64,000 nt of DNA from Myxococcales bacterium (GTDB lineage Bacteria; Myxococcota; B64-G9). The stretch spans positions 1 through 64,000 of the forward strand of contig JAAZNF010000009.1 of assembly GCA_012798435.1 (NCBI GenBank), given 5' to 3'. The notes beneath the pieces were generated by a model, which was not told where the DNA came from, made no database searches, and saw only the letters and a list, made by a program, of their open reading frames with translations. The translations under genes were made by a program, and so were the position numbers. Shown one piece after another: positions 1 through 64,000 of this stretch; position 1 is the stretch's first letter, and the number at the start of each line of letters is the position of its first letter.

Positions 1-34
1 AGCAAAAAAAGGTAAAAGATCTCGCAGGAGCTGC

Positions 35-73
35 GCGAGCGGGCGGCTTCAGACAAGAAAAGCGCCCGCTCGC
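35..73. repeat. 11-bp inverted repeat (hairpin) at the left edge
   Basis: The arms GCGAGCGGGCG (35-45) and CGCCCGCTCGC (63-73) are perfect reverse complements around a 17-base loop. No T-tract follows on either strand. It may be a transcription terminator or mRNA end for a gene left of the window, or part of that gene; the window edge prevents a decision. Confidence 0.45.
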
Positions 74-125
74 TGGTCGGGCTTGGGGCGGCTTGGGAGA
101 ATTCAGCAGCAAAAACAAAACAAAA

Positions 126-137
126 GGGGCTGGCCCC
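126..137 (-). repeat. Degenerate member of the GGGGACAGGCCCC repeat family
   Basis: GGGGCTGGCCCC differs from the reverse-strand core GGGGCCTGTCCCC by one missing base and one substitution. It lies in the 193-base leader before the first gene. It is assigned to the family only by resemblance. Confidence 0.3.
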
Positions 138-193
138 GATGACTTCTTGACTGGGAAGATTCGACACGACAGAATCGAAGAAGGTAATCAGCC

Positions 194-829
194 ATGGTGC
201 AAAAAGAATTCTGTAGTTGTTTCGCCGCAGCGGGTATTCTTGTAGTTCTTTCAATTATACTACCAGTCCTACCAGTCGCTGCACAGACTGATTCTTCACC
301 TGCTCATTCGGCAGAACCCCCTGACGCCATTTCAGAAGCGGCCGAGGAAAGTCCAGCCCGTTGCAGAATTCACCTTCGATTTGGAAGCCTTCTGAACGAA
401 GATGTGCTGGTCGAAGAGAAACGGATACAAGGAAGCAACCTGAGCATCCGGGAAGAGGACGGGATCTTCTACGGCTTTGCGTACGGGCAATCCACACGAT
501 TTCGCATTGAGGATGGCCGGGTCTCAGGCTCTATTTCCGAACTCGGCCTCATGCTCAACGTCCGGATTGAAGGGCCATTTTCCGAGGTCAGCGGCCTCAT
601 CGAGGCTACGCGAGTCTCAGCCCGCGTTTCGGAAAACGCCATCTTGGTCAAGGGTCCCGGCGCGGGCCTGTCCCTGAAGCTACAGAGGGGGAACCATCTG
701 AGCGGTTCCTTTGTCGCGGGATCCCAGATAGGAACGGCCGACTTCACATCTTTTGGCTGCAATCTCGAGACCATCCGAAAGCGCCCCGAGCTAATCGTGA
801 TTTTGTTGCTTCTGTGGATGGCTCGTTGA
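194..829 (+). CDS. Secreted or membrane-attached hypothetical protein, 211 aa
   Basis: I do not recognise this family. The first 31 residues form a clear export signal: a short polar start, a hydrophobic stretch of about 18 residues, and a likely signal peptidase site after PVAA. The middle (about 55-190) is rich in alternating hydrophobic and polar residues and glycines (for example IRIEDGRVSG-like strands), which suggests a beta-rich fold. The last 14 residues (LIVILLLLWMAR) are hydrophobic with a terminal Arg, a possible membrane tail. The ATG follows AGAAGGT at a good distance. It converges on rpoH with 18 bases between the stop codons. It stands alone, so no function is inferred. Confidence 0.75.
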   Translation: MVQKEFCSCFAAAGILVVLSIILPVLPVAAQTDSSPAHSAEPPDAISEAAEESPARCRIHLRFGSLLNEDVLVEEKRIQGSNLSIREEDGIFYGFAYGQSTRFRIEDGRVSGSISELGLMLNVRIEGPFSEVSGLIEATRVSARVSENAILVKGPGAGLSLKLQRGNHLSGSFVAGSQIGTADFTSFGCNLETIRKRPELIVILLLLWMAR

Positions 830-847
830 GCCGCGCTGCCCAGCTCG

Positions 848-1777
848 TCAAATCAATCGCCCGCTGGCCTCGGGAATCCGCTCCAGCAAGAACGCTCGAA
901 ACCGCTCCCTCAATCTCTGGTCGAGCTGTTGCACTCGTTGGCGGGTGATGCCGGCGCTCTCTCCAATGGTTTGAAATGTCTGCGTATCCTCATCGGAGAA
1001 GCGCGCGTCCCAGATGAGCCGTTCGCGTTCGTCGAGCGTGGCGCGGAACTCGTTCATCACGGCTCGTACCCGGCGACGAAGGTCTTCGTCGGCCACCAGC
1101 GTCTCGGGGCTGTCCCCGGGGCCGGCCAGGATGTCCTCCAGGGTGTGCCCGGTGGAGGGGTTCTCGGCCTGGAGCGAGCTCTCGGGCCCGGCCAGGCGTT
1201 TTTGCATCTCGACCACGTCTTTTTCGGACACGTCGATGCGCTCGGCCAACAGACGGCTGTCAGGCGTGAAACCCTCCCGTAACAATCGGTTTTGTTCTTT
1301 TTTGAGCCGAAAGAAGAGCTTTCTCTGTGCCTGGGTGGTCCCGATCTTCACCAGGCTGAAGTTCTCCAGGATGAATTTGTAGATGTAGGCCCGGATCCAC
1401 CACTGTGCGTACGATGGCAAGCGGACGCCGCGATACGGATCGAAGTGTTTCACCGCCTGCATCAGGCCGATGTTGCCTTCCTGGATGAGGTCCAGCACGT
1501 TCTGGTAATAGCTGCGGTGCTCCATGGCGATCTTGACCACCAAGCGCAGGTTCGCCGTGACCAGCTGATAGGCGACCCCGGGGTCCTGCGTGCGCTGGAA
1601 CTCCACCGCCAGCCGGTGTTCCTCCTCGGGCGACAGCAGGCCGAACTGCCCCACCTCGGAAAGGTAGCGCTGAAGCGGATCCAGGTGGGTGAGCGCCGCC
1701 GAACGCTGCGGCACCGGCAGCGCCGTACGGTTCTGCTTCTTCACCGACTCGGCGCCATTTTTCGTCGCCTGCACCAT
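848..1777 (-). CDS. rpoH: RNA polymerase sigma-32 family factor (RpoH-like), 309 aa
   Basis: An alternative sigma factor that should direct RNA polymerase to heat-shock-type promoters. Region 1.2/2.1 starts near residue 33 (DPLQRYLSEV), region 2.3-2.4 covers about 100-140 (YAQWWIRAYIYKFILEN), and the RpoH box QRKLFFRLKK is at 151-160, the feature that separates RpoH from RpoD and RpoS. Region 4.2 has a helix-turn-helix at about 268-295 (TIGESAGITRQRVQQLDQRL). Length is normal for RpoH (about 285-310). The ATG lies 13 bases after the pgm stop, so the two are probably cotranscribed. Myxococcota often carry several RpoH-like sigmas, so this may be a paralogue rather than the main heat-shock sigma. 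Confidence 0.9.
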   Translation of the reverse strand: MVQATKNGAESVKKQNRTALPVPQRSAALTHLDPLQRYLSEVGQFGLLSPEEEHRLAVEFQRTQDPGVAYQLVTANLRLVVKIAMEHRSYYQNVLDLIQEGNIGLMQAVKHFDPYRGVRLPSYAQWWIRAYIYKFILENFSLVKIGTTQAQRKLFFRLKKEQNRLLREGFTPDSRLLAERIDVSEKDVVEMQKRLAGPESSLQAENPSTGHTLEDILAGPGDSPETLVADEDLRRRVRAVMNEFRATLDERERLIWDARFSDEDTQTFQTIGESAGITRQRVQQLDQRLRERFRAFLLERIPEASGRLI

Positions 1778-1790
1778 GAACGCTCTCTGT

Positions 1791-3440
1791 CTAGCGGGCC
1801 CCCGCTGCCTGAAACGCTTCGTTCACCATGGCCTGGGCCTCGGCCTGGATGCGCCGCAGGTGCTCCTCCCCCCAGAAGCTCTCGGCGTAGATCTTGTACA
1901 CATCCTCAGTGCCGGACGGCCTCGCCGCGAACCAGCCGTTGTCGGCCACCACCTTGAGACCGCCGATGCCGGCGTTGTTGCCCGGCGCCCGGGTGAGCTT
2001 GGCCCGGATCGGCTCCCCGGCGAGCTCCTTGGCGACAACCTGCTCCGGCGAGAGCTTGGCGAGTACGGCTTTTTGCAGCTTGTTCGCCGGGGCGTCGATG
2101 CGTTGGTAGATAGGATCGCCGAACCGGCCTGTGAGCTCGCGGTACACTTCCCCGGGGTCGTGGCCGAGCACCGCGGTGATCTCCGCGGCCAAAAGGTCCA
2201 GGATCACGCCGTCCTTGTCGGTGGTCCATACGCGGCCGTCGCGGCGCAGGAAAGAAGCGCCCGCGCTCTCTTCGCCGCCGAAGCCGAAACTGCCGTCGAG
2301 CAATCCGGGCACGAACCACTTGAACCCCACCGGCACCTCGCACAGGCGGCGCGAAAGGTGCGCCGCCACTCGGTCGATCATGGAGCTGGACACCAGGGTC
2401 TTGCCCACCGCCGCCCGCTCGTTCCACTGCGGCCGGTGCTGGAACAGGTACCAGATGGCCGCCGCCAGGTAGTGGTTGGGGTTGAGCAGGCCCGCGCTCC
2501 GGGTCACGATGCCGTGCCGGTCGTAGTCGGTGTCGTTGCCGAAGGCGATGTCGAAGCGGTCCTTCAGGGCGATGAGCGACGCCATGGCGTATGGCGAAGA
2601 GCAATCCATGCGGATGCGGCCGTCCCAGTCGAGCGTCATGAAGGAAAAGGCCGGGTCCAGGCGGGGGTTCACCACCTCCAAGTCGAGGCCGTAGCGCTCG
2701 GCGATGGGCTGCCAAAGCGAAAACCCCGAACCGCCCATGGGATCCACGCCGATCTTCAGATGCGCGCCGCGGATGGCCTGCATGTCGAGCACCTGCTCCA
2801 GGGCCGCGACGTACGGAGTTGTGAAATCATATCCGCGCACCGTGTCCTGCGCCCTGGCCAGCGCGTAGGGCATGCGCCGGACGGCCCGGTTGCCATCGAG
2901 GAGGATCTGGTTGGCGCGCTTCTCGATGGCCGCCGTCTCCTCGCTCCCCGCCGGCCCGCCATGAGGCGGGTTGTACTTGAAGCCGCCGTCCTCGGGAGGA
3001 TTGTGCGAGGGGGTGATGACGATGCCGTCGGCCGTCCAGTCGGGGTGGGCCCGGTTGTGCTCCAGGATGGCGAACGAGACCACCGGCGTGGGGGTATAGC
3101 CGTCGCGCGCGTCGATGCACACCTCGACGCCGTTGGCCCCGAGCACCTCGAGCGCCGTGATACGGGCAGGTTCGGAGAGCGCGTGCGTGTCCGCGCCGAG
3201 GAACAGCGGGCCGGTGATCTTCTTCTCTTTGCGGTAGTCGCAGATGGCCTGGGTGATGGCCAGGATGTGCGCCTCGTTGAAAGAACCAGCGATCGAGCTC
3301 CCACGGTGCCCGGACGTGCCGAAGGCCACTCGGTTGATGTCGGCCATCACTTCCTGAGTGTAGTAAGCAGAAACCAACCGGGGAATGTTCGCCAGCATTT
3401 CTTGAGGGGCAGGTTTTCCGGCCAGGGGATGGGGTGCCAT
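1791..3440 (-). CDS. pgm: Phosphoglucomutase (alpha-D-glucose phosphate-specific), 549 aa
   Basis: Interconverts glucose 1-phosphate and glucose 6-phosphate in the cytoplasm, feeding glycogen, trehalose and nucleotide-sugar pools. All phosphohexomutase landmarks are visible: TSGHRGS at 42-48, the phosphoserine loop [11 protein letters not shown] with Ser145, the metal loop GNDTDYDR with Asp303/305/307, the sugar loop [10 protein letters not shown], and the phosphate-binding [10 protein letters not shown] near the C-terminus. Length fits the Pgm subfamily (about 545-550) and exceeds ManB/GlmM (about 450). The start is supported by a strong GAGGAGGTGAG ribosome site seven bases upstream. It leads a two-gene unit with rpoH. 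Confidence 0.95.
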
Positions 3441-3534
3441 GACTCACCTCCTCACGGGCGGTAAAGAAAACCACGTTCGGGCGGGCGTCGTCAATGGCGG
3501 GTTGGCCGGAGGCTACGGCATCGAGGACGCGAAC

Positions 3535-3564
3535 TTGACCGCGTCGCCCGGCCGGGCACAGAAT
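3535..3564 (+). promoter_or_regulatory. Candidate sigma-70 promoter for the surface-protein operon
   Basis: TTGACC (3535-3540), an 18-base spacer and CAGAAT (3559-3564) sit in the divergent gap between pgm and the Cys-rich gene at 3618. The match is 5/6 and 4/6 to the housekeeping consensus; no other strong candidate was seen in this gap. Confidence 0.35.
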
Positions 3565-3617
3565 GAACCGGCCGGTGGCAGTCGCCGGCGGCCCTGTTCA
3601 CTCGCATGGAGCAACCC

Positions 3618-6600
3618 ATGAGCCGGATTGGCGTTGCGCGCGTTGTGGTGCTGACGGTTCTCTCGGCGCTGCTCGGGGCCAGCGCGATGGCGCAGACGGT
3701 GGTGCATTCACAAGGGTTCAACACCTCGCTCTCTCCCTGGACCGAGGTGCTGCCTTCCCAGACTACCGCCGATTGGGACGTGACCAGCAGCGGCTCATAC
3801 CCCTCGTGCTCCCCGCGCGAGGGCGCCAAGATGGCCTGGTTCAACTCCTACACGGCCACCTCCAGCGACTACGCCTGGATGTACTCGCCCTCGCTCGATC
3901 TTACGGCCGCTGAGGTGGTGACCTTGCGCTTCTGGATGTACCAGGACAACAACTATTCTTCCTACAACGATCGCATCGTCGTCCTCCAGAGCACCGACGG
4001 CGACATCTTCTACCCCGTGGTCCAGTACTCTCGATACAACGCCACCACCGGGTGGGTCGAGCGCGTCGTTCACCTGGGCTACTACGCCGGTCGCAGCCAG
4101 TTCTGGATCGGGCTCGAAGGCATCAGCGCCAACGGGAACAACATCTTCGTCGACGATCTTTCGGTGACCAAGCAGATCCTGCCCGCCCGCGCGGACGGCA
4201 AGGACTGCCAGAGCGGGGCCGACTGCGACTCGGGGATCTGCGGTGTCGATCCGGGCGGCGCACGCCGCTGCCGGCCGGCCGCGTCCGCCTGCATCGACGG
4301 CAATCGCCAGGGGGTCGCCTCGGGCACCACCGTGTGCTACGGGCCCGATCGCGCCACCTGCACCGCCGCCGACACCTGGAGCGTGACGAACTGCGCCAAC
4401 GACTGCGGGCCCTACGCGGATGTCCACGCTTGCGGGCTGGCCCAGTGCATCGAGTGCGAAGAGAGCTGTGATCCATTTTTCGACAGCGGCTGCGACGCCA
4501 ACGCCTACTGCGCCTTCAACCCGTTCCCGTTCCCGCAGTGCTTCTACAAAAAGGCCGACGGCCAGTCGTGCACCGAGAACAAACAGTGCACCAGCAACAA
4601 CTGCGTGTCCGCTCCGTCCGGGAGCAAGTTCTGCGAGCCGGCCGGCACCCGTTGCGCGGGCACCGACGGGAGCGCGGTGGCGGTCGGCCAGAGCACCTGC
4701 TACAACAACGACCGCTACACCTGTCAGAGCACCGGCTGGCAGGCGACGGACTGCGCCCAGAACTGTGGCTTCTACGTGGACGTGGACAGCTGCGTCGGCG
4801 GCGCCTGTACCGCCTGCGCCACCAGCTGCACCTCGAACGACGACTGCAAGACCGGTATCCTGTGTCAGAACAACCGCTGCGTGGGCGACCTCCCCAACGG
4901 CTCGACCTGCCAGCTCGACACCCAGTGCCTGTCCCGCCATTGCATCGACGGACGGTGCTGTCAGGACATTTGCTCCGCGAGGTGCTTTCGCTGCGACATC
5001 ACCAGTGACGGGGTGTGCCGGGCCATCCCCGCGGGCCAGGATCCGGACAACGAATGCACCGGCGAGGGGTTATGCAAGGGGACTTGCAACGGGCAGGGCG
5101 CCTGTGCCTTCCCTGCGGTGGGGACGGTGTGCCAGACCTGCGTGCGCTGCGACGGTCTGGGCTTCTGCCGCCAGTACGTGCCCGCCCAGACCGATCCACA
5201 GGACGAGTGCCCCCAGTGTCAGGCCTGCAACGGGAGCGGTCCGGGGTGCGCGCCGATCTCGGCCGGGCAAGACCCGCTCGACGAGTGCCCGGCGTTGCCG
5301 GAGGCGAGCTGCTCGTTCTCCGGCGCCTGCGACGGCTCGGGCCAGTGCGAGAAGTGGCCGACCCACACCGAGTGCGGGCCCGGAAGCTGCGTGAACGGCA
5401 ACGCCGTACTGCCGGCCACCTGCGATGGGGCCGGGACATGTCTGGCCGGTTCGCCGATGAACTGCGGGCTCTACCGCTGCCAGGATTCCACCCGCTGCGC
5501 CTCGAGCTGCTCCTCGCACGCCCATTGCGTTTCCGAGGCCTTCTGCTCGGCGGCGGGTCAATGCCAGCCCGACCAGTCCGAGGGCGCGAGCTGCGAGGAC
5601 GTGTACCCGGGCCAGGTGGGCGACGCCGCCTGCCTGGGCGGGTTCTGCCTGCGAGACAACTTCGACGGCCAGGGCGCCTTCTGCTCCTCGAACCCCGCCG
5701 GCTGCGTACACGACGGTGCGTACTTCCCGCCCGGGTACGTCCTGTGCTCGCCACAGAACGCGGCTGCAGTCTGCCTGGGTGGCGCGCGGGGCTGGGGACC
5801 GCTACAGGACTGCGGCAGCGGGACGTGCGACGCCGGCGGCGGGCCGAGCTCGGGGATCCGCGCGGGTGGCGCCTGCCTCAACGGGCCGGGCGGCGGCTGC
5901 ACCTCCGACTGTATTTCGTGCGAACCGTACCAGGCCGAGAGCGGCACCGCCTGCCGGACCACCTGTCGCGACGCCAACGACTGTTGGTCGGGGTACGCCT
6001 GCGAGAGCGGCACCTGCCGCGTCCCGGAGGGGATCGGTGATGTGTGTTCTTCTCAAAGCGGTTGTGTCCACGGCTTGTGTGTGGACGGGCGCTGTTGCGT
6101 GAGCGCCTGCACCGGTCTGTGCCGCTCGTGCGCCGTGGATGGCCGTTTCGGCTTCTGCGCCTTCTTCCCCGCCGGGACCGATCCCGACAACGAGTGCGAG
6201 GCGCGCCCGGCCAGCACCTGCGGCACGACCGGGGCCTGCGACGGGACCGGGGCGTGCGCCCTGTGGCCGGCCGGCGAGGCGTGCAGCCCGGCCCGCTGCG
6301 AGGGGAACCTGGCGCTGGGCGCCGGGAGCTGCAACGGAGCGGGAGATTGCGTTCCCGGTAGCCAGCAGGATTGCTTCCCCGGGGTCTGCGTTCAGGCCGC
6401 CTGCCGCGACACTTGTGTCGCCCACGCGGAGTGCGCCACCGGGGCCTACTGCGGCGTCGATGGCCGCTGCCATGCGCGCCTTCCAGATGGCGAGCGCTGT
6501 ACGGGCATGGCCTATCCGGGGCAACCCGCGGGTGGCGTGTGTCAGAGCGGCTTTTGCACCGCCGATACCTTCGAGGGGAGCGGCGAGTTCTGTGCCTCCA

Positions 6601-7724
6601 CCTCCGATGCCTGTGTGGCCGCCGGCGCCAGCTATCCGCCGGGGTACCGATTGTGTCGCGGCGACAGCGGTTATCGGATCTGCGCCGGCCGCGACGGGTT
6701 CGGCGAGCTCGTCTCTTGCCAGGGCGCCGGGCTGTGCGACGCCGGCTCGGGACCGGCCACCGGTATCACGCCTGCCGAAACTTGCCTCTCCGGCATCCAG
6801 GGTGGCTGTCGCTCCACCTGCCTCAGCTGCCACCCTTTCATGGCCGCGGGCCCAGGTGTATGCCGGGACACCTGCCAGGAAGATGCTCATTGCTGGCCTG
6901 GATATTTTTGTCAGGGTGGTGCGTGCCAGCGCGCGAACGGGCTGGGAGAAGCCTGCGCCACGGATGGAGACTGCGCGGGGTTTTCTTGCGTCGATCAGGT
7001 GTGCTGCAACCTCCCATGCCAGGGGCCCTGTCGCACCTGCGCCGACCCTTTGCGCCGTGGGGCGTGTTCCGTGGTCGCCGGCGGCACCGATCCGGGGAAC
7101 GACTGCGACGTCGGTGCCGCTGCTTGCGGCCCGACCGGGCTGTGCGACGACCGGGGAAGTTGCGCCATGGCGTCCGCCGGCACATCCTGCGCACCGGCCA
7201 CCTGCCGGGATGGCGTCCGCATCGGCGAGTCGTACTGCGACGACGCCGGCGAGTGTCAGGAGGGTCCGCACGAGGCCTGTCCCTCGGGCCGCTGCGACGG
7301 CGATCGCTGCGCCGAGGCTGGCGACGGCGGAGACGGTTACGACGGGGGCGTGTTCGACGACCCGGTAGCGGAGGCCGGCCCGGTCCAGTACGTCAAGGTG
7401 GGGACGCAGGTCACCCTGGACGGATCGCAGAGTTTCGACCCGCTCGGGGACACCCTCTCCTTCGCCTGGTCGCAAACCTCCGGCCCGGAGACGGTGGAGC
7501 TGGCTGGCGCCACCACCGCCCGGCCGAGCTTCACGGCCAGGAAGGAAGGCGTCTACGGCTTCCGGCTCGTGGTGCGGACCGTTCGCGCCACCAGCCAGCC
7601 TGACGTCACCGAGGTGCGCGCCGGCGGTGCCGCGGAGAGCTGCGGCTGTGGTTCGGCGAGCGCTGGGGGCGCCGCTGGCCCGTTGCTGCTGTTGCTGATC
7701 GGTTTACGGCGGAGGCAGCCATGA
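3618..7724 (+). CDS. Large Cys-rich surface protein with MYXO-CTERM-like anchor, 1368 aa
   Basis: A secreted adhesin-like protein. A signal peptide ends near residue 25 (ASAMA). Residues about 27-185 look like a jelly-roll domain of the MAM or choice-of-anchor type, with many aromatic residues and a closing NNIFVDDLSV strand. About 195-1240 is a tandem Cys-rich region; the phrase AG(T/Q)DPxNEC recurs several times and a block of about 300 residues is duplicated. A PKD-like domain (about 1265-1345, TLDGSQSFDP) precedes a tail with CGCG, a hydrophobic run LLLLLIGL and RRR, resembling the MYXO-CTERM sorting signal, which leads to cleavage and surface anchoring. The ATG at 3618 has GGAG six bases upstream; the ATG at 3606 lacks a site. 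The ligand is unknown. The stop overlaps the next gene by four bases. Confidence 0.85.
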   Translation: MSRIGVARVVVLTVLSALLGASAMAQTVVHSQGFNTSLSPWTEVLPSQTTADWDVTSSGSYPSCSPREGAKMAWFNSYTATSSDYAWMYSPSLDLTAAEVVTLRFWMYQDNNYSSYNDRIVVLQSTDGDIFYPVVQYSRYNATTGWVERVVHLGYYAGRSQFWIGLEGISANGNNIFVDDLSVTKQILPARADGKDCQSGADCDSGICGVDPGGARRCRPAASACIDGNRQGVASGTTVCYGPDRATCTAADTWSVTNCANDCGPYADVHACGLAQCIECEESCDPFFDSGCDANAYCAFNPFPFPQCFYKKADGQSCTENKQCTSNNCVSAPSGSKFCEPAGTRCAGTDGSAVAVGQSTCYNNDRYTCQSTGWQATDCAQNCGFYVDVDSCVGGACTACATSCTSNDDCKTGILCQNNRCVGDLPNGSTCQLDTQCLSRHCIDGRCCQDICSARCFRCDITSDGVCRAIPAGQDPDNECTGEGLCKGTCNGQGACAFPAVGTVCQTCVRCDGLGFCRQYVPAQTDPQDECPQCQACNGSGPGCAPISAGQDPLDECPALPEASCSFSGACDGSGQCEKWPTHTECGPGSCVNGNAVLPATCDGAGTCLAGSPMNCGLYRCQDSTRCASSCSSHAHCVSEAFCSAAGQCQPDQSEGASCEDVYPGQVGDAACLGGFCLRDNFDGQGAFCSSNPAGCVHDGAYFPPGYVLCSPQNAAAVCLGGARGWGPLQDCGSGTCDAGGGPSSGIRAGGACLNGPGGGCTSDCISCEPYQAESGTACRTTCRDANDCWSGYACESGTCRVPEGIGDVCSSQSGCVHGLCVDGRCCVSACTGLCRSCAVDGRFGFCAFFPAGTDPDNECEARPASTCGTTGACDGTGACALWPAGEACSPARCEGNLALGAGSCNGAGDCVPGSQQDCFPGVCVQAACRDTCVAHAECATGAYCGVDGRCHARLPDGERCTGMAYPGQPAGGVCQSGFCTADTFEGSGEFCASTSDACVAAGASYPPGYRLCRGDSGYRICAGRDGFGELVSCQGAGLCDAGSGPATGITPAETCLSGIQGGCRSTCLSCHPFMAAGPGVCRDTCQEDAHCWPGYFCQGGACQRANGLGEACATDGDCAGFSCVDQVCCNLPCQGPCRTCADPLRRGACSVVAGGTDPGNDCDVGAAACGPTGLCDDRGSCAMASAGTSCAPATCRDGVRIGESYCDDAGECQEGPHEACPSGRCDGDRCAEAGDGGDGYDGGVFDDPVAEAGPVQYVKVGTQVTLDGSQSFDPLGDTLSFAWSQTSGPETVELAGATTARPSFTARKEGVYGFRLVVRTVRATSQPDVTEVRAGGAAESCGCGSASAGGAAGPLLLLLIGLRRRQP

Positions 7725-9193
7725 CGCCCCGTCACCTCACGGCGCTGCTCATGCTGTGCCTCGGTGGGGCGGACTGCGCGGACATCGAGGACGGGCGGTT
7801 CACCTTGTTGCTCACCCCGCCACACCTCGGGCGCAATCAGAGCGATGATCCGTTCGCATTGGTGGCGCGGCTCTCGGTGGGGTTGCTCGACTCGTGGGGG
7901 AACTACACGTCTCTCGGAGAGGGCGCGCCCGGTGCCCGGCTGGACCTCGGCCTCGTCGGCGCCGGCAAGGAGGGGTACTGGGCCGTCATCGGAAAGAACG
8001 ATCGCGGCCGGCCGGTTTCGGCCGGGATGGGAGCCCCGTCCCGCATCGACAGCGGAGAGCGGCGCGTCCTGGCGGTGCCATTTTTCCCCTTGGCGCTGGC
8101 CCCCATGAGCCGGCTGCTCCCAGGAGAGGAGGAGCAGGCCAATCCCTTCCAGGGCCGCCGCCCGTCTCTGCGTCTGACCGAGGTCAACCTGGAGAGCGGC
8201 AATCTCAAGAACGCTGGCGATCTCCAGTGCTTCGTCACCGCGCTGTGGTCCGATTCGGACCTGTGGTTCGAGATCTCGGTCGCCGATGACCAGGCGACCT
8301 TGGCGGGAGCGGGGCTCCCGCTCATGCAGGGCGACGCGGTGCGGCTGTACCTGGACGGGATGCGGGACGGGCCCGGCGGTGCCGGCGACATGATCCTCAC
8401 CGTGTCGGCCGATGGGCGGATGGATCCGGAGGGCCTGGCGTCGCTCCTGTCCGCGGAGACGCTGAACGGAGGTTACCGGCTGCGCCTGCGGTTGCCGTTC
8501 GCCGCTCCGGCGAAGAACGTGCCGGTGGGCTTCGATCTCCGCGTCATCGACTTCGACGGGGTGGAAGCGCCCGCTCGTCTCACCTGGGCTTTCGATCCCA
8601 GACAGCCCGAGGACGATCCTCAACCGGGCGAATACGGAAGCCTGGTCCCGGAGGTGCCGCTGTTGCCGGCGCTCGCTGAAGCACAAGACGTGGCGCGCTT
8701 TGACGGCTCCGAAGGCCCGGTGGCGGCTTCCGTCGCGTACCTCTCAGACCGTTTGTTGTTCTCCATCGAGGTCCCGGACGGCGAGGTCCTCACCGCGCCG
8801 CAGGATCCGGACCTGGCCGGAAGCGATCGGGTGGAGATCCTGATCGACCTCGCCAACGGCCGGCCCCCCATTCCGGAGAGCACGCGCTTCTACTCTCTGG
8901 CCGTTGGCGCCGGCGGTTCGACCCGCGCGCGTGCCGGTTCGGATCCGACGCAGCTTTCTCCAGACGGGGTCCGCTATACCGGTCGGGCCAGCGGGACCGT
9001 CGTCAGCGGCGGCTATCGCGTCCAGGCGGAGATCCCGTTTGAAGATCTGCAAATCGCGCCGCAAGCGGGCTGGTTCTTGGGCCTCGACGTTCGGATCGCG
9101 GACGAGGACGCGGGTTCGAGCGGCGAGCGGCGTTGGTCGCAGAGCCCGGATCCTGGCAAGTGGCCCGAACTGCGGCTGTGGCACCGGGAGTGA
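7721..9193 (+). CDS. Exported protein with two CBM9-like beta-sandwich domains, 490 aa
   Basis: The start overlaps the upstream stop (ATGA), so it is translationally coupled to the Cys-rich gene. An N-terminal signal (about 1-20, ALLMLCLGG) suggests export. Two regions, about 150-300 and 325-488, have the pattern of family 9 carbohydrate-binding-like modules: strands such as LWFEISVAD and LLFSIEVPD, followed by DAVRLYLDG and DRVEILIDL, then GYRLRLRLPF and GYRVQAEIPF, and a closing WPELRLWH. These folds bind sugars or simply serve as surface scaffolds. No catalytic residues are evident. A carbohydrate-binding or adhesion role is inferred. Confidence 0.75.
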   Translation: MTPRHLTALLMLCLGGADCADIEDGRFTLLLTPPHLGRNQSDDPFALVARLSVGLLDSWGNYTSLGEGAPGARLDLGLVGAGKEGYWAVIGKNDRGRPVSAGMGAPSRIDSGERRVLAVPFFPLALAPMSRLLPGEEEQANPFQGRRPSLRLTEVNLESGNLKNAGDLQCFVTALWSDSDLWFEISVADDQATLAGAGLPLMQGDAVRLYLDGMRDGPGGAGDMILTVSADGRMDPEGLASLLSAETLNGGYRLRLRLPFAAPAKNVPVGFDLRVIDFDGVEAPARLTWAFDPRQPEDDPQPGEYGSLVPEVPLLPALAEAQDVARFDGSEGPVAASVAYLSDRLLFSIEVPDGEVLTAPQDPDLAGSDRVEILIDLANGRPPIPESTRFYSLAVGAGGSTRARAGSDPTQLSPDGVRYTGRASGTVVSGGYRVQAEIPFEDLQIAPQAGWFLGLDVRIADEDAGSSGERRWSQSPDPGKWPELRLWHRE

Positions 9194-9196
9194 CCC

Positions 9197-10426
9197 GTGA
9201 ACACGCTCTTGTTCTCTTTTATGGTCATCGTGGCCGCCCCGCCCGTGGCCTGGCTGGACCTCAGCCCGGAGGACCCGGCCTGGGTGGATCAAGATCGCAC
9301 AGCGCGCGAGGAGTTCGAAAAACAGCTTCGCCTCGCCACCGCCGGGGGGCTGCTCGACTCCAGACAGGCGGGGGATTACTTCCGCGAAGCGCCACCGCCG
9401 GGCGTCGATTCGCTGCTGACCAGCGCGCGCGAGGACCTTCAAAGGGGGCGAGAGTTTCAGGAGCAGCTCAAGCCCGATCGCGCCATCCAGCATTTGCAGG
9501 CGGCGCTCAAGACCCTGCGCGGGATGGGCGCGGCGCTTTCGGATCTGACATTGTTGGAGGAGGCTCACTTTCTCCTGGGGACGACCTACCAGTCGCTGGG
9601 AAAGAACGCCTCCGCCGACGAGCAATACCGCATGGTCCTCCTGCTCCGGCCCGATCGGGTGCTGGATGAAGCCGAGGTGAACCCGCTGGTCGTGGAGCGG
9701 TTCGAGCTCGTGCGCCAGAACCTCTCGGCCGCGCTGCCGGGTTCCATTTCCGTGATCTCGCAACCGCCCAGTGGGCGAGTGACCCTCGACGGCCGGCCCG
9801 TGGGCCGGACGCCGCTGACCCTGTCGGGTGTGCTCCCCGGCGAGCACTACCTTTCTCTCGAGCTGGACGGGTACCGCTCCTGGTTCGGGCTGGTCCAGGT
9901 AGCCTCCGGCGGCCTGGAGAAGAAGGAGATCTACCCCGAGGAGGGCGCGCGGATCGAGCGCGTGCGCCTTCGCAACCGCCTGCGCGACGCGGGCGCGATA
10001 AACGCTCCCCTCGCGGACGCCCAGGCGCTGTGCCAGGGGTTGGGTGTCGACTGGCTGGTGCTGACGCGTCTTACTCGCCGGGAGGGTCAGACGTACATCG
10101 AGGCGGGGATTTATTCCCGCACCCAGGAGGAAGTCGGCCGGTTGGGGCCTTATCCGGCGACTCGCAAGGCGCTCTCGGAGGCCACCCAGAATATCGCCGC
10201 CTGGATGCGCGGTGAGCGGCCGCAGCAGATCGTGATCAAACCGCCGGAGCTCCCGTTGGATCGGCCGCCACCGGTGCCGCCTCCTTCTCCTCCCGCGGGC
10301 ACACCCTGGTACCGCACGTGGTGGTTCTGGACCGCCGTGGGCGGCGTCGCGCTGAGCGCCGCGGCCGTGACCACCGGACTTTTGCTTTCACGCGACCAGG
10401 GAGTGCGGGTCGAAGTGCTGCGTTGA
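9197..10426 (+). CDS. TPR and PEGA domain protein with C-terminal membrane anchor, 409 aa
   Basis: The start is GTG, with GGGAG overlapping the upstream stop region, three bases after that gene. A short N-terminal hydrophobic segment acts as signal. Residues about 75-175 are helical and TPR-like (AIQHLQAALKTL, HFLLGTTYQSLGKNASADEQYR). Residues about 180-250 form a PEGA domain (SISVISQPPSGRVTLDGRPVG, then TPLTLSGVLPGEHYLSLELDGY). A Pro-rich linker at about 345-372 leads to a membrane helix at about 378-398. PEGA domains occur in surface and kinase proteins of delta-proteobacteria. It probably helps assemble or sense the surface proteins encoded by the same operon. Confidence 0.8.
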   Translation: MNTLLFSFMVIVAAPPVAWLDLSPEDPAWVDQDRTAREEFEKQLRLATAGGLLDSRQAGDYFREAPPPGVDSLLTSAREDLQRGREFQEQLKPDRAIQHLQAALKTLRGMGAALSDLTLLEEAHFLLGTTYQSLGKNASADEQYRMVLLLRPDRVLDEAEVNPLVVERFELVRQNLSAALPGSISVISQPPSGRVTLDGRPVGRTPLTLSGVLPGEHYLSLELDGYRSWFGLVQVASGGLEKKEIYPEEGARIERVRLRNRLRDAGAINAPLADAQALCQGLGVDWLVLTRLTRREGQTYIEAGIYSRTQEEVGRLGPYPATRKALSEATQNIAAWMRGERPQQIVIKPPELPLDRPPPVPPPSPPAGTPWYRTWWFWTAVGGVALSAAAVTTGLLLSRDQGVRVEVLR

Positions 10427-10439
10427 GTCGAGGTGTCCC

Positions 10440-12137
10440 ATGACAGGTCGAGAGAATTTTGTCTCCAAGACATGGACCGATGCCGGCGCGGTCGGGAGGC
10501 CTCTTGTGTTTTTCTTGCCGCGACTCGTGCTCGTTGGCGCGTTGCTGGCCGGCTGCCGTTTCAATCCCTCCCTGGAATACCCGCCCTGTGAGAATCCATC
10601 CGACTGCCCCGCGCCTTGCGTGTGTGCCAATGGACATTGTCTCCCTCCTGCCGGGGCCGGCCCCGAGGCCTGCACCACGACACCGACGAGTTGTCAGGTG
10701 GATTCTGATTGCATGACCTTCTGTGCCTGCAAGGACGGGAGCTGCCAGCCGCGGGAGGACAATGCTTTTTCCTCCGCCGAGTGCGATCCGCGCCGGATCG
10801 CGCCGGGGGATCCGCTGGGCACGCTCGGTTTGCTGGGGATCGACTGGGGCTCCATGCCCGACCGGAACCTGGTGGTGAATTCCAACGCCGATGATGCCTC
10901 GCCGTCCACGGGCGAACTCACTCTCCGCGCCGCGTTGGCGAAAGCCGCAGACCTTTCCGGCAAATCCGATCAGCCGGTGCGGATCACTTTCGATCCGGAG
11001 ATTTTTCGGCCGGAAAATCAGGAGTTTATCCACCTGGGGACGCCACTCGCCTTGGCGGGCCGCAACATCTTCCTCGACGGCCGGGGCTCCAACGTCTGGT
11101 TGAAGCCCGACACGCTGCAAAACGACACTCCGTTTCGAGTCTCTTGCCGGACATGTCTCGTGGCCCACCTGACGTTGTACAGCATGCCGGGTTTCGGGAT
11201 GGAGGTGATTGGCGCGGAGGACCTCTATCTCATGGGAATCGAGATCTTGAACTGCGGTGAAGGCCTCGGCCGTAGCACCGGCGGGCTCCTCGTCGCGGGC
11301 GGCAGCCGCCGGATCACCATCGGCGACGGCCAGGGACAACCCCTGATCGGCGAACCGCAAGGGTGCAATTTTCAAAACAACACGGGTCCGGGGCTGGTGA
11401 TTGGCGACATGGATTCTCCGCCGGAGGACGTGATGGTGTTCGGGATGGATTCGAGCGCGAACATCGATTTTCAAACGACAGGCGTCGGCGCCGGCGTCGC
11501 GGTTCGCGGCAAAACGAAGAACGTATCCATCGGCGTCCCGCCCGGTCTCGACAAGAAGATCCGGGCCATCAACAAGTTCTATGACAACGGCCAGTTCGGG
11601 ATAAGCCTTGCCGGGGAGTTCGACAGGGTCATCGTGCGGGGAAACCTCATCGTCGGCCAGCCATATTCCGTGGCGCTGAAAAACGTGACGGGCGAGGTGA
11701 AGTTCGTCCACAACACGCTCATCGATCCGCAGGAAGCCATACTGTTCTGCGCGGCCATCCCCAACAGGGGTCAGGCGTTGTTCTGGGCGGTGAACAACAT
11801 CTTCTACGCGGAGAATCCAAGCCGTAATTTCTGGGATTTGACGGGGGGCGAGGTTTGCAACGGGCTTAATGTCTATGTCGACTACCCATTCCTCTTCAAC
11901 GTCGAGTGCAACACCGCCGGGATGGGCGGGTTGTGTGACTGGATGAACAGCGCGACGAAGTACGTAAATGATCCTGCCTTCAATGACCTCATATGGCCGT
12001 TTCCGACGGATCCCGAAGCGGCGAACGGCGCCGATCCCAACCTTGCGCTCGAAGGAATCCTGTTTGATACGAACGGCCCCGCGCCGAATCGCTTCAATGG
12101 CAACGGTCCCGCCTTTGGCGCCATCGAAGAGCCATAG
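10440..12137 (+). CDS. Lipoprotein with Cys-rich head and right-handed beta-helix, 565 aa
   Basis: Last gene of the surface operon. A hydrophobic stretch ends in the lipobox LLAGC (Cys39), so it should be a lipoprotein. Residues about 45-110 are Cys-rich (CPAPCVCANGHC-like units). LVVNSNADDASPSTGELTLR resembles the CSLREA-type lead-in to bacterial beta-helix proteins. The rest has the repeated short strands and Asn/Gly turns of a parallel beta-helix (VRGNLIVGQP, VKFVHNTLIDP, WAVNNIFYAE), as in pectate-lyase-like or polymorphic outer-membrane proteins. No catalytic lyase residues can be assigned. The ATG has GAGGTG six bases upstream and lies 13 bases after the previous stop. The function is likely adhesive or structural. 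Confidence 0.78.
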   Translation: MTGRENFVSKTWTDAGAVGRPLVFFLPRLVLVGALLAGCRFNPSLEYPPCENPSDCPAPCVCANGHCLPPAGAGPEACTTTPTSCQVDSDCMTFCACKDGSCQPREDNAFSSAECDPRRIAPGDPLGTLGLLGIDWGSMPDRNLVVNSNADDASPSTGELTLRAALAKAADLSGKSDQPVRITFDPEIFRPENQEFIHLGTPLALAGRNIFLDGRGSNVWLKPDTLQNDTPFRVSCRTCLVAHLTLYSMPGFGMEVIGAEDLYLMGIEILNCGEGLGRSTGGLLVAGGSRRITIGDGQGQPLIGEPQGCNFQNNTGPGLVIGDMDSPPEDVMVFGMDSSANIDFQTTGVGAGVAVRGKTKNVSIGVPPGLDKKIRAINKFYDNGQFGISLAGEFDRVIVRGNLIVGQPYSVALKNVTGEVKFVHNTLIDPQEAILFCAAIPNRGQALFWAVNNIFYAENPSRNFWDLTGGEVCNGLNVYVDYPFLFNVECNTAGMGGLCDWMNSATKYVNDPAFNDLIWPFPTDPEAANGADPNLALEGILFDTNGPAPNRFNGNGPAFGAIEEP

Positions 12138-12176
12138 TCCGGCGTTTCTCTCTCTGTGCAATTACCCCCAAACTTC

Positions 12177-12198
12177 CTTGGGCCTGTCCCCAAGTTTT
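12177..12198 (+). terminator. Terminator-like hairpin made from a degenerate repeat copy
   Basis: CTTGGG (12177-12182) pairs with CCCAAG (12189-12194) around a six-base loop and is followed by TTTT. The hairpin contains the repeat core with one change. It lies 40 bases after the stop of the plus-strand operon. Confidence 0.5.
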
Positions 12199-12254
12199 CC
12201 TTGGGTTTTATCTGGTTTTTTCAAATAGTTATTTTGACGGTGTGCAAGGCAAAG

Positions 12255-12274
12255 CGGGGCCTGTCCCCGTTTTT
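12255..12274 (+). terminator. Terminator-like repeat copy with T-tract
   Basis: CGGGG and CCCCG flank a five-base loop (exact core at 12256-12268, minus orientation) and TTTTT follows on the plus strand. It sits between the ends of the plus-strand operon and the minus-strand kinase. Confidence 0.45.
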
Positions 12275-12337
12275 ATTGTAAATATTTCAAATGATTACCA
12301 AAAAGATGGTGGCCGGGACAAGGCGTGAGGATCGAGT

Positions 12338-14086
12338 TCAGTCCTTGAGCCGCACCACAAGGTCCACGGTTTCGTTCTTTTTTACCGTGACCTTCTCGGT
12401 CTTTGCGAGTTTCAGGCGCGGGTTCTCGAGCCGGACGGTGTAGGTCCCCGCCTTGAGGCGCAGGTTGTAGATGGGCGTGGGCTTGTCCAGTTTCTGCCCG
12501 TCGATATACACCCAGGCCCATACCGGGACCGCGTTGATGTTGATGGTGCCCATCGCCGGCCGGACGGGTTCCGGCGGCTTGGGCGGCTCGGGTGGCGGCA
12601 GCGGGGTGAGCTGGGCGTCGATCACCAGTGTCTCTGCTGGGCCAAACTCGACGCTCTTCACCCAGGGTTTGTGCCCGGCGAGTTCCAAAGAAACGTTGTG
12701 CGTCTTGGCGCGGTCGAGATCTCCGAGTGTGGCTGGTGTCACACGGCCGGTCGGGGCCCCGTCCAGCGAGATCGTTGCTCCCGGTGGTGTAGATCCTATT
12801 GTCAAGGTGCCACCGACAGGTGCGGGTGGAGGCGGAGGGGGGGGCGGCCCGGCGTCGGCCGGAGGTGGCGCGGGGATGGGTGGCGGTGAGCCGCCCTGGC
12901 GCGCGAAGAAAAACACCAGGATCACCGCCACCCCACCGAGGAAGAACAGCATGCCGGCGATCCAGGCGGCCAGCTGGACCGGGCTGCGGCGCGGTATCGG
13001 AGCCAGGCTGGCCCCCGGGGGGAGACCCGGCGAGGTGGGCGGCCCGCTGGAGAGGACGCTCGACGCGGGGGGCAAGCTGGTGGCGGGGGGCGGCACCGGG
13101 AGCGACAGGGACGCCCGTTGTCGATCGCGCTCCTCTTCCTCCTGGATGGCCTGGGCGAACGTCTCCCCCATGAAGGCCGACAGCACCTTCGCGTCCACGC
13201 GTTGCCCGAGCGCGTACAGGCAGTCGAGCAGCGCATCGCGCATGGCGCCGGCGGTCTGGAAGCGCTTCTCGCGGTCCAGCGACAGGGCCTTGAGGATGAC
13301 GGCCTCCACCGAGGCGGGGATCTCCTTGTTGACCTGAGAGGGAAGGGGATTGACGCGGGCGGCGCGCACCCGTTCCAGGGTGTCCAGGTCGGTCTCGCCC
13401 TTGAACAGGCGTGCCCCCACAAGCGACTCGTACAGCAGGATGCCGGCGGCGAAGACGTCCGAGCGATGGTCGATACGTTCGCCGCGCACCTGCTCCGGCG
13501 ACATGTAGCCGTACTTGCCCTTCATGGTGCCGGTGGCCGTCTTCTCGTCCTTCACGGCCGCCGCCTTGGCGATACCGAAGTCGGCCACCTTGACCTCGCC
13601 CTCCCAGGAGATCAGGATGTTGCTGGGGCTCACGTCGCGGTGTATGAGCCCCAGTGGGCGCCCCTCCACCTTGACCCGGTGGGCGTAGTCCAGGCCACGC
13701 AGCACCTCGGAGAGGACATACAGGGCGATGGGCACGGGGATGCGTAATTTTTGGGCGCGCAGCTGGTTGATCACCTGGAGCAGGTCCCGGCCCCGCACCA
13801 GCTCCATGGCGATGAAGTAGTGCTCGCCGATGCGCCCCAGGTCGAAGACCTGCACGATGTTGGCGTGGTGCAGGCTCACCGCGATCTTGGCCTCGTCCAC
13901 GAACATGCGCACGAAGGTCTCGTCGGAGCTCAGCGTCGGCAGGATGCGCTTGATGCACACTTCCTTGGTGAACCCCTCGACGCCGAAGGCGGTGGCGCGA
14001 AAGATCTCGGCCATGCCGCCGGCGCCGATACGCTCGGTGAGCACGTACTTGCCGAAGACCTGCGGTGTAAACCAGCTCTCGGACAT
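12338..14086 (-). CDS. Transmembrane Ser/Thr protein kinase with PEGA-like extracellular tail, 582 aa
   Basis: A eukaryotic-like kinase of the PknB type. The kinase domain covers about 12-290: glycine loop IGAGGMAEIF, catalytic Lys46 (CIKR), HRDVSPSN with Asp151 and Asn156, DFG at 169-171, and SPEQ in place of APE. Pro-rich linkers flank one membrane helix at about 371-395. Outside there are two PEGA-like units, one starting TLTIGSTPPGATISLDG and one with VWAWVYIDGQKL, ending in a Lys-rich strand region. The start is the ATG at 14086; the frame stays open upstream only as a shadow of glpK. It follows glpK on the same strand. Its tail resembles that of the kinase at 51913. Substrates are unknown. 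Confidence 0.9.
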   Translation of the reverse strand: MSESWFTPQVFGKYVLTERIGAGGMAEIFRATAFGVEGFTKEVCIKRILPTLSSDETFVRMFVDEAKIAVSLHHANIVQVFDLGRIGEHYFIAMELVRGRDLLQVINQLRAQKLRIPVPIALYVLSEVLRGLDYAHRVKVEGRPLGLIHRDVSPSNILISWEGEVKVADFGIAKAAAVKDEKTATGTMKGKYGYMSPEQVRGERIDHRSDVFAAGILLYESLVGARLFKGETDLDTLERVRAARVNPLPSQVNKEIPASVEAVILKALSLDREKRFQTAGAMRDALLDCLYALGQRVDAKVLSAFMGETFAQAIQEEEERDRQRASLSLPVPPPATSLPPASSVLSSGPPTSPGLPPGASLAPIPRRSPVQLAAWIAGMLFFLGGVAVILVFFFARQGGSPPPIPAPPPADAGPPPPPPPPAPVGGTLTIGSTPPGATISLDGAPTGRVTPATLGDLDRAKTHNVSLELAGHKPWVKSVEFGPAETLVIDAQLTPLPPPEPPKPPEPVRPAMGTININAVPVWAWVYIDGQKLDKPTPIYNLRLKAGTYTVRLENPRLKLAKTEKVTVKKNETVDLVVRLKD

Positions 14087-14217
14087 TGCAGCCCTAGCGC
14101 ATCCAGACGCCGCAACCAGAACGCCCGTCCGCCCGCGCTGGCTCGCGTGGCCCCGTGGTCGGTCGCGCTGACAAGTGTTTACGCAAACGAAGCATGTTTT
14201 TCGGAAGATGCAACAAA

Positions 14218-15696
14218 CTACGCCTTGCCCAGCGCCGTCTCCCAGCGGGAGAGATGCGCGGCCACCTGTTCTTCGGGCATCTGCGGGGAGAAGACACGCT
14301 CCCGCTCCCACAGGTCGCGAATGGCGTCGAGGTCGCGGAAAACCCCCGCGGCCAGCCCGGCCAGGAGCGCCGCGCCCAGGGCGGTGGTCGCCGTGACCTT
14401 CGGACGGTGGATAGGAATGCGCAGGATGTCGGATTGGAACTGCAGTAAAAGGTCGTTCTCCGCCGCGCCGCCGTCCACCCGCAAGAACTGCAGCGGGACG
14501 CCGGCGTCGCCCGCCATGGCCTGCACCACGTCGTGCACCTGGAAGGCGATCCCTTCCAGTGTGGCGCGCGCCAGGTGCGCGGCCGTGGTGCCGCGGGTGA
14601 TACCGGCGATGACTCCCCGCGCCGAGGGATTCCAGTGCGGGGCGCCGAGACCGGTCAGCGCCGGCACGAAGACCACCCCATCGCTGGAATCCACCTTCGC
14701 GGCCAGCGGCCCCACCTCGGCGGACGAGCGGATGATCCCCAGCCCGTCGCGCAGCCACTGCACGGCCGCCCCGGCGATGAACACGCTGCCCTCGAGCGCG
14801 TAGGCGACCCGATCGTGAAGCCGCCAGGCCACGGTGGTGAGCAGGCCGTGCCGCGAGCGGACCAGCCGCTCCCCGGTGTTGTTGAGAACGAAAGCGCCGG
14901 TGCCGTAGGTGCACTTCACCTGGCCCGGGTCGAAGCAGGCCTGTCCGAAGAGCGCCGCCTGCTGGTCGCCGGCGATGCCGCACACCGGGATGCCGTCGGG
15001 CAGATGCGGCGCGCCGCGAGTGGTGCCGAAGTCGCCCGAGGAAGGCACGACCCGCGGCAGGATGGCCGCCGGAACGCCGAAGAGCGCGAGGAGTTCGTTG
15101 TCCCAGTCCAGCGTCTCGAGGTTGAAAAGCAGCGTGCGCGAGGCGTTGGAGACGTCCGTCAGGTGGCGCTCGCCGCCGGTGAGGCGGTGCACCAGGAAGG
15201 TGTCCATGGTGCCGAAGGCGATCTCCCCCCGCTCGGCGCGCGCGCGCAGCCCGGGGATCTCGGAGAGCATCCAGGCGATCTTGGTGGCCGAGAAGTAGGG
15301 ATCCAGCACCAGGCCGGTGCGCTGGCGGACGAGGTCCTCTCGGCCCTGCTCCTTGAGCCGCCGGCACTGCTCGGCGGTGCGGCGGCACTGCCACACGATG
15401 GCATGGTGCACCGGCCGGCCCGTGGCCCGCTCCCACAGGCCGGTGGTCTCGCGCTGGTTGGTGATGCCGATGGCGCGGATGCGCTGTGGCGCAACCCCGG
15501 AGGCCTTCAGCGCGGCCTGGATACTGCGCGCGACGGAATCCCAGATGTCCTCGAGATCGTGCTCCACCCATCCGGGTTGCGGGAAGATCTGGCGGAACTC
15601 GGTCTTCTCCAGGCCGAGGAGGCGGGCTCGCTCGTCGAAGACGCAGACGGTGGTGCCGGTGGTTCCCTGGTCGATGGCGAGAAGATATTGGGACAT
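14218..15696 (-). CDS. glpK: Glycerol kinase, 492 aa
   Basis: Phosphorylates glycerol with ATP to sn-glycerol 3-phosphate, for catabolism or lipid synthesis. The N-terminus has the FGGY phosphate loop ([12 protein letters not shown]), then [15 protein letters not shown] and WQCRRT, which form the substrate region. The C-terminal lobe has [19 protein letters not shown] and the signature [13 protein letters not shown]. Length is typical (about 495-500). No glpF, glpD or glp regulator is in the window. It lies 16 bases after a response-regulator gene and 131 bases before a Ser/Thr kinase gene, all on one strand, so the metabolic gene may be embedded in a signalling unit. Confidence 0.95.
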
Positions 15697-15712
15697 ACGG
15701 CGTTCCCTAGGA

Positions 15713-16360
15713 TTAGGGTTTGGGCTCGAGCAGCGACGCCAGGCGGCGCCGCTCTTCCTCCAGCATGTCGAGCAGCCGAGCCCACTGCACCGCGGTGGGG
15801 ACCTGGGCGCGCTTGCCTTGCAACGCCCCCAGCAGCGCCACGGTGTGCTCGACCTGACGGGACAGCGCCTCGGTCGCGCCGCTGGCCGGCTTGGGCGCGC
15901 CCGCGGGAGGTTGCGCCGGGAGCGTGCTCAGCCGCGAGCGCAGCAAGGAGGTTTCCTGGCGCAGCGAGGTGACCTCGAGGGCGGCCCGGATGCGTTCCAT
16001 CACCATGCCCATGTCGGAGAAAGGCTTGGTGAGATACGAAAACGCCCCCACCTCCATGGCCTTGATGGCCGAGTCCAGCGAGGCGTAGCCGGTGATCATG
16101 ATGAACTCGATCTCCGGGTGGCGCTTCTTCTGAGCGGAGATGAGGTCCACGCCCGACATGTCGGGCAGGTTCTTGTCCACCAACACCAGCGGCGGGTGGC
16201 GATCCTCCAGGATGGCGATGCCGCCCTGGGCGCAGTCGGCGAGCAGCGGGTGGTAGCCTTCCTCGGAGAGCAGCGAATCGAAGAGCAGCCGCACCACCTC
16301 CTCGTCGTCGATGACCAGGATCTGCTGGCGGTTGTTCTTGCTCGGAGTCGCCGGGTTCAT
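15713..16360 (-). CDS. Single-domain-type response regulator with coiled C-terminus, 215 aa
   Basis: The N-terminal receiver domain (about 13-130) has the acidic pair in ILVIDDEE, the phospho-acceptor Asp in [13 protein letters not shown], Thr/Ser in MITGYAS and the Lys in LTKPF. After it comes a helical stretch with hydrophobic heptads (about 130-150), a Pro/Ala-rich linker and a second helical segment ([17 protein letters not shown]). There is no DNA-binding or enzymatic output domain, so it probably works through protein contacts. ATG at 16360 is preceded by AAAGG and, further up, GGAGGA. It precedes glpK by 16 bases. The partner histidine kinase is not nearby. Confidence 0.85.
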
Positions 16361-16862
16361 GCGGACCGCGCCTTTCTTCCTCCATCGAGCAGCGGGATGG
16401 CAAGGAGATAAGAACACAAGGCCACCGGCGGATCAAGATCCCCGCCGAGCCGAGAGAGACATCATCGACCAGATTCGGGGAGTCAACGCGCTGTTGCACA
16501 TGAGCGCGCTCGAAGACGGGTCGCATGTCGTGGCCGCTCGAGATGGCCGCAAGGAACACTTGGCGAGTCTTGTCCAGAAGATGGAGTACAGTCGGGAAAT
16601 ACAATGTACGAATTAACTATACATGCGGGTTTTGAGTGGATATATAAGGCCATGGCCTGGACCGGGATACGATTCCGGCAAGGCTGGTGTATCACGGCGC
16701 CGGACAAAACCCTCGCTTTGGACATGGCAGTAACGAACCCCATGTGCTTCGCAACTCCCTGTAACAACAAGATATTTTCATCAGTGATCGAGCGTGGGTG
16801 TCCGTGGCATGGTTCGTGCTCATCACCTGAGCGGGAACTCGAATCTTGAAAGGAGCCGAGTC
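16361..16862. other. Divergent intergenic region of 502 bases
   Basis: This gap separates the minus-strand response regulator from the plus-strand receiver/hdr operon. It holds one AT-richer patch around 16597-16650 and a candidate sigma-54 promoter at 16805-16820. Short open frames in it (such as 16604-16849) lack ribosome sites and recognisable content. I see no RNA gene or repeat-family copy. Confidence 0.6.
16805..16820 (+). promoter_or_regulatory. Candidate sigma-54 (-24/-12) promoter upstream of the hdr operon
   Basis: TGGCATGGTTCGTGCT keeps the invariant GG (16806-16807) and GC (16818-16819) with the required 10-base spacing. It differs from TGGCAC-N5-TTGCW at two positions. It would start transcription near 16831, about 30 bases before the ATG at 16863. 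Two sigma-54 activators are encoded in this window. Confidence 0.4.
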
Positions 16863-18428
16863 ATGAGCGAGCAAAACCGGATTTTGGTGGTGGACGACGA
16901 AAAGATCGTTTGCGACTCTTGCAGCCGGATCTTCGAGCCGCAGGGGTTCAAGGTCGAGACCGTCACCGAGGCGGAGAAGGGGCTCCACATCGCCCAGAGC
17001 CAGGACTTCGCGGCCATCCTGCTGGACATCAAGATGCCCGGCATGGACGGCCTGGAGTTTCTGGAGAAGCTACGGGCCAAGAAGCCGAAGCAGCCGGTCA
17101 TCGTCATCACCGGCTATGCCAGCGTGGACAGCGCCGCGGCCGCCATGCGGCTCGGCGCCACGGACTACATCCCCAAGCCCTTCACCCCGGACGAGATCCT
17201 GCGGGCGGTGCGGAGGCTCTCGCACGCCACCGTGACCACCACCGCGCAAGCGGCGGCCCCTCGCGCCGCCTCGGGGTTCACCGCGGTCTCGGAGGAGGCG
17301 CGTTTTCTCGGCGAGAGCTGGATGCAGCCAGGCCAGGACGGCAGCGTCCGCGCCGGTGTCTTCCTGTCGCGGCAGGAAGCGGCGGCGGTGCGGGCGGTGG
17401 TTCTGCCCAGGCCTGGCCAGGTCGTCTATCGAGGCCTGCCGATGGCGCGCCTGGAGACGGCGGAGGGCGTGCGCCCCGTTCCTGCGCCGGTGAGCGGAGA
17501 GATCCTGGAATCCCACGCCGTGAGCGCGGGCAAGGATCTGGCCGACCCGCTGCGCGGCGGCTGGCTCGTCCGGCTGCGCCCGGCCCAGCTCGCCCAAGAC
17601 AACGAACGGCTCGCGGCCCGGAAGGTGGTGCTGGTATCTTCCGACGAGGCCCGCGCCCGCGAGCAGAAGAACAACCTCAACTACCTCGGCTGCGCGGTCG
17701 CGCTGGCTCGCAATGCCGAGGAGGCGCTGCGGCTGCTCGGCGAGGATCGCAAGGCGCTGCTGGTCATCGACGCGCCGTCGCTCGGCGCCGCCGGGCCGGA
17801 GCTGGTGCGCCGCGCCAACGCGCTCGCGCCCGAGGCCCGGGTGGTCGTCGCCGCCAGCGAGAAGAACGAGTTCGCCGCCGAGTACCGCACCGGCCGGGTG
17901 ATGTTCTACGGAGTGCAGCCCTTCGCCGACAACGAGATCCAGGACATCCTGGCCTCGGCCTTCACCGCGCCGCGCGAGGCCGTCACCGCGCGGCCGCCGG
18001 CCGTCGGCACGCCGCGCTTCGTGCGCCGGATCCGCATCACCAACCGCAAGGGGCAGAAGGTGGCGCTGCTCGCCTCCGGGGGCGTGCTGGAGGAGAGCCA
18101 GGGCGTGGGCCAGCGCCTCATCCAGGGAATCCTGGAGCGCAACTTCCCGGTACGGGTCACCCTGGGCAAGGAGGGCCTCACCCCGATGGAGGTGCGCGCC
18201 GACGCCGAGGACAACGACCGTCTGATCGTGCTCCTCTCCGAGCCGGGCGACCGGCTGCCGGGCAGCCTGGAGAAGAACGTTCCCAGCGAGCTGGTGGACG
18301 CGGCCGGCGAGGCCAAGTCCCGCGTGCTCTCGCTGCGGGTCCAGCCGGAGAGCGCGAGCGGCCTGCGCTTCGATCCGCGTACCGATCGCGCGCTGGCCGA
18401 GCTGATTCTGGACGAGATGACCGCCTGA
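16863..18428 (+). CDS. Receiver / GcvH-like / pseudo-receiver fusion protein, 521 aa
   Basis: An unusual fusion that leads the hdr operon. Residues 1-120 are a complete receiver domain (Asp11/Asp12, phospho-Asp55 in LLDIKMPGMDG, Lys105 in IPKPF). Residues about 148-242 follow the glycine-cleavage H protein pattern (ESWMQPGQDGSVRAG, AVVLPRPGQVVYRG, PAPVSGEI, GGWLVRLRP), but the lipoyl-lysine position is Glu201, so it should not be lipoylated. About 254-365 looks like a second, degenerate receiver (KVVLVSSDEAR, LLVIDAP). The last 130 residues are unassigned. ATG at 16863 has AGGAG seven bases upstream. It lies 19 bases before hdrC. A role in controlling or docking to the Hdr complex is inferred. 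Confidence 0.85.
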   Translation: MSEQNRILVVDDEKIVCDSCSRIFEPQGFKVETVTEAEKGLHIAQSQDFAAILLDIKMPGMDGLEFLEKLRAKKPKQPVIVITGYASVDSAAAAMRLGATDYIPKPFTPDEILRAVRRLSHATVTTTAQAAAPRAASGFTAVSEEARFLGESWMQPGQDGSVRAGVFLSRQEAAAVRAVVLPRPGQVVYRGLPMARLETAEGVRPVPAPVSGEILESHAVSAGKDLADPLRGGWLVRLRPAQLAQDNERLAARKVVLVSSDEARAREQKNNLNYLGCAVALARNAEEALRLLGEDRKALLVIDAPSLGAAGPELVRRANALAPEARVVVAASEKNEFAAEYRTGRVMFYGVQPFADNEIQDILASAFTAPREAVTARPPAVGTPRFVRRIRITNRKGQKVALLASGGVLEESQGVGQRLIQGILERNFPVRVTLGKEGLTPMEVRADAEDNDRLIVLLSEPGDRLPGSLEKNVPSELVDAAGEAKSRVLSLRVQPESASGLRFDPRTDRALAELILDEMTA

Positions 18429-18447
18429 GCGAGGAGGAAAGACGCCG

Positions 18448-19044
18448 ATGGAAAACCAAGAGACCATCCTGTTCGAGGGCGAGCTCGACCCCACCTTCTT
18501 CGACGAGGTGGCGGCGCTGCCCGAGGGCGCGCACCTGCGCTCGTGTATCCAGTGCGGCACCTGTGGTGGCACCTGCCCGGTGTCGCCCATGCTGCCCCAC
18601 ACGCCGCGAAAGCTGTTTGCCATGATCCGCGCCGGCATGAAGGACGCGGTGCTCTCGTCGCCCACCCCCTGGGTGTGCTCCTCCTGCTACGAGTGCACCG
18701 TAAAATGCCCGGCCGAGATCAAGATCACCGAGCTCATGTACGCCCTCAAGCGCCGGGCCATCCGCGAGGGCGTGCGCTGCGAGGACTCCGACGCCGATCG
18801 CTTCCTGCGCCAGTTCACCCGCATCGTGGCCAAGAACGGCCGCTCGCACGAGCTTTCGCTCCTCATGCGCTACATGATGTTCAAGCACCCCATCCAGATG
18901 CTCAAGCAGACCGGGCTCGGGCTGCGCATGATGGGCAAGGGGCGCATGCCGCTGTTCTCCCACAAGGTCCGGGACAAGGAGAGCTACTCCCGCATGGTGG
19001 AGAAGGCCCTCGAGCTCGGCGCCCAGGAAGGAGGCGTGCAATGA
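18448..19044 (+). CDS. hdrC: Heterodisulfide reductase subunit C-like iron-sulfur protein, 198 aa
   Basis: The electron-relay subunit between HdrA and HdrB. It binds two [4Fe-4S] clusters through CIQCGTCGGTCP (Cys33, 36, 39, 43) and CSSCYECTVKCP (Cys77, 80, 83, 87). After these comes the HdrC-type helical region (ALKRRAIREG, RQFTRIV). Length matches bacterial and archaeal HdrC (about 185-200). No membrane segment is present, so it belongs to the soluble HdrABC type rather than HdrDE. A GAGGAGG ribosome site precedes the ATG. Its stop overlaps the hdrB start (ATGA), which implies a fixed ratio of the two subunits. Confidence 0.92.
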   Translation: MENQETILFEGELDPTFFDEVAALPEGAHLRSCIQCGTCGGTCPVSPMLPHTPRKLFAMIRAGMKDAVLSSPTPWVCSSCYECTVKCPAEIKITELMYALKRRAIREGVRCEDSDADRFLRQFTRIVAKNGRSHELSLLMRYMMFKHPIQMLKQTGLGLRMMGKGRMPLFSHKVRDKESYSRMVEKALELGAQEGGVQ

Positions 19045-19928
19045 GATATCTCTACTACCCCGGCTGCTCGCAGCAGGCCACCGGCCGCACCTACGAGGAG
19101 TCGCTGCGCGCGGTGGCGCCGGAGCTCGGCATCGAGCTTTCCGAGATGGACGATTGGAACTGCTGCGGCACCACCACGGTGATGGCGGTGAACAAGGTGC
19201 TGGCGCTGTCTTTGGCCGGGCGCAACCTGGCGCTGGCCGAGCGCGCCGGCGCGAAGGAGCTCGTCACCGGATGCCCGAGCTGCGCGCTGTCGCTCAGCAA
19301 GGCCCACCAGGCGCTGACCGACGGGAGCGCGGTGGGCGCCAAGGTCAAGGAGGCGCTCGCCGCCGGCGGCTTCGAGTACAAGGGCACGGTCAAGGTCCGT
19401 CACCTGCTGGACGTCATCGTGAACCAGGTGGGCCTCGAGGCGCTCAAAGGAAAGGTTCGCGCCCCGCTCGCCGGCCTCAAGGTGGCACCGTACTACGGCT
19501 GCCAGGTGCTGCGGCCCTACCCGCAGGGCGACGACAGCGAGCGCCCGCAGAACTTGGAAAAACTCATCCAGGCCCTGGGCGGCGAGGTGGCCGACTTCGC
19601 CCTCAAGACGAGCTGCTGCGGCGGCACCCTGGTGGCCACCCGCGCCAAGGTGGGCAACAGCATGAGCTCGCAGGTGATCGCCAGCATCGAAAAATCCGGC
19701 GCCAAGGCCATCGTCACCCCGTGCAGCCTGTGCCAGACCACGCTGGAGGCGGTGCAGCGCCACAGCAAGAAGCTGCTCGGCCACAAGGTCCGCATCCCGG
19801 TGCTCACCATCACCCAGCTCATCGGACTGGCCCTGGGGCAGGACCGCAAGGCCCTGGCGCTACAGCGCTTGCTGGCTCCCAAGGCGTGCGTGAAGGAGCT
19901 GGAAATGCGTCCCGGGGCGGGAGCGTAA
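19041..19928 (+). CDS. hdrB: Heterodisulfide reductase subunit B-like protein with two CCG domains, 295 aa
   Basis: The likely catalytic disulfide-reducing subunit. Both CCG motifs are intact: Cys9, Cys41-Cys42 and Cys78/Cys81 in the first, Cys154, Cys192-Cys193 and Cys228/Cys231 in the second. In known HdrB these bind two noncubane [4Fe-4S] clusters that cleave a heterodisulfide. In bacteria without coenzyme M the disulfide partner is unknown. The ATG at 19041 overlaps the hdrC stop. An upstream extension of this frame to 18543 is only the shadow of hdrC. hdrA follows 12 bases later. Confidence 0.93.
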   Translation: MRYLYYPGCSQQATGRTYEESLRAVAPELGIELSEMDDWNCCGTTTVMAVNKVLALSLAGRNLALAERAGAKELVTGCPSCALSLSKAHQALTDGSAVGAKVKEALAAGGFEYKGTVKVRHLLDVIVNQVGLEALKGKVRAPLAGLKVAPYYGCQVLRPYPQGDDSERPQNLEKLIQALGGEVADFALKTSCCGGTLVATRAKVGNSMSSQVIASIEKSGAKAIVTPCSLCQTTLEAVQRHSKKLLGHKVRIPVLTITQLIGLALGQDRKALALQRLLAPKACVKELEMRPGAGA

Positions 19929-19940
19929 AGGAGAACGACC

Positions 19941-21911
19941 ATGGCGGATCCCCGAATCGGTGTGTACGTCTGTCACTGCGGCTCCAACATCGCCGGCAAG
20001 GTGGACGTGAAGAAGGTCGCCGAATACGCCGGCTCGCTTCCCGGCGTCAAGGTGGCCCGAGACTACGTGTTCATGTGCTCGGAGCCGGGCCAGGAGCTCA
20101 TCCGCAAGGACATCGCCGAGCACGAGCTCAACCGGGTGGTGGTGGCTTCCTGCTCGCCGCTCATGCACGAGCCCACCTTCCGCGCGGCCTGCGCTCGCGC
20201 CGGCCTCAACCCATACCTCATGCAGATGGCCAACATCCGCGAGCAGTGCTCGTGGGTGACCGAGGACACCGCCGCCGCCACCGAGAAGGCCAAGGCGCTG
20301 GTGGCCGGGGCGGTGGGCAAGGCGCGCTTCTTGCGGCCGCTCAACGAGTGCGAGGTGTCGGTGGCCCAGGCGGTGCTGGTGGTGGGTGGCGGCATCGCCG
20401 GCATCCAGGCGGCGCTGCAGTGCGCCGACGCCGGGTACAAGACCTACCTGGTGGAGCGCGAGCAGAGCATCGGCGGCCACATGGCCATGCTGGACAAGAC
20501 CTTCCCCACGCTGGATTGTTCGGCCTGCATCCTCACGCCCAAGATGGTCTCGGTGGGCCAGCACCCCAACATCGAGCTCATGACCTCCTCCGAGGTGGTG
20601 GACGTGGGCGGCTACGTCGGCAACCTCAAGGTCAAGGTGCGCCGCTTCGCGACCTACGTCGACTACGACAAGTGCAACGGCTGCGGCCTGTGTCAGGAAA
20701 AGTGCCCCATGAAGGTGCCCAACCCCTTCGAGCAGGGGCGCACCAAGCGCAAGGCCATCTACACCATGTTCCCCCAGGCGGTGCCGAACAAGCCGGTCAT
20801 CGACCACGACAATTGCACCTTCTTCAAGAAGGGCACCTGTAAGGTGTGCGCCAAGTTCTGCAAGATGAACGCCATCGACTTCGAGCAGAAGGAGCGCATC
20901 GAGGAGCTCGAGGTGGGCGCCATCATCCTGGCCACCGGGCATAAGGTGTTCGACGCCACCGCCATGGCGCGCTATGGCTACGGGCGCCTCAAGAACGTCT
21001 ACTCGGCCCTCGAGTTCGAGCGCATGGTGAACTCCGGCGGCTTCTCCAAGGGCGAGATCGTCACCGAGGAGGGCAAGCACCCCAAGGCGGTCGGCATCAT
21101 CCACTGCGTCGGCAGCCGCGACCGGCACCACCTGCCTTACTGCTCCAGCATCTGCTGCATGTACAGCCTCAAGTTCGCCCACCTCATCAAGGAGCACTCC
21201 GACGCCGAGGTGTACGACTTCTACATCGACATGCGCTGCGTGGGGAAGGGCTACGAGGAGTTCTACGACCGGCTGCTCAACGAGGGTGTGCGCTTCGTGC
21301 GCGGCAAGGTGGCCTCCATCACCGACGAGGCGCGTCATCCCTCCGAGGAGGGCCGGCTGGTGGTGCAGGTCGAGGACACCCTGGCGGGCGTGGTGCGGCG
21401 CATCCCGCTCGACATGGTGATCCTGGCCAACGGGCTCGAGTCCCGGGCAGACTCGGACGCGGTGGGGCGGCTGTTCGGGGTGTCGCGCAACAAGGACGGG
21501 TTCTTCATCGAGCAGCACCCCAAGCTCGCGCCGGTGTCCACCCCCAACAAGGCGGTGTTCATCGCCGGCACCTGCGCCGGGCCCAAGGACATCCCTCACA
21601 CCGTGGCCCAGGCCTCGGCGGCCGCGGCCGGCGCGCTCACCATACTGCGTCAGGGCAAGGTGCTCCTCGAGTCCATCGCCGCCAGGGTCCGGCCCGAGAT
21701 GTGCTCGGGCTGCCGCACCTGCGTCGATCTGTGCGCCTACAAGGCCATCTCCTTCGACGAGAGCACCAAGCTGGCCACGGTGGACGAGACCATGTGCCGT
21801 GGCTGCGGCACCTGCGTGGCGGCCTGTCCGTCCGGCGCCATCGAAGGACGGCACTTCGACGACCGCCAGATCGACTCCGAGATCGAGGGCCTGCTCTCCG
21901 ACGCGCGCTAG
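19941..21911 (+). CDS. hdrA: Heterodisulfide reductase subunit A-like flavoprotein, 656 aa
   Basis: A FAD-containing hub for electron transfer, possibly by flavin-based bifurcation. The N-terminus has VYVCHCGSNIAG, typical of HdrA. The FAD site is VVGGGIAG (147-154) followed by the HdrA-specific LDCSACILTPKM (Cys193, Cys196). Cys245/248/251/255 and Cys292/300/303/307 form the two central cluster sites. Near the C-terminus are two ferredoxin motifs, CSGCRTCVDLC and CRGCGTCVAACP. No selenocysteine codon is seen. Length is normal (about 650). GGAG precedes the ATG. No MvhD, hydrogenase or FlxABCD gene is in the window, so the electron donor is not visible. Confidence 0.94.
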   Translation: MADPRIGVYVCHCGSNIAGKVDVKKVAEYAGSLPGVKVARDYVFMCSEPGQELIRKDIAEHELNRVVVASCSPLMHEPTFRAACARAGLNPYLMQMANIREQCSWVTEDTAAATEKAKALVAGAVGKARFLRPLNECEVSVAQAVLVVGGGIAGIQAALQCADAGYKTYLVEREQSIGGHMAMLDKTFPTLDCSACILTPKMVSVGQHPNIELMTSSEVVDVGGYVGNLKVKVRRFATYVDYDKCNGCGLCQEKCPMKVPNPFEQGRTKRKAIYTMFPQAVPNKPVIDHDNCTFFKKGTCKVCAKFCKMNAIDFEQKERIEELEVGAIILATGHKVFDATAMARYGYGRLKNVYSALEFERMVNSGGFSKGEIVTEEGKHPKAVGIIHCVGSRDRHHLPYCSSICCMYSLKFAHLIKEHSDAEVYDFYIDMRCVGKGYEEFYDRLLNEGVRFVRGKVASITDEARHPSEEGRLVVQVEDTLAGVVRRIPLDMVILANGLESRADSDAVGRLFGVSRNKDGFFIEQHPKLAPVSTPNKAVFIAGTCAGPKDIPHTVAQASAAAAGALTILRQGKVLLESIAARVRPEMCSGCRTCVDLCAYKAISFDESTKLATVDETMCRGCGTCVAACPSGAIEGRHFDDRQIDSEIEGLLSDAR

Positions 21912-21967
21912 TCACCCCACTCCGCAGCGATATTCACGCAACAGTCCGAAAATAAGACATTTTCATC

Positions 21968-22013
21968 GGGGACAGGCCCCAGTGATTCCCGGGAAAACAC
22001 GGGGACAGGCCCC
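21968..22013 (+). repeat. Two copies of the GGGGACAGGCCCC repeat
   Basis: Exact cores at 21968-21980 and 22001-22013, 33 bases apart, in the convergent gap between hdrA and the minus-strand gene at 22069. Confidence 0.9.
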
Positions 22014-22068
22014 GGGGGTTTGCCCCGTTGCTTGCCGGGTGAATACAGTTTTTCTGAAGAGTTCTTGG

Positions 22069-22476
22069 CTACTTGGAGTTATTCGAACGGGGCTTGAGCT
22101 TCTTGAACCAGAGCTTTTCCGCGTACCAGCGTCCGTCCTTTTGCACCAGATTGGTGAAGGTGCGGCCGTCCTTCATCTTGATCTTGGCCTTGCCGGGTTT
22201 CTTCTGGCGAATCTCGGCGACGAGGTCGTCCAGGGAGAGCTTTTCGAGGTGCTCCTGCGCCTTCTTCAGGTTCTTTTCGGTGATCCGGTCGCGCAAGCGC
22301 TCGACGAAACACGCCTTGAGGCCGGCCAGATCACCGGCCCGCGCACGGTCGATCTGCGTCTCCACGGCGCTGCGCGGGCTTGAAAGATCGAGCGCTGACT
22401 CCGCCGGCCCGGCCAGGACCAGTTTCGGAAGAAGCAACAAAGCGACCAGCGTTCCCAGGAAGCAGGTTCGGTTCAT
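22069..22476 (-). CDS. Small exported protein, possible NTF2-like/DUF4878 type, 135 aa
   Basis: Residues 1-20 are a signal peptide (LVALLLLPKLVLA). The mature part has the order seen in lumazine/NTF2-like exported proteins: a SPRSAVETQIDRARAGDLAGLK helix, a helical middle with many Lys and Glu, then strands KAKIKMKDGRTFTNLV and a closing KDGRWYAEKLWF. The domain is small, so this is a resemblance rather than a firm assignment. The ATG at 22476 has GGAGG upstream; longer frames to 22569 lack a site. It is divergent from the FG-GAP lipoprotein gene. Role unknown. Confidence 0.7.
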   Translation of the reverse strand: MNRTCFLGTLVALLLLPKLVLAGPAESALDLSSPRSAVETQIDRARAGDLAGLKACFVERLRDRITEKNLKKAQEHLEKLSLDDLVAEIRQKKPGKAKIKMKDGRTFTNLVQKDGRWYAEKLWFKKLKPRSNNSK

Positions 22477-22595
22477 TGTCCATCCTCCGCAGGCCACCGG
22501 GCCGATCGATACGAGATTACCCCGACCAGAACGGCCCGGCAAGGCTTGAAGGCTTGGAGTTCGACACACGAGGAGCGCAGCTGGACGACAGTCTC

Positions 22596-22624
22596 TTGTC
22601 GAAGACCGATGAGCCTGCTAGCAT
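22596..22624 (+). promoter_or_regulatory. Candidate sigma-70 promoter for the FG-GAP lipoprotein gene
   Basis: TTGTCG (22596-22601), a 17-base spacer and TAGCAT (22619-22624) precede the ATG at 22658, whose own ribosome site GGAGGT is clear. Each box matches consensus at four of six positions. Confidence 0.4.
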
Positions 22625-22657
22625 CGCAGCGTTTGCCGCTCGCAGGAGGTCACGACG

Positions 22658-24556
22658 ATGCGATGGGTTCTCATGTTTGTTTCGTTGATTCCACTTGCCT
22701 GCAGCTCGAAGTCCTCGACCTCTGATAGCGGGGTGGATTCGGGAACCGATCCGCGGCCGCCCGCCATCTGTCACGAAGGTCCCATGGGCTCGGCCGAGGC
22801 CTTCGTGAACGCGACAGAAGAAGCGGGCTTTGCCGCGCTCGACGCCATCGGCTTCTACCTCACCGTTGCCGACCTCGACGGCGACGGGTACGCCGACCTG
22901 GTGGTCAAGAAGAACGGCACCAGCCAGCGGGACACCCACGTCGTCTATCACAACGTTCCCCATCCGACCCTTCGTGGCCGGCGCGCCTTCGTGGAGTGGA
23001 CCGGCACCGGCATCGACCTCAACCGGCGCACCGGCATCACCGGGCGCGCGGCGAGCTTCCACCAGGCCGCCGACGTGGACAACGACGGTGACATGGACCT
23101 GTTCGCGGCGAGCTACTTCCAGGACGACGCCAGCGACCTCCTCGACCGGCAGGAGATCCTGCTCAACGACGGGACCGGGCACTTCTCCCTGATCGCGGGT
23201 GGCTCCTCCGTCGCCACGCCCGAGCGGCCGACGAACAGCGCCGCCGCGTTCCTGGACTTCGATCGCGACGGCAAGCTCGACCTCTTCGTCGCCGACTGGT
23301 ACAAGAACTACGGACTCACCTACGAGGCCAACCAGGCCCGGCTCTACCACGGCCTGGGCGACGGAACGTTCTCCGAGGTCACTGAAGCCGCCAAGCTGAT
23401 GGAAAAAGCCGAGGTCGGCCAGCGCGACAGCCGCAAGCCCGCCTACGGCGCCTCCGCCTGCGACCTGGATGGGGACGGCTACCCGGACCTAATGAAGGCC
23501 AACTACGGGCGCCAGTGGAACGACCTCTACCTGAACCTCGGCAATGGTACCTTCGAGAACATCGCCGAGAGCGCCCACGTGGACGGCGACGACAACCACG
23601 ACTTCCACGATAACCAGATGTGGCTGTGCTGGTGCAAGTTCCATCCCAACGACTGCACCCTGCCGACCCAGCCGCAGATCGATTGCTCCCAGTCCGCCTG
23701 GAGCGCCGACGACGAGAACCCGTTCCGGCTCAACGGCAACACCTGGGAGCTCCTGTGTGCGGATTACGATCGGGACGGCGATCTCGATCTGCTGTCGCTC
23801 GAGGTAGCCCACGGCTGGGCGGGACAATCCAGCGACCGGACGCAGATCCTGCAAAACAATGGCAAGCGTGGCCGGGAGCTCGCCTTCACCCGCCTCTCCG
23901 GCGAGCAGAGCGGCGTCAACCGGCCGCGAGCGGGGGCCTTCTGGAACGAGGGCGACATCTGGGCCGCCTGGATGGACTACGACAACGATGGGCTCGTGGA
24001 CCTGCTCATCCACGAGGGGGCTTACCCGGAGAACCGCCTGTACCTGTTCCGGCAACAGGTGGGTGGCACATTCAAGGACGTGGCCCTGCTAAACGGCCTG
24101 GACCTGCCCAACCCGGGCGCGGCGGCGGTGGCGGACTTCGATCTGGATGGCGATCTCGACATCGTCACGACGGTGGTGCCGGGGAAGGGGACCTGGACCA
24201 AGGGAAGCCTTTTGTACTTTCGAAATCAACTTGGCGAGCACTACAACTGGATCCGGATTGACCTCAAAGGCGCCGGGCCGCCTGACGGATCGAACCGGAT
24301 GGGAATGGGCGCCTGGGTAAAGGTCGCTTCCGGTGGAAAGACGCAAATGTGGGAGGTTTCCGGGGGAGATGGACGGTTCGGCAACCAGAAGGAGCTCTCC
24401 CTCACCTTTGGCCTGGGACGGGTGTGCGACGACGTCGACATCGAGGTCCGCTGGCCGAACAAGGCCCTCACCATACAGAGGTTCGAAAAGGTCCGAGCCA
24501 ACTACCGGGTCCGTCTGACAGAAGGCAGCGACAAGGTGGAGTACCTCGGCATCTAG
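22658..24556 (+). CDS. FG-GAP/VCBS beta-propeller lipoprotein with ASPIC/UnbV C-terminus, 632 aa
   Basis: A surface lipoprotein: signal ends at PLAC (Cys15), followed by a Ser/Asp linker. At least seven FG-GAP/VCBS-type calcium-binding blades are visible through repeats of the form D(L/V/F/Y)D(G/N/R)DG.(.)DL (for example DLDGDGYADLVV, DVDNDGDMDLF, DYDRDGDLDLL, DFDLDGDLDIV), consistent with a seven-blade propeller. The last 110 residues fit the ASPIC/UnbV family (NRMGMGAWVKV, FGLGRVCDDVDIEVRWPN). Such proteins mediate binding at the surface; the ligand is unknown. GGAGGT precedes the ATG. A T-tailed repeat hairpin lies 41 bases after the stop. Confidence 0.88.
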   Translation: MRWVLMFVSLIPLACSSKSSTSDSGVDSGTDPRPPAICHEGPMGSAEAFVNATEEAGFAALDAIGFYLTVADLDGDGYADLVVKKNGTSQRDTHVVYHNVPHPTLRGRRAFVEWTGTGIDLNRRTGITGRAASFHQAADVDNDGDMDLFAASYFQDDASDLLDRQEILLNDGTGHFSLIAGGSSVATPERPTNSAAAFLDFDRDGKLDLFVADWYKNYGLTYEANQARLYHGLGDGTFSEVTEAAKLMEKAEVGQRDSRKPAYGASACDLDGDGYPDLMKANYGRQWNDLYLNLGNGTFENIAESAHVDGDDNHDFHDNQMWLCWCKFHPNDCTLPTQPQIDCSQSAWSADDENPFRLNGNTWELLCADYDRDGDLDLLSLEVAHGWAGQSSDRTQILQNNGKRGRELAFTRLSGEQSGVNRPRAGAFWNEGDIWAAWMDYDNDGLVDLLIHEGAYPENRLYLFRQQVGGTFKDVALLNGLDLPNPGAAAVADFDLDGDLDIVTTVVPGKGTWTKGSLLYFRNQLGEHYNWIRIDLKGAGPPDGSNRMGMGAWVKVASGGKTQMWEVSGGDGRFGNQKELSLTFGLGRVCDDVDIEVRWPNKALTIQRFEKVRANYRVRLTEGSDKVEYLGI

Positions 24557-24597
24557 GGACCCGTTATCATAGAACCAGTATAGCCTGCGGAACCAGC

Positions 24598-24617
24598 GGG
24601 GCCTGTCCCCTTTTTTT
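24598..24617 (+). terminator. Rho-independent-like terminator formed by a repeat copy
   Basis: The exact core GGGGCCTGTCCCC (24598-24610) forms a four-base-pair stem and is followed by seven T. It is correctly placed and oriented to end the FG-GAP lipoprotein transcript. Confidence 0.5.
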
Positions 24618-24636
24618 CAATCGGTCAATCGGAACC

Positions 24637-25023
24637 ATGGTCGACCAACCCTTGACCCAAGGTCCTACTGATGACCCTTTTAGTGGAGAAAAGTGCTCTG
24701 TACTGGTCTTCTACGCCGTGGATAAAATGGAAGATGAGCCTGATCGAAACACGCCCTCGCTAGTATTGGAGCCCCACTGGTCACACCTCATCCATGCGGA
24801 TACCGCACCGTACCTGACCGAGCTCACAAGTGAGCAATTCCTTGAAGAACTCCAGCAGGCCGGCCAGAAAGCCACCTGGTACGAACGCCAGGTCATCAAC
24901 CGGATTAGAGAGTGGTTTCTGAGCCAACAGAAGCCCGCGGTGCTCTATGAGCTCGAGCCACCGTCAATCGCTGGCAGCGGGATGGCGCGAAAGCTCGGCC
25001 TGGAACGGGAACGATCTGGTTAG
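24637..25023 (+). CDS. Hypothetical protein, 128 aa
   Basis: I do not recognise this protein. It is acidic and Glu/Gln-rich, has no signal or membrane segment, and contains amphipathic helical stretches (SEQFLEELQQAGQKATWYERQVINRIREWFL). The composition looks like a real soluble protein, but codon use is less GC-rich at third positions than in neighbours, which may indicate recent acquisition. The ATG has only a weak GGAA site. The frame is open upstream to 24349, but that part shadows the previous gene and crosses its terminator. It ends 33 bases before the end of tlyA on the other strand. Confidence 0.45.
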   Translation: MVDQPLTQGPTDDPFSGEKCSVLVFYAVDKMEDEPDRNTPSLVLEPHWSHLIHADTAPYLTELTSEQFLEELQQAGQKATWYERQVINRIREWFLSQQKPAVLYELEPPSIAGSGMARKLGLERERSG

Positions 25024-25041
25024 CACAAGGACGGTGGGGAT

Positions 25042-25054
25042 GGGGACAGGCCCC
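25042..25054 (+). repeat. Single GGGGACAGGCCCC repeat copy
   Basis: Exact core in the 33-base gap between the converging ends of the hypothetical gene at 24637 and tlyA. Confidence 0.9.
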
Positions 25055-25056
25055 GT

Positions 25057-25797
25057 TCAGGGCTTTGAAAAGCAAACGAAAAACTCGATATTGCCGTCGG
25101 TGCCCGGCGGATCCGCCTGAACCGTCCCGAGGTGCGAAAGCCCAATCGAAGCAGCCGCTTCAATGACTCTCGCCACTGCCTCCAGGCGCGCCCTCTCGTC
25201 ACGGACGATGCCTCCCCGGCCGACCTTCTCGCGCCCGACCTCGAACTGCGGCTTTATCAGGAGCAGCATCTTTCCACCGGGCCGCAAGACCGCCTCCAGC
25301 GCCGGAAGCAAAAGCCGCAACGAGATGAATGACAGGTCTCCGACGACCAGGTCCACCAGCCCCGGCAGGTCCGATGGCTTAAGATGGCGCACGTTCGTCG
25401 GAGGAAGGAGCAAGACCCGCGGATCGACTTTGATTCTTTCATGGAGTTGTTCCGGACTCACGTCCGCCGCGAACACGCGCGCCACGCCCCGCTGCAACAG
25501 ACAGTCCGAAAATCCTCCCGTCGAGCAACCCGCGTCCAGGGCGACGAGACCGCGGGCATCGAGGCCAAAATGCTCGAGGGCGTTCTGCAGCTTGAGCCCG
25601 CCTCTTGACACGAAAGGATGTGGCGGCTTCTGGACGGCGACCTGCGCTTCCTCGTTGACCCGCGTCCCGGGTTTATCGATCGTCTGACCGCCGACCGACA
25701 CCCGGCCTTCCATGATGAAGGCCGCCGCCCGCGTCCTGCTCTCGCACAGGCCGCGCTCGACGAGGAGCTGGTCCAGGCGGATCTTTTTCTGCGCCAT
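25057..25797 (-). CDS. tlyA: TlyA-family 16S/23S rRNA 2'-O-methyltransferase, 246 aa
   Basis: Uses S-adenosylmethionine to methylate ribose of cytidine in rRNA; related proteins are annotated as hemolysin A. The N-terminal S4 RNA-binding domain (about 5-65: RLDQLLVERGLCESRTRAAA, GRVSVGG) is followed by a Rossmann methyltransferase domain of the FtsJ/RrmJ type: SAM motif LDAGCSTGGFSD, DVSPEQL, VVGDLSFISL and LLLIKPQFE, which supply the K-D-K-E type catalytic set. ATG at 25797 lies four bases after the dxs stop; the S4 domain begins right at this start. Pairing of dxs with tlyA is common in bacteria, so an operon is likely. Confidence 0.93.
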   Translation of the reverse strand: MAQKKIRLDQLLVERGLCESRTRAAAFIMEGRVSVGGQTIDKPGTRVNEEAQVAVQKPPHPFVSRGGLKLQNALEHFGLDARGLVALDAGCSTGGFSDCLLQRGVARVFAADVSPEQLHERIKVDPRVLLLPPTNVRHLKPSDLPGLVDLVVGDLSFISLRLLLPALEAVLRPGGKMLLLIKPQFEVGREKVGRGGIVRDERARLEAVARVIEAAASIGLSHLGTVQADPPGTDGNIEFFVCFSKP

Positions 25798-25801
25798 GTC
25801 T

Positions 25802-27706
25802 TCAGGCCGGCCGCTCGGCGCTCTGTGGCAACGACAGCATCCTTCGCGCCACACGAACGATCCCAGAAGCGTCGAGGCCGAGCGAGGCGAGCAGGCCGTG
25901 CCGGTCGCCTTGCGGCACGAAGTGGTCGGGGATGCCCAGACACTGAACGGGGATGAGGACACCCTCCTGATGCAGGCGGGCGAGCACCTGAGCGCCGAAC
26001 CCGCCCGAGAGAGCGCCTTCCTCGATGGTGATCAGCCGGCCCGCTTCTTTGGCGAGCGAGAACAGAAGTTCTCTATCGAGGGGCTTTGCGAACCGCGCAT
26101 CGGCGACCTTGACCGCGATCCCCTGCTCGGAGAGCAGCCGCGCGGCCGCGACGGCCGATGAGAGCATCGAACCAAGCGAGAGGATGGCGAGCTGCGGCCT
26201 TGCCGTCGGCGCAAGCACCACGCGGCCGCGACCGACCTGCAACGGCGGCGATTCTTTCTGGACGGGCGCCGCCGCTCGATCGCGCGGGTAGCGGATGGCC
26301 GACGGCCCGGGAAGCGTGAGCGCGGTCTTCAACATGCGCTCGAGCTCCGCGGCGTCGGACGGCGCCATGACGGTGAGGTTGGGCATGGCCGAAAGGTACG
26401 ACAGGTCGAAGGCCCCGTGGTGGGTGGGCCCATCCTCTCCGACCACGCCCGCGCGGTCTATCGCAAAGACCACCGGGAGGTTCTGCAGGCACACGTCGTG
26501 CAGGATCATGTCGTAGGCGCGTTGCAGGAACGAGGAGTATACCGCGACCACGGGCCGCAACCCCTGGCTGGCCAGGCCCGCGGCGAACGTCACCGCGTGG
26601 CCTTCGGCGATGCCCACGTCGTAGAAGCGATGCGGAAACCGCTCGGCGAAGGGCCGCAGACCCGTGCCGTCCGGCATGGCCGCGGTGATGGCGAGGACCC
26701 GCTCGTTGGCGTCGGCCTCGCGCACCAGCGCCTGCGAGAACACCTCGGTGAACGACGCCGTCTCGGGATGATCCTCCTCGGCGTGGTGATGATCGAGACA
26801 GGCGGGCGCCACGCCGTGGAAGGCCGTCGGATCTCGCTCGGCGCAGGCCAGGCCCTTGCCCTTGGTGGTGTGCACGTGCACCAGCACCGGCCCGTCGAGC
26901 GCGCGGGCGTTTTGCAGGATGGGGATGAGCTGGCCGAAGTCGTGGCCATCGACGGGTCCCAGGTACTGGAAGTTGAGCCCCTCGAAGAGCACCCCGCGGG
27001 TGAACAGGACCTTGGCGCTCTCCACCAGCCGGCGCAGGGCATAGACCGTCGGTTCGCCCCAGTGCGGGAAGCCGGCCAGCCACTCCTTGAGACGCCGCCG
27101 CGCCACGTTGAAGGTGCGCCCGGAGAGCCGGTAGCTGAGCCAGGTGCTCATGGCGCCCACGCGCGGCGCGATGAACATGCCGTTGTCGTTGAGCACCACC
27201 ACCAGGTCTCGCTCCAGCGAGCCGGCGTGATTGAGCGCCTCGAAGGCCAACCCGCCGGTCATGCCTCCGTCGCCGATCACCGCCACCACCTTGCCGCCCT
27301 CGCCGCGCAGCCTTCGCGCCTCCGCGATTCCCAGGGCCGCGCTGATGCTGGTGGAGGCATGTCCCGCGCCGAAGGGATCGTGAACGCTCTCGCTGCGCAG
27401 GGTGAACCCGGAGAGCCCGCCACCTCGGCGCAGGGTGTGAAAACGCGCCGCCCGGCCGGTGAGCAGCTTGTGGGCGTAGCTCTGGTTGCCCACGTCCCAC
27501 ACGATGGGGTCGCGCGGCGACTCGAACACCCGGTGCAGCGCCACGGTGAGCTCGACCACGCCCAGCGACGAGGCCAGGTGTCCGCCGTTGCGGTTCACCA
27601 CCTGGATGATGCGCGCCCGGAGCTCCTGACACAGGCGCGGTAGCTCTTTCTCGTCGAGCCGGCGCAGGTCTTCCGGTGATTGGATGCTGTCGAGCAGGCT
27701 CTTCAC
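25802..27706 (-). CDS. dxs: 1-deoxy-D-xylulose-5-phosphate synthase, 634 aa
   Basis: Condenses pyruvate and glyceraldehyde 3-phosphate, the first step of the MEP isoprenoid pathway; needs thiamine diphosphate and Mg. Landmarks: HLASSLGVVELTVALH with the conserved His, WDVGNQSYAHKLLTGR, GHASTSISAALG, and the ThDP motif GDGGMTGGLAFEALNHAG...NDNGM. The central pyrimidine-binding part (DGTGLRPFAERFPHRFYDVGIAEGHA-type region) and GPTHHGAFDLSYL are intact. Length matches the family. The start is GTG with GGAGA five bases upstream. It is followed directly by tlyA. Confidence 0.95.
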   Translation of the reverse strand: MKSLLDSIQSPEDLRRLDEKELPRLCQELRARIIQVVNRNGGHLASSLGVVELTVALHRVFESPRDPIVWDVGNQSYAHKLLTGRAARFHTLRRGGGLSGFTLRSESVHDPFGAGHASTSISAALGIAEARRLRGEGGKVVAVIGDGGMTGGLAFEALNHAGSLERDLVVVLNDNGMFIAPRVGAMSTWLSYRLSGRTFNVARRRLKEWLAGFPHWGEPTVYALRRLVESAKVLFTRGVLFEGLNFQYLGPVDGHDFGQLIPILQNARALDGPVLVHVHTTKGKGLACAERDPTAFHGVAPACLDHHHAEEDHPETASFTEVFSQALVREADANERVLAITAAMPDGTGLRPFAERFPHRFYDVGIAEGHAVTFAAGLASQGLRPVVAVYSSFLQRAYDMILHDVCLQNLPVVFAIDRAGVVGEDGPTHHGAFDLSYLSAMPNLTVMAPSDAAELERMLKTALTLPGPSAIRYPRDRAAAPVQKESPPLQVGRGRVVLAPTARPQLAILSLGSMLSSAVAAARLLSEQGIAVKVADARFAKPLDRELLFSLAKEAGRLITIEEGALSGGFGAQVLARLHQEGVLIPVQCLGIPDHFVPQGDRHGLLASLGLDASGIVRVARRMLSLPQSAERPA

Positions 27707-27790
27707 GGCTGTCTCCGGGGCGCACTCTAGGTCAGAGCGCGGGAAGGATCAAGTTCGTGTCGGGTGGGGCGCCGGGCCAGGGGCAGCGGG

Positions 27791-29323
27791 CTATTCCGCC
27801 AGCATGACGATCATGGTGTACGAGAACGGCAGCGAGGCCGCCGACTGGACCTCGAGGTAGTAATCCGCCGGCTGCTTGCTCTCGACCATCACCATCACCG
27901 AACCCTCGTTCTCCATGATGGCGTCGGGGATTTCCGAGAGTCTCGAGTCGAGGCAGCGTACGGTGAGCTTTCCCTGTTGCGGCGGGTAGGCCACGGCCGC
28001 GAAGAAGCCCTTGCCCACGTCGTCGTGGATGCGGTACCAGTCCGGATCAGACGGGCACAGGGTCGCGATGTACGGCGCGGTCGGGCTGGGGTGCTCGATG
28101 AGCGTGGCCGCGCGGGACTGGTCGTTCTCCTCGAACTGGTCGTCGCTGCACTGGGGCGGATCGACGCACCCCTGCCCGGGGTCACACACCTGCGGCGCGG
28201 CGCAGCCGGTGTCGTTCGGAGCGTGGCGGCACTCGTCGCTCTCGGCGTGGCAGGTGTCGTCGGTGCAACCGATGCCGTCGCTGCAGGCCGGCGGCGCGCC
28301 GTTCTGGCAGGCGTTCTGCTGGCACTTCTCGGCTCCGTTGCAGAAGCGCTCGTCGTCGCAGTCCGAATCCTGGTGGCAGCAACCCGGGACGGCGGGGAAG
28401 ACGCACAGGCCGTTCTTGCACTCCTCGGCGGTGCATGGATCCTGGTCGGCGCACTCGGTGACACCAGAGCAGTGGATGGCTCGGATGCAGCCCTGGGACG
28501 GGTCGCAGATGTGTTCGGCGGCGCAGCGCGAGTCGTCGGGGCGGTGATCGCAATGGTCCGTATTCTCGTTGCAGCTATCGAAGGTGCAGTCCTGGTTGTC
28601 CGCGCAAGATACGGCGGTGCCGGGGCGGCAGCGGTTGTTCTGGCACCTCTCGGCGCCGTTGCAGAAGAGGCCGTCGTCGCAGTTCTTGTCGCTTACGCAG
28701 GGCAGGTTGCAGTACGGCAGCGAGGTGCACAGGTGCTCGCAGCAGCGGTTGCCTGTCCCGCAGTCCGTATCGACGTCGCAGGTGCCCGGGCAGCGGGGGA
28801 GGGAGAGGCACTGGTGGTCGCAGCACACCTGGCCGGCGGCGCAGTCCGCCGGGGTATTGCAGATGCCCCCCACCCGGCAGTCGAGGAACACCTCGGGATC
28901 GATGCCCGGCTGGTCGGAGGGAAACTCGGTGTCCGGGTGCGTCTCCTGCTTGCCGTCGGGGCAGGTCACCACGGTCTGGCCGCCGCTGCGGCGCACCCGG
29001 TAGGTCTGGCCAGCGGACTGGATGACGATGTCCTGTCCGTCGTGGGAGAGGGAGAAGCAGGTTTCGCCGCCGGCGCCCTTGGCCTCGAAGACGGCGAGGC
29101 CCACGGGCCCGGCCACCGAGGCGCCGCTCGGCCAGGTCACGGTGACCTGGCCCTGGTTGTCGGCCACCAGCAGGCACTCGCCGCTGGCCCCCAGGCAATC
29201 GTACGGGCCGCGCAGGCAGCTCGGCCCGGGCGTGTCGTTCGAGGCGCCGCTGCAACGAACCAACGAAAAAACCAGCAGGCAGCATCCCGTGAGCTTGAGC
29301 GAGAGTTTCGGCAGGATCCGCAT
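27791..29323 (-). CDS. Exported Cys-rich repeat protein with PPC-like C-terminal domain, 510 aa
   Basis: A surface protein typical of Myxococcota. An export signal ends around Cys24 (FSLVRC), which could be lipid-modified although the lipobox is atypical. Residues about 145-400 hold tandem Cys-rich units: CVSDKNCDDGLFCNGAERCQ and a later near-copy around CHQDSDCDDERFCNGAEKCQ, each followed by CTxDxC and a DPxQGC closing piece. The last 110 residues (FEENDQSRAATLI, CPSDPDWYRIHDDVG, ADYYLEV) resemble the bacterial pre-peptidase C-terminal beta-sandwich. AAGGAG precedes the ATG at 29323. It lies between znuB and dxs on the same strand. Function unknown. Confidence 0.82.
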   Translation of the reverse strand: MRILPKLSLKLTGCCLLVFSLVRCSGASNDTPGPSCLRGPYDCLGASGECLLVADNQGQVTVTWPSGASVAGPVGLAVFEAKGAGGETCFSLSHDGQDIVIQSAGQTYRVRRSGGQTVVTCPDGKQETHPDTEFPSDQPGIDPEVFLDCRVGGICNTPADCAAGQVCCDHQCLSLPRCPGTCDVDTDCGTGNRCCEHLCTSLPYCNLPCVSDKNCDDGLFCNGAERCQNNRCRPGTAVSCADNQDCTFDSCNENTDHCDHRPDDSRCAAEHICDPSQGCIRAIHCSGVTECADQDPCTAEECKNGLCVFPAVPGCCHQDSDCDDERFCNGAEKCQQNACQNGAPPACSDGIGCTDDTCHAESDECRHAPNDTGCAAPQVCDPGQGCVDPPQCSDDQFEENDQSRAATLIEHPSPTAPYIATLCPSDPDWYRIHDDVGKGFFAAVAYPPQQGKLTVRCLDSRLSEIPDAIMENEGSVMVMVESKQPADYYLEVQSAASLPFSYTMIVMLAE

Positions 29324-29367
29324 GGCCTCACTCCTTCCCCGGGCTCTTGGGCAGCCCTCTCGGCTTC

Positions 29368-29386
29368 GGCGCTCCATGCTAGCGCC
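29368..29386. repeat. Short inverted repeat after znuB
   Basis: GGCGCT (29368-29373) and AGCGCC (29381-29386) can form a six-base-pair hairpin between the znuB stop and the next minus-strand start. There is no T-tract; it may be a weak terminator. Confidence 0.3.
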
Positions 29387-29408
29387 AGGAGTCAGGCAAT
29401 TCAACGCC

Positions 29409-30263
29409 CTAGGGCTCGTTGGCGCGGCGGCCCAACAGCGCCAGCGCGAGCGAGAGCAGGGCGCACAGCAGCACCATGCTGGCGCCCGTGGGGAGCTCCA
29501 GCACGAAGGAGAGGTAGTACCCGCCCGCGGCCGCCACCACCCCGACCAGGGCCGAGAGGAAGAAAGCGGCCCGCATGGTCCGCGCCAGCCGCAGCGCTCC
29601 CAGCGCCGGCAGGATGGCGAAGCCGAAGGCCGGCAACGCGCCGATGGCCCGGGTGGCGACCGAGATCATGAGGGCCATGGAGCCGACGAGCAGCGCCTCG
29701 TGCGAGAAGCGCCGCAGCCCGGCCGCGCCGGCCGCGTCGGGGTCGAACGAGACGAACAGGAAGCGCCGGTACAACAGCGCGTGAACGATGGCGACCAGCA
29801 GACCGGCGGCGAGCAGGTACGCCACCTGCTGCGTCTCCACCAGCACCGCGCTGCCGAACAGCACTCCGCTCACGTCGTGCAGATCCTGGCGGATGAACCC
29901 GCCCAGCAACAGCACCGCCGCTGCGGACACCAGGTAGGCCACCGCCACGCCGTTCGTGGACTCGCGCCGCGCGCGGGCGAAGACCGCGGCCGCGCCCAGG
30001 GAAAACAGCAGCGAGAACCAGGCAGGGTCGCAGAAGAACTCCGCCGCGGGGTGCTCTCCCAGCGTCGCATCCAACACGTCGTGCAACAAGAAGGCGGCGA
30101 TCACCCCGGCGGAGGAGACCTGTGTGAGCGCCAGCGGTACGTACACCATGCGCTTCAACACCACCCACACGCCGAGGAATCCTAACGCTGCTCCGGAAAT
30201 GACCGCGGCGGCCACCGCGTCGCGCCACAGGGTGAAGTTTTCGAAGAACCCGGCGTCGTTCAT
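29409..30263 (-). CDS. znuB: Metal ABC transporter permease, ZnuB/MntB family, 284 aa
   Basis: The inner-membrane channel of a zinc- or manganese-type importer. About eight hydrophobic segments are visible across the protein (for example AVAAAVISGAALGFLGVWVVL, VAYLVSAAAVLLLGGF, LLAAGLLVAIVHALLY, FFLSALVGVVAAAGGYYL). The family features VLKRMVYVPLALTQVSSAG and the ALPAFGFAILPALGALRLAR coupling region are present. Its ATG overlaps the stop of the ATPase gene by four bases. Metal specificity cannot be read from the permease; zinc is inferred from the cluster. Confidence 0.88.
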   Translation of the reverse strand: MNDAGFFENFTLWRDAVAAAVISGAALGFLGVWVVLKRMVYVPLALTQVSSAGVIAAFLLHDVLDATLGEHPAAEFFCDPAWFSLLFSLGAAAVFARARRESTNGVAVAYLVSAAAVLLLGGFIRQDLHDVSGVLFGSAVLVETQQVAYLLAAGLLVAIVHALLYRRFLFVSFDPDAAGAAGLRRFSHEALLVGSMALMISVATRAIGALPAFGFAILPALGALRLARTMRAAFFLSALVGVVAAAGGYYLSFVLELPTGASMVLLCALLSLALALLGRRANEP

Positions 30264-31018
30264 GGCTCCTCCGAGAAGACGTCGATGTGGACGCGCCCGT
30301 TGCACTCGTGAGCGTGGACACGCCGGCCGTAGAGCCGCGTCAGCTTCTCCGCTTGCATGAGCTCGTCGCGCGGGCCGGTTTCGAACAAGCCGGTGCGGTG
30401 GTTGATGAGGCACAGGCGGTTCGCCACCGAGGCCACGTCGTCCAGGTGGTGGCTGATGAGCAGGATTCCCATGCGGCGCTCGCGGTCGAGGCCTCGCAGG
30501 AAGGTGAGTACGTCGGCGCCGCCCGAAAGGTCCATTCCCTCACTGGGCTCGTCGAGCACCAGCACGTCGGGGTCCGCGGCCAGCACGCGCGCGATGAGCA
30601 CGCGTTGCTGCTGGCCGCCCGACAGGTTGCGAAACATTCGCCCCGCCAGATCGGAGAGGCCGAGCCGAGAAAACTCCTCCTCCACCCGTCGCCGATCCGC
30701 CGCCCGCGGCCGGCCGAACCGGCCCCAGTCGGCCGTCCGACCCATGAGCGCCACCTCGAAGGCGGACAGCGGGTAGTCCGGGTTGAGACGGTGGCGCTGC
30801 GGCGCGTAGGCGCAGCGGATGCCACCCTGCTTCAGGCGCTGGCCCCGCAGCGGGGGCAGCAGCCCGAGCAGGGTCTTGGCCAAGGTGGTCTTGCCCGAGC
30901 CGTTGGGCCCGACCACGCCCCACAAGTCACCGCGTGCAAGCGAGAACGACAGCGGGCCCAGGAGCTTCTTCCGGTAACCGAGTTCGGCATTCTCCAGGGT
31001 GATGAGAGTCTGTTCCAC
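30260..31018 (-). CDS. znuC: Metal ABC transporter ATP-binding protein, ZnuC family, about 252 aa
   Basis: Energises metal import. Walker A GPNGSGKTT, Q-loop YAPQRHR, signature LSGGQQQRV, Walker B VLVLDEPSEGMD and the switch His in LLISHHLDD are all intact. I chose the GTG at 31018 because GGAGGTGAC stands just upstream at normal distance; a GTG one codon earlier and an ATG at 31054 are alternatives. The C-terminus (VHAHECNGRVHIDVF) contains several His residues. The stop overlaps the permease start, which implies coupled translation. Confidence 0.9.
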   Translation of the reverse strand: MEQTLITLENAELGYRKKLLGPLSFSLARGDLWGVVGPNGSGKTTLAKTLLGLLPPLRGQRLKQGGIRCAYAPQRHRLNPDYPLSAFEVALMGRTADWGRFGRPRAADRRRVEEEFSRLGLSDLAGRMFRNLSGGQQQRVLIARVLAADPDVLVLDEPSEGMDLSGGADVLTFLRGLDRERRMGILLISHHLDDVASVANRLCLINHRTGLFETGPRDELMQAEKLTRLYGRRVHAHECNGRVHIDVFSEEP

Positions 31019-31081
31019 CACGTCACCTCCATGTGTGAATCGTGGATTTCGCAACTCCTCGCCACACTCTCCCGCCGACGC

Positions 31082-31987
31082 TCACTCTGACGGCGCGGTC
31101 AGGAGTTTCACGATGCGCTCGAACTTGTCTTCCACGGTGCGAACGTCCGGCGCGGCACCGACCATGGAGGGGAGCTTCACCAGCCGCGCCCCGGCCTTAT
31201 CGGCGAAGAGCCGCGACAGCCGGTCCGGGAAGTACACCTCCTGGATGACGAAGCGGACATTGCGATCGCGCACCGTCTGTAGAAGCTTCCCTACGTGTGC
31301 GGGAGACGGCGGGATGCCGGGTTTCGGCTCCAGCGCCCCGGCCGACTCCCAGCCGGCCCAGCCGAGCAGGTAGACCCAGCTCCTGTGGTACTCCACCACT
31401 CGGGTGCCACCTTGAGCGGCGAAGGCGGCCTTCCACTCGGCGAGCTTGCGCTCGTAGCGGGTCGCGAATTCCATCCAGCGTCGCTCGATCTCGGCCCGGC
31501 CCTCGGGATCGAGCTCGAGGAGTTTTTTATAGATGCCCTCGGCCACGGCGCGCATGGCGGCGGGGGATGTGTAGTAGTGCGGGTTGCCGGCGGCGTGCAC
31601 ATCGCCGAGGGCGCGGTCCGCCACCGTGGGCACGTCCTCGGGCTGGATGAACATGGATGCGTCGAGGTAGCCCGCCCCGCCGGGCTGGATGGCGGCGTTT
31701 CGCGATTGCGCAAGCAACGCCGGCAGCCAGCCCACTTCCAGGCCCATCCCGATGCAGATCAAGAGGTCCGCCGTGTTGAGCCTCAGCACATGGGAGGGCT
31801 TGGGATCCACGAAGTGCGGGTCCTCGGTGCCCTGGATGAGCGAGCTGGCCTCGACGCGCTCCCCGCCGATCTCGGTGGCGATGGCGGCGAAGTCGGGCAG
31901 CGTGCCGACCACGCGGACCTTGGCCGCGACGGGCGCGGGCATGACATGAATCAAACCGAACAGGGACAAGAGGAGAGGAAGACGCAT
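31082..31987 (-). CDS. znuA: Periplasmic metal-binding protein of the ZnuA/TroA family, 301 aa
   Basis: Captures Zn(II) or Mn(II) in the periplasm and hands it to ZnuBC. A signal peptide covers about 1-22. Likely ligands are His58 (EDPHFVD), His137 (GNPHYY) and His201 (EYHRSW), with an acidic residue later (QEVYFPDR). The His/Asp-rich flexible loop found in many zinc-specific ZnuA proteins is absent between His58 and His137. AGGAGG overlaps the upstream stop, nine bases from the outer-membrane barrel gene. The cluster suggests zinc, but manganese or iron cannot be ruled out. Confidence 0.88.
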   Translation of the reverse strand: MRLPLLLSLFGLIHVMPAPVAAKVRVVGTLPDFAAIATEIGGERVEASSLIQGTEDPHFVDPKPSHVLRLNTADLLICIGMGLEVGWLPALLAQSRNAAIQPGGAGYLDASMFIQPEDVPTVADRALGDVHAAGNPHYYTSPAAMRAVAEGIYKKLLELDPEGRAEIERRWMEFATRYERKLAEWKAAFAAQGGTRVVEYHRSWVYLLGWAGWESAGALEPKPGIPPSPAHVGKLLQTVRDRNVRFVIQEVYFPDRLSRLFADKAGARLVKLPSMVGAAPDVRTVEDKFERIVKLLTAPSE

Positions 31988-31996
31988 GGCCGCCTC

Positions 31997-33214
31997 CTAG
32001 AACTTGTGCGCGCCGTGCTCGCCGGCGCTGACTTCCGCCTGGAGAAACACCGCAAACCCCGTCTCGCCGCCCCGCTCGCGCCCGATGTCCGCCTGGAGCC
32101 GCAGCTTGGAAAAATGCGTGGGCATGAAGGTCGCCACCAGGCCGCCGCGCCAGGCCCAGCCGCCGCCGGCTGGCGCCGCGTCTCCCATTCGCAGATCGTC
32201 GACGTTCTCGAGACGCAGGCCGACCATCCAGCGCCGGTCGAGCTGGGCGTCGAGCTGGGCATACCCTCCGTGGTCCCACAGCGCGCTGTCGCGATCCGGC
32301 GCGCGGCGCAGCATGGCCTCCAGCGTGAGCGAGAGGGCCAGGTCGCCTTCCCCCGAAGAGATGGGCCGCCACTTCAGGTAGAGGTCGGTGCCGAACAGGG
32401 CGGCCCGGCCGGTCAGCTCGGGCGCCTCGGGGTTCCAGACGCGTCCCAGCGCGCTGCTCACGCCCCACAAGAGCGACCAGTTCGCGGAGAGCTCGAAGAA
32501 GTTCTCCATTCTTCCCACGAACACCAGATCGGCCGGGGACTCCAACCGGCCGGCCTCACTGTTTTCGATCACCCCGAAGGTGCTGGACATGAAGCTGATT
32601 TCTTCAGATGGCATCAGCGCCTGCGCCGCCAGGGTGAGGTACCAGGGCAGGGGCAGGAGCCACGAAAGCTCCGCCCCCGCGCCGCGAAAGTGCGCCTCGC
32701 CCATGAAACGCACGTGAGATAGCGGCGGGTTGACGAACGTCCACTGGTGCAAATGGCGTGGGTTGAAGCGGCCGAAGATGGCGTTCATGATGCCGGCGCG
32801 GGCTTGGAGCGACAAGGGCAAGCTCAGCGTGGTGAGGAACGCCTCTTCGATCACGGCCTCGGTGAGCTGAAAGTAAAGGTCGAAGCGGAAGTACGGATCG
32901 ACGTTGGCCGTGGCGGCGAGCTCTACACCCTGGACGGCAAAACCGTTGTCGCCGATGCCGTGTTCGCTCTGCTCGAGGTGCTCGGCGCTGGAGAACCACC
33001 CCAGGCCTGCGGTCAGGATGATGGAGAGGTCGGGGTTCATCTTGGGCATGGGAGAGCCGCGTGCCGGTGCCGGGGCTGAAAGAGTTGCGGCCGCCTGGTC
33101 TTCGGCGATGGCCTTCTCGAACTCGGCAGCCGCGTCAACCTGGCCCGCAGCGGCGATCGGAAACAGAAGAAGCATCGACAGAGGAAACAAAGTCCAACTT
33201 CGGACGTGTCGCAT
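31997..33214 (-). CDS. Outer-membrane beta-barrel protein in the metal-uptake operon, 405 aa
   Basis: A signal peptide (about 1-24) precedes a low-complexity Ala-rich segment (to about 55) and then a barrel-like region with many amphipathic strands ending in aromatic residues (YFRFDLYFQL, YLTLAAQAL, LYLKWRP, KLRLQADIG). There is no TonB box or plug domain, so it is not a standard TonB receptor; about 16 strands would fit its length. It carries HLHQW and ends in HGAHKF, which could bind metal. GAGGAG precedes the ATG. It likely passes metal across the outer membrane for ZnuABC, an inference from position. Confidence 0.78.
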   Translation of the reverse strand: MRHVRSWTLFPLSMLLLFPIAAAGQVDAAAEFEKAIAEDQAAATLSAPAPARGSPMPKMNPDLSIILTAGLGWFSSAEHLEQSEHGIGDNGFAVQGVELAATANVDPYFRFDLYFQLTEAVIEEAFLTTLSLPLSLQARAGIMNAIFGRFNPRHLHQWTFVNPPLSHVRFMGEAHFRGAGAELSWLLPLPWYLTLAAQALMPSEEISFMSSTFGVIENSEAGRLESPADLVFVGRMENFFELSANWSLLWGVSSALGRVWNPEAPELTGRAALFGTDLYLKWRPISSGEGDLALSLTLEAMLRRAPDRDSALWDHGGYAQLDAQLDRRWMVGLRLENVDDLRMGDAAPAGGGWAWRGGLVATFMPTHFSKLRLQADIGRERGGETGFAVFLQAEVSAGEHGAHKF

Positions 33215-33289
33215 GGCAATTCTCCTCGTGTGGCGTGCCGCGAGAGTTCGTGTGTGCGGCGCGCCAGGTTGTCGGATGACTTGAGCTGC

Positions 33290-33733
33290 TCAGCGAGGAG
33301 AGGGCGGAGAGTGCTTGGGGTAAAGCAGGTACAGGCGTTCCTGGGCCAGGAGGAACGGCGAATCCGAAGTGGGCAGTAATGCTATCTCGGCCAGGGCGCA
33401 ATCGGGCGGAGGCGTCAGACGCGCCCAGGCTGCGCGCGGATTGACGAAGTGCCCGGCCTCGCAGCGGTGCATCCCATCAAGACAGGTGGGGCAGGAGCGC
33501 TCGCAGATCGCGTCGCTTTCTTTGTGCAACGAGACGCGAGAGTGAGCGTGGTGCGCGGCGTGGATCAACTCGCCGTTTCCCGTCAACCGGTGGGTGGTGC
33601 ACACGAAGTGGGCGAGATCGAGCAAGCCGACGGCGCACCACACGAAAAGACCAAGCGAAGCGAGCGCGAACGAACTTCGCCGCCCGAGAGGCGCCGCTGC
33701 GTGTGTGTGTGCCGGTCGGGCCATCGACGTCAT
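33290..33733 (-). CDS. Small His-rich membrane protein heading the metal-uptake operon, about 147 aa
   Basis: One clear membrane segment near the N-terminus (SFALASLGLFVWCAVGLLDLAHFV) is followed by a His- and Cys-rich part: HAAHHAHSRVSLHKESD, then CERSCPTCLDGMHRCEAGH, which has a CxxxCPxC pair plus His residues. The C-terminal third is ordinary. It resembles small DUF2946-like metal-linked membrane proteins, without firm assignment. The start is uncertain: ATG at 33733, ATG at 33724 or TTG at 33760, none with a good ribosome site. It lies 75 bases before the barrel gene on the same strand. A metal-binding or sensing role is inferred. Confidence 0.6.
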   Translation of the reverse strand: MTSMARPAHTHAAAPLGRRSSFALASLGLFVWCAVGLLDLAHFVCTTHRLTGNGELIHAAHHAHSRVSLHKESDAICERSCPTCLDGMHRCEAGHFVNPRAAWARLTPPPDCALAEIALLPTSDSPFLLAQERLYLLYPKHSPPSPR

Positions 33734-33754
33734 CTTGTGGGTGGGGGTGCTCGT

Positions 33755-33774
33755 TGTCAAGGCAGCATTTGACA
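33755..33774. promoter_or_regulatory. Inverted repeat between divergent genes (possible operator)
   Basis: TGTCAA (33755-33760) and TTGACA (33769-33774) are perfect inverted repeats with an eight-base spacer. They could be two face-to-face -35 boxes or a dimeric regulator site controlling the metal operon and the TPR gene. Confidence 0.35.
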
Positions 33775-33798
33775 GGTGTGTCGCGAGGACGCTATGGT
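33769..33798 (+). promoter_or_regulatory. Likely sigma-70 promoter for the TPR protein gene
   Basis: A perfect TTGACA (33769-33774), an 18-base spacer and TATGGT (33793-33798) lie 34 bases before the ATG at 33832. This is the best consensus promoter in the window. Confidence 0.55.
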
Positions 33799-33831
33799 CC
33801 TTCGCTGGAAATCGCTTTCACGGAGAGAAAA

Positions 33832-36027
33832 ATGAGGCGATGGTGGGGACTGCTTGTCGTAGTGTTGGCAGGTTGGGCGGCGGCGGCCGACGTCCGCGAT
33901 CCCGAGTGGAAACCGCTCGTCCGCCAAGCGCGGGAGCTTCGCAACCAGGCGCGGTACGAGGCCGCTGCCCAGGCCGCCACCGCGGCACTCGCCTCGGCCG
34001 AACGCACCCTGGATGCTTTCGGCGCGGCCCGGGCCCGCAACATCCTGGCGAACGTGCGCATGCTCCAGGACCGCCTCCCAGAGGCGGAGGAGCTGCTGCT
34101 GCGCGCGCTCGCCATCGGAGAATCCATCCGCGACCGGCACCCGGCGACCCTGGTCTCGACGTTGAATTACCTGGGGGATCTCGAGTTCGACAGGCCGGAT
34201 CTCGCGAAAGCGCGCAAGTACTACGAACGGGCCATCGAGGTCGGAGAGACGCTGCGGGGCAGAACGCGGCTCCAGCTCGCGTACGCGCTGGAAAACCTGG
34301 GCGATCTCGATGAGAAGCTCGCCCGGTACCACGACGCGCAGGAGCACTACCGGCGGGCAGAGAGCGTCGTGGTCGAGGCGCGGGGAGCCCAGAGCAAGTA
34401 CGCCATCGATCCGCTGTTCGACCTGGCGTGGCAAGACCGGTTGTGGGGCCGCTTCGATGATGCGAGGCTGCGCTATCGGCGGGCCATCAGCATCGCCTCA
34501 CGGCTCGATGGATTCGAGCGCTGCCGGTTGGGCCAGGCGCTCGCCCGGCAGGGCTTGCTCGAATTGCACCTGGCGAGGTTTGTCGAGGCGGAGCCCCTGC
34601 TCCGGGACGCGCTCCGCGAGTTGGAGACGGCGCTCGGACCGGATCATCCCCTGGTGGCGAGTTCGCTGAAAGACCTCGCCGACCTCTACGATCGCCTCGA
34701 CCGGTTGGATGAGGCCGAGGCGCTCAACCAGCGGTCCATCGCGACCTTGGAGAAGGTCTTTGGTGCCGATAATTCCAACGTGGCGGTTGCGATCGAGCGG
34801 CTGGCCTGGTTTTACTTTCGCAAATGCCGCGTCAAGAAGGCCGAGCCGCTCTTTTCTCGCGCGCTGGAGATATTGGAAAAGAAGAGGGGGCCCGCGCATC
34901 CATCTTTGGCGTCTTCGCTGCTCGGCCTGGCGAGAGTGAAGCTGCACTTCAACCAGTACGAGGAAGCCGAACCGCTGCTGGCTCGCGCCGATGCCCTGGT
35001 GTCGGGATCCCTGGGGACCGACCACCCGTCGACCATCGACAATCTTCAGAGCGAAGCGACCCTCTATTCCGCCCTGGGCCAACCGCTCATGGCCGAGGTG
35101 CGGTACCGCCGCGCCGTCCAGATCGCGAGGGCCGTGTACGGCCCGGTGCACCCCGAGACCGCGGACGCGATGTTCGGGCTGGCGCATTTTCTATGCGGCC
35201 AGGACAAGAAGAAAGAGGCGCAGGAGCTGGTGGAGAGCGGCGCCAAGATCCTGGAGGCCTTCTATCCCGCGGATCATCCCCAGACCGCCCGGGCGCTGCT
35301 GGAGCGGGCGGGCCAGCTTTATGCGCAGAAGAGCTACGACTGGGCCGAGCAGCGTTTTCAGAAGGCCCTCGGCATCATGGAAAAGACCTACGGCCCGGAT
35401 CATTCCTCAGCCGCCAGCGCGCGCTGGGATCTCGCCGATGTGCACCTCGATCAGCACCGGTTCGAACTCGCCCGTGGCGAATTCCTCTCGGTGCTCCCGA
35501 TTTTCGAAAAGGCATACGGTCCCGATTGCCCGTCGGTCGGCAGGCTGGTGCAAAGGCTGGCCAAAGCCAGCATAGGGCTCGATGACAAGAAGAGCGCGCT
35601 CGAGTACAGGAAGAAAGCCGTCGCCCTGGCCGAGTCGTACTATGGCCCCGACCATCCGGGCCTGGCGACCGCGTTGAACAACCTCGCCGTCTTCTACATG
35701 GAATACCGCTGGTACTCTCATGCCGAGCCGCACATGGAGCGGGTGGTCGCGATCCTCGAGGCCTCGGGGGAGTACACCCCGGTGCAGCTTTCCCGCCAGC
35801 TACTCAACCTGGCCTGCCTGCGCTACTACCGGAAGGACTACCCAGGCGCGGAGAGGCTCCTGTGCCGGGCCATCGCCGTGATCGAGCGGAGCCTGGGGCC
35901 GGATCATCCGGAACTCGTGACGCTTCTGAACTGGCTGGCCGATGTCTACCGCGATATGGGGGAGAAAGATCGGGCCGAGCAGTGCGAGGCGCGTATCGTC
36001 CGCATCCGTATGAACAAGAAGAAGTGA
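33832..36027 (+). CDS. Exported TPR protein with kinesin-light-chain-like repeats, 731 aa
   Basis: A signal peptide (about 1-20, LLVVVLAGWAAAA) precedes a solenoid of TPR units of the 42-residue kinesin-light-chain type, marked by recurring (Y/F)GP(D/V)HP or GTDHP followed by A..L..LA.L(Y/F) (for example GPDHPLVASSLKDLADLYDRL, YGPDHPGLATALNNLAVFY). About fifteen units fill the protein to its end. Such proteins are scaffolds for protein-protein contacts in the periplasm or on the surface. The ATG has GGAGA seven bases upstream. The MshEN/GAF gene follows 40 bases later. No enzymatic motif is seen. Confidence 0.85.
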   Translation: MRRWWGLLVVVLAGWAAAADVRDPEWKPLVRQARELRNQARYEAAAQAATAALASAERTLDAFGAARARNILANVRMLQDRLPEAEELLLRALAIGESIRDRHPATLVSTLNYLGDLEFDRPDLAKARKYYERAIEVGETLRGRTRLQLAYALENLGDLDEKLARYHDAQEHYRRAESVVVEARGAQSKYAIDPLFDLAWQDRLWGRFDDARLRYRRAISIASRLDGFERCRLGQALARQGLLELHLARFVEAEPLLRDALRELETALGPDHPLVASSLKDLADLYDRLDRLDEAEALNQRSIATLEKVFGADNSNVAVAIERLAWFYFRKCRVKKAEPLFSRALEILEKKRGPAHPSLASSLLGLARVKLHFNQYEEAEPLLARADALVSGSLGTDHPSTIDNLQSEATLYSALGQPLMAEVRYRRAVQIARAVYGPVHPETADAMFGLAHFLCGQDKKKEAQELVESGAKILEAFYPADHPQTARALLERAGQLYAQKSYDWAEQRFQKALGIMEKTYGPDHSSAASARWDLADVHLDQHRFELARGEFLSVLPIFEKAYGPDCPSVGRLVQRLAKASIGLDDKKSALEYRKKAVALAESYYGPDHPGLATALNNLAVFYMEYRWYSHAEPHMERVVAILEASGEYTPVQLSRQLLNLACLRYYRKDYPGAERLLCRAIAVIERSLGPDHPELVTLLNWLADVYRDMGEKDRAEQCEARIVRIRMNKKK

Positions 36028-36067
36028 CGGTTTGACAAGCCCGGCGGGCGGAGCGTACCTTGCCCTC

Positions 36068-37375
36068 ATGCCCACGCTGGGCGAGATGCTCGTCGCCGAC
36101 GGCGCCTGCACCCGCGAGCAGGTGGAGGACGCGGTCCACAACCAGGTGGTGATGGGCGGGCGGTTGGGGACCAACCTCATCGAAGCCGGCGCCATTGGCG
36201 AGGAGGCGCTGGCCCGCGCGCTGGCGCGGCTGCACAACCTCCCCGCCATGTCCGGCGACCACATCCAGCCGGAGGCAGAGGCGCTGCGACTGCTTTCTCC
36301 CGAGGTCGCCGACCGGCTCGAGATCATCCCCTTCGCCCGGAACGCCCGCAAGCTCCAGGTGCTGTGCGTGGATCCGCGCAACGTGGCCGCGCTGGACGAG
36401 GCGGCGTTCATCACCGGGTTCACGCCGGAGCCGGTGGTGGTGCCCGAGTTTCGCTTCTTCGAGCTTCTGCTTCGCTGTTATGGCATCGAGCGACACCGGC
36501 GCTTCGTCAGCCTGGCCCGCGCGGACTTTTTGTCGGCGAGCTTCGTCGACGCGGCGGCGCCGAGGCGAGACGCGCAACCTGCCGAGCCAGCCGAGGATCT
36601 CATCAGCGAAGAAGGATTTGCTCGGCTATACCAGCGCCGGGACGGTTTTCCCCTGGTTTCCCGGCCGGCAAGCAACGATTCGCTTCCGCTCATCGACCCG
36701 GCCGATCTGAGCGAGATTTCGGAGAGCGATGTCGGCCGGCCGCCGGGTGGGATCGAGCGTAGGGTGTGGCAGGGGCCGCTGTCGGGCGAAGGCCGGCGCG
36801 CCGAGGATCGAGTGTTGGCGGAGGCCGCCGCGGCCCGGCCTTCCGCGCCCCCGCCGCCGGCCGAGGAACTCGCCCTGCCGCTCTCTTTCGCCGCGGCGGC
36901 GGCCGAGCTGCAACGGGCCCAGAGCCGCGACGCCATCGCCCGCAGCGTGTTGCGGTACGGCCAGAGCCTCTTTCGCCGCTGCCTGCTCACCACCATCCAC
37001 CGGCGCTTTTGCCTGGGCTGGGACGGCATCGGCCCCGGTGTGGACCCGTGGTCGGTGCGCAGCCTGATGATCCCCCTCGACGAACCCTCGGTGTTCGAGC
37101 TGGTGGAGCGCACCCGCTCGCACGTGCTGGGCTCGCTGTCGCGCACGCGGGTGAACGTCAACTTCCTTCGGCTGCTGGGGCGGGAGGTGCCGCTGTCGGT
37201 GTTCGCCATGCCCATCCTGGTGCGCGGGCGTGTGGTCAACATCTTCTACGGGGACAACGGGCACAAGAAGCACGCCGGTGTGGACGTGGCGGACCTGCTG
37301 ATCCTTTCGCAGCGCATATCGCAATCCTACGAGGAGATCTTTCAGCAGAAGCGACGCGCGGGGACAAGGGAGTGA
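36068..37375 (+). CDS. MshEN (T2SS/T4P ATPase N-domain) and GAF-like protein, 435 aa
   Basis: Residues 1-60 form two helical MshEN-type units: TLGEMLVADGACTREQVEDAVHNQ-like, then GRLGTNLIEAGAIGEEAL. In MshE and PilB relatives this RLGxxL..(A/G) pattern binds cyclic di-GMP. There is no ATPase domain, so this is not a secretion motor. A Pro/Ala-rich variable linker (about 160-270) leads to a GAF-like C-terminal domain (about 280-430: AIARSVLRYGQSLFRR, GWDGIGPGVDP, MIPLDEPSVF, VLVRGRVVNIFYGDN, LLILSQRIS). The ATG at 36068 is chosen; a TTG at 36032 is possible. A PilZ gene follows 14 bases later. A c-di-GMP signalling role is inferred. Confidence 0.78.
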   Translation: MPTLGEMLVADGACTREQVEDAVHNQVVMGGRLGTNLIEAGAIGEEALARALARLHNLPAMSGDHIQPEAEALRLLSPEVADRLEIIPFARNARKLQVLCVDPRNVAALDEAAFITGFTPEPVVVPEFRFFELLLRCYGIERHRRFVSLARADFLSASFVDAAAPRRDAQPAEPAEDLISEEGFARLYQRRDGFPLVSRPASNDSLPLIDPADLSEISESDVGRPPGGIERRVWQGPLSGEGRRAEDRVLAEAAAARPSAPPPPAEELALPLSFAAAAAELQRAQSRDAIARSVLRYGQSLFRRCLLTTIHRRFCLGWDGIGPGVDPWSVRSLMIPLDEPSVFELVERTRSHVLGSLSRTRVNVNFLRLLGREVPLSVFAMPILVRGRVVNIFYGDNGHKKHAGVDVADLLILSQRISQSYEEIFQQKRRAGTRE

Positions 37376-37389
37376 AATTGGAGGCGAGA

Positions 37390-37677
37390 ATGGAACGCAG
37401 GCGATTTCGCAGGCTGCCGGCAGAGGCCGAAGTCCGGGTGCTTTCGGAGAAAAGCGGGCGCGCCCGTGGAAAGAACTTGAGTGGAAACGGGATCTTGTTC
37501 GAGTCTGAGGTGCCGTACGATCCGGGAGTCATCCTCGAAATCGAGGTCCTGACCGCCACGCACAAGGCATTTTCGCGAGTATTTCCAGCCCTTTGCGCCA
37601 AGGTCCGAGTGGTCCGCGCGACTGGAAAGGCGCCGCCCTTCGAGATTGCCGCGGCCTTTGTCGAAGTAAAAAGATAA
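37390..37677 (+). CDS. PilZ-like c-di-GMP-binding protein, 95 aa
   Basis: A single-domain PilZ-type protein. It shows the arginine-rich lead RRRFRRLP, then NLSGNGILFES, matching the (D/N)xSxxG element that binds cyclic di-GMP, and later strands (ILEIEVL, LCAKVRVVRA, FEIAAAFVEV). The fit to family length (about 95-110) is good. GGAGG is five bases before the ATG at 37390, and the start lies just after the MshEN/GAF gene stop. Its stop codon and the following bases are part of an extended repeat also found at 59575-59621, so its last codon may have been supplied by the repeat. Confidence 0.8.
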   Translation: MERRRFRRLPAEAEVRVLSEKSGRARGKNLSGNGILFESEVPYDPGVILEIEVLTATHKAFSRVFPALCAKVRVVRATGKAPPFEIAAAFVEVKR

Positions 37678-37717
37678 CAACCCGTATTGTTTGAAAAAAA
37701 CTTGGGGACAGGCCCCG
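37671..37717 (+). repeat. Extended repeat spanning a stop codon (copy 1)
   Basis: This 47-base stretch matches 59575-59621 at 39 positions without gaps. It begins at the penultimate codon of the PilZ gene (shared AGATAACAACC), includes a TTGAAAAAAA run, and ends in the GGGGACAGGCCCC core. Confidence 0.75.
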
Positions 37718-37770
37718 TGGCTTTTGAAAAAAACTTGGGGACAGGCCCCGTGGCTTTGGGGACAGGCCCC
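37691..37770 (+). repeat. Tandem repeat cluster, three GGGGACAGGCCCC cores
   Basis: Cores at 37704-37716, 37737-37749 and 37758-37770. The first two belong to identical 33-base units starting at 37691 and 37724. The cluster lies in the convergent gap between the PilZ and FHA genes. Confidence 0.9.
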
Positions 37771-37828
37771 GTAGCTTTTTCGCTGATTCCGTCGATTTTC
37801 CGTGGCGTTCGGTGGTTTTATTTGGGGC

Positions 37829-38200
37829 TCAGTCGCCCTCGTGGAACAGGAAGATGGCGTCCCCGGCCATGAGGCTGTCGCCTTCTTTTAGAGCGGCCTT
37901 CTGAACCTGCAAGCCATTCAGGAATGTCCCGTTCCGGCTTCGCTGGTCCTCCACCACGACCTCAGTCCCCTGCCGCAGAAGTAAAAGATGGATGCCAGAT
38001 ACGCTCGCGGACTCGACCCGGATGTCGGCCTCCTCCGCGCGACCCAGGGTCGTACGTTCCGCTTCCAATGGACAGTGTCGCGGCGCTCCCGGCCCGGCCA
38101 CCTGTTCCAGTTCGGGATGTCGTGACAGGCGCCGGCGCACCAGCGCATCGGCTTCGGCGTCTTCGCCTTGCCGGTTCAGCTCCGAATTTCCGGGTGTCAT
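37829..38200 (-). CDS. FHA-domain protein, 123 aa
   Basis: A compact forkhead-associated phosphothreonine-binding protein. A polar N-terminal tail (about 1-48) precedes the FHA fold: TTLGRAEEADIRV with the phosphate-binding Arg, SASVSGIHLLL with conserved Ser and His, and DQRSRNGTFLNG with the Asn loop. All binding residues are present, so it should recognise a phospho-Thr partner, probably a substrate of a Ser/Thr kinase. AAGGAG precedes the ATG. It follows the NtrX-like regulator by 18 bases, so it is the last gene of that operon. Confidence 0.85.
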   Translation of the reverse strand: MTPGNSELNRQGEDAEADALVRRRLSRHPELEQVAGPGAPRHCPLEAERTTLGRAEEADIRVESASVSGIHLLLLRQGTEVVVEDQRSRNGTFLNGLQVQKAALKEGDSLMAGDAIFLFHEGD

Positions 38201-38218
38201 GTCCGACTGACTCCTTGG

Positions 38219-39610
38219 TCAAGGCTCGCCGGGATCGTCCTGGCGTCGGATGTCGAGCTGCTTCATCTTCTTGTGAAGGTTGGTGCGTTCGATCCCCAGG
38301 GCCTGGGCGGCCTTGGTGACGTTCCAGCCGTACTCCTCGAGCGTGCGACGGATGTAGTCGCGCTCGACCTCCTCGCGCAGGTCTTTGAGGGACATCCCGG
38401 AGGCGGCCTTGCCGGTCGCCGGGGCGGGTGCGGCGGCGCCCTGGTCGAAATACTCGGGCACGTCGGACTCCTGGATGCGGTCGCCGCTCATGATGACCAG
38501 CCGCTCGGCCAGGTTCTTGAGCTCGCGGATGTTCCCCGGCCAGCTATAGCGCCGCAGCCGTACCATGACCGACGGCTCGATCTCTTTCTCTTTGAACCCG
38601 TTCTCCTTGCAGAAATCCCTGACGAACTTGGAGAGCAACAGCGGGATGTCGTCGAGCCGCTCTCGCAGCGGGGCGCAGTGGATGGGGATGACGTTGAGGC
38701 GGAAGTACAGATCCTCGCGGAAGTTCCCCTCGGCCACCGCCTTGCGCAGGTCGCGATTGGTGGCGGCGAGCACCCGCACGTCCACCTTGAGGGTCTGCTC
38801 GCCGCCCACGTGGCTGAGTTCGCCCGTTTGTAGCACCCGCAGCACCTTGGCCTGGGCGTTCTGGCTCATGTCGCCGATCTCGTCGAGGAACAGGGTCCCC
38901 TCGTGGGCCAGCTCGAACTGCCCCTTCTTGCGGGCGGCGGCGCCGGTGAAGGCCCCCTTCTCGTAGCCGAACAGTTCGCTCTCGATGAGCTCGGCCGGGA
39001 TGGCAGCGCAGTTGACCTTGACGAAGGGCCCCTGGGCGCGCTTGGAGAGGCGGTGGATGGCCCGGGCCACCAGCTCCTTGCCCGTGCCGCTCTCCCCGGT
39101 GATGAGCACCCGGCCGTTGGTGGGGGCCACCTTGCGGATCTCCTCCAGCATGTGCTGCACCGCATCGCTCTGGCCGATGATCTCGATCTCCTTGGCCACC
39201 TCCGAGAGCAGCGTGCGCACCTTGTGGGTCAGGGCCACCTTCTCCAGGCAGTTGGAAACCGACAGCACCACCCGCTCGCGGTCGAGGGGCTTCTCCAGAA
39301 AGTCGTAGGCCCCGAGCTGGGTGGCGCGTACCGCCTCGCCGATGGTGGCGTGCCCGGAGATCATGATGACCTCGGTCCCGGGGTGCTCCTTGCGGATCTT
39401 CTCGAGCAGCTGCACGCCGTCCATGCCGGGAAGCTTGATGTCGAGCAGCACCAGGTCGGCCCGCCGCTCACTCAGCAGGCGTTGTGCTTCCTCGGCGGAG
39501 CCGCAGTCGCGCACCGTGAGCTTGTCCGACTCCAGGATCATACGCAGGGTGCGGCGGATGTTCTTCTCGTCGTCGACGATCAAAAGGTCGGCCTCGGGGG
39601 CGTCGCTCAT
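38219..39610 (-). CDS. NtrC-family sigma-54 response regulator, NtrX-like, 463 aa
   Basis: Activates sigma-54 promoters. Domain order: receiver (about 8-120, LLIVDDE, phospho-Asp in LVLLDIKLPGMDG, Lys in FLEKPL), AAA+ domain (about 140-375) with Walker A GESGTGKE, the sigma-54 contact loop GAFTGA, Walker B LFLDEIGD and RLNVIPIHCAPLRER, then a Fis-type helix-turn-helix (about 415-460, NVTKAAQALGIERTNLHKKM). ATG follows GAGGAGG that overlaps the histidine kinase stop. Together with the NtrY-like kinase it forms a typical two-component pair; in other proteobacteria NtrYX controls envelope, nitrogen or redox genes. Confidence 0.92.
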   Translation of the reverse strand: MSDAPEADLLIVDDEKNIRRTLRMILESDKLTVRDCGSAEEAQRLLSERRADLVLLDIKLPGMDGVQLLEKIRKEHPGTEVIMISGHATIGEAVRATQLGAYDFLEKPLDRERVVLSVSNCLEKVALTHKVRTLLSEVAKEIEIIGQSDAVQHMLEEIRKVAPTNGRVLITGESGTGKELVARAIHRLSKRAQGPFVKVNCAAIPAELIESELFGYEKGAFTGAAARKKGQFELAHEGTLFLDEIGDMSQNAQAKVLRVLQTGELSHVGGEQTLKVDVRVLAATNRDLRKAVAEGNFREDLYFRLNVIPIHCAPLRERLDDIPLLLSKFVRDFCKENGFKEKEIEPSVMVRLRRYSWPGNIRELKNLAERLVIMSGDRIQESDVPEYFDQGAAAPAPATGKAASGMSLKDLREEVERDYIRRTLEEYGWNVTKAAQALGIERTNLHKKMKQLDIRRQDDPGEP

Positions 39611-39623
39611 GACTCGATCCTCC

Positions 39624-41102
39624 TCAGGCGTTCGCGGGCGGGGTGGAGCCCGCGCGCAGGCGCACGCAGAATACCGTGCCGCGGGGCGGGTTGTCGCGCG
39701 CGAAGATCTCTCCGCCGTGTTGCAACACGATCTTCTTGACGATGGCCAGGCCCAGGCCGGTGCCGTGGGCCTTGGTGGTGAAATACGGCTGGAACAGCCG
39801 GCCGCGGGCCTCCTCGCTCAAGCCTACGCCGCGGTCGGCCACCTGCAGCACGCCGAACTCGCCCTCGCGACCCACGCGGATCTCCACCGGCTCGCCGCCG
39901 GGGCTGGCGTCCAGCGCGTTGTTGACGAGGTTCATCAGCACCCGGCCCATGAGCATGGGGTCCAGCCGGATCTCCAGGCGCTCCCGGAGCGGCTGCAGCG
40001 AGACGCGGGAGGCGAACTGGGGGTTCTTGCGCAAAAAGTCGGCGGCGAACTCGTTGAGCTCGACCGGGATGGTCTGCACGTCAGGCAGTTTCGCGAACTC
40101 CGAGAAGGTCTCCACCATGCGGCGCAGGGTGGCCACCTCCTCCTCCACGATCTCCAGCGACTGGTCGAGCTTGGCGGTGAAGGAGCTGTCCTCGCCGCGG
40201 TAGCTCTTGTGCAGCTCCTGCATGGCCAGCTGGATGGGGGTGAGCGGGTTTTTGATCTCGTGGGCCAGGCGGCGGGCGATCTCTTGCCACGAGGAGACCT
40301 TCTCCAGGTACACGATGCGGTCGCGGGTGCGCTGGATCTCGTCGAGCATGCGGTTGAAGGACTCGGCCAGGGAGCCGATCTCGTCCCGTCCCCGCACCGG
40401 CACGCGCACCGCCAGGTCGCCGGTGGTCGCCCGGCGCGTGGCGGACACGAGCTGGGCCACTCGCCGGGTCACGCTGCGCGCGAGCAGGTAGCCCAGCACC
40501 ACCGCCATGAGCAGGATCCAGAAGTAGATGAACAAAAACACCCGGTAGTAGGCCAGTTTCCAGGGTTGGAAGTTGGTCTGGAAGCTCTCCAGCGTGACCA
40601 CCAGCTCGCGCAGGCTGTCGGCGCCTTCCAGAAAGGAGCGAGCGATCACCAGCACCGCCTCGATGCGCTCTCCGCCCGGGAGATCGAAGACATCGCTGCG
40701 CGACTTCACCCCGGCGGGGTCGGGCGGCGGCTTTCGCTCCTCCTCCACGAGCACGCTGTCTTTTCGCAGCAGGCGCACCCGCTGGATGGCCGGCGTCTGC
40801 AAGAGCTCCCGCAGCGGCTCCCGCACCTCGTCGAAGGCGCCCTTCTGCACGGCCTTGAGGAAGGCCTCGTCGTCGGCCAGCGCCAGGATCTGGGTGCGGG
40901 CCAGGCGGAGGCGGGTCTCGATGACCTCCTTGTAGAGATCGACGCTCTGGCGTAAAGCGTCCAGCACCCGGTCGTTGACGCCCACCGACATGCTCTCGCC
41001 CACCAGCCGGTCCACCATGATGGCGGTGAAGAGCAGCGGCGCCGCGGCGGTGAGCAGCAGGGCCAGGACGATCTTCCACTCGAACTTGCCGATGCGTCGC
41101 AT
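39624..41102 (-). CDS. Membrane sensor histidine kinase, NtrY-like, 492 aa
   Basis: Autophosphorylates on His and passes the phosphate to the NtrX-like regulator encoded 13 bases downstream. Topology: membrane helix at about 10-32, a periplasmic sensor region (about 33-185), a second helix (about 188-212, VFLFIYFWILLMAVVLGYLLA), HAMP (about 213-265), HisKA with LAHEIKNPLTP, and HATPase with NLVNNALDAS, VADRGVGLS and GTGLGLAIVKKI. The short periplasmic domain distinguishes it from the four-helix NtrY of alphaproteobacteria. The ATG follows the DUF4390 stop by six bases. Confidence 0.92.
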   Translation of the reverse strand: MRRIGKFEWKIVLALLLTAAAPLLFTAIMVDRLVGESMSVGVNDRVLDALRQSVDLYKEVIETRLRLARTQILALADDEAFLKAVQKGAFDEVREPLRELLQTPAIQRVRLLRKDSVLVEEERKPPPDPAGVKSRSDVFDLPGGERIEAVLVIARSFLEGADSLRELVVTLESFQTNFQPWKLAYYRVFLFIYFWILLMAVVLGYLLARSVTRRVAQLVSATRRATTGDLAVRVPVRGRDEIGSLAESFNRMLDEIQRTRDRIVYLEKVSSWQEIARRLAHEIKNPLTPIQLAMQELHKSYRGEDSSFTAKLDQSLEIVEEEVATLRRMVETFSEFAKLPDVQTIPVELNEFAADFLRKNPQFASRVSLQPLRERLEIRLDPMLMGRVLMNLVNNALDASPGGEPVEIRVGREGEFGVLQVADRGVGLSEEARGRLFQPYFTTKAHGTGLGLAIVKKIVLQHGGEIFARDNPPRGTVFCVRLRAGSTPPANA

Positions 41103-41108
41103 GCGGCC

Positions 41109-41780
41109 TCAACGGCTGTCCGCCGCGATGTCGGGGATATCGCGGGAGCGGTAGGTGACTTGCGCCTCGGCCTTGAAGTCGTCCTGGCTCACGAAGATGC
41201 GCGAGATGGAGCTGAAGAACTTGGCGCCGCCGCCCATGGTGGCGCGCCCGTCGGGGTTGACTAGGTATTCGCGCACCTTGCGCATGAGTTCGGGCGAGGT
41301 GGGGTTGACCTGGACCTGGACCTCCAGGCGGAAGGGGCCCTCGGCCGGGAGGGGCATCATGGGCAACAGCGGCATCCCCTCCACCACGGTGCAGGCGCGG
41401 ATCACGTCCGCCATGGCGCGCCATTGGGACTTGCGTTGCCCGTTGCTCCCCTGGACGGTGACGAAGTACGTCTCCTCCCACACGTCGTAGCGGACGGTGG
41501 TCTCCAGCAGCCCCTGGGCCACCGGCACGCGCTTTTTTCCGGCCAGCAGGCGCGCCGCGACCAGGATGCGGCTGGTGAACCCGTCGGAGAGCCGCTTCTG
41601 CCGGGCGGGGGTGAGGACGTCGCTGAAGTCGAACGACGCCAGCACCGTATCCCCGCGCCGCAGAAGCTTCATGTCGGTCCGGTCCGAGCGCGTCTCTTTT
41701 CCCTGCGCCAAGACAGCGGAGGGAGCGAGCGGCACGCTCACCAGCGCCAACAACACGAGGATGCAGGAACGCGCGCGCAT
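41109..41780 (-). CDS. DUF4390 family exported protein, 223 aa
   Basis: A signal peptide (about 1-25) precedes a mature domain that fits DUF4390: FDFSDVLTPARQKRLSDGFTSRI, DVWEETYFVTV, RACTVVEGMPLLPM, RLEVQVQVNP and a closing strand. In many proteobacteria this family is encoded next to an NtrY-type histidine kinase, as here, and may modulate its sensor domain. That is inference from gene order; no activity is known. It sits six bases after the Omp85-like gene and six before the kinase gene. Confidence 0.8.
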   Translation of the reverse strand: MRARSCILVLLALVSVPLAPSAVLAQGKETRSDRTDMKLLRRGDTVLASFDFSDVLTPARQKRLSDGFTSRILVAARLLAGKKRVPVAQGLLETTVRYDVWEETYFVTVQGSNGQRKSQWRAMADVIRACTVVEGMPLLPMMPLPAEGPFRLEVQVQVNPTSPELMRKVREYLVNPDGRATMGGGAKFFSSISRIFVSQDDFKAEAQVTYRSRDIPDIAADSR

Positions 41781-41786
41781 CGGGTC

Positions 41787-43325
41787 CTACCAGGCCAGAT
41801 CCACGATGTAGCCCAGGGAGAAGGTGAAAAGCCCGATCGGGGTGTCGAACTTGAGGCCCAGGTCGAGACTGATGGGCGACTTGGCCCGGCCGCTCCATTC
41901 TTCCTGCGTGGCCAGGAAGGCGGCCTTGGTGACGTAGGAGAAGTTGAACGCGCCGTACACATAGGCCCGGTAGAAGAACGCTCCGCCGGACCACAGCGGG
42001 ATGTCATACTCGGCGGTCGTCGAGAGCAGCACGTCGCCGTAGTCGAAGGTGTCGGAGAAGTTGAGCTCCAGGTTGCGCGGCAGGGATCCCTTGTCGATCC
42101 AGAACAGGGCGTAGTCGCCGACGAAGAAGCGCGAGAAGAAGGGGCTGCCGCGCTCGCCGACGTCCTGCAGGATGCCGCCGATGACCGAGAGGCGCAGGGC
42201 GTGATCGGACGCGATGGGGAAGTTGAGATCGAAGCGCAGCATGTACTTGGAGTACTCGTAACTGGAGCCGAGCACGCGCGAGGCCAGCTCCACGCTCACC
42301 GAGAACAGCAGGCCGCGGCGGGGCATGAAGAAGTCGTCCCGCGTGTCCCGCTCGAACCGCAGCGTGAGCGAGGAGAGCACGCTGGCGTCATCCTTGAGGT
42401 AGCCGGCAAAGGGGTAGTTGGCGCAGGTGTGGCCCGTGTTGTCCTGGTACTGGGACTCCGTGACGTCGGCGTCGATGGCCTCGACGTGCATGTCGATCAG
42501 CACGCGGTTGTAGCGATCGATGCGGATGCCGGCGGTGAGCACGCCCCCGGCGCGGAAGTAGGGCAGGAACAGGTCGTTCTGGGTCAAGGCGTCGCATTCG
42601 GGATGCACGGAATTTTTTTGCATGCGGCCGGCGAGCGCCGCCTCGCGTCCCCGGGAGACCAGCGCCTGGATGCCGGCGGTGAAGTTGGTGTTCATCACGG
42701 AAGGCCAGTACAGCCCCAGGCGGCCGCCTTGCTGGTGCTCCGAAGCCACGAAGGCGCCGGAGAGCACCATGCCGCGGCCCAGGAAATTTAGCTCCGAGAT
42801 GCCCAGCCCGCCCCAGACGGGGTTGCTCTCCGACACCCCGAAGAACAGATCGTCCACGATGATGGTGTTGCGCTCGTCGACCTCGACGATCACCTTGACG
42901 CGGCCCCGCAGGGTGCCGCGCTCGAGGCGCATGCGGGCGTCCTTGAAATAGCCGAGCGCGAGCAGGCGGATGCGGCTGAGTTCGACCTTCTCCTCGTCGA
43001 GGGCCTCCCCGGGCTTGAACAGGAGGTGGGAGATGATGAGCGACCCGAGGGTCTTGTGGTTGCCGCGGCACTCGATGGCCTCGATGATGTAGCGCGGGCG
43101 CTCGGGCTCCTCGATTTCGGCCCGGTTGGCGGCGGGGTCGTCGGTCTCGAGGTCTGGCGGCGTCACCGGCTCCGTCGGCCCGGCGGCTTTGTTTTCCGGG
43201 GCGTCCCCGGATTCTTTTCCCGGGACGGGTTGAGGAGTCTCATCAGCGGAGGCAGTCGAGCCCCCCAGGAGGCATAGAGTCACGAGCGCGCAGAGGCAAG
43301 ACCTGAACCTGTCTGACGTTTCCAA
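41787..43325 (-). CDS. Omp85/TamA-like outer-membrane protein with one POTRA domain, 512 aa
   Basis: A signal peptide (about 1-27) is followed by a Pro/Glu-rich linker, one POTRA-type domain (about 78-150, YIIEAIECRGNHKT, LSRIRLLALGYFKDARMRLERG, VIVEVDE) and a C-terminal 16-strand barrel of the surface-antigen type (LRFERDTRDDFFMPRRGLLF, then many amphipathic strands, ending FTFSLGYIVDLAW with a terminal aromatic). BamA has five POTRA and TamA three, so this is a reduced member; substrate unknown. The start is TTG with GGAGGTG six bases upstream. It is the first gene of the DUF4390-NtrY-NtrX-FHA operon. Confidence 0.85.
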   Translation of the reverse strand: METSDRFRSCLCALVTLCLLGGSTASADETPQPVPGKESGDAPENKAAGPTEPVTPPDLETDDPAANRAEIEEPERPRYIIEAIECRGNHKTLGSLIISHLLFKPGEALDEEKVELSRIRLLALGYFKDARMRLERGTLRGRVKVIVEVDERNTIIVDDLFFGVSESNPVWGGLGISELNFLGRGMVLSGAFVASEHQQGGRLGLYWPSVMNTNFTAGIQALVSRGREAALAGRMQKNSVHPECDALTQNDLFLPYFRAGGVLTAGIRIDRYNRVLIDMHVEAIDADVTESQYQDNTGHTCANYPFAGYLKDDASVLSSLTLRFERDTRDDFFMPRRGLLFSVSVELASRVLGSSYEYSKYMLRFDLNFPIASDHALRLSVIGGILQDVGERGSPFFSRFFVGDYALFWIDKGSLPRNLELNFSDTFDYGDVLLSTTAEYDIPLWSGGAFFYRAYVYGAFNFSYVTKAAFLATQEEWSGRAKSPISLDLGLKFDTPIGLFTFSLGYIVDLAW

Positions 43326-43661
43326 CAGACACCTCCAGGAGGGTCCAGGAAGACAGAAGGGCCGGTTCTTTTTTTCCTACACTACCATCGGTTTTCCTGC
43401 AACTTTGGAAAGCATGAAAGAACCAACTTGGCAGGGCGGGCTCCCCCTGGCGCCAGTGGTCTTTGTCTTTTTTTTACAAGACGTTAGGTGGGCGAACCCG
43501 CGAGAAAGCCGTGGGGACAGGCCCCCACCTTCACGGGGACAGGCCCCCGGCTTCACGGGGACAGGCCCCCGGCTTGTGGCTCGATGAGGTTGAAATATAA
43601 GGCGAACTGGAATACTCTCGATCCGCATTCTATCGCCGAACCGCGTGAGGTACAGGTCCAC
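43326..43661. other. Divergent intergenic region of 336 bases
   Basis: It separates the Omp85-like gene from the lipid kinase gene. It contains T- and A-runs at 43370-43379 and 43467-43476, the three-copy repeat cluster at 43513-43569, and an AT-richer stretch at 43587-43635 that may hold the kinase promoter. No gene is called. Confidence 0.6.
43513..43569 (+). repeat. Tandem repeat cluster, three cores with 22-base period
   Basis: GGGGACAGGCCCC at 43513-43525, 43535-43547 and 43557-43569, separated by CCxxCTTCAC-type spacers, giving near-identical 22-base units in a divergent promoter region. Confidence 0.9.
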
Positions 43662-44663
43662 ATGCCGGGTATCGGAGTCATATCCAACCAGCGCGCGCGC
43701 ATGCACAAGCTGTATCCCCGGCTCAAGAACAGGTTGAGCTTCATCGTGGGGCGCGGTGGAGACGTGGCGGCGACGCGAAGCCTCGACGACGCCGAGCGCG
43801 CCATGCAGGAGTTCCGCGAGGCGGAGGTCGACATCCTGGCCATCTCGGGCGGTGACGGCACCGCCCACCGCACCATCGAAATCATGCTCAAGGTGTACGC
43901 CGGCTCGACGCCGCCCCCCATCCTGCTGCTGCCGTCCGGCACCCAGAACATGGTCCCAGCCTCGTTCGGCATCCGGCGCGGCAGCACCGCCACCTTGCTC
44001 GCGACCCTGGCGCGCTACCGGCACAACGTCCCGATCACCGTGGTGCGGCGGAACGTCCTGCACGTCAATGAGCACTTCAGCTTCATGTTCTCGCTCGGGG
44101 TGGCGCCGCGCTTCCTGGAGCAGTACTACGCCGGAAGCACGACGCCGCTAGGAGCCGCCAAGCTGCTGGCGGATTACGCGCTGGACGGAATCCGCCACGG
44201 GAGCCGCGCCGCGGCCATGTTCACGCCGGTGCGCGGGGAGATGCGCATCGACTCGGGGCGCGCCCAGCCGGTCACCATGGCGGCGCTCTTTTGCAGCTTC
44301 ATCGAGGAGCTGGCGCTGCGCTTTCGTCTGTTCCCGCGCGCCGGCTGGGACCAGAACGTCTTCGAGTCGGTGCTGGTGCACGGTTCCCCGCTCGACGTGG
44401 CGCGGGCGCTCCCCTGGCTGTGGATCGGCTCGCGGCGCCCCCTGTCGGGCCTGCGCCGCTTTTTGGCCAGCCGCCTCGAGCTGACCATCGAGAAACCGGA
44501 GGTCTACACCCTGGACGGGGAGATCTATCCCGCCACCCGCCAGTTCTCCATCTCGGCGGGCCCGGAGCTGCGCTTCGTCGTGCCCGGACCGCGCCTGCGA
44601 GGTTTCGACCGCCGCCTGCGCACCGAGCGCATCGGGCCGTGGGAAATGCGCTACCTCGTGTAG
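43662..44663 (+). CDS. Diacylglycerol/sphingosine kinase-like lipid kinase, about 333 aa
   Basis: A DAGK_cat family protein related to YegS and DgkB, expected to phosphorylate a lipid with ATP. It opens with GIGVISNQRARMHKLYPRL and contains the nucleotide site ISGGDGTAHRTIEIML and LPSGTQNMVPASFGI. The second beta-sandwich lobe follows (FSLGVAPRFLEQYY, EVYTLDGEIYP, FSISAGPELRFVVPGP). ATG at 43662 is chosen because homology begins at once and GAGGT lies upstream; ATG at 43584 is possible but directly follows the repeat cluster without a ribosome site. It precedes the unknown gene at 44681 by 17 bases. Confidence 0.82.
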   Translation: MPGIGVISNQRARMHKLYPRLKNRLSFIVGRGGDVAATRSLDDAERAMQEFREAEVDILAISGGDGTAHRTIEIMLKVYAGSTPPPILLLPSGTQNMVPASFGIRRGSTATLLATLARYRHNVPITVVRRNVLHVNEHFSFMFSLGVAPRFLEQYYAGSTTPLGAAKLLADYALDGIRHGSRAAAMFTPVRGEMRIDSGRAQPVTMAALFCSFIEELALRFRLFPRAGWDQNVFESVLVHGSPLDVARALPWLWIGSRRPLSGLRRFLASRLELTIEKPEVYTLDGEIYPATRQFSISAGPELRFVVPGPRLRGFDRRLRTERIGPWEMRYLV

Positions 44664-44680
44664 CGCGCCAGGGGCAAGCC

Positions 44681-46636
44681 ATGACCGGACCGAAAACACG
44701 ATCCCCGCAGGACGCAAGCGATCCCCAAGGCGTGCTAGCCGCCCTGCTCGGCGCGGCGGTGCCCGTGGCCCCGACCGGGGGCGAGGATGTCTTTTGGGAG
44801 GACCTGCGCCTGGACGAGACGCTCCTGGCTGCTTCGCTGGGCGCCCTGGCCGCCGGGGAGCCGACCCGCAAGGCGGCCCTGGAAGCCCTGGCCCGGGAGC
44901 TTCCGCACCAGGTGACCCTACGGCGTCACCGGACCGAGCCGGTCCAGCTCTCCCTCTCCGGGCGCGAGTTGAGCTTTAGCCGTCCGGCGCTCGCCGAGGC
45001 GTTGGGGGTGCTGGGGGCGCACCTTCTGCCGACCCGGCGCCGGGCCCGGGAGGTGGCCCGGGGAATCGCCCGGGAGATGGTCTTCCTCGGCGCCCGCTCC
45101 CCCGCGGATCCCTGGCCCGAGTCTCCGCTGCAACGAGTGTTGGACTGCCTGGTCTCCCGTCCGGGAAATTCTCCGGAGCTGTACCGCGAGACCCGCCCGG
45201 ACGGTACGGTGAGGAGATTTTCAGCCTGGGAGCTCTTGGCGGGCGATCCGGCGTTTTTACCCGAGGTGCGGACCGAAGGCGATCTCCGGCGCTTTCAGGA
45301 GCGGCTGCGGCAAGATCCGCTGGACGGGGCCATGGTGACGTTGCTCAGGCACTTCTTTTCGCGCCGCGCCACGGTGGGCCCGCGCGACACCGCCCGCTGG
45401 GCCCTCGGCTCGAGACACCCGTGGTTCGGCTGGAAGCAGGCGCGCGAGATCCTGGCGCGATGCTTCGAGCGCTTCGGCCGGGAGGACTTCTGGGCGCCGC
45501 GCCTGGCCGTCTTCGCTCCTGACCCGCGCGTCCACCCGGACGAGGCCTCGGTGCGGCGGGCGCTCAACGAGCGGGCCGCCCGGCGCCTGACCGCTGGGCT
45601 GCTGCGCGCCCTGGGGCCGAACCTTCGCCACAAGGTATCGGAGTCCTCCCTGTTGGCCCTGGCCTTCCTGGCCCTGGACTACCACTTCGACCACCCGGAC
45701 TTCGATCTGGAGAACCGCGCCCGGCCCTCGGCCCGGACGCTGGCGACCTTCCTCGGGCACGCCGTGTCCGTGCTCGCCACCGACTGGGCCGGACGAAGCC
45801 CGCCGCCCCTGCGCAACCAGAACCTGGCGGCCGCCTTCGAGGCCCTGGGCGACCCGGCGCCGGACGTTCTCGCCCTTTCGGAGGCCGATCGAGAAGAACT
45901 GTTCGCCCTGCTGCTCGACCACACCCGGGCCGAGGCGGACCAGGCGACATACCAACCCGAGCCGCACCTTCTGCTGGTCTTCTCCTCCAGCGAACCGCCG
46001 CTCCCGCTCCCCGGCGAGCGCGTGCTGGATGACTTTACGCTCTCGCAACTTCGGGCCCCGCAGCACATGCGCAACCTGCGCGAGCACCCCGAGCTGGCCG
46101 AGAAGCTCGCCGTGTTCTTCTGCCTGACCGTGCGGCACCTGCAGGACACCGGCCACCTGCCCGACCTCGCGCCGGAGGCCTGGCGGGATCGCTGGCTGCT
46201 CGGGTTGTGGGGAGACTGCGCCCGCACGGTGCGCTGCCGCTTGTACGAGAACCCATCGCTCGGCGCCGTGCGGACCGAGGTGCGCTTCTTCGGGCAGGAT
46301 CAGACGCGCGCTGTAAGCTCCGAGGAGGAGTATGGCGGAGGGGAGGAGCTGTTGCGGCGGGTGATCGCCCGCATCCAGCCGGACGCGCGCGAGAACGCCG
46401 AGCGGGCGCTCAGCAAGTTCCTGATGGTGCTGGCCGAGCGGCGGCGCAAGCCGAAGGCGAGCCGCCTGAAACTCGCCGGCCAGACCCTGGAGGTGTTCCG
46501 CGAGACCGCCCGCACCGGCTTGCGCGGAGCGCTGGTCGACGCCGCCACCACCATCGAGCTCGTGGTGGACCAGTCGATCGATGCCGCCCAGTACGTGTTG
46601 AAGGGGGCCGAGCGCCTCGTCGGCCGCAAGAACTGA
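44681..46636 (+). CDS. Large cytoplasmic protein of unknown family, 651 aa
   Basis: I recognise no family. It has no signal or membrane helix, is rich in Arg, Leu and Glu, and looks helical throughout. Landmarks: a conserved-looking start EDVFWEDLRLDETLL, a middle RHFFSRRATVGPRDTARWALG and HPWFGWKQAREILARCFERFG, YHFDHPDFDLENRARPS, and a C-terminus ending VVDQSIDAAQYVLKGAERLVGRKN, an amphipathic tail that might touch membranes. AGGGG precedes the ATG, 17 bases after the lipid kinase, so they are probably cotranscribed. A role linked to lipid or envelope metabolism is only suggested by this pairing. Its stop is nine bases from the converging GH31 gene. Confidence 0.75.
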   Translation: MTGPKTRSPQDASDPQGVLAALLGAAVPVAPTGGEDVFWEDLRLDETLLAASLGALAAGEPTRKAALEALARELPHQVTLRRHRTEPVQLSLSGRELSFSRPALAEALGVLGAHLLPTRRRAREVARGIAREMVFLGARSPADPWPESPLQRVLDCLVSRPGNSPELYRETRPDGTVRRFSAWELLAGDPAFLPEVRTEGDLRRFQERLRQDPLDGAMVTLLRHFFSRRATVGPRDTARWALGSRHPWFGWKQAREILARCFERFGREDFWAPRLAVFAPDPRVHPDEASVRRALNERAARRLTAGLLRALGPNLRHKVSESSLLALAFLALDYHFDHPDFDLENRARPSARTLATFLGHAVSVLATDWAGRSPPPLRNQNLAAAFEALGDPAPDVLALSEADREELFALLLDHTRAEADQATYQPEPHLLLVFSSSEPPLPLPGERVLDDFTLSQLRAPQHMRNLREHPELAEKLAVFFCLTVRHLQDTGHLPDLAPEAWRDRWLLGLWGDCARTVRCRLYENPSLGAVRTEVRFFGQDQTRAVSSEEEYGGGEELLRRVIARIQPDARENAERALSKFLMVLAERRRKPKASRLKLAGQTLEVFRETARTGLRGALVDAATTIELVVDQSIDAAQYVLKGAERLVGRKN

Positions 46637-46645
46637 GCCCGGGCC

Positions 46646-49183
46646 TCAGCGCACCTCGACAGTGCGATTTCCGGCGGGGACCTTGACGTGGAGGATGCCG
46701 CCCCGCGCGGGTTCGTACCAGTAGCCGCTCGGCGACGCCTCCAGCGCGGCGAGATCGGCGCGGGCCAGAAGTTCGACGCCGCCTTCCTTCACCGAGCGCG
46801 GCGGGCTGCCGCCGAAGTTCATGAGCGAAAACAACACCCCTTGCCGGAACTCGCTGCCGTTTGAATACTCGAGCCGGATCAAGTCGCCCGCGCGCTCCTG
46901 CGAAAGCAGGCAGCCGTCGTACAAGACGAAGCGCGAGGCCGGGCCGGGGTGGACCACCGCGTAGAGCACGCCGGCGTCGGCGTCGAACGAGTCCGCCGTC
47001 CCGTCGCCGACCGGCGACAGCGTGTCGATGGTGGGCCGCAGCAGCGGGACGATGCCCCCCTGGCGCAGGTAGAGCGGGAGCTTCTCCAGCGGGGCCGCCA
47101 CCGTCTCGTCGCCGGGGCCGTTGTGGACGGAGCCGTCGAAGAAGTCCACCCAATCCCCCGGCGGGAACAGGACGCGCCGCTCGCGCTGGCCGGGCCGCAC
47201 CACCGGCGCCACCAGCAAGTCGTCCCCGAACAGGTAGGTGTCATCGGGGTGCTGGCCCAGCTCCGGAACCGCCAGGCCCAGCGGCCGGACGATAGGCCGG
47301 CCGTCAACACGCATGCGGACGGCGAGGGTCCACTGATAGGGAAAGAGCCGCAGGTGTAGCCGGGTGAAACGCCGGTAGAGCTCCAGCTTGGCGCCGTCGG
47401 GATCGGTTTGCGCGTTGAACATCTCCCAGGCCACGTCGTTCGAGCTCGTGCCGATCTGCATCACGGTCGAGAGCGCGGTCTGCTCGAACCAGCGGATGAA
47501 GGTCTCCTCGTCCGGCGGCGAGTGCCGGTAGCCGCCGGTGTCCGAGCCGTAGAAGGGAAACCCCGAGGCCGAGAGCGACAGGCCATAGATGAGCGACGCC
47601 GGCAGGCCACCCACGGCCAGGTAGTCTTCGCCGCCCGCGACCACCCGCTCGCCGTGCAGGGCCATGTTGGCGTCCAGGTCGCCCGGCCAGACGATGGGCG
47701 CCAGGGTCTGCTCGCCGTAGCTCCCGTGGCGCACCAGCAGAAAGCCGCCGGAGGCGGGCAGGGTCTCGGCGTACACCCGGTGGTAGAGCCGGTTGTAGCC
47801 GGCGTGCATGGTGCGCTCGTCGGAGCCGTCGGCGAAGCGCCACACCGCGATGCGCCGGCCGGTCGCGCCGACCAGGACCTCCTCGGCGTAGTCCAGCTTG
47901 AAGCCCTCGATGCCCCGGTGGGTGTAGCGCCGGATGAGCTCCTGCCACCAGGCGTAGGCCGCGGCGTTGGTGAGATCGATCGGCGGGCCCCACTGGGCCA
48001 CCACCGGGCCGATTTGGGGGGGCCAGTAGCCCCCTGTCTGGGCCTCGTCTCTCAACGCCTGCGTAGCGGCACTGTTCGGATCCAGGTACGGCGTGTGCCA
48101 CAGGCCCATGCGGAACCCCAGCCGGTGGGCGAGCGAGATCATGGCGTCCGGGTCCGGGAACTGTTCCGGCCGAAAGTCGAAGCTGTTCACCGCGCTGGCG
48201 TAGGGGCGGTCGATCCACAGGGCGCTGGCGGCGAGGTCGAGGTCGCGCATGGCGTGCAGATCGCTCTCCACCTGCGCCTGGTCGTCGTTCTCGTCGCGCC
48301 ACACCCACGGGCCCAGCGCCCAGCGGGCGGGGAGCGCGGGCGCTCCGGTCAGGGCGTAGTAGTGGGCGAAGAGATCCAGCGGGTGCTCGGCGCCGAACAG
48401 GTAGAAGGAAAGCCCCGCGGGGCTGGCGCTCCCGGTGCCGAAGATCATCTCGACCCGCTCGGGCGCGCTGGCGCCCGCGTCGCACACGCCCGGATAGAGG
48501 CTTTCGAAGAAGGCCCCGGCACCACGCGTGTCGACCAGGAGCGGCACCGGCACGTGCCGCTCGTTGTAGCCGCTCTCCTGCGGGGTGTCCGAGACCATCT
48601 CGAGTTGCAGGGCCCGGATCTTGCCCCGGTGCTCGACCCGATCCAGCACGCCGCCCAGGCCGTACAGCCCGGCCGCCGCGTCTCCCTGGAGCGCCACCCG
48701 CAGATAGGCCACCGGTGCACCCGCGGTGGTGGGCCGGAACAGGAACCCGAAGCGTCCCTCGGCCAGCGTCTGGATCTCCAGAAATGCCTCCAGGTTGCCG
48801 GGATAGACGAGCCGGACGCGCGCCCGATCCGCGCCCTGGCGTTCGATCTCCCACAGCGCCGGGGAGACGAACTCGAGCCCTGGCGGCGGCGTGTACAGGG
48901 GATCGTCCAGCAGGAGCGGCACCGGATCGTAGTTGGCGAGCTCGTCCAGGGCCGCTACGGTGCCGAGGCGCAGGCCGTCCGCGGGAAGCCGCCACAGCTC
49001 CCCATGCGGGCCCGCGAGCCGAGCCCCGCCTTCTGGAAGCAAACACAGGCTGAATCGCTTTTCTCCGCCCGAGAGGCAACCGTCAGCGTGCCCCCCGCCG
49101 CACCCCGCCAGCGTCCCTCCCAACCAGACCAGGAGAATTGCGGCCGCCGCTCCCGTCGGGCCAGCTCTTTTTCTGTATTTCAC
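46646..49183 (-). CDS. Glycoside hydrolase family 31 lipoprotein, 845 aa
   Basis: An alpha-glucosidase/alpha-xylosidase-type enzyme or transglycosidase at the cell surface. A signal ends in the lipobox LAGC (Cys28). An N-terminal beta-sandwich (about 40-275) precedes the TIM barrel, with the nucleophile Asp431 in GFKLDYAEE and acid/base Asp502 in WPGDLDAN. Other GH31 marks are LWIDRPYA, GFRMGLWHTPYLD, FYGSDTGGY and FTRLHLRLFPYQWTLA. C-terminal beta domains include FGDDLLVAPVV and LPLYLRQGGIVPL. Length is typical. Exact substrate cannot be read. It lies 21 bases after terC on the same strand. Confidence 0.9.
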   Translation of the reverse strand: MKYRKRAGPTGAAAAILLVWLGGTLAGCGGGHADGCLSGGEKRFSLCLLPEGGARLAGPHGELWRLPADGLRLGTVAALDELANYDPVPLLLDDPLYTPPPGLEFVSPALWEIERQGADRARVRLVYPGNLEAFLEIQTLAEGRFGFLFRPTTAGAPVAYLRVALQGDAAAGLYGLGGVLDRVEHRGKIRALQLEMVSDTPQESGYNERHVPVPLLVDTRGAGAFFESLYPGVCDAGASAPERVEMIFGTGSASPAGLSFYLFGAEHPLDLFAHYYALTGAPALPARWALGPWVWRDENDDQAQVESDLHAMRDLDLAASALWIDRPYASAVNSFDFRPEQFPDPDAMISLAHRLGFRMGLWHTPYLDPNSAATQALRDEAQTGGYWPPQIGPVVAQWGPPIDLTNAAAYAWWQELIRRYTHRGIEGFKLDYAEEVLVGATGRRIAVWRFADGSDERTMHAGYNRLYHRVYAETLPASGGFLLVRHGSYGEQTLAPIVWPGDLDANMALHGERVVAGGEDYLAVGGLPASLIYGLSLSASGFPFYGSDTGGYRHSPPDEETFIRWFEQTALSTVMQIGTSSNDVAWEMFNAQTDPDGAKLELYRRFTRLHLRLFPYQWTLAVRMRVDGRPIVRPLGLAVPELGQHPDDTYLFGDDLLVAPVVRPGQRERRVLFPPGDWVDFFDGSVHNGPGDETVAAPLEKLPLYLRQGGIVPLLRPTIDTLSPVGDGTADSFDADAGVLYAVVHPGPASRFVLYDGCLLSQERAGDLIRLEYSNGSEFRQGVLFSLMNFGGSPPRSVKEGGVELLARADLAALEASPSGYWYEPARGGILHVKVPAGNRTVEVR

Positions 49184-49204
49184 GCCGACGCCGTCCTTTC
49201 CCTG

Positions 49205-50200
49205 TCACTTCTCCTCGATGGAGGGGTCGGCCTGGGCCGCGGCCGCGCTCGCCGCCAGGCCGGCCTGACGCGCCAGGCGCCGGCTGCGCGCCAGCGACAG
49301 GCCCACGCCCAGCCCGAGCACCGTGCCCACCACGCACAACGACACCCAGGTGGGGATCGCCACCAGGTCGGCGATCAGCATCTTCACCCCGATGAAGAAC
49401 AGCACCAGCGAGAGCGCGTGGCTCAGGTAGTGGAAGCGGTCGATGGTCCCCGCCAGCAGGAAGTACAGCGAGCGCAGGCCGAGGATGGCGAAGATGTTCG
49501 AGGTGATGAGCACGAAGGGATCGGTGGTGATGCCGAAGATGGTGGGGATGGAGTCCACCGCGAAGATGACGTCCGAGATCTCCACCACCAAGAGCACCAG
49601 CATCAGGGTGGTGGCCCGGCGCCGGCCGTCGAGGCGCACCCAGAAGCGCTCGCCGTGGTCGCCGGGGGCGATGCGCAGCAGGCGGTTGGCCAGCCGGATG
49701 GCCGGGCTGCGCTGGGGGTCCATCGGGCGATCGTGCGTTAGCGAGAGCTTGATGGCGGTGTACACCAAGAACGCCCCGAACAGGTACATCACGAAGTGGA
49801 ACTGCATCACCAGGGCCACGCCGGCGGTGATCATCACGATGCGCAGCACGATGGCCCCGATCACACCCCAGAACAGCACCCGGTGCTGGAACTGCGCCTG
49901 CACCCCGAAGAAGCGGAAGATGATCACGAACACGAACAGGTTGTCCACGGACAGGGACTTCTCCACCAGGTAGCCGGTGAGGAACTCCATGGCCGGCTTG
50001 CCCCCCAGCAGCCACCACACGGCGCCGTTGAAGAGGAGCGCCAGCCCGATCCACACCGCGCTCCATACCGCCGCCTCGGTGAGCGAGATGCGGTGAGCGT
50101 GGCGGTTGGCCACCAAGAGATCGATGGCTAGCAGCACCACGATGATGACGCCGAAGGCGATCCATAACTCGAGGTGGGTAGTGTCGAAGATCGATGGCAT
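49205..50200 (-). CDS. TerC/Alx family membrane protein, 331 aa
   Basis: An integral inner-membrane protein of the family linked to tellurite resistance, manganese export (Alx/MntX-like) and metallation of secreted proteins. About eight to nine membrane helices are visible. The family signature is intact: EKSLSVDNLFVFVIIFRFF with acidic residues in the helix, and VVEISDVIFAVDSIPTIFGIT. The N-terminus (LWIAFGVIIVVLLAIDLLVANR) is standard. The ATG has GGGAG five bases upstream. A 200-base leader with strong hairpins precedes it. The GH31 gene follows. Confidence 0.9.
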   Translation of the reverse strand: MPSIFDTTHLELWIAFGVIIVVLLAIDLLVANRHAHRISLTEAAVWSAVWIGLALLFNGAVWWLLGGKPAMEFLTGYLVEKSLSVDNLFVFVIIFRFFGVQAQFQHRVLFWGVIGAIVLRIVMITAGVALVMQFHFVMYLFGAFLVYTAIKLSLTHDRPMDPQRSPAIRLANRLLRIAPGDHGERFWVRLDGRRRATTLMLVLLVVEISDVIFAVDSIPTIFGITTDPFVLITSNIFAILGLRSLYFLLAGTIDRFHYLSHALSLVLFFIGVKMLIADLVAIPTWVSLCVVGTVLGLGVGLSLARSRRLARQAGLAASAAAAQADPSIEEK

Positions 50201-50294
50201 GAGACTCCCGTCGTGGTTCTACCGCATGTCAGTTCACCCGCGCCCTCGCGCTGGCTACGGTGTCTTCACATCGAGAAAGAACGCGGCGCGAACG

Positions 50295-50333
50295 CTCCAG
50301 GCCGCGCCGGCTCTGGGGCATCGCGGCCTGGAG
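50295..50333 (-). promoter_or_regulatory. Perfect 12-bp hairpin in the terC leader
   Basis: CTCCAGGCCGCG (50295-50306) and CGCGGCCTGGAG (50322-50333) pair perfectly around a 15-base loop, 95-133 bases upstream of the terC start. On the minus strand it is followed by a mixed run with TTCTTTCT, so it could be a terminator after the sigma-54 activator gene or a regulatory element of terC. Confidence 0.5.
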
Positions 50334-50340
50334 GCGAATG

Positions 50341-50375
50341 TGCGTCTCCTGCACAGAGGTGCAATACACGCAGGA
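50341..50375 (-). promoter_or_regulatory. Second structured element with two alternative pairings
   Basis: TGCGT/ACGCA (50341-50345, 50368-50372) encloses TGCAC/GTGCA (50350-50354, 50359-50363) with symmetric four-base internal loops. TCCTGC (50347-50352) can instead pair with GCAGGA (50370-50375). Mutually exclusive folds would suit a switch, but this is read by eye only. Confidence 0.3.
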
Positions 50376-50400
50376 TGCTGGTGTGTTCCGCCCACAGGGC

Positions 50401-51906
<1,506 letters not shown>

Positions 51907-51912
51907 GGCGCC

Positions 51913-54093
51913 TCACTGGTGGATGAGCTTGATCGCGGCCCCGGGCTTCAGGTTGATGTCCCAGGCCTTGATGACCCGATCATCGTTGTCGCGCAGCTCC
52001 ACCCGGTGCCGGCCGGACGACAGGGCCATCTCGTACACCGGCGTGGCCCGGATGCGTTCGCCGTCCACGTACACCCAGGCCCACCCGCCGCTGATGCCGA
52101 CGGTGATGCGCCCCTCGCCGGCCGGCTCGGGACGGTGCGGCCGCACCGGGGGCCGGCGAATGGGCGGGCGGCGGATCCGGCCCGGATCGGCCGGCGCGAC
52201 GAGGGCGACTCCGGCGTCCACGGTTTCGAGGGCCCCGGCGTCCGGGGCCCCTGGCGGCTCCGACGGAGGCGGGGTCGCCGCATCTGCGGGCGGGAGGGGC
52301 GACGGATCCGCAGCCGCGGTTCCTCCGTCCGGGGACGAACCGGTCCTGGATGATGCGTCGCGCAGGCGGGACAGGCTCCCCCCGTCGGGTTCGGGTAATG
52401 GCTCCTGGGGCCGAATGGGGACGGGTTTCTCCAGCCGGTCCTCGCCCGGATCCGAGCTGCGGAAGAAGTATGCCGACATTCCACCGCCCACCAGCGCCAG
52501 CAGGACCAGTCCCGCGATCTGCAGGGTGTTGATGCGCTTCTTGCGCGCCGGCAGGCTGGTGTCCTCCAGATCCGCCGGCTTGAGGCGGGCCGCGGGCGGC
52601 CCCAGCAGGGGGCGCGACTGCTTCCCGTCGCTCTTGTAGGTGGGGAGGTTTTCCTCGAAGTCCTGGGCCGGGGGGAACTTCTCGGCCGGGCGCGGGGGCT
52701 CCTCCACGGTCGGGACCTCGTATCCCAGCGGCGTGCCGTCGCGATCGGTCCCCACCTCGCGGATGGGCGGGCGGCCGGCGGCGGAGGGCGGCCGGGAGAC
52801 CGGCGAGGGCGGGCGGCGTGGCGGGATCTCGCGCCGGTCCTCGGCGAAGGGCGAGGGCATGGAGCGCAGCAGGGCGGCGGAGGGCCGGTCCACCCGGGCG
52901 GTCGCCAGGTCCGATTCGTCGTCGAGATCCTCGACCGCCTCCACGGGCGGCGCCTGCAGCTCGACCGTCTCCGGCAACGGCGGCGGCGCGGCCTGGGAGG
53001 AATCGGTGCGGGTGGTGGTCTCGTCGTCGCCGACCACCTGCAGGTGCAGCACCTGGGTCTCGGGCGACTGGCCGGCGGCCTCCAGGCGGGCCGCCCGGCG
53101 CGCCTCGGTGCGCAGGCGCTCCACCACCTGGGCCTCCTCGGCGAACTCCGCGCGCTCGCGCTCGATCTCCTCGCGGAAGATCTCGCGCATGAACGAGGCC
53201 AGCCAGGCCGAGGAGTAGTGCAGCCCGTTCGAGAACATGAAGTTCTCGAGGGCGTCGCGCCACTCGGCGCCGCCCGACCAGCGATCCTGGGGGTTCTTCT
53301 CCAGGGCCCGCAGCAGCTGGGCCTGCAGCTCCTCGGGGATGGCCGGGTTGATGTCGCGCGGCTTGATGAAGTCGGTCTCGCGCACCTTCTCCAGGATGGC
53401 CAGGTCGTTGGCCCCCTTGAACATCTTCTGTAGGGTGAGCATCTCGTAGAAGCACACCCCCAGCGAGAAGACGTCGGTGCGGTGGTCCAGGGGCAGCCCG
53501 TGGGCCTGCTCCGGCGACATGTAGCTGTACTTGCCCTTCAGCACCCCGCCGGTGGTCTGGATGGTGGTGGAGGCGGCCTTGGCGATGCCGAAGTCGACGA
53601 TCTTCACCTCGCCCTCGTAGGAGACCAGGATGTTGTGCGGGCTGATGTCGCGGTGGATGAGCGCCAGCGGGTTGCCGAAGGCGTCGGTCGGGCGGTGGGC
53701 GTGGTCCAGGCCGTTCAGCACCTCGGCGAACAAGAAGCACACCATCTCGATGGGCGTACTCAGGCCCCGGTCGCGCAGCACCCGGATGATGTCGGCGATG
53801 TCCTTGCCGTGGATGTACTCCATGGAGATGAAGTACAGCTGGTCGATGCAGCCGAAGTCGTAGATCTGGGCAATGTTCTTGTGGGACAGCGAGGCCGCCA
53901 GCTTGGCCTCGTTGATGAACATGCTCACGAACTGCGCGTCGCTGGACAGGTGCGGCAGCATGCGCTTGATGGCCACCAGCTTCTCGAACCCCTCGGCGCC
54001 GAAGGCCCGCGCCCGGAACACCTCGGCCATGCCGCCGATGGCGATCCTTCGCTGCAGCACGTACTTTCCGAAGGTGGAGGGCCGAAAGACCAT
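51913..54093 (-). CDS. Transmembrane Ser/Thr protein kinase with PEGA-like tail, 726 aa
   Basis: Kinase domain about 8-290: glycine loop IAIGGMAEVF, Lys43, HRDISPHN with Asp149, DFG at 167-169, SPEQ. A long Pro/Arg-rich juxtamembrane region (about 300-530) with many Ser/Thr residues could carry phosphorylation sites. One membrane helix lies at about 535-557 (LQIAGLVLLALVGGGMSAYFF). The outer part is a Pro-rich linker and one PEGA-like domain (ITVGISGGWAWVYVDG, TPVYEMALSSGRHRVELRD). It lies between the GAF-like gene (46 bases upstream) and the FHA activator (six bases downstream), which argues for a phosphorelay from membrane to sigma-54. Confidence 0.92.
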   Translation of the reverse strand: MVFRPSTFGKYVLQRRIAIGGMAEVFRARAFGAEGFEKLVAIKRMLPHLSSDAQFVSMFINEAKLAASLSHKNIAQIYDFGCIDQLYFISMEYIHGKDIADIIRVLRDRGLSTPIEMVCFLFAEVLNGLDHAHRPTDAFGNPLALIHRDISPHNILVSYEGEVKIVDFGIAKAASTTIQTTGGVLKGKYSYMSPEQAHGLPLDHRTDVFSLGVCFYEMLTLQKMFKGANDLAILEKVRETDFIKPRDINPAIPEELQAQLLRALEKNPQDRWSGGAEWRDALENFMFSNGLHYSSAWLASFMREIFREEIERERAEFAEEAQVVERLRTEARRAARLEAAGQSPETQVLHLQVVGDDETTTRTDSSQAAPPPLPETVELQAPPVEAVEDLDDESDLATARVDRPSAALLRSMPSPFAEDRREIPPRRPPSPVSRPPSAAGRPPIREVGTDRDGTPLGYEVPTVEEPPRPAEKFPPAQDFEENLPTYKSDGKQSRPLLGPPAARLKPADLEDTSLPARKKRINTLQIAGLVLLALVGGGMSAYFFRSSDPGEDRLEKPVPIRPQEPLPEPDGGSLSRLRDASSRTGSSPDGGTAAADPSPLPPADAATPPPSEPPGAPDAGALETVDAGVALVAPADPGRIRRPPIRRPPVRPHRPEPAGEGRITVGISGGWAWVYVDGERIRATPVYEMALSSGRHRVELRDNDDRVIKAWDINLKPGAAIKLIHQ

Positions 54094-54139
54094 GGTGCCT
54101 CGCTCGCCGGGCTAGATTAGGCCAGCCGCGCCGGGGTGG

Positions 54140-54859
54140 TCAAATCGAGCGGCCCGCGGCGCGCTCCAGCAGCAGGTCGGCACGAGCCCCGGCGCGCGAG
54201 GCGATGACCTCGAGCAGTCGCATCTCGAAGTCGGGGAGCGACTCGCTTCCGGCGTCCGCGTACAGCACCCAGCGGTCCAGGGACGTCACCTGCACCGGAA
54301 TGAGCAGGATCTCGGGCGGCACCACGCCCAGCACTGCAAAGAACTCCGGCGCCTGGCCCACCAGCCGGGGCGCACCGCGGAAGCTGTCCAGCTCGAAGAC
54401 GGTGCCGGTCAGGTCCCACAGCATGCGCCGCGGGATCTCGATGGTCAGCAGTTTCACCTCGGACAGCCCCATGCCCGAGGAGGCGAAGCCGTACAACGTC
54501 CCTCCCCGCTCCCAGAACAAGAGGACGCGCGGCACCACGTTGGCTACCATCTCGGCGAGCACCCCCGCGACCTCCTCGACCGTGGCCGCCGCCCGCAGCA
54601 CGTCCAGGATCTCGCCAATGGGAATGACACCGCGACGCACCCGGGCGTCCTCGCGGGCGATCTCCAAAGTGTTCTCATCCTGTTGCGGCTGTTGCGAGCG
54701 CAGCCGCTCCTCCTCGCGCCGGGCGATCTCGGCCATGGGGACCACCGCGGTCTTCTCACGGTCGTACCCCGTGCCCTTGCAGATCTGGATCTCTTCCCGC
54801 ACCACCTTGAGGTAGTTGTCGTAGGGGCGGGTCTTCTCGTCGAAACGGTCCGCGCTCAC
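54140..54859 (-). CDS. GAF-like domain protein, 239 aa
   Basis: The N-terminal third is charged and helical (EIQICKGTGYDREKTAVVP, EIARREEERLRSQQP). About 95-235 has a GAF-like pattern: ILDVLRAAATVEEVAGVLAEMVANVVPRVLLFWERGG, then LYGFASSGMG, IPRRMLWDLTG, VVPPEILLIPVQV, WVLYADAG and a last helix. It resembles the C-terminal domain of the protein at 36068. No heme or cyclic-nucleotide residues can be assigned. The GTG start at 54859 overlaps the stop of the TSP3 gene (GTGA), with GGGAG upstream, so translation is coupled. It may relay a signal between the surface protein and the kinase. Confidence 0.75.
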   Translation of the reverse strand: MSADRFDEKTRPYDNYLKVVREEIQICKGTGYDREKTAVVPMAEIARREEERLRSQQPQQDENTLEIAREDARVRRGVIPIGEILDVLRAAATVEEVAGVLAEMVANVVPRVLLFWERGGTLYGFASSGMGLSEVKLLTIEIPRRMLWDLTGTVFELDSFRGAPRLVGQAPEFFAVLGVVPPEILLIPVQVTSLDRWVLYADAGSESLPDFEMRLLEVIASRAGARADLLLERAAGRSI

Positions 54860-57210
54860 GGGCAGGCGTCTCCCACGCCGTTGTTGTCGCTGTCCTCTTG
54901 CAGGGGGTTGGGCACGAGCGGGCAGTTGTCGTCGCAACTTCCGGTGGCGCCGCCGCGGCAGGGGTTGTCGCCCGGGGTGCCACTCCCGTCCCCGTCGTCC
55001 AGGATGCCGTCGCCGTCGATGTCGTCCTCGCAGGCGTCGCCGGTGCCGTCGCTGTCCGTGTCCTGCTGGCCGGGGTTGGGTGCCGCGGGGCAGTTGTCGC
55101 AGGCGTCGCCCGGGCCGTCCGTGTCGCCGTCGGCCTGCGTCGGGTTGGCGTCGGCGGGACAGTTGTCGCAGGCGTCGCCCGCGCCGTCTCCGTCGCCGTC
55201 GGTCTGGGCCGAGTTGCTGTCGGCGGGGCAGTTGTCGCAGGTGTCGCCCAGCCCGTCCGCGTCGCCGTCGGTCTGGGCCGGGTTGGCGTCGGCGGGGCAA
55301 TTGTCGCAGGCATCGCCCACCCCGTCGCCTTCCCCGTCCTGTTGCCCGCTGTTCGATACCGTCGGGCAGTTGTCGTTGCCGTCGACGACGCCGTCGCCGT
55401 CCCCGTCCGCGCCGCAGCTCGGCTGGCCGTTGCAGTTGCCGCGATCCTCGCCGGAGGGGATGACGCAGGTGCCGCCAGCGGCGGCGCACTCGGCGTCGCT
55501 CTGGCACTCGGGGCGCGGATTGGGGATGAGCGGGCAACTGTCCTCGGCGTCCGGGACTTCGTCGTTGTCGTCGTCGTCGTCGCAGGCGTTGCCGCGGCCG
55601 TCGTGATCGGTGTCCAGCTGGTCGGGGTTGGCCGTGTACGGGCAGTTGTCCTGGGTGTTGCGCCGGCCGTCGGCGTCGGCGTCGAAGTCGCAGGCGTCGC
55701 CCGCGCCGTTCCCGTCCGCGTCATGCTGATCCGGGTTGGCCACGAAGGGACAGTTGTCGGCGTTGTCGAGATCGCCGTCCCCGTCGCCGTCGCAGGCGTC
55801 GCCGATGCCGTCCGGCGGCTGGTTGGAGTCCTCCTGGTCGCTGTTCTTCACCAGGCGGCAGTTGTCTGAGCTATCGGGGATGCGATCGCCGTCGAAGTCG
55901 ACGCTACAGGAGGTCGGCTGGGAGACGCAGCGCCCCTGGGTCTGGCCCGAGGGGATGACGCAGCTCCCGCCGGCGGTGGTGCAGTCGGCGTTGGTCTTGC
56001 AGTCCGGGCGCGGGTTGTTGATGAGCGGGCAGTTGTCGTCGCCGTCGGGGACGCCGTCGTCGTCGTCGTCCGGATCGCAGGTGTCGCCCCGGCCGTCGCG
56101 ATCGTTGTCCCACTGGTCGCTGTTGCGAGTGCCCGGACAGTTGTCATGGTCGTCGGCGACCTGATCCCTGTCGGCGTCGCAGGCGTCGCCCAGGCTGTCG
56201 CGGTTGGTGTCCTGCTGGTTGGCGTTCGGCACGCGAGGGCAGTTGTCCTGCGCGTTCGCCACCCCGTCTCCGTCCCGATCCCCGTCGCAGGCGTCCCCCT
56301 GGCGATCCCCGTCCTGATCGGCCTGGTCGGGGTTGGCGTTGCGGGGGCAGTTGTCCTGGGAGTTGGCCCAGCCGTCATCGTCGATGTCGGGATCGCAGGC
56401 GTCACCCAGGCCGTCGTCGTCCAGGTCGGCCTGATCCTGGTTCTTGACCTCCGGGCAGTTGTCGCGGTCGTTGGGGACGCCGTCCGCGTCGGTGTCGAAG
56501 TCGCAGGCGTCGCCCACGCCATTGCCGTTGGAGTCTTTCTGATCGGGGTTGACCGTCACCGGGCAGTTGTCCGCGCCCTGACAGGCCGAAGGGCGCTGGC
56601 CGGCCGGGGAGACGCAGTCGGCGCTGACCCGTCCCGGGTCGCAGATGCCGTCGGCGTCGCTGTCGCAGTCGCAGCCGTTGCCCGCGCCGTCGCGGTCGGT
56701 GTCCTCCTGCCCCGGATTGAAGTTGCGGCCGTTGTTGGGGTTGCCGTCCCAACAGTTGTCCCGGTTGTCGGGCACGCCGTCGTTGTCGTTGTCATTGTCA
56801 CAGGCGTCCCCGCGGCCGTCGCCGTCCATGTCGGCCTGGTCGCCATTGGGCATGGCGGGACAGTTGTCGTCGCAGTTGGTGGTCTTTCCGCCGGTGCAGG
56901 GGTGATCGCCGCTCTGGCCGCTTTGATCGCCGTCGTCGGCGATCCCGTCGCCGTCGCTGTCCACCAGGCCGCCGTCGTTGGGCGGGTTGTTCTTGCATAT
57001 CGCCTGGTCCAGGATCGGGTCGTACTCGCAGTGCTTTCCCGGCGGGCAGGTGAGGCCGCACACGCACACGCCGTCGCGGCAGGAGAAGCCGGTGGGACAA
57101 CCGTTGCCACCGTCCGTGTCGGTGCAGGGGATCTCGGTGGTCTTCTCCCCGCAGGATGCCGCTGCCAGAGTGAGCGTAAAGACGAGGAGTCCCCGGAGAA
57201 ATCGCGCCAT
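54856..57210 (-). CDS. Thrombospondin type 3 repeat lipoprotein, 784 aa
   Basis: A calcium-binding surface lipoprotein: signal ends at LAAASC (Cys20), followed by a Cys-rich head (about 28-75). From about 90 to the end there are roughly 18 TSP3 units of the form DNCPxxxNPDQxDxDxDGxGDACD, interrupted twice by Cys-rich inserts that share a GGSCVIPSG or GGTCVIPSG phrase. Each unit should bind Ca through its Asp residues and lock with disulfides, making a rigid rod. Units encoded at 55091-55366 are 69-base near-identical repeats. It is first in a four-gene signalling operon and may act as its calcium-dependent surface module. Confidence 0.9.
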   Translation of the reverse strand: MARFLRGLLVFTLTLAAASCGEKTTEIPCTDTDGGNGCPTGFSCRDGVCVCGLTCPPGKHCEYDPILDQAICKNNPPNDGGLVDSDGDGIADDGDQSGQSGDHPCTGGKTTNCDDNCPAMPNGDQADMDGDGRGDACDNDNDNDGVPDNRDNCWDGNPNNGRNFNPGQEDTDRDGAGNGCDCDSDADGICDPGRVSADCVSPAGQRPSACQGADNCPVTVNPDQKDSNGNGVGDACDFDTDADGVPNDRDNCPEVKNQDQADLDDDGLGDACDPDIDDDGWANSQDNCPRNANPDQADQDGDRQGDACDGDRDGDGVANAQDNCPRVPNANQQDTNRDSLGDACDADRDQVADDHDNCPGTRNSDQWDNDRDGRGDTCDPDDDDDGVPDGDDNCPLINNPRPDCKTNADCTTAGGSCVIPSGQTQGRCVSQPTSCSVDFDGDRIPDSSDNCRLVKNSDQEDSNQPPDGIGDACDGDGDGDLDNADNCPFVANPDQHDADGNGAGDACDFDADADGRRNTQDNCPYTANPDQLDTDHDGRGNACDDDDDNDEVPDAEDSCPLIPNPRPECQSDAECAAAGGTCVIPSGEDRGNCNGQPSCGADGDGDGVVDGNDNCPTVSNSGQQDGEGDGVGDACDNCPADANPAQTDGDADGLGDTCDNCPADSNSAQTDGDGDGAGDACDNCPADANPTQADGDTDGPGDACDNCPAAPNPGQQDTDSDGTGDACEDDIDGDGILDDGDGSGTPGDNPCRGGATGSCDDNCPLVPNPLQEDSDNNGVGDACP
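55091..55366 (-). repeat. 69-base tandem array inside the TSP3 gene (four units)
   Basis: The string CAGTTGTCGC or its one-base variant recurs at 55091, 55160, 55229 and 55298, and the period continues to 55367. Each unit encodes 23 residues (CDNCPADANP...). High DNA identity suggests recent duplication. Confidence 0.85.
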
Positions 57211-57340
57211 GACATCCTCCCGGCCCGCTGCCCGCTGCCGCCGGCCCGATCGGGCGATGGCAAAGCCTACCAGAGCCGAGCAGAGGTTTCAACGGAAGGG
57301 CGGGCGCTGGGGGATGTGATTTTATCCGTATTGCTTGAGT

Positions 57341-59581
57341 ATGCGGGCGAGAATACCTCGATGGTTGGTGTTGCTCGGCGCGGCCCTGGGAGTCGCGGCG
57401 TGTGTCCATCGAACCGAGCGACCGAGCGTCGAGCCGGTCTCGGCGCCGGTCCTGGATCTCGGCGAGTTGGCGGACACGATCGATCCGGGGCCGGTGGAGC
57501 CACTGCTTTCGAACCTCCCTCCCTGGCTGGAGGCCATCCTGGCGAGCCGTCCCGGCAACCACGATCGGCCCGTGCGCCTCGATCTTCTGGAGAGGTTTTC
57601 GACTTGGCTGAGTAGCGGTCCCGAGCTGGCCGAGGGTCTGGAATCGCTTCTCGACATGCTCGCCTTGCTCCGCGACACCGAACGCCGTCTCCAAAAAGAG
57701 GATGCCCCTCTCGCGGATCTTGCCCTGGCGGCCAGGATTTACCACGCCCTGAATGTTCCCATGCTCTCGGATCCACAGGGCTTTTTTGCGCAGTTGTGGC
57801 GCCTCATGGCGCAGGCCGCGGGTCAGGTGGGACAGGAAGGTGCGCAGGCCGGCGAGGTCATCGAGATGGTCCGCGGACTGATGAACCGGGCTCCGTCGCT
57901 CCACCGGCGCACCGCGGCCCGGATCCTCCGAAGGGCGCCGGAGGGAGCGGAGGCCTTGCAGGTGCTCGAGCAGGTCGCCAGGGATGCCCGGCAGCGGGAC
58001 GACTTCGAGGTGTCCTGGCGCCTTTTTTCCGCGAGAGTCTCGCGCCTGGGTGACGCCGCGACGGGAGAGGACTGGTTGGATTTGGCGGAGAGCTGTGCTC
58101 GGGGATTGCGTGCGGATTGCGCCGAAAATGCGCTGCGCCGCGCGGAAAGCCACGACATGCGGCGCTCGGCGCGCTGGAGCAGTGCGGCGGCCCTGGTGGC
58201 GCTGGCCCGGGACGTTGTGGCCGAAAAAGAGCCGATTTCGCTCGAGGAGAACCTGGCGCGGGCCGAGCGGCTCAACCGGTTGGGACGGCGCGCGGACGCG
58301 GAGCAGATCCTGGGGCGGATGATTCAGGCCCATCCCCGTGACGCGAGGCCCTGGCTCGGTCTCGCCAAGGTGGCCCTGGGGAGGCTCCGCATCCGGGAGG
58401 CCTATACCTACATCCGGCAAGCGGATGGAATGGACAGGCGCGACGGTGATTACTTCGCCATGGCGCTGGGGACGTTCTGGGGCGTGATGATGGACGAGAT
58501 CATGCCCATCATCGCGGCGGAGAAGGACGGCCAGCCGGGCCGGATCGGAGCGCGGCTCGCACCCTATCTCGCTCAGGTTAAGGAGGACCTGGAGGGTTTG
58601 GCGCGCTTCTCGCCCGAACGGGCCGCCGCGCTGCAAGAGGCGGTCCGGCTCATCCACGAGATCTTCCGGCAACCCGATGGCGCTACAGATCTGGAGGAGC
58701 GCGTACGCATCGCCCGCCTGATGGACCAGGCGCTGGGCCGGGTGCTCGACCTGACGCTTCGCTATCCGGACGAAGCGGACGTCTATCGCTTGTGGCTGCT
58801 GCTGGCCAGATACACGGCCCGACCGGCGGCGGCGAGGCAGGCCGCGTTTGCGCCGATTCCGCCCGGGGTCCGCGATAGCGCGGGAGTGCTGCTGCTCCAG
58901 GCCCGCGTTCGCCTGGCGTTGCTGCTTCGCTCGAAAGACCCCTCCGGGATTCGAGCACTTCGTGCGTTAGTGGCGGATATCCCCCCGGACGAAAAACACG
59001 CCTTCGCCATCTCCGCCTTGCGGGCCGATCTGCTGGCCATCGAGGCGGGGCTTCCGGGCGGTGAGGGCCTGTGGCCCCGGGTGGTAAGGGATTACCAGAA
59101 GCTTCTCGCGAGCTCGCCCAAGGAGCACGAGCGGCGGTTGAAGTCGAACCTCGGTGTCGCCCTGCTGCGGACGGGGGAGTACCGCCGAGCGAGAGAGCTG
59201 TGGCGAGAGGCCAGCGAGGGAGATGAGGACGTCCTCGTCCCGCGGCTGCTCATGGCGGTCACGGCGCCGGGTCCCGATCATCGCAAGGAGGATCTTTCCG
59301 AAATCGAAGGGTATTCCCGGATCCCGGCTGTCAACTTCCAGGTTCGTCTGTGGTTGGCCAAGGAAGAACGCCTGCCGCCGGAAGAACTCGAGCTACGCTT
59401 GGCGAACGCCTGGACCATCCTCAGCCAGACGATGCCAGGAAGGGAGGAGATCGACGGCTGGCACGGGGCGGTCCTGAATGAGAGCTACAATGTTTCAATG
59501 GGTTATTCAGAATCACAGGGCCTCGTTACCGTGTTCGAGCTGAATTCGGATCCTTGGCTCATCTTGCCAGCCAGAAGATAA
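57341..59581 (+). CDS. Helical repeat lipoprotein (TPR-like), 746 aa
   Basis: The signal ends in a lipobox (GVAAC, Cys21). The mature protein is almost entirely helical, with TPR-like pairs in several places: AERLNRLGRRADAEQILGRM, PRDARPWLGLAKVALGR, and later KSNLGVALLRTGEYRRARELWREA. The middle part is more degenerate. No enzymatic motif is visible. ATG at 57341 gives the best signal peptide; a TTG two codons earlier is possible, and no good ribosome site is seen. It is divergent from the TSP3 operon with 130 bases between. Its stop codon lies in the 47-base extended repeat shared with the PilZ gene. Probably a scaffold at the envelope. Confidence 0.78.
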   Translation: MRARIPRWLVLLGAALGVAACVHRTERPSVEPVSAPVLDLGELADTIDPGPVEPLLSNLPPWLEAILASRPGNHDRPVRLDLLERFSTWLSSGPELAEGLESLLDMLALLRDTERRLQKEDAPLADLALAARIYHALNVPMLSDPQGFFAQLWRLMAQAAGQVGQEGAQAGEVIEMVRGLMNRAPSLHRRTAARILRRAPEGAEALQVLEQVARDARQRDDFEVSWRLFSARVSRLGDAATGEDWLDLAESCARGLRADCAENALRRAESHDMRRSARWSSAAALVALARDVVAEKEPISLEENLARAERLNRLGRRADAEQILGRMIQAHPRDARPWLGLAKVALGRLRIREAYTYIRQADGMDRRDGDYFAMALGTFWGVMMDEIMPIIAAEKDGQPGRIGARLAPYLAQVKEDLEGLARFSPERAAALQEAVRLIHEIFRQPDGATDLEERVRIARLMDQALGRVLDLTLRYPDEADVYRLWLLLARYTARPAAARQAAFAPIPPGVRDSAGVLLLQARVRLALLLRSKDPSGIRALRALVADIPPDEKHAFAISALRADLLAIEAGLPGGEGLWPRVVRDYQKLLASSPKEHERRLKSNLGVALLRTGEYRRARELWREASEGDEDVLVPRLLMAVTAPGPDHRKEDLSEIEGYSRIPAVNFQVRLWLAKEERLPPEELELRLANAWTILSQTMPGREEIDGWHGAVLNESYNVSMGYSESQGLVTVFELNSDPWLILPARR

Positions 59582-59621
59582 CAACCTGATAAACTTGAAA
59601 AAAATTTGGGGACAGGCCCCG
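59575..59621 (+). repeat. Extended repeat spanning a stop codon (copy 2)
   Basis: Ungapped match to 37671-37717 at 39 of 47 positions, beginning at the same offset from a TAA stop and ending in the repeat core at 59608-59620. Confidence 0.75.
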
Positions 59622-59653
59622 GGTTTTTAGGAGAGACTCTGGGGACAGGCCCT
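59608..59653 (+). repeat. One exact and one variant repeat core
   Basis: GGGGACAGGCCCC at 59608-59620 and GGGGACAGGCCCT at 59641-59653, 33 bases apart, in the convergent gap before the nitroreductase gene. Confidence 0.85.
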
Positions 59654-59695
59654 GGGCCGTTTTGGTTGTATCTATTTGTTTTTATTTGATAAAGA

Positions 59696-60544
59696 TCAAT
59701 ATACGACCCAGCTCGCCATGTACTCGAGGTCGTCGGCCGGGATTCGGGGAGGGCGCCGCGTCCAGTTTCCAGAAAAATTTGCTTCGCGGGCCGAGAGGTC
59801 GAAGTGGCACATCGCGATGCCCATGTCCACGACTTGGAGATCCACCGGCAACCGCCGGTAACCTATGGTACGCTTCAGAAAGAAGTGAAATGCTCTCCCG
59901 TCCGCGTCTCGCACGATCCGCCAGGGCTGCTTGTTCGATGCCGAAGGAGCGCGGCGGACGGCGAGCAGCACCGGCCCGAACGGCCCGGCTTTCATCTCGG
60001 TGAGCGGTAGTCCCGCCTCTCCGTTGAAGAACAGCTCCCCGAAAGGTTTTCGCCCGTCGGAGCCCGCGATGTACCGAAATGCCCGGTCGACCAGCGAGCG
60101 ACTTTCGCGCGGCACGCCCACCGGGCTCACCGCCGGGATCACCTGGCCGGGGCCAAGCTGGACGACCTCGGCGAACGCCGAGCGCGAAAAGGTCCCGCCC
60201 AGCCAGCAGGTGGCGAGCCCGAGGTCGGTGGCCTTGAGCACGGTGGCCTCGAAAAGATACCCGAAGTCGAGCAGCGCGTCGGCGAGGCCGTTCTCCACGG
60301 CGCCCACCAGGAAGTTCCTCGCCCCCTTGATGACCCCGTACGTCCCGAGCTTGATCTTCCGTGCCTCCGCGTCGAAGGCGCGCACCAGCGAAAGATGCAC
60401 GCGGGAGGCGAACGGCGGCTCGGGCAGGGCGGCGAGGAAGGCTGAAAGCTCCCGGGCTTGCGGGTCCGGCAGAGGTTCTGGCAGAAACGAGCGGTAGGAG
60501 CGGCGCTGGTCGATGATCTCCGTGACAGGATGGGAGAATATCAT
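59696..60544 (-). CDS. Nitroreductase-family flavoprotein, 282 aa
   Basis: An FMN-type reductase of the putative TM-nitroreductase branch. The FMN phosphate site begins with IDQRRSYRSFLPEP. The second half has DFGYLFEATVLKATDLGLATCWLGG, the usual helix and loop before the flavin ring, and SASNKQPWRIV, which matches the SAxNxQPWrf motif although displaced to a later position than in classical NfsB. VDLQVVDMGIAMCHFDL closes the fold. The physiological substrate is unknown. It is alone, flanked by repeat clusters on both sides. Confidence 0.82.
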   Translation of the reverse strand: MIFSHPVTEIIDQRRSYRSFLPEPLPDPQARELSAFLAALPEPPFASRVHLSLVRAFDAEARKIKLGTYGVIKGARNFLVGAVENGLADALLDFGYLFEATVLKATDLGLATCWLGGTFSRSAFAEVVQLGPGQVIPAVSPVGVPRESRSLVDRAFRYIAGSDGRKPFGELFFNGEAGLPLTEMKAGPFGPVLLAVRRAPSASNKQPWRIVRDADGRAFHFFLKRTIGYRRLPVDLQVVDMGIAMCHFDLSAREANFSGNWTRRPPRIPADDLEYMASWVVY

Positions 60545-60638
60545 GCCTCAATAATTGGTGGCGGATGTTCTCTTGTCAACCGGCGGCAACTTTATGAAAT
60601 ATCGAATGAAAAACGGGTAAAAACGGGGGAAAAACAGG

Positions 60639-60697
60639 GGGGACAGGCCCCGTGAAAACAGGGGGACAGGCCCCGTGAAAACAGGGGGACAGGCCCC
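60639..60697 (+). repeat. Tandem repeat cluster, three cores with 23-base period
   Basis: GGGGACAGGCCCC at 60639-60651, 60662-60674 and 60685-60697 with GTGAAAACAG spacers, in the divergent region between the nitroreductase and acyl-CoA-binding protein genes. Confidence 0.92.
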
Positions 60698-60709
60698 GTG
60701 CGTTCCGGG

Positions 60710-60738
60710 TTGACTACACAGATGTCTGGGCGATACCG
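60710..60738 (+). promoter_or_regulatory. Candidate promoter for the acyl-CoA-binding protein gene
   Basis: TTGACT (60710-60715) is followed after 16-17 bases by GATACC/ATACCG (60732-60738), about 48 bases before the ATG. The -35 is good and the -10 is weak. Confidence 0.3.
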
Positions 60739-60785
60739 TTCGGTGCTGAGTCGGCCGACACATCGCCTGGCTGAAAGGAGCCTCT

Positions 60786-61040
60786 ATGTCTTCCCAGGAA
60801 TTCGAGAAGGCGTTGGAGAAGGTCAAGACCCTGCCGGAGCAGCCGCCCAACGTGCTGCTCGAGCTTTATGGGCTGTTCAAGCAGGCGAGCGTTGGCGACG
60901 TGACCGGCAGCCGGCCCGGAATGCTGGATTTCAAGGGTCGAGCCAAGTTCGACGCCTGGGCCTCTCGAAAGGGGATGTCCAAGGAGGCCGCCATGGCCGC
61001 TTATATCGAGTTGGTCGAGCGGCTGGCCCAGGCAAAGTAA
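60786..61040 (+). CDS. Acyl-CoA-binding protein, 84 aa
   Basis: A small cytoplasmic four-helix protein that binds medium- and long-chain acyl-CoA esters. The residues that contact the ligand in eukaryotic ACBP occur at the same numbers: Tyr28, Lys32, Lys54 and Tyr73, along with Trp58. The core strings LELYGLFKQASVGD and FDAWASRKGMSKEAAMAAYIEL are characteristic. Length is normal (about 85-90). AAAGGAG precedes the ATG. It stands alone between two repeat-containing gaps. Bacterial ACBPs are sporadic, with Myxococcota among the holders. Confidence 0.93.
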   Translation: MSSQEFEKALEKVKTLPEQPPNVLLELYGLFKQASVGDVTGSRPGMLDFKGRAKFDAWASRKGMSKEAAMAAYIELVERLAQAK

Positions 61041-61176
61041 CCCGCCGTCTCGTTGCGGGAGTGGTCTGCATCTTCCGGAAGGGCCATTCTCTGCATGTTG
61101 CATTCGGGCCCTGGTCCGGTGCCACATGAGCAATCTGGGCCCGGATCGAGGGGCCGGCGCTCATAGGGTGACGAGC

Positions 61177-61197
61177 GGGGCCTGTCCCCTTTATTTT
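61177..61197 (+). terminator. Terminator-like repeat copy after the ACBP gene
   Basis: The exact core GGGGCCTGTCCCC (61177-61189) is followed by TTTATTTT. It lies 136 bases after the ACBP stop. Confidence 0.4.
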
Positions 61198-61207
61198 CCG
61201 CCTGCGG

Positions 61208-61224
61208 TTTCGGGCAACCCGAAA
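61208..61224. terminator. Short hairpin after the zinc-ribbon gene
   Basis: TTTCGGG (61208-61214) and CCCGAAA (61218-61224) form a seven-base-pair stem with a three-base loop, 28 bases after the stop of the minus-strand gene at 61252. No clear T-tract follows. Confidence 0.35.
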
Positions 61225-61251
61225 AGCCAATCGTAACAAAAGCCTCGACCT

Positions 61252-62145
61252 TCAATCTACAACGAAAATTCCATACAGAAGCAGACCCAGCAATGCCAGC
61301 AACATAAGAGAAATCAGGAGCCTGTTGAAGGGCGTGAATCCCCCTACTCTCTCGCGCCGGGCCGCGGGTACGCGAGAGAGATCGGGCAATCCGGCCGTCG
61401 GATCCATTTTCGCGAGCGTTGCTTCGGCTCGCTGGCGGGCTCGAGAGAGTTGGGCTCGCAGGCCGGCAGAAATCGGCAGAACGCGGTTCACCGGATGCCC
61501 CCCCGGTGTTCGATAACGGACTTCTGTCGCCGCCAGACGGTCGAGGGCAATAAACGAGCTTGGTAGCGTGGGCTCATCCGGCGAAAACGTTTGGAGGTTT
61601 TCGAGCATGCCCAAGACGCTTCGCAAACGCCTCTCGTACTCCCGGAGCGCCGCCTCCTCGACGCCGTGTTCGAGAATGAACTGCTCGAAGTAGTGATGGA
61701 TTCGCTCGACGTGCTGGTGCGCCAGGTCCGGCAACCGGACGAGCATCTGGTGGCGGGCCCACTTCTTCTCTTGCTCCGAAGTGGCCACATCGATTGCCCG
61801 GCGGTAGAACCCTTCGGCATCCACCAGGTGAAATTCGCGATGGTCGTTCCATTCCTCGGCGCACGCGGCCTTGGCCAACCATGCCTGGTGGTGGTCGGGC
61901 GCCAGGGCCAGCACCTGGTCGAGCTCGCCCATCGCCGACGCGTACAAACGGTTGGACATCTTGTCCCGAGCCTCTTCCATGCGCTCTCGGATTTCTCGAC
62001 GAACGACCAGATCGGCCACCGCACCATCGAGCTTGGGCTCCAGAGAAAACCGGTTGCCGCAGAACTCGCAAACGACCCATTTTTTTTCCTCTGTCTCCTG
62101 AATCGCCGCTCCACACGTCGGACACTTGACAGGTTGGATTTTCAT
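61252..62145 (-). CDS. Zinc-ribbon protein with C-terminal membrane helix, 297 aa
   Basis: The N-terminus is a zinc ribbon: CPTCGAAI and CEFCGNRF, about 18 residues apart, typical of LSD1/TFIIB-like small ribbons. The middle (about 60-240) is helical and charged, with a TPR-like stretch ALAPDHHQAWLAKAACAEEW and YASAMGELDQVL. The last 25 residues are a hydrophobic membrane anchor (LISLMLLALLGLLLYGIFVV). So it is a tail-anchored cytoplasmic protein. ATG at 62145 is chosen because the ribbon starts six residues later. Function unknown; proteins with this layout sometimes stabilise membrane complexes. Confidence 0.78.
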   Translation of the reverse strand: MKIQPVKCPTCGAAIQETEEKKWVVCEFCGNRFSLEPKLDGAVADLVVRREIRERMEEARDKMSNRLYASAMGELDQVLALAPDHHQAWLAKAACAEEWNDHREFHLVDAEGFYRRAIDVATSEQEKKWARHQMLVRLPDLAHQHVERIHHYFEQFILEHGVEEAALREYERRLRSVLGMLENLQTFSPDEPTLPSSFIALDRLAATEVRYRTPGGHPVNRVLPISAGLRAQLSRARQRAEATLAKMDPTAGLPDLSRVPAARRERVGGFTPFNRLLISLMLLALLGLLLYGIFVVD

Positions 62146-62259
62146 TTCCAGCTCAACCTCATTTACTGGACGCCGCTGATTCCTTATGTGAAGACCCGGC
62201 GCCTTCTCTCGGGGCACCTTCTCGGGACATCCAACCCCACAGCCCCAAGCAAGCTGCCG

Positions 62260-63831
62260 TCACACCGGTGTCGAGGCGCGGTGCTCGATTCGACGCACTC
62301 TTCGATTCACGCGGAAGACGATTCCGGCGAGCAGGAACACCGCGCCCCAGCACTCGCTTCTGGTATTTTCGGTCGCAACGTCACAGCCGCAGCCGCCGCT
62401 CTTGGGCCGCCCCCCGTCGTCGCCGTCCGCTGGCGAATCGCCGCCGTCGCTTTCCGGATCTCCCCCATCGATCGAGGCATCGCCGCGCTCTTCGCTGCCC
62501 CCGTCGTCGCCGTCCCCCCCGTCATCCTCCACGGGCGAAAGCCCGATGCTTCCCCAGATGGTAACGCCAGCCTGGACCGTCCGCTCGACCGAGCCCGGCA
62601 AGAAGCCCTCGGCGCGCGCCGTCACCGTGTACGTGCCCGGGTCCAGCTCGAACGACCAGGGTGTGACGCCGTCATAGACCACCGTCGGCCCGCCCGAAAG
62701 CGTCACCTCGGCGCCCGCGATGCGGTCCTGAAGGTCGGGGGCGCGGTATACCACGCCCTTGAGGGTGCCCTTCTGCGGCGCCCCCATCTCGCGGATGGCG
62801 CAGTTGGGCTGGTAGTGGCCCAGGATGTCGCGGAAGGTCTCGCCGTTCATGGAGCGCTCGACCGAGCCCCACTGGCAGGTGCCCCACACCAGGCACCGGT
62901 CCGAGCCGGGGACCTCGGGGTTGTCGGCGTGGCCGGCGCAGTTGTCGTGGCCGCACCAGCTCCCCACGCAGGCGCGCACCGGGGTCGCGTCGGGGATGAT
63001 GGTGCCGGTGGCGTAGCCGGGCTCGGTGCCGTGCTCGGCGCAGGAGGCGGCGTAGAAGTAGCGGTCGATGACGTCGGGGTCGGCCTTTTTCACCAGGATC
63101 ATGCCGGCGGTGGCGTCGGCCGCGGCGGAGACGTCGGCGTCGCGGTTGTCGTTGTACACCTGGTTGCAGGCGCCGTCCTTGATGTCGTAGCCGTCGTACG
63201 GTTGCGTGAGGATGAAGTGCAGCGCATACGAGCGCGCCGCCACGGCGAAGGCCTTCCAACACTCGGCCGCGGCCGCCGGGCCGCCCGCCACCCCGCGGAA
63301 CACCCCGACCTCGGCGTTCACCACCCCACGCACGTAGTCCTGAAAGTCGATCTCGTCGATGCGCTGGATGGAGCCGGTGCAAGAGGTGTTGAAGTAGCGG
63401 GCCACCCGGATGGTGGCGGGGAGCTGCGCCGGCACGCTCGCCCGCAGGAGACCCTGCAAGGACACCGGGCCGCGCGGCTCGGGACCCAGGCCCGTCCCCG
63501 GTCCGAGGCCGAACGCCGGAGGACTTCCAGGGGCGAGCCACAGCCTTTCCGGGTAAAGGCGCGCCTGGCCGGGCGGCCCGCCGGGGCGCTGGTTGGCGAG
63601 CTCGCCCGGCACGTAACCGGGTGCCTCGACAAGGACGCGCCAGGCATCGTCGCCGGGGACGAGGACGCGATATTCGCCGTTCGCGTCAGCGATGGCGGTA
63701 TTGTCCAGACCCACCACCCGTAGCCGGGCCGCGGGTACGGGCCGGCCGTCCACCGCGTCGGTGACCTTGCCCCAAAGGACGGCCGGGGCCGGCGGCGCGG
63801 CCAGGAGCACAAGCAACAATAACTCGGTCAT
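62260..63831 (-). CDS. SpoIID/LytB-domain surface protein with carboxypeptidase-regulatory-like domains, 523 aa
   Basis: A signal peptide (about 1-18) leads to a carboxypeptidase-regulatory-like beta-sandwich (about 20-80, LWGKVTDAVDGRPVPAARLRV). The SpoIID domain (about 150-330) has FQDYVRGVVNAEVG, the candidate catalytic Glu, then AFAVAARSYALHFIL and CNQVYNDNRDAD; in SpoIID this domain is a peptidoglycan lytic transglycosylase acting on stripped glycans. A second regulatory-like domain (about 355-430) follows, then an Asp/Gly-rich linker and a tail GGCGC, hydrophobic segment and RRVRR, resembling MYXO-CTERM. GGGAGG precedes the ATG. A cell-wall or surface enzyme role is inferred. Confidence 0.85.
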   Translation of the reverse strand: MTELLLLVLLAAPPAPAVLWGKVTDAVDGRPVPAARLRVVGLDNTAIADANGEYRVLVPGDDAWRVLVEAPGYVPGELANQRPGGPPGQARLYPERLWLAPGSPPAFGLGPGTGLGPEPRGPVSLQGLLRASVPAQLPATIRVARYFNTSCTGSIQRIDEIDFQDYVRGVVNAEVGVFRGVAGGPAAAAECWKAFAVAARSYALHFILTQPYDGYDIKDGACNQVYNDNRDADVSAAADATAGMILVKKADPDVIDRYFYAASCAEHGTEPGYATGTIIPDATPVRACVGSWCGHDNCAGHADNPEVPGSDRCLVWGTCQWGSVERSMNGETFRDILGHYQPNCAIREMGAPQKGTLKGVVYRAPDLQDRIAGAEVTLSGGPTVVYDGVTPWSFELDPGTYTVTARAEGFLPGSVERTVQAGVTIWGSIGLSPVEDDGGDGDDGGSEERGDASIDGGDPESDGGDSPADGDDGGRPKSGGCGCDVATENTRSECWGAVFLLAGIVFRVNRRVRRIEHRASTPV

Positions 63832-64000
63832 GACGCCTCCCTGGGGGACGCATCTTACCATGATCGAGCGAACCTGAAAAAGCAGACCCGGGCGCCGTGA
63901 GCGCTTGAAGCGGGGGCGTAAAGAGGCGGGGAATCGTCGCTCAGGGGACCGTCGCAAAGCCCGAGGCCGGACAACGATGTCCGCTCACGGTGAGGTAGCC

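Follow-up and report, generated by a model that had tools for sequence, protein, structure and literature searches.

A response regulator fused to an H-protein-like domain without a lipoyl lysine heads an hdrCBA operon with a predicted sigma-54 promoter

Domains of the GcvH-type family elsewhere present lipoyl arms to redox enzymes. The sHdr sulfur-oxidation system includes LbpA, a lipoate-binding GcvH-like protein whose lysine is kept in all 95 aligned proteins (PMC6067878). On the regulatory side, control of hdr transcription by two-component systems has a known precedent: DVU2394 is reported to regulate the adh-hdr operon of Desulfovibrio vulgaris at the transcriptional level (PMC3333781). 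Here we describe a gene within a window of 64,000 nucleotides, the whole stretch of DNA that was analyzed, whose product combines receivers with an H-protein-like domain and probably links two-component signalling to the HdrCBA redox complex. The features of the locus are as follows.

16585-16609, minus strand: another copy of the upstream element, overlapping the first, with one mismatch
16599-16623, plus strand: conserved 25-bp upstream element RTACNNTGT-N11-RTACA, a proposed NtrC-type activator site
16805-16820, plus strand: sigma-54-type promoter TGGCATGGTTCGTGCT (GG-N10-GC)
16863-18428, plus strand: fusion protein of 521 aa (receiver, lysine-free H-like domain, degenerate receiver, C-terminal domain)
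16881-17213, plus strand: intact receiver; D11, D12, D55, T83 and K105 invariant in six homologues
17316-17621, plus strand: GCV_H-like domain
17463-17465, plus strand: Glu201 codon, in the lipoyl-lysine column, where none of six homologues has Lys
17619-17972, plus strand: degenerate second receiver
18015-18425, plus strand: conserved C-terminal domain
18448-19044, plus strand: hdrC-like gene, two CxxCxxCxxxC motifs
19041-19928, plus strand: hdrB-like gene, two CCG domains
19941-21911, plus strand: hdrA-like gene, FAD motif, three CxxCxxCxxxC motifs, no MvhD domain

The open reading frame at 16863-18428 is real and open, and its ATG at 16863, which is preceded by the ribosome-binding-like sequence AAAGGAG, is the preferred start because a longer version beginning at GTG 16794 would overrun the sigma-54 site. 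The complete receiver and the degenerate second receiver described by the first-pass annotation were both recovered. The first of these (residues 7-117) was recognized by Pfam with E 8.9e-37 and possesses the full set of response regulator residues, namely the acidic pair, the phospho-Asp, the Thr/Ser and the Lys. The second matched its Pfam model below the cut-off (E 5.5e-4) and by profile the receiver 3hv2 (E 8.9e-5), and its phosphorylation site is incomplete, with D303 kept, the Lys replaced and the acidic pair partial. A fourth domain that was absent from the earlier description (residues ~385-521) is conserved across the fusion family and matched no Pfam model. The segment comprising the degenerate receiver and the C-terminal part reached a mean pLDDT of 46 in a single-sequence AlphaFold prediction. 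Over their non-receiver part the fusion homologues, which come from six species, are 37-48% identical.

The H-protein-like domain, and the placement of Glu201 where the lipoyl lysine would be, likewise held up in the Pfam search, the structural profile comparison and the alignment. Residues 152-252 matched GCV_H with E 1.2e-8 and a score of 35.4 bits, the cut-off being 22.2, and all five other homologues also exceeded this cut-off (E 1.3e-9 to 1.2e-13). A profile of the six fusion sequences matched many solved H-proteins, with GcvH 1onl as the best (E 4.6e-14). Single-sequence AlphaFold modelling of the H-like segment gave a mean pLDDT of 43, and Foldseek returned nothing below E 0.07, with no H-protein on top; this model, like that of the C-terminal segment, was of too poor quality to count for or against the fold. 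Because of the profile homology to solved GcvH proteins, the domain very likely adopts the H fold.

In the alignment the lipoyl column of the six homologues reads Glu, Glu, Gly, Asp, Gly and Gly, with the precise assignment for the final four hinging on a one-residue gap, and the fusion of genome G003 has a Lys one column off this position. Covalent lipoylation of the domain was considered and rejected, the site having no lysine; a separate canonical GcvH is encoded in the window's own genome. The earlier statement that the lipoyl lysine had been lost is correct as far as its absence from all six homologues is concerned, but this absence is common to a wider group of lysine-free H-like proteins. 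With hhalign, the fusion domains come out nearer to these other proteins of the phylum (E 7e-22) than to its 29 canonical GcvH sequences (profile-profile E 7e-15), and in a tree of 27 domains, unrooted and with long branches, GcvH formed one group (support 100/99) and the fusions another (100/100), with the lysine-free proteins in between. This tree is compatible with, but does not prove, descent of the fusion from a lysine-free ancestor. Judged from these comparisons, the word "lost" applies to the lineage and there is no private loss in the fusion protein itself. Adjacent pairs of GCV_H proteins that lack the lysine and carry a hydrophobic segment N-terminally were also noted at L046:6177-7905 and L048:272-1799, and several genomes belonging to family f13 have 6-8 GCV_H matches.

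As the first-pass annotation had proposed, the fusion leads an hdrCBA operon: its stop codon is followed after 19 nt by hdrC, which overlaps hdrB by 4 nt, and hdrA begins 12 nt after hdrB. HdrC, HdrB and HdrA all carry their Fe-S and FAD motifs. By Pfam, MvhD is neither encoded in this operon nor fused to its HdrA, and the single mvhD match of the genome is found on contig C49 at another locus that has its own HdrA. That second Hdr-type cluster (L164, 8771-12458, minus strand) encodes a Fer4+CCG protein, a second HdrA and MvhD. At two further loci (L093:4333-6300 and L096:2508-4589) the HdrA frame is split near residue 195-202, possibly by a selenocysteine TGA, and one TGA was also seen inside several MvhD frames.

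The fusion architecture was present in six of the 195 genomes of the phylum, five of them in the window's family, the remaining one being G017. The hdrC-hdrB-hdrA genes followed directly downstream on the same strand in five of the six, so that the expected recurrence of the same domain order beside hdr was found in four of the five other genomes. Only G003 departed from this arrangement: there the kinase-NtrC-fusion trio is kept without hdrCBA, the fusion is followed by a porin-like gene and a Sulf_transp gene, and the HdrB proteins of the genome are merely 32-37% identical. Because of G003, the two-component pair is, judging from gene neighbourhoods, at least as constant a partner of the fusion as Hdr. 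A reverse test starting from HdrB identified as the four nearest relatives (56-63% identity) exactly the fusion-bearing ones, and the next two (46% and 43%) had no fusion upstream. In the first of the latter (G041, 46%) the HdrCBA operon continues into what read as mvhD and hydrogenase subunit genes. A contig search with peptides from one fusion sequence returned a receiver match only, and a plasmid search for the fusion returned no match.

With regard to the control region, the promoter is the sole exact match to TGGCAYGN5TGCW in the 64 kb (0.12 expected), and a GG-N10-GC site of the sigma-54 type lies upstream of all six fusion genes. The upstream element was found with identical internal spacing at all six, ~200 bp upstream of the sigma-54 site (133 in G003), its pattern having been derived from these sites so that its occurrence there is by construction. 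The six upstream regions that have it in common are divergent, it almost never turns up in resampled sequences of matching composition, and no further exact match exists in the window's own genome. Neither the sigma-54 site nor the element was present in the 400 nt examined upstream of any of the seven fusion-less hdr operons. Other exact matches to the element, in G039, G031, G035 and G020, fall inside genes or at gene edges, with no recognizable sigma-54 partner, and were treated as chance. With the -24/-12 promoter and upstream activator site consensus matched in six of six cases, the operon is predicted to be under sigma-54/NtrC control. The intergenic region holding the element is shared with a divergently oriented gene for a single-receiver protein of 234 aa (15713-16417, minus strand).

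Directly upstream of the fusion, an NtrC-type gene was observed in G039, G013 and G003 as well as, at a contig end, in G017, and in G039 and G003 this gene is itself preceded by one encoding an sCache histidine kinase (sCache-HAMP-HisKA). In the window's own genome the orthologous kinase and NtrC (57% and 69% identity) are encoded away from the fusion on contig C36, and the NtrC ortholog has a Sigma54_activat domain with GSFTGA and a similar HTH. The kinase gene was unlinked in G000, G031 and G017. Relatives of the kinase were detected in all six fusion genomes, the best match in G013 being just 35% identical, as well as in G020, which has no fusion. Within the window itself, tblastn matches to the kinase/NtrC queries at 38258-40568 and 50533-51519 (both minus strand, 28-43% identity) indicate additional two-component/NtrC genes.

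Taken together, these observations suggest a model in which the sensor kinase and the NtrC-type activator would activate the operon via the upstream element, to which NtrC is predicted to bind, and the sigma-54 promoter, so that the fusion would be made together with HdrC, HdrB and HdrA. The fusion would then act as a second, non-DNA-binding response regulator, its intact receiver taking phosphate probably from the same kinase, which would thereby phosphorylate both regulators. Phosphorylation may expose or hide the H-like domain, which without lipoate would be unable to carry substrate and could instead dock the fusion onto a redox partner, HdrCBA being the simplest candidate, and such docking might adjust the activity of HdrCBA or its choice of electron partner. 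We put the probability of this reading, activation by NtrC combined with docking of the H-like domain, at roughly 0.4. In its favour are the conserved architecture with invariant key receiver residues, the adjoining hdrCBA in five of six genomes, the closest hdrB orthologues tracking the fusion, the two promoter sites being confined to the fusion genes in the comparison with fusion-less operons, the kinase/NtrC pair, and the lack of MvhD in this HdrA; against it stand G003, which has no adjoining hdrCBA, the three genomes with an unlinked kinase, and the low identity of the best kinase match in G013. The more specific proposal that a phosphorylation-gated, lipoate-free H-domain serves as an adaptor subunit of an MvhD-less HdrCBA, with the two-component system setting electron flow post-translationally, is bolder and we regard it as rather unlikely.

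The strongest case against a strict Hdr subunit is G003, on account of which a different reading stays alive: the fusion may feed back on its own two-component pair, acting as a phosphate sink or redox co-sensor and so modulating either the kinase or NtrC. In this view the H-like domain would register the state of a redox partner, and HdrCBA would be no more than a regulated target. Besides the trio of G003, the fact that in four genomes NtrC is the gene immediately preceding the fusion, and the 44-49% identity of the fusion receiver to the neighbouring NtrC receivers, speak for such feedback. We consider it a serious contender although somewhat unlikely, given that five of the six fusion genes form an operon with hdrCBA and that the nearest hdrB orthologues track the presence of the fusion.

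Docking could also be directed at another electron-transfer enzyme, for instance a hydrogenase, or at a lipoyl-binding partner enzyme, with the Hdr neighbourhood reflecting only shared physiology. Lysine-free H-like proteins of G003 and G020 adjoin genes with an iron-hydrogenase C-terminal domain, and the kinase relative of G020 adjoins the same cluster; none of the five hdr-linked loci, however, showed a hydrogenase gene next to the fusion, two of these loci being on short contigs, and this possibility appears decidedly improbable. The proteins concerned (L044:17422-19236 in G003 and L050:6397-8211 in G020) are 605 aa long and combine an N-terminal part that contains cysteines with a lysine-free GCV_H domain at the C-terminal side, and genes with HATPase domains lie near them in addition to the iron-hydrogenase ones. 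That the H-like domain is a mere structural spacer or scaffold between the receivers, with no docking role, would fit its divergence and its unconserved lipoyl position, but we find this hard to credit in view of a core (W153, D159, G160, G165, G191-P193, P209, G212 and G233-W234) that is invariant across proteins 37-48% identical, a conservation that the fold alone could also explain.

A fusion of receiver and H-like domain was not found in the literature searched, which is weak evidence as most subscription papers lie outside its coverage. New at this locus is the combination of a sigma-54-type promoter with an identically spaced upstream element at all six fusion genes. A response regulator co-encoded with the enzyme is a tangible candidate for controlling flavin-based electron transfer post-translationally, and lipoate-free H-like domains are suggested as a docking module in their own right. 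Compared with GcvH (PF01597), the fusion belongs to the same domain family by profile but differs in having no lipoyl lysine. LbpA resembles it in being a GcvH-like protein encoded with Hdr-like proteins, but LbpA stands alone and its lipoyl lysine is strictly conserved (PMC6067878), whereas the domain of the fusion is lysine-free and placed between two receivers. DVU2394 parallels the NtrC/fusion system as a response regulator tied to an operon with heterodisulfide reductase genes, although the accessible part of that report describes no receiver-H fusion such as the one at the hdrCBA locus (PMC3333781). Finally, HdrC, HdrB and HdrA with their cofactor motifs are common to the present operon and to HdrABC-MvhADG of methanogens and bacteria, whereas the operon described here is without mvhD and hydrogenase genes and carries the receiver-H fusion at its head.

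Follow-up and report, generated by a model that had tools for sequence, protein, structure and literature searches.

In the analysed stretch of DNA, a small gene upstream of an outer-membrane porin gene and the znuACB genes is probably a metal-sensing upstream ORF (uORF) that controls the porin-znuACB operon, with arrest of its nascent chain freeing the porin start at low zinc. The whole stretch (the window) has 64,000 nt, positions 1 to 64,000 of contig JAAZNF010000009.1 from a Myxococcales bacterium (GCA_012798435.1; Myxococcota; B64-G9). The ORFs and profile searches gave, on the minus strand from 5' to 3', the order small His/Cys-rich ORF, barrel, znuA, znuC and znuB, with the following features.

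33290-33760 from TTG, or 33290-33724 from ATG, minus strand: small upstream ORF, 144 aa from the ATG
33599-33661, minus strand: hydrophobic N-terminal segment (signal/TM) of the small ORF, seen by eye in the translation
33461-33463, minus strand: codon of Cys88, a candidate metal ligand (invariant column of alignment A2, spacing table)
33302-33319, minus strand: codons of PKHSPP, a candidate translation-arrest motif 3 residues ahead of the stop
33294-33301, minus strand: anti-Shine-Dalgarno (anti-SD) TCTCCTCG, in the codons directly past PP
33221-33228, minus strand: Shine-Dalgarno (SD) CGAGGAGA of the barrel gene, exact complement of 33294-33301
31997-33214, minus strand: outer-membrane porin with OprP/OprO-like fold (predicted structure, conserved columns)
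31082-31987, minus strand: ZnuA-type substrate-binding protein (PF01297, E 1.6e-39)
30260-31054, minus strand: ZnuC-type ATPase (ABC_tran, E 7.1e-26)
29409-30263, minus strand: ZnuB-type permease (ABC-3, E 1.3e-30)

Starts of the small ORF further upstream than the ATG at 33724 are possible, up to 33760. The barrel gene starts 75 nt past the stop of the small ORF in the window, and this gap is 50-110 nt in most loci.

A preliminary description had placed a barrel without TonB and a small His/Cys-rich membrane ORF ahead of znuABC-like genes, and the gene calls, profiles and structural model agreed with it. It had also made the five-gene order depend on conservation with znuABC, which we did observe. 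Across Myxococcota, ZnuA was directly downstream of the barrel for 110 of 117 barrels and for 77 of 80 in another set that shares some members with the first, while counterparts of the small ORF were present at 88 of 115 loci. The other 27 loci had a barrel and no uORF under the rules used; a few of these came without upstream sequence, and among them were loci L033, L069 and L062 of the same-family genomes G001, G007 and G008.

For the window barrel alone, no match was found in Pfam or NCBIfam, and neither single-sequence searches with it nor a sequence search of the barrel profile against the PDB gave anything useful. Its AlphaFold model (pLDDT 83) was best matched by OprP/OprO (VIA Z 29.1, 305 aligned, rmsd 2.7). 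The fold is common to the barrel and the OprP/OprO, BBP2 and LbtU porins (Z 29), whereas the profile scores of barrel members were weak and the window barrel matched none of these profiles. Porin_O_P (PF07396) matched 3 of 39 members (best E 0.0015), BBP2 (PF07642) 13 of 39 and the LbtU siderophore porin (NF033652) 5 of 39. Neither the profile search nor the model had a plug domain in the window barrel, which does not classify as a TonB-dependent receptor; a TonB-barrel match appeared in 1 of 39 members (E 0.065). Conserved histidines were located in the long loop that follows strand 5 (His154 and His156) and C-terminally (His400 and His403).

The window ZnuA matched the PF01297 profile and had H58, H137 and H201, invariant in the aligned rows. 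These three His ligands are common to the AztABC/ZnuABC importers, while the window system differs in having no His-rich loop and in having its own porin and leader ORF. The best NCBIfam matches were AztC for ZnuA, AztA for ZnuC and AztB for ZnuB, all far under the equivalog cut-offs. The absence of the His-rich loop had been described correctly: the window ZnuA has 2 His between H58 and H137, and the same holds in the whole ZnuA set, with 1-3 His in those rows, 108 of the 121 aligned, that span the segment. The loop was missing also at loci without the small ORF and the body of the small protein is not conserved; therefore, the proposed transfer of the His-rich function from ZnuA to the small protein was rejected. 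The other part of the proposed TonB-independent trans-envelope route fared better, since the five genes form a conserved unit whose barrel is not of the TonB type, in keeping with passage of metal through the outer membrane without a TonB receptor. With regard to the metal, PF01297 takes in Mn importers as well, and this weakens the case for zinc, as does the position of paralogs of the small ORF at the head of TonB and efflux genes.

The small ORF consists of an N-terminal membrane segment, a Cys/His-rich middle and the C-terminal PKHSPP. Single-sequence searches with it gave nothing useful, phmmer found no counterpart in 40 loci, and the family surfaced only via its C-terminal motif. ORFs with a C-terminal PKx[SG]PP followed by no more than 9 residues made up 63 of the 14,830 closed ORFs at 115 loci, and all 63, with the sequences judged by eye, were members of the family; among eleven alternative motifs taken as controls, ten occurred 0-2 times and PRxSPP 23 times. 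With a looser rule, an in-place match was observed at 81 of 115 loci, compared to 5 matches elsewhere in 1,254 kb, 4 of which seem genuine.

In alignment A2, the residues C88, P136, K137, P140 and P141 were invariant, while the body of the members shared just 13-26% identity with the window copy. Fixed in the family are the membrane N-terminus, a Cys ~53 residues ahead of the C-terminal SPP/GPP and the stop a few residues on. The C-terminal motif itself appears as APKxSPP, PGQSPP, RGPP or RAPP; RGPP was found at the same operon position in L050, L058 and L059, and RAPP only in L285, an Oligoflexia record. The window copy is without the first cysteine of the family HxxC..H, and a short form of ~87 aa takes the same position in Anaeromyxobacter-like loci. 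For the spacing, we used 59 ORFs selected by their C-terminal motif together with a generic Cys/His pattern, with no distance rule. After removal of L106, a false pick, the Cys was 48-57 residues ahead of the PP end in 58 of 58 ORFs (most commonly 53; 54 in the window). The free body, together with the C-terminal PP and the fixed Cys-53-PP-stop spacing, led us to read the small ORF as a regulatory uORF of the CruR/CutF type.

In CruR (DUF2946) of Bordetella pertussis, according to the accessible part of the report, C90 and C93 are 53 and 50 residues away from P142 (PMC9426467). CruR is likewise a uORF with an exported N-terminus, ahead of a metal-import operon with an outer-membrane protein as the first structural gene, and its Cys metal site has a similar distance to the C-terminal RAPP end near the stop. 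The fixed Cys-to-PP distance of the CruR type was thus observed in the family as well. On the other hand, CruR belongs to copper and a TonB-dependent transporter and has RAPP, while the family here has APKxSPP and the window ORF does not end in RAPP. The window ORF had no match to PF11162 (DUF2946); weak matches (E 0.03-0.3) were seen for 1 of 39 members in A2 (best 0.032) and 3 of 21 in A3 (best 0.061).

CutF of Rhodobacter capsulatus works by metal-promoted stalling, with a stem-loop covering the SD of the next gene, and the CutF-like proteins, as the accessible text describes them, are small, exported and Cys-containing, with a proline-rich C-terminus and a stem-loop on the SD of the next gene (PMC9973294). 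We defined this class by a length below 150 aa, a signal/TM segment, PP in the last 15 residues and a same-strand neighbour less than 1,000 nt downstream; by sequence the window ORF falls into it, having 144 aa, PP 3 residues from the end and the barrel gene 75 nt downstream. Conversely, CutF itself goes with a copper-induced multicopper oxidase, the CutF-like neighbours named are Cu genes and HupE/UreJ, and term searches of the main text turned up no zinc, ZnuA or Myxococcota (PMC9973294).

RAPP and RGPP are demonstrated arrest motifs, while RSPP is only partly permissive (PMC12992588). Such motifs end small secretory uORFs, with TonB- and Cu-related groups noted in the accessible parts of two reports (PMC12992588, PMC10987492); most members of the present family differ in carrying PKxSPP or PGQSPP, which are candidate arrest motifs. 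PKxSPP is without the Arg of RAPP, a point against the arrest reading. In the literature searched, with subscription papers mostly outside its coverage, nascent-chain sensor switches are known so far only from copper genes, and a zinc sensor of this kind was not found.

The anti-SD of the window is an exact 8-nt match to the barrel SD. Its pairing value was 7.92, compared to 2.34 in synonymous-codon controls, with none of the 40 controls as high, and the fold z was -2.30. The excess over synonymous controls extends to other lineages: the motif region reached significance with 3 or more nt paired in 19 of 76 loci, while two control regions further upstream did so in 7 and 3 of 76. Tallied by uORF cluster, the motif reached 9.50 of 26 versus 1.23 and 2.05 for the controls. 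When 15 nt more upstream of the motif were taken, fewer loci were significant (15 of 78). The biggest of the uORF clusters, with 32 loci of the Myxococcaceae type, showed no pairing of SD and motif (mean 0.0), so the anti-SD is not universal. The signal emerged only with the synonymous-codon control. The raw duplex energy of motif and SD, at -13.5 kcal/mol, was no better than the -13.4 kcal/mol of cross-locus pairs, because the genomes are GC-rich. The first Pro codon of the motif was CCT in 50 of 80 cases versus 165 of 2,376 for barrel prolines; the window's own is CCG.

The proposed switch would operate as follows. The N-terminal segment would draw the nascent chain to the membrane, and the ribosome would arrest on the C-terminal PKHSPP. 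At that point the conserved Cys/His site, ~53 residues earlier in the chain, would just have left the ribosome. While stalled, the ribosome would mask the anti-SD past the PP codons, leaving the barrel SD free, and the porin would be translated, with znuACB along with it. With enough zinc, which the neighbouring genes suggest as the ligand, binding at the emerging Cys/His site would lift the arrest; once the ribosome departed, the anti-SD would shut on the SD and expression would drop. Zinc or a small zinc complex may then cross the outer membrane through the porin without TonB, for import by ZnuACB.

Paralogs of the small ORF were found ahead of RND-efflux (OEP/HlyD), CobW and TonB-receptor genes; six ORFs following paralogs had no Pfam match (in L185, L187, L179, two in L206 and the one after the L038 paralog). 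For example, the L175 paralog precedes an efflux gene, and the direction of control there would need to be reversed. This counts against the proposed switch, as do the loci with a barrel and no uORF, the CCG codon of the window and its missing first HxxC..H cysteine.

The same observations bear on other explanations. The idea of the preliminary description, a stable zinc chaperone rich in His and Cys that sits in the membrane or periplasm and passes the metal from porin to ZnuA, agrees with the composition of the small protein, its N-terminal membrane segment and its conservation beside porin and znuA. We nevertheless regard it as quite improbable, since the body varies freely while the C-terminal PP and its distances to Cys and stop are fixed, the short form fills the same place, paralogs precede efflux, CobW and TonB genes, and synonymous sites are biased at the ORF end. 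A regulatory uORF acting by metal-promoted arrest, as in CutF, or by Rho-dependent attenuation, as in CruR, and not by an anti-SD hairpin, is a less likely though serious candidate. CutF has its stem-loop and CruR acts through Rho and a 162-bp gap (accessible part of PMC9426467), the Myxococcaceae-type loci are without anti-SD pairing, and ahead of efflux genes metal should switch expression on; against it are the mostly short stop-to-start gap and the SD/anti-SD pairing, which surpasses synonymous controls in several lineages as well as in the window.

As for the porin, its cargo could be a different solute (phosphate or a chelate) and its place beside znuABC unrelated to zinc entry, the closest folds being the phosphate-selective OprP/OprO. 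This appears unlikely given how regularly ZnuA adjoins the barrels and the His residues conserved in the loop behind strand 5; a common porin fold also tells little on cargo.

Taking the metal-sensing uORF as the preferred reading, we tentatively suggest, at somewhat short of even confidence, that nascent-chain metal sensors with PKxSPP as arrest motif form a broad family in Myxococcota, distinct by profile from DUF2946. It would serve zinc import and, through paralogs, CobW, RND-efflux and TonB-receptor genes, and in it zinc would gain its first translational sensor of this type. The anti-SD would, in several lineages, coincide with the arrest codons and those that follow, so that the same short stretch would be both peptide brake and RNA switch. 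If so, zinc would be sensed at the membrane or beyond it, on the chain as it emerges from the ribosome, the CruR/CutF principle would not be limited to copper, and a ligand ~53 residues ahead of PP would make a fixed design rule that can be searched for. A TonB-free zinc porin would also gain a testable partner.

Zinc import in bacteria is controlled mostly by Zur repression. A sensor of the proposed kind could account for znuABC operons of delta-type bacteria where no Zur regulator or Zur site could be identified, as noted for three genomes (PMC545781). The genome analysed here has one FUR-family gene, located on a contig other than that of the operon.

The genes studied lie on the minus strand of the window, within 29409-33760, and in the order of transcription they are:

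33290-33724 (-), small His/Cys-rich ORF, counted from its ATG
31997-33214 (-), outer-membrane barrel gene
31082-31987 (-), znuA
30260-31054 (-), znuC
29409-30263 (-), znuB

Membership of ZnuA, ZnuC and ZnuB in PF01297, ABC_tran and ABC-3, respectively, was clear, while their nearest NCBIfam families (AztC, AztA and AztB) scored far under the cut-offs. The operon's znuA was the one PF01297 gene found in this genome.

Conservation of the unit was assessed in 115 loci, i.e. the window, 40 other loci and 74 loci from further searches. These loci carried 117 barrels (one split in two), and a same-strand ZnuA gene was situated downstream of 110 of them, usually followed by ZnuC and ZnuB. Among the seven remaining barrels, two stop at a contig edge (loci L122 and L123) and one is preceded by ZnuA (L128). 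For 15 of the 117 barrels, ZnuB or ZnuC was upstream instead, in the order C-B-barrel-A. The barrel-ZnuA pair was also present in 77 of the 80 named records that made up a second set, whose genomes partly overlap the first. Thus, the expected conservation of the barrel with the znu genes was confirmed. The small ORF was conserved too, being present in 88 of the 115 loci; the 27 that lack it include three genomes from the same family as the window.

Immediately downstream of znuB (27791-29404, minus strand) is the gene for a large Cys-rich protein that is secreted and has DCxxGxxCC-type repeats; in what was examined, it falls outside the conserved unit. In locus L038, znuA and znuC are separated by a lipoprotein-like gene (8705-9601, plus strand) that encodes about 300 aa and has no Pfam match; a gap of similar size was seen in many Myxococcaceae-type loci. 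A record titled Comamonas sp. KCTC 72670 (L233) had a Myxococcus-like barrel and leader ORF, and its organism name looks wrong or mixed.

The window barrel by itself had no family match in Pfam, NCBIfam or a single-sequence search. Its structure model (pLDDT 83) was closest in fold to OprP and OprO (VIA Z 29.1 and 29.0), with the next porin at 23.9. Weak profile matches among 39 barrel relatives were to BBP2 (13), the LbtU siderophore-porin model (5) and Porin_O_P (3). No plug domain was found, and therefore the initial reading of a barrel independent of TonB stands. The family, present in 145 of the 195 Myxococcota genomes searched, has an invariant His154 and a nearly invariant His156, both within the long loop that follows strand 5. 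In 16-strand porins this is the position of loop L3, and the two histidines could form a metal eyelet. An accessory role in the zinc homeostasis of mycobacteria has been described for a porin (PMC13098993), so a zinc porin is not new in principle.

A phmmer search with the window's small ORF found no counterpart because its sequence drifts so fast. On reading, the upstream ORFs proved to have a common layout: they have a hydrophobic N-terminus and Cys/His motifs, and at the C-terminal end APKxSPP stands a few residues ahead of the stop. The ending PKx[SG]PP plus at most nine residues occurred in 63 of the 14,830 closed ORFs of at least 40 aa in the 115 loci, and all 63 belonged to the family as judged by eye. 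Of eleven alternative C-terminal motifs, ten occurred 0-2 times and PRxSPP 23 times. When the rule was relaxed to PP, a Cys at 48-57 and a membrane segment, the ORF was found in place in 81 loci; outside these positions, 1,254 kb gave five matches, of which four look genuine. The count of 88 loci combines both rules. The long form (~140 aa, alignment A2) has invariant H45, C88, P136, K137, P140 and P141. The short form (~87 aa, A3), with CxxC and mostly PGQSPP, starts the same operon in Anaeromyxobacter-like loci.

The Cys-to-PP distance was measured in 58 ORFs picked by their C-terminal motif together with a generic pattern of Cys and His, with no distance rule. In all 58 a Cys preceded the end of PP by 48-57 residues, most commonly by 53, and CxxC pairs were at 51/48, 52/49, 53/50 or 54/51; the 88/88 count for the full set follows in part from how the ORFs were selected and was not counted as evidence. 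The copper-linked leader CruR of Bordetella, with C90/C93 and RAPP at 139-142, has a functionally constrained spacing of 53/50 (PMC9426467), which falls within this range. RGPP occupies the same place in L050, L058 and L059, and RAPP in L285 (an Oligoflexia record); both are demonstrated arrest motifs (PMC12992588), which links the family to them.

The barrel start is 75 nt beyond the uORF stop in the window; in other loci the distance is mostly 50-110 nt. The window's barrel Shine-Dalgarno sequence (SD, 33221-33228) has an exact complement in the codons that follow PP (33294-33301). During CruR arrest the third and fourth motif codons are in the P and A sites (PMC12992588); similar arrest here would place the anti-SD within the stalled ribosome's footprint. 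Raw motif-SD duplex energy gave no signal, the genomes being GC-rich, and we compared pairing with synonymous-codon versions of the uORF end, with codon usage from each locus's own barrel. The window scored 7.92 against a synonymous mean of 2.34, with none of 40 controls as high. Ranks of at most 0.05 were found in 25 of 77 loci, a few having near-zero pairing in both. With at least three paired nt required, the motif region retained 19 of 76 loci compared to 7 and 3 for two upstream control regions; in a partial control run the figures were 22/78 for the motif region and 14/78 for the preceding 27 nt. Weighted by uORF cluster, the motif region scored 9.50 of 26 and the controls 1.23 and 2.05. 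The largest cluster (32 Myxococcaceae-type loci) had no such pairing. The first Pro codon was CCT in 50 of 80 uORFs (18.76 of 29 by cluster), compared to 165/2,376 in barrels and 56/642 in the same uORFs; the window has CCG, unlike this majority.

CobW (COG0523) proteins are often zinc-linked. The invariant ZnuA ligands H58, H137 and H201 in the aligned rows, the zinc importers as nearest curated families and the CobW neighbors point to zinc as the metal. The His-rich loop is missing from ZnuA across the whole set, as noted at first for the window; a set-wide absence needs no replacement, and the idea that the His-rich function moved to separate proteins was not upheld. The genome has one FUR-family gene, away from the operon, that may be Zur and may take part in control; delta-proteobacterial znuABC operons without detectable Zur or Zur site have been reported (PMC545781).

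Leader ORFs of copper systems, CruR and CutF, are already known. A CutF survey described 29 clusters, whose neighbors were Cu genes and HupE/UreJ; a term search of its main text found no mention of zinc, ZnuA or Myxococcota (PMC9973294). No zinc case of a leader-ORF sensor was found in the literature searched, which was partial in coverage.

Long-form profile matches occurred in 116 of the 195 genomes, often at two or more places, and short-form matches in 37. A second copy in the window's genome (L175; contig 12, 104698-105105, minus strand) ends with APKHSPP plus five residues and is followed by OEP and HlyD (RND efflux) genes; by eye, its SPP codons TCT CCT CCG also look like an anti-SD of the OEP gene. 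Another paralog (L193) is also upstream of an OEP gene, and the Myxococcaceae-type copy in L180 precedes a CobW/COG0523 GTPase gene identified by Pfam. By layout, Myxococcaceae-type leader ORFs in L176, L178, L181 and L182 precede CobW/COG0523 genes as well, Pfam having been run on L180 only. No Pfam match was found for six ORFs that follow other paralogs. Among them are the genes after two paralogs that lie on the strand opposite to the zinc operon and several kb away from it (L038, 13144-13593; L206, 7584-8054; both minus strand). Copies before TonB-dependent receptors were found in L183, L184, L186, L192, L199, L200, L203 and L204. Some receptors after leader ORFs carry an N-terminally fused TonB_C domain, and in L188 an ExbB gene is nearby.
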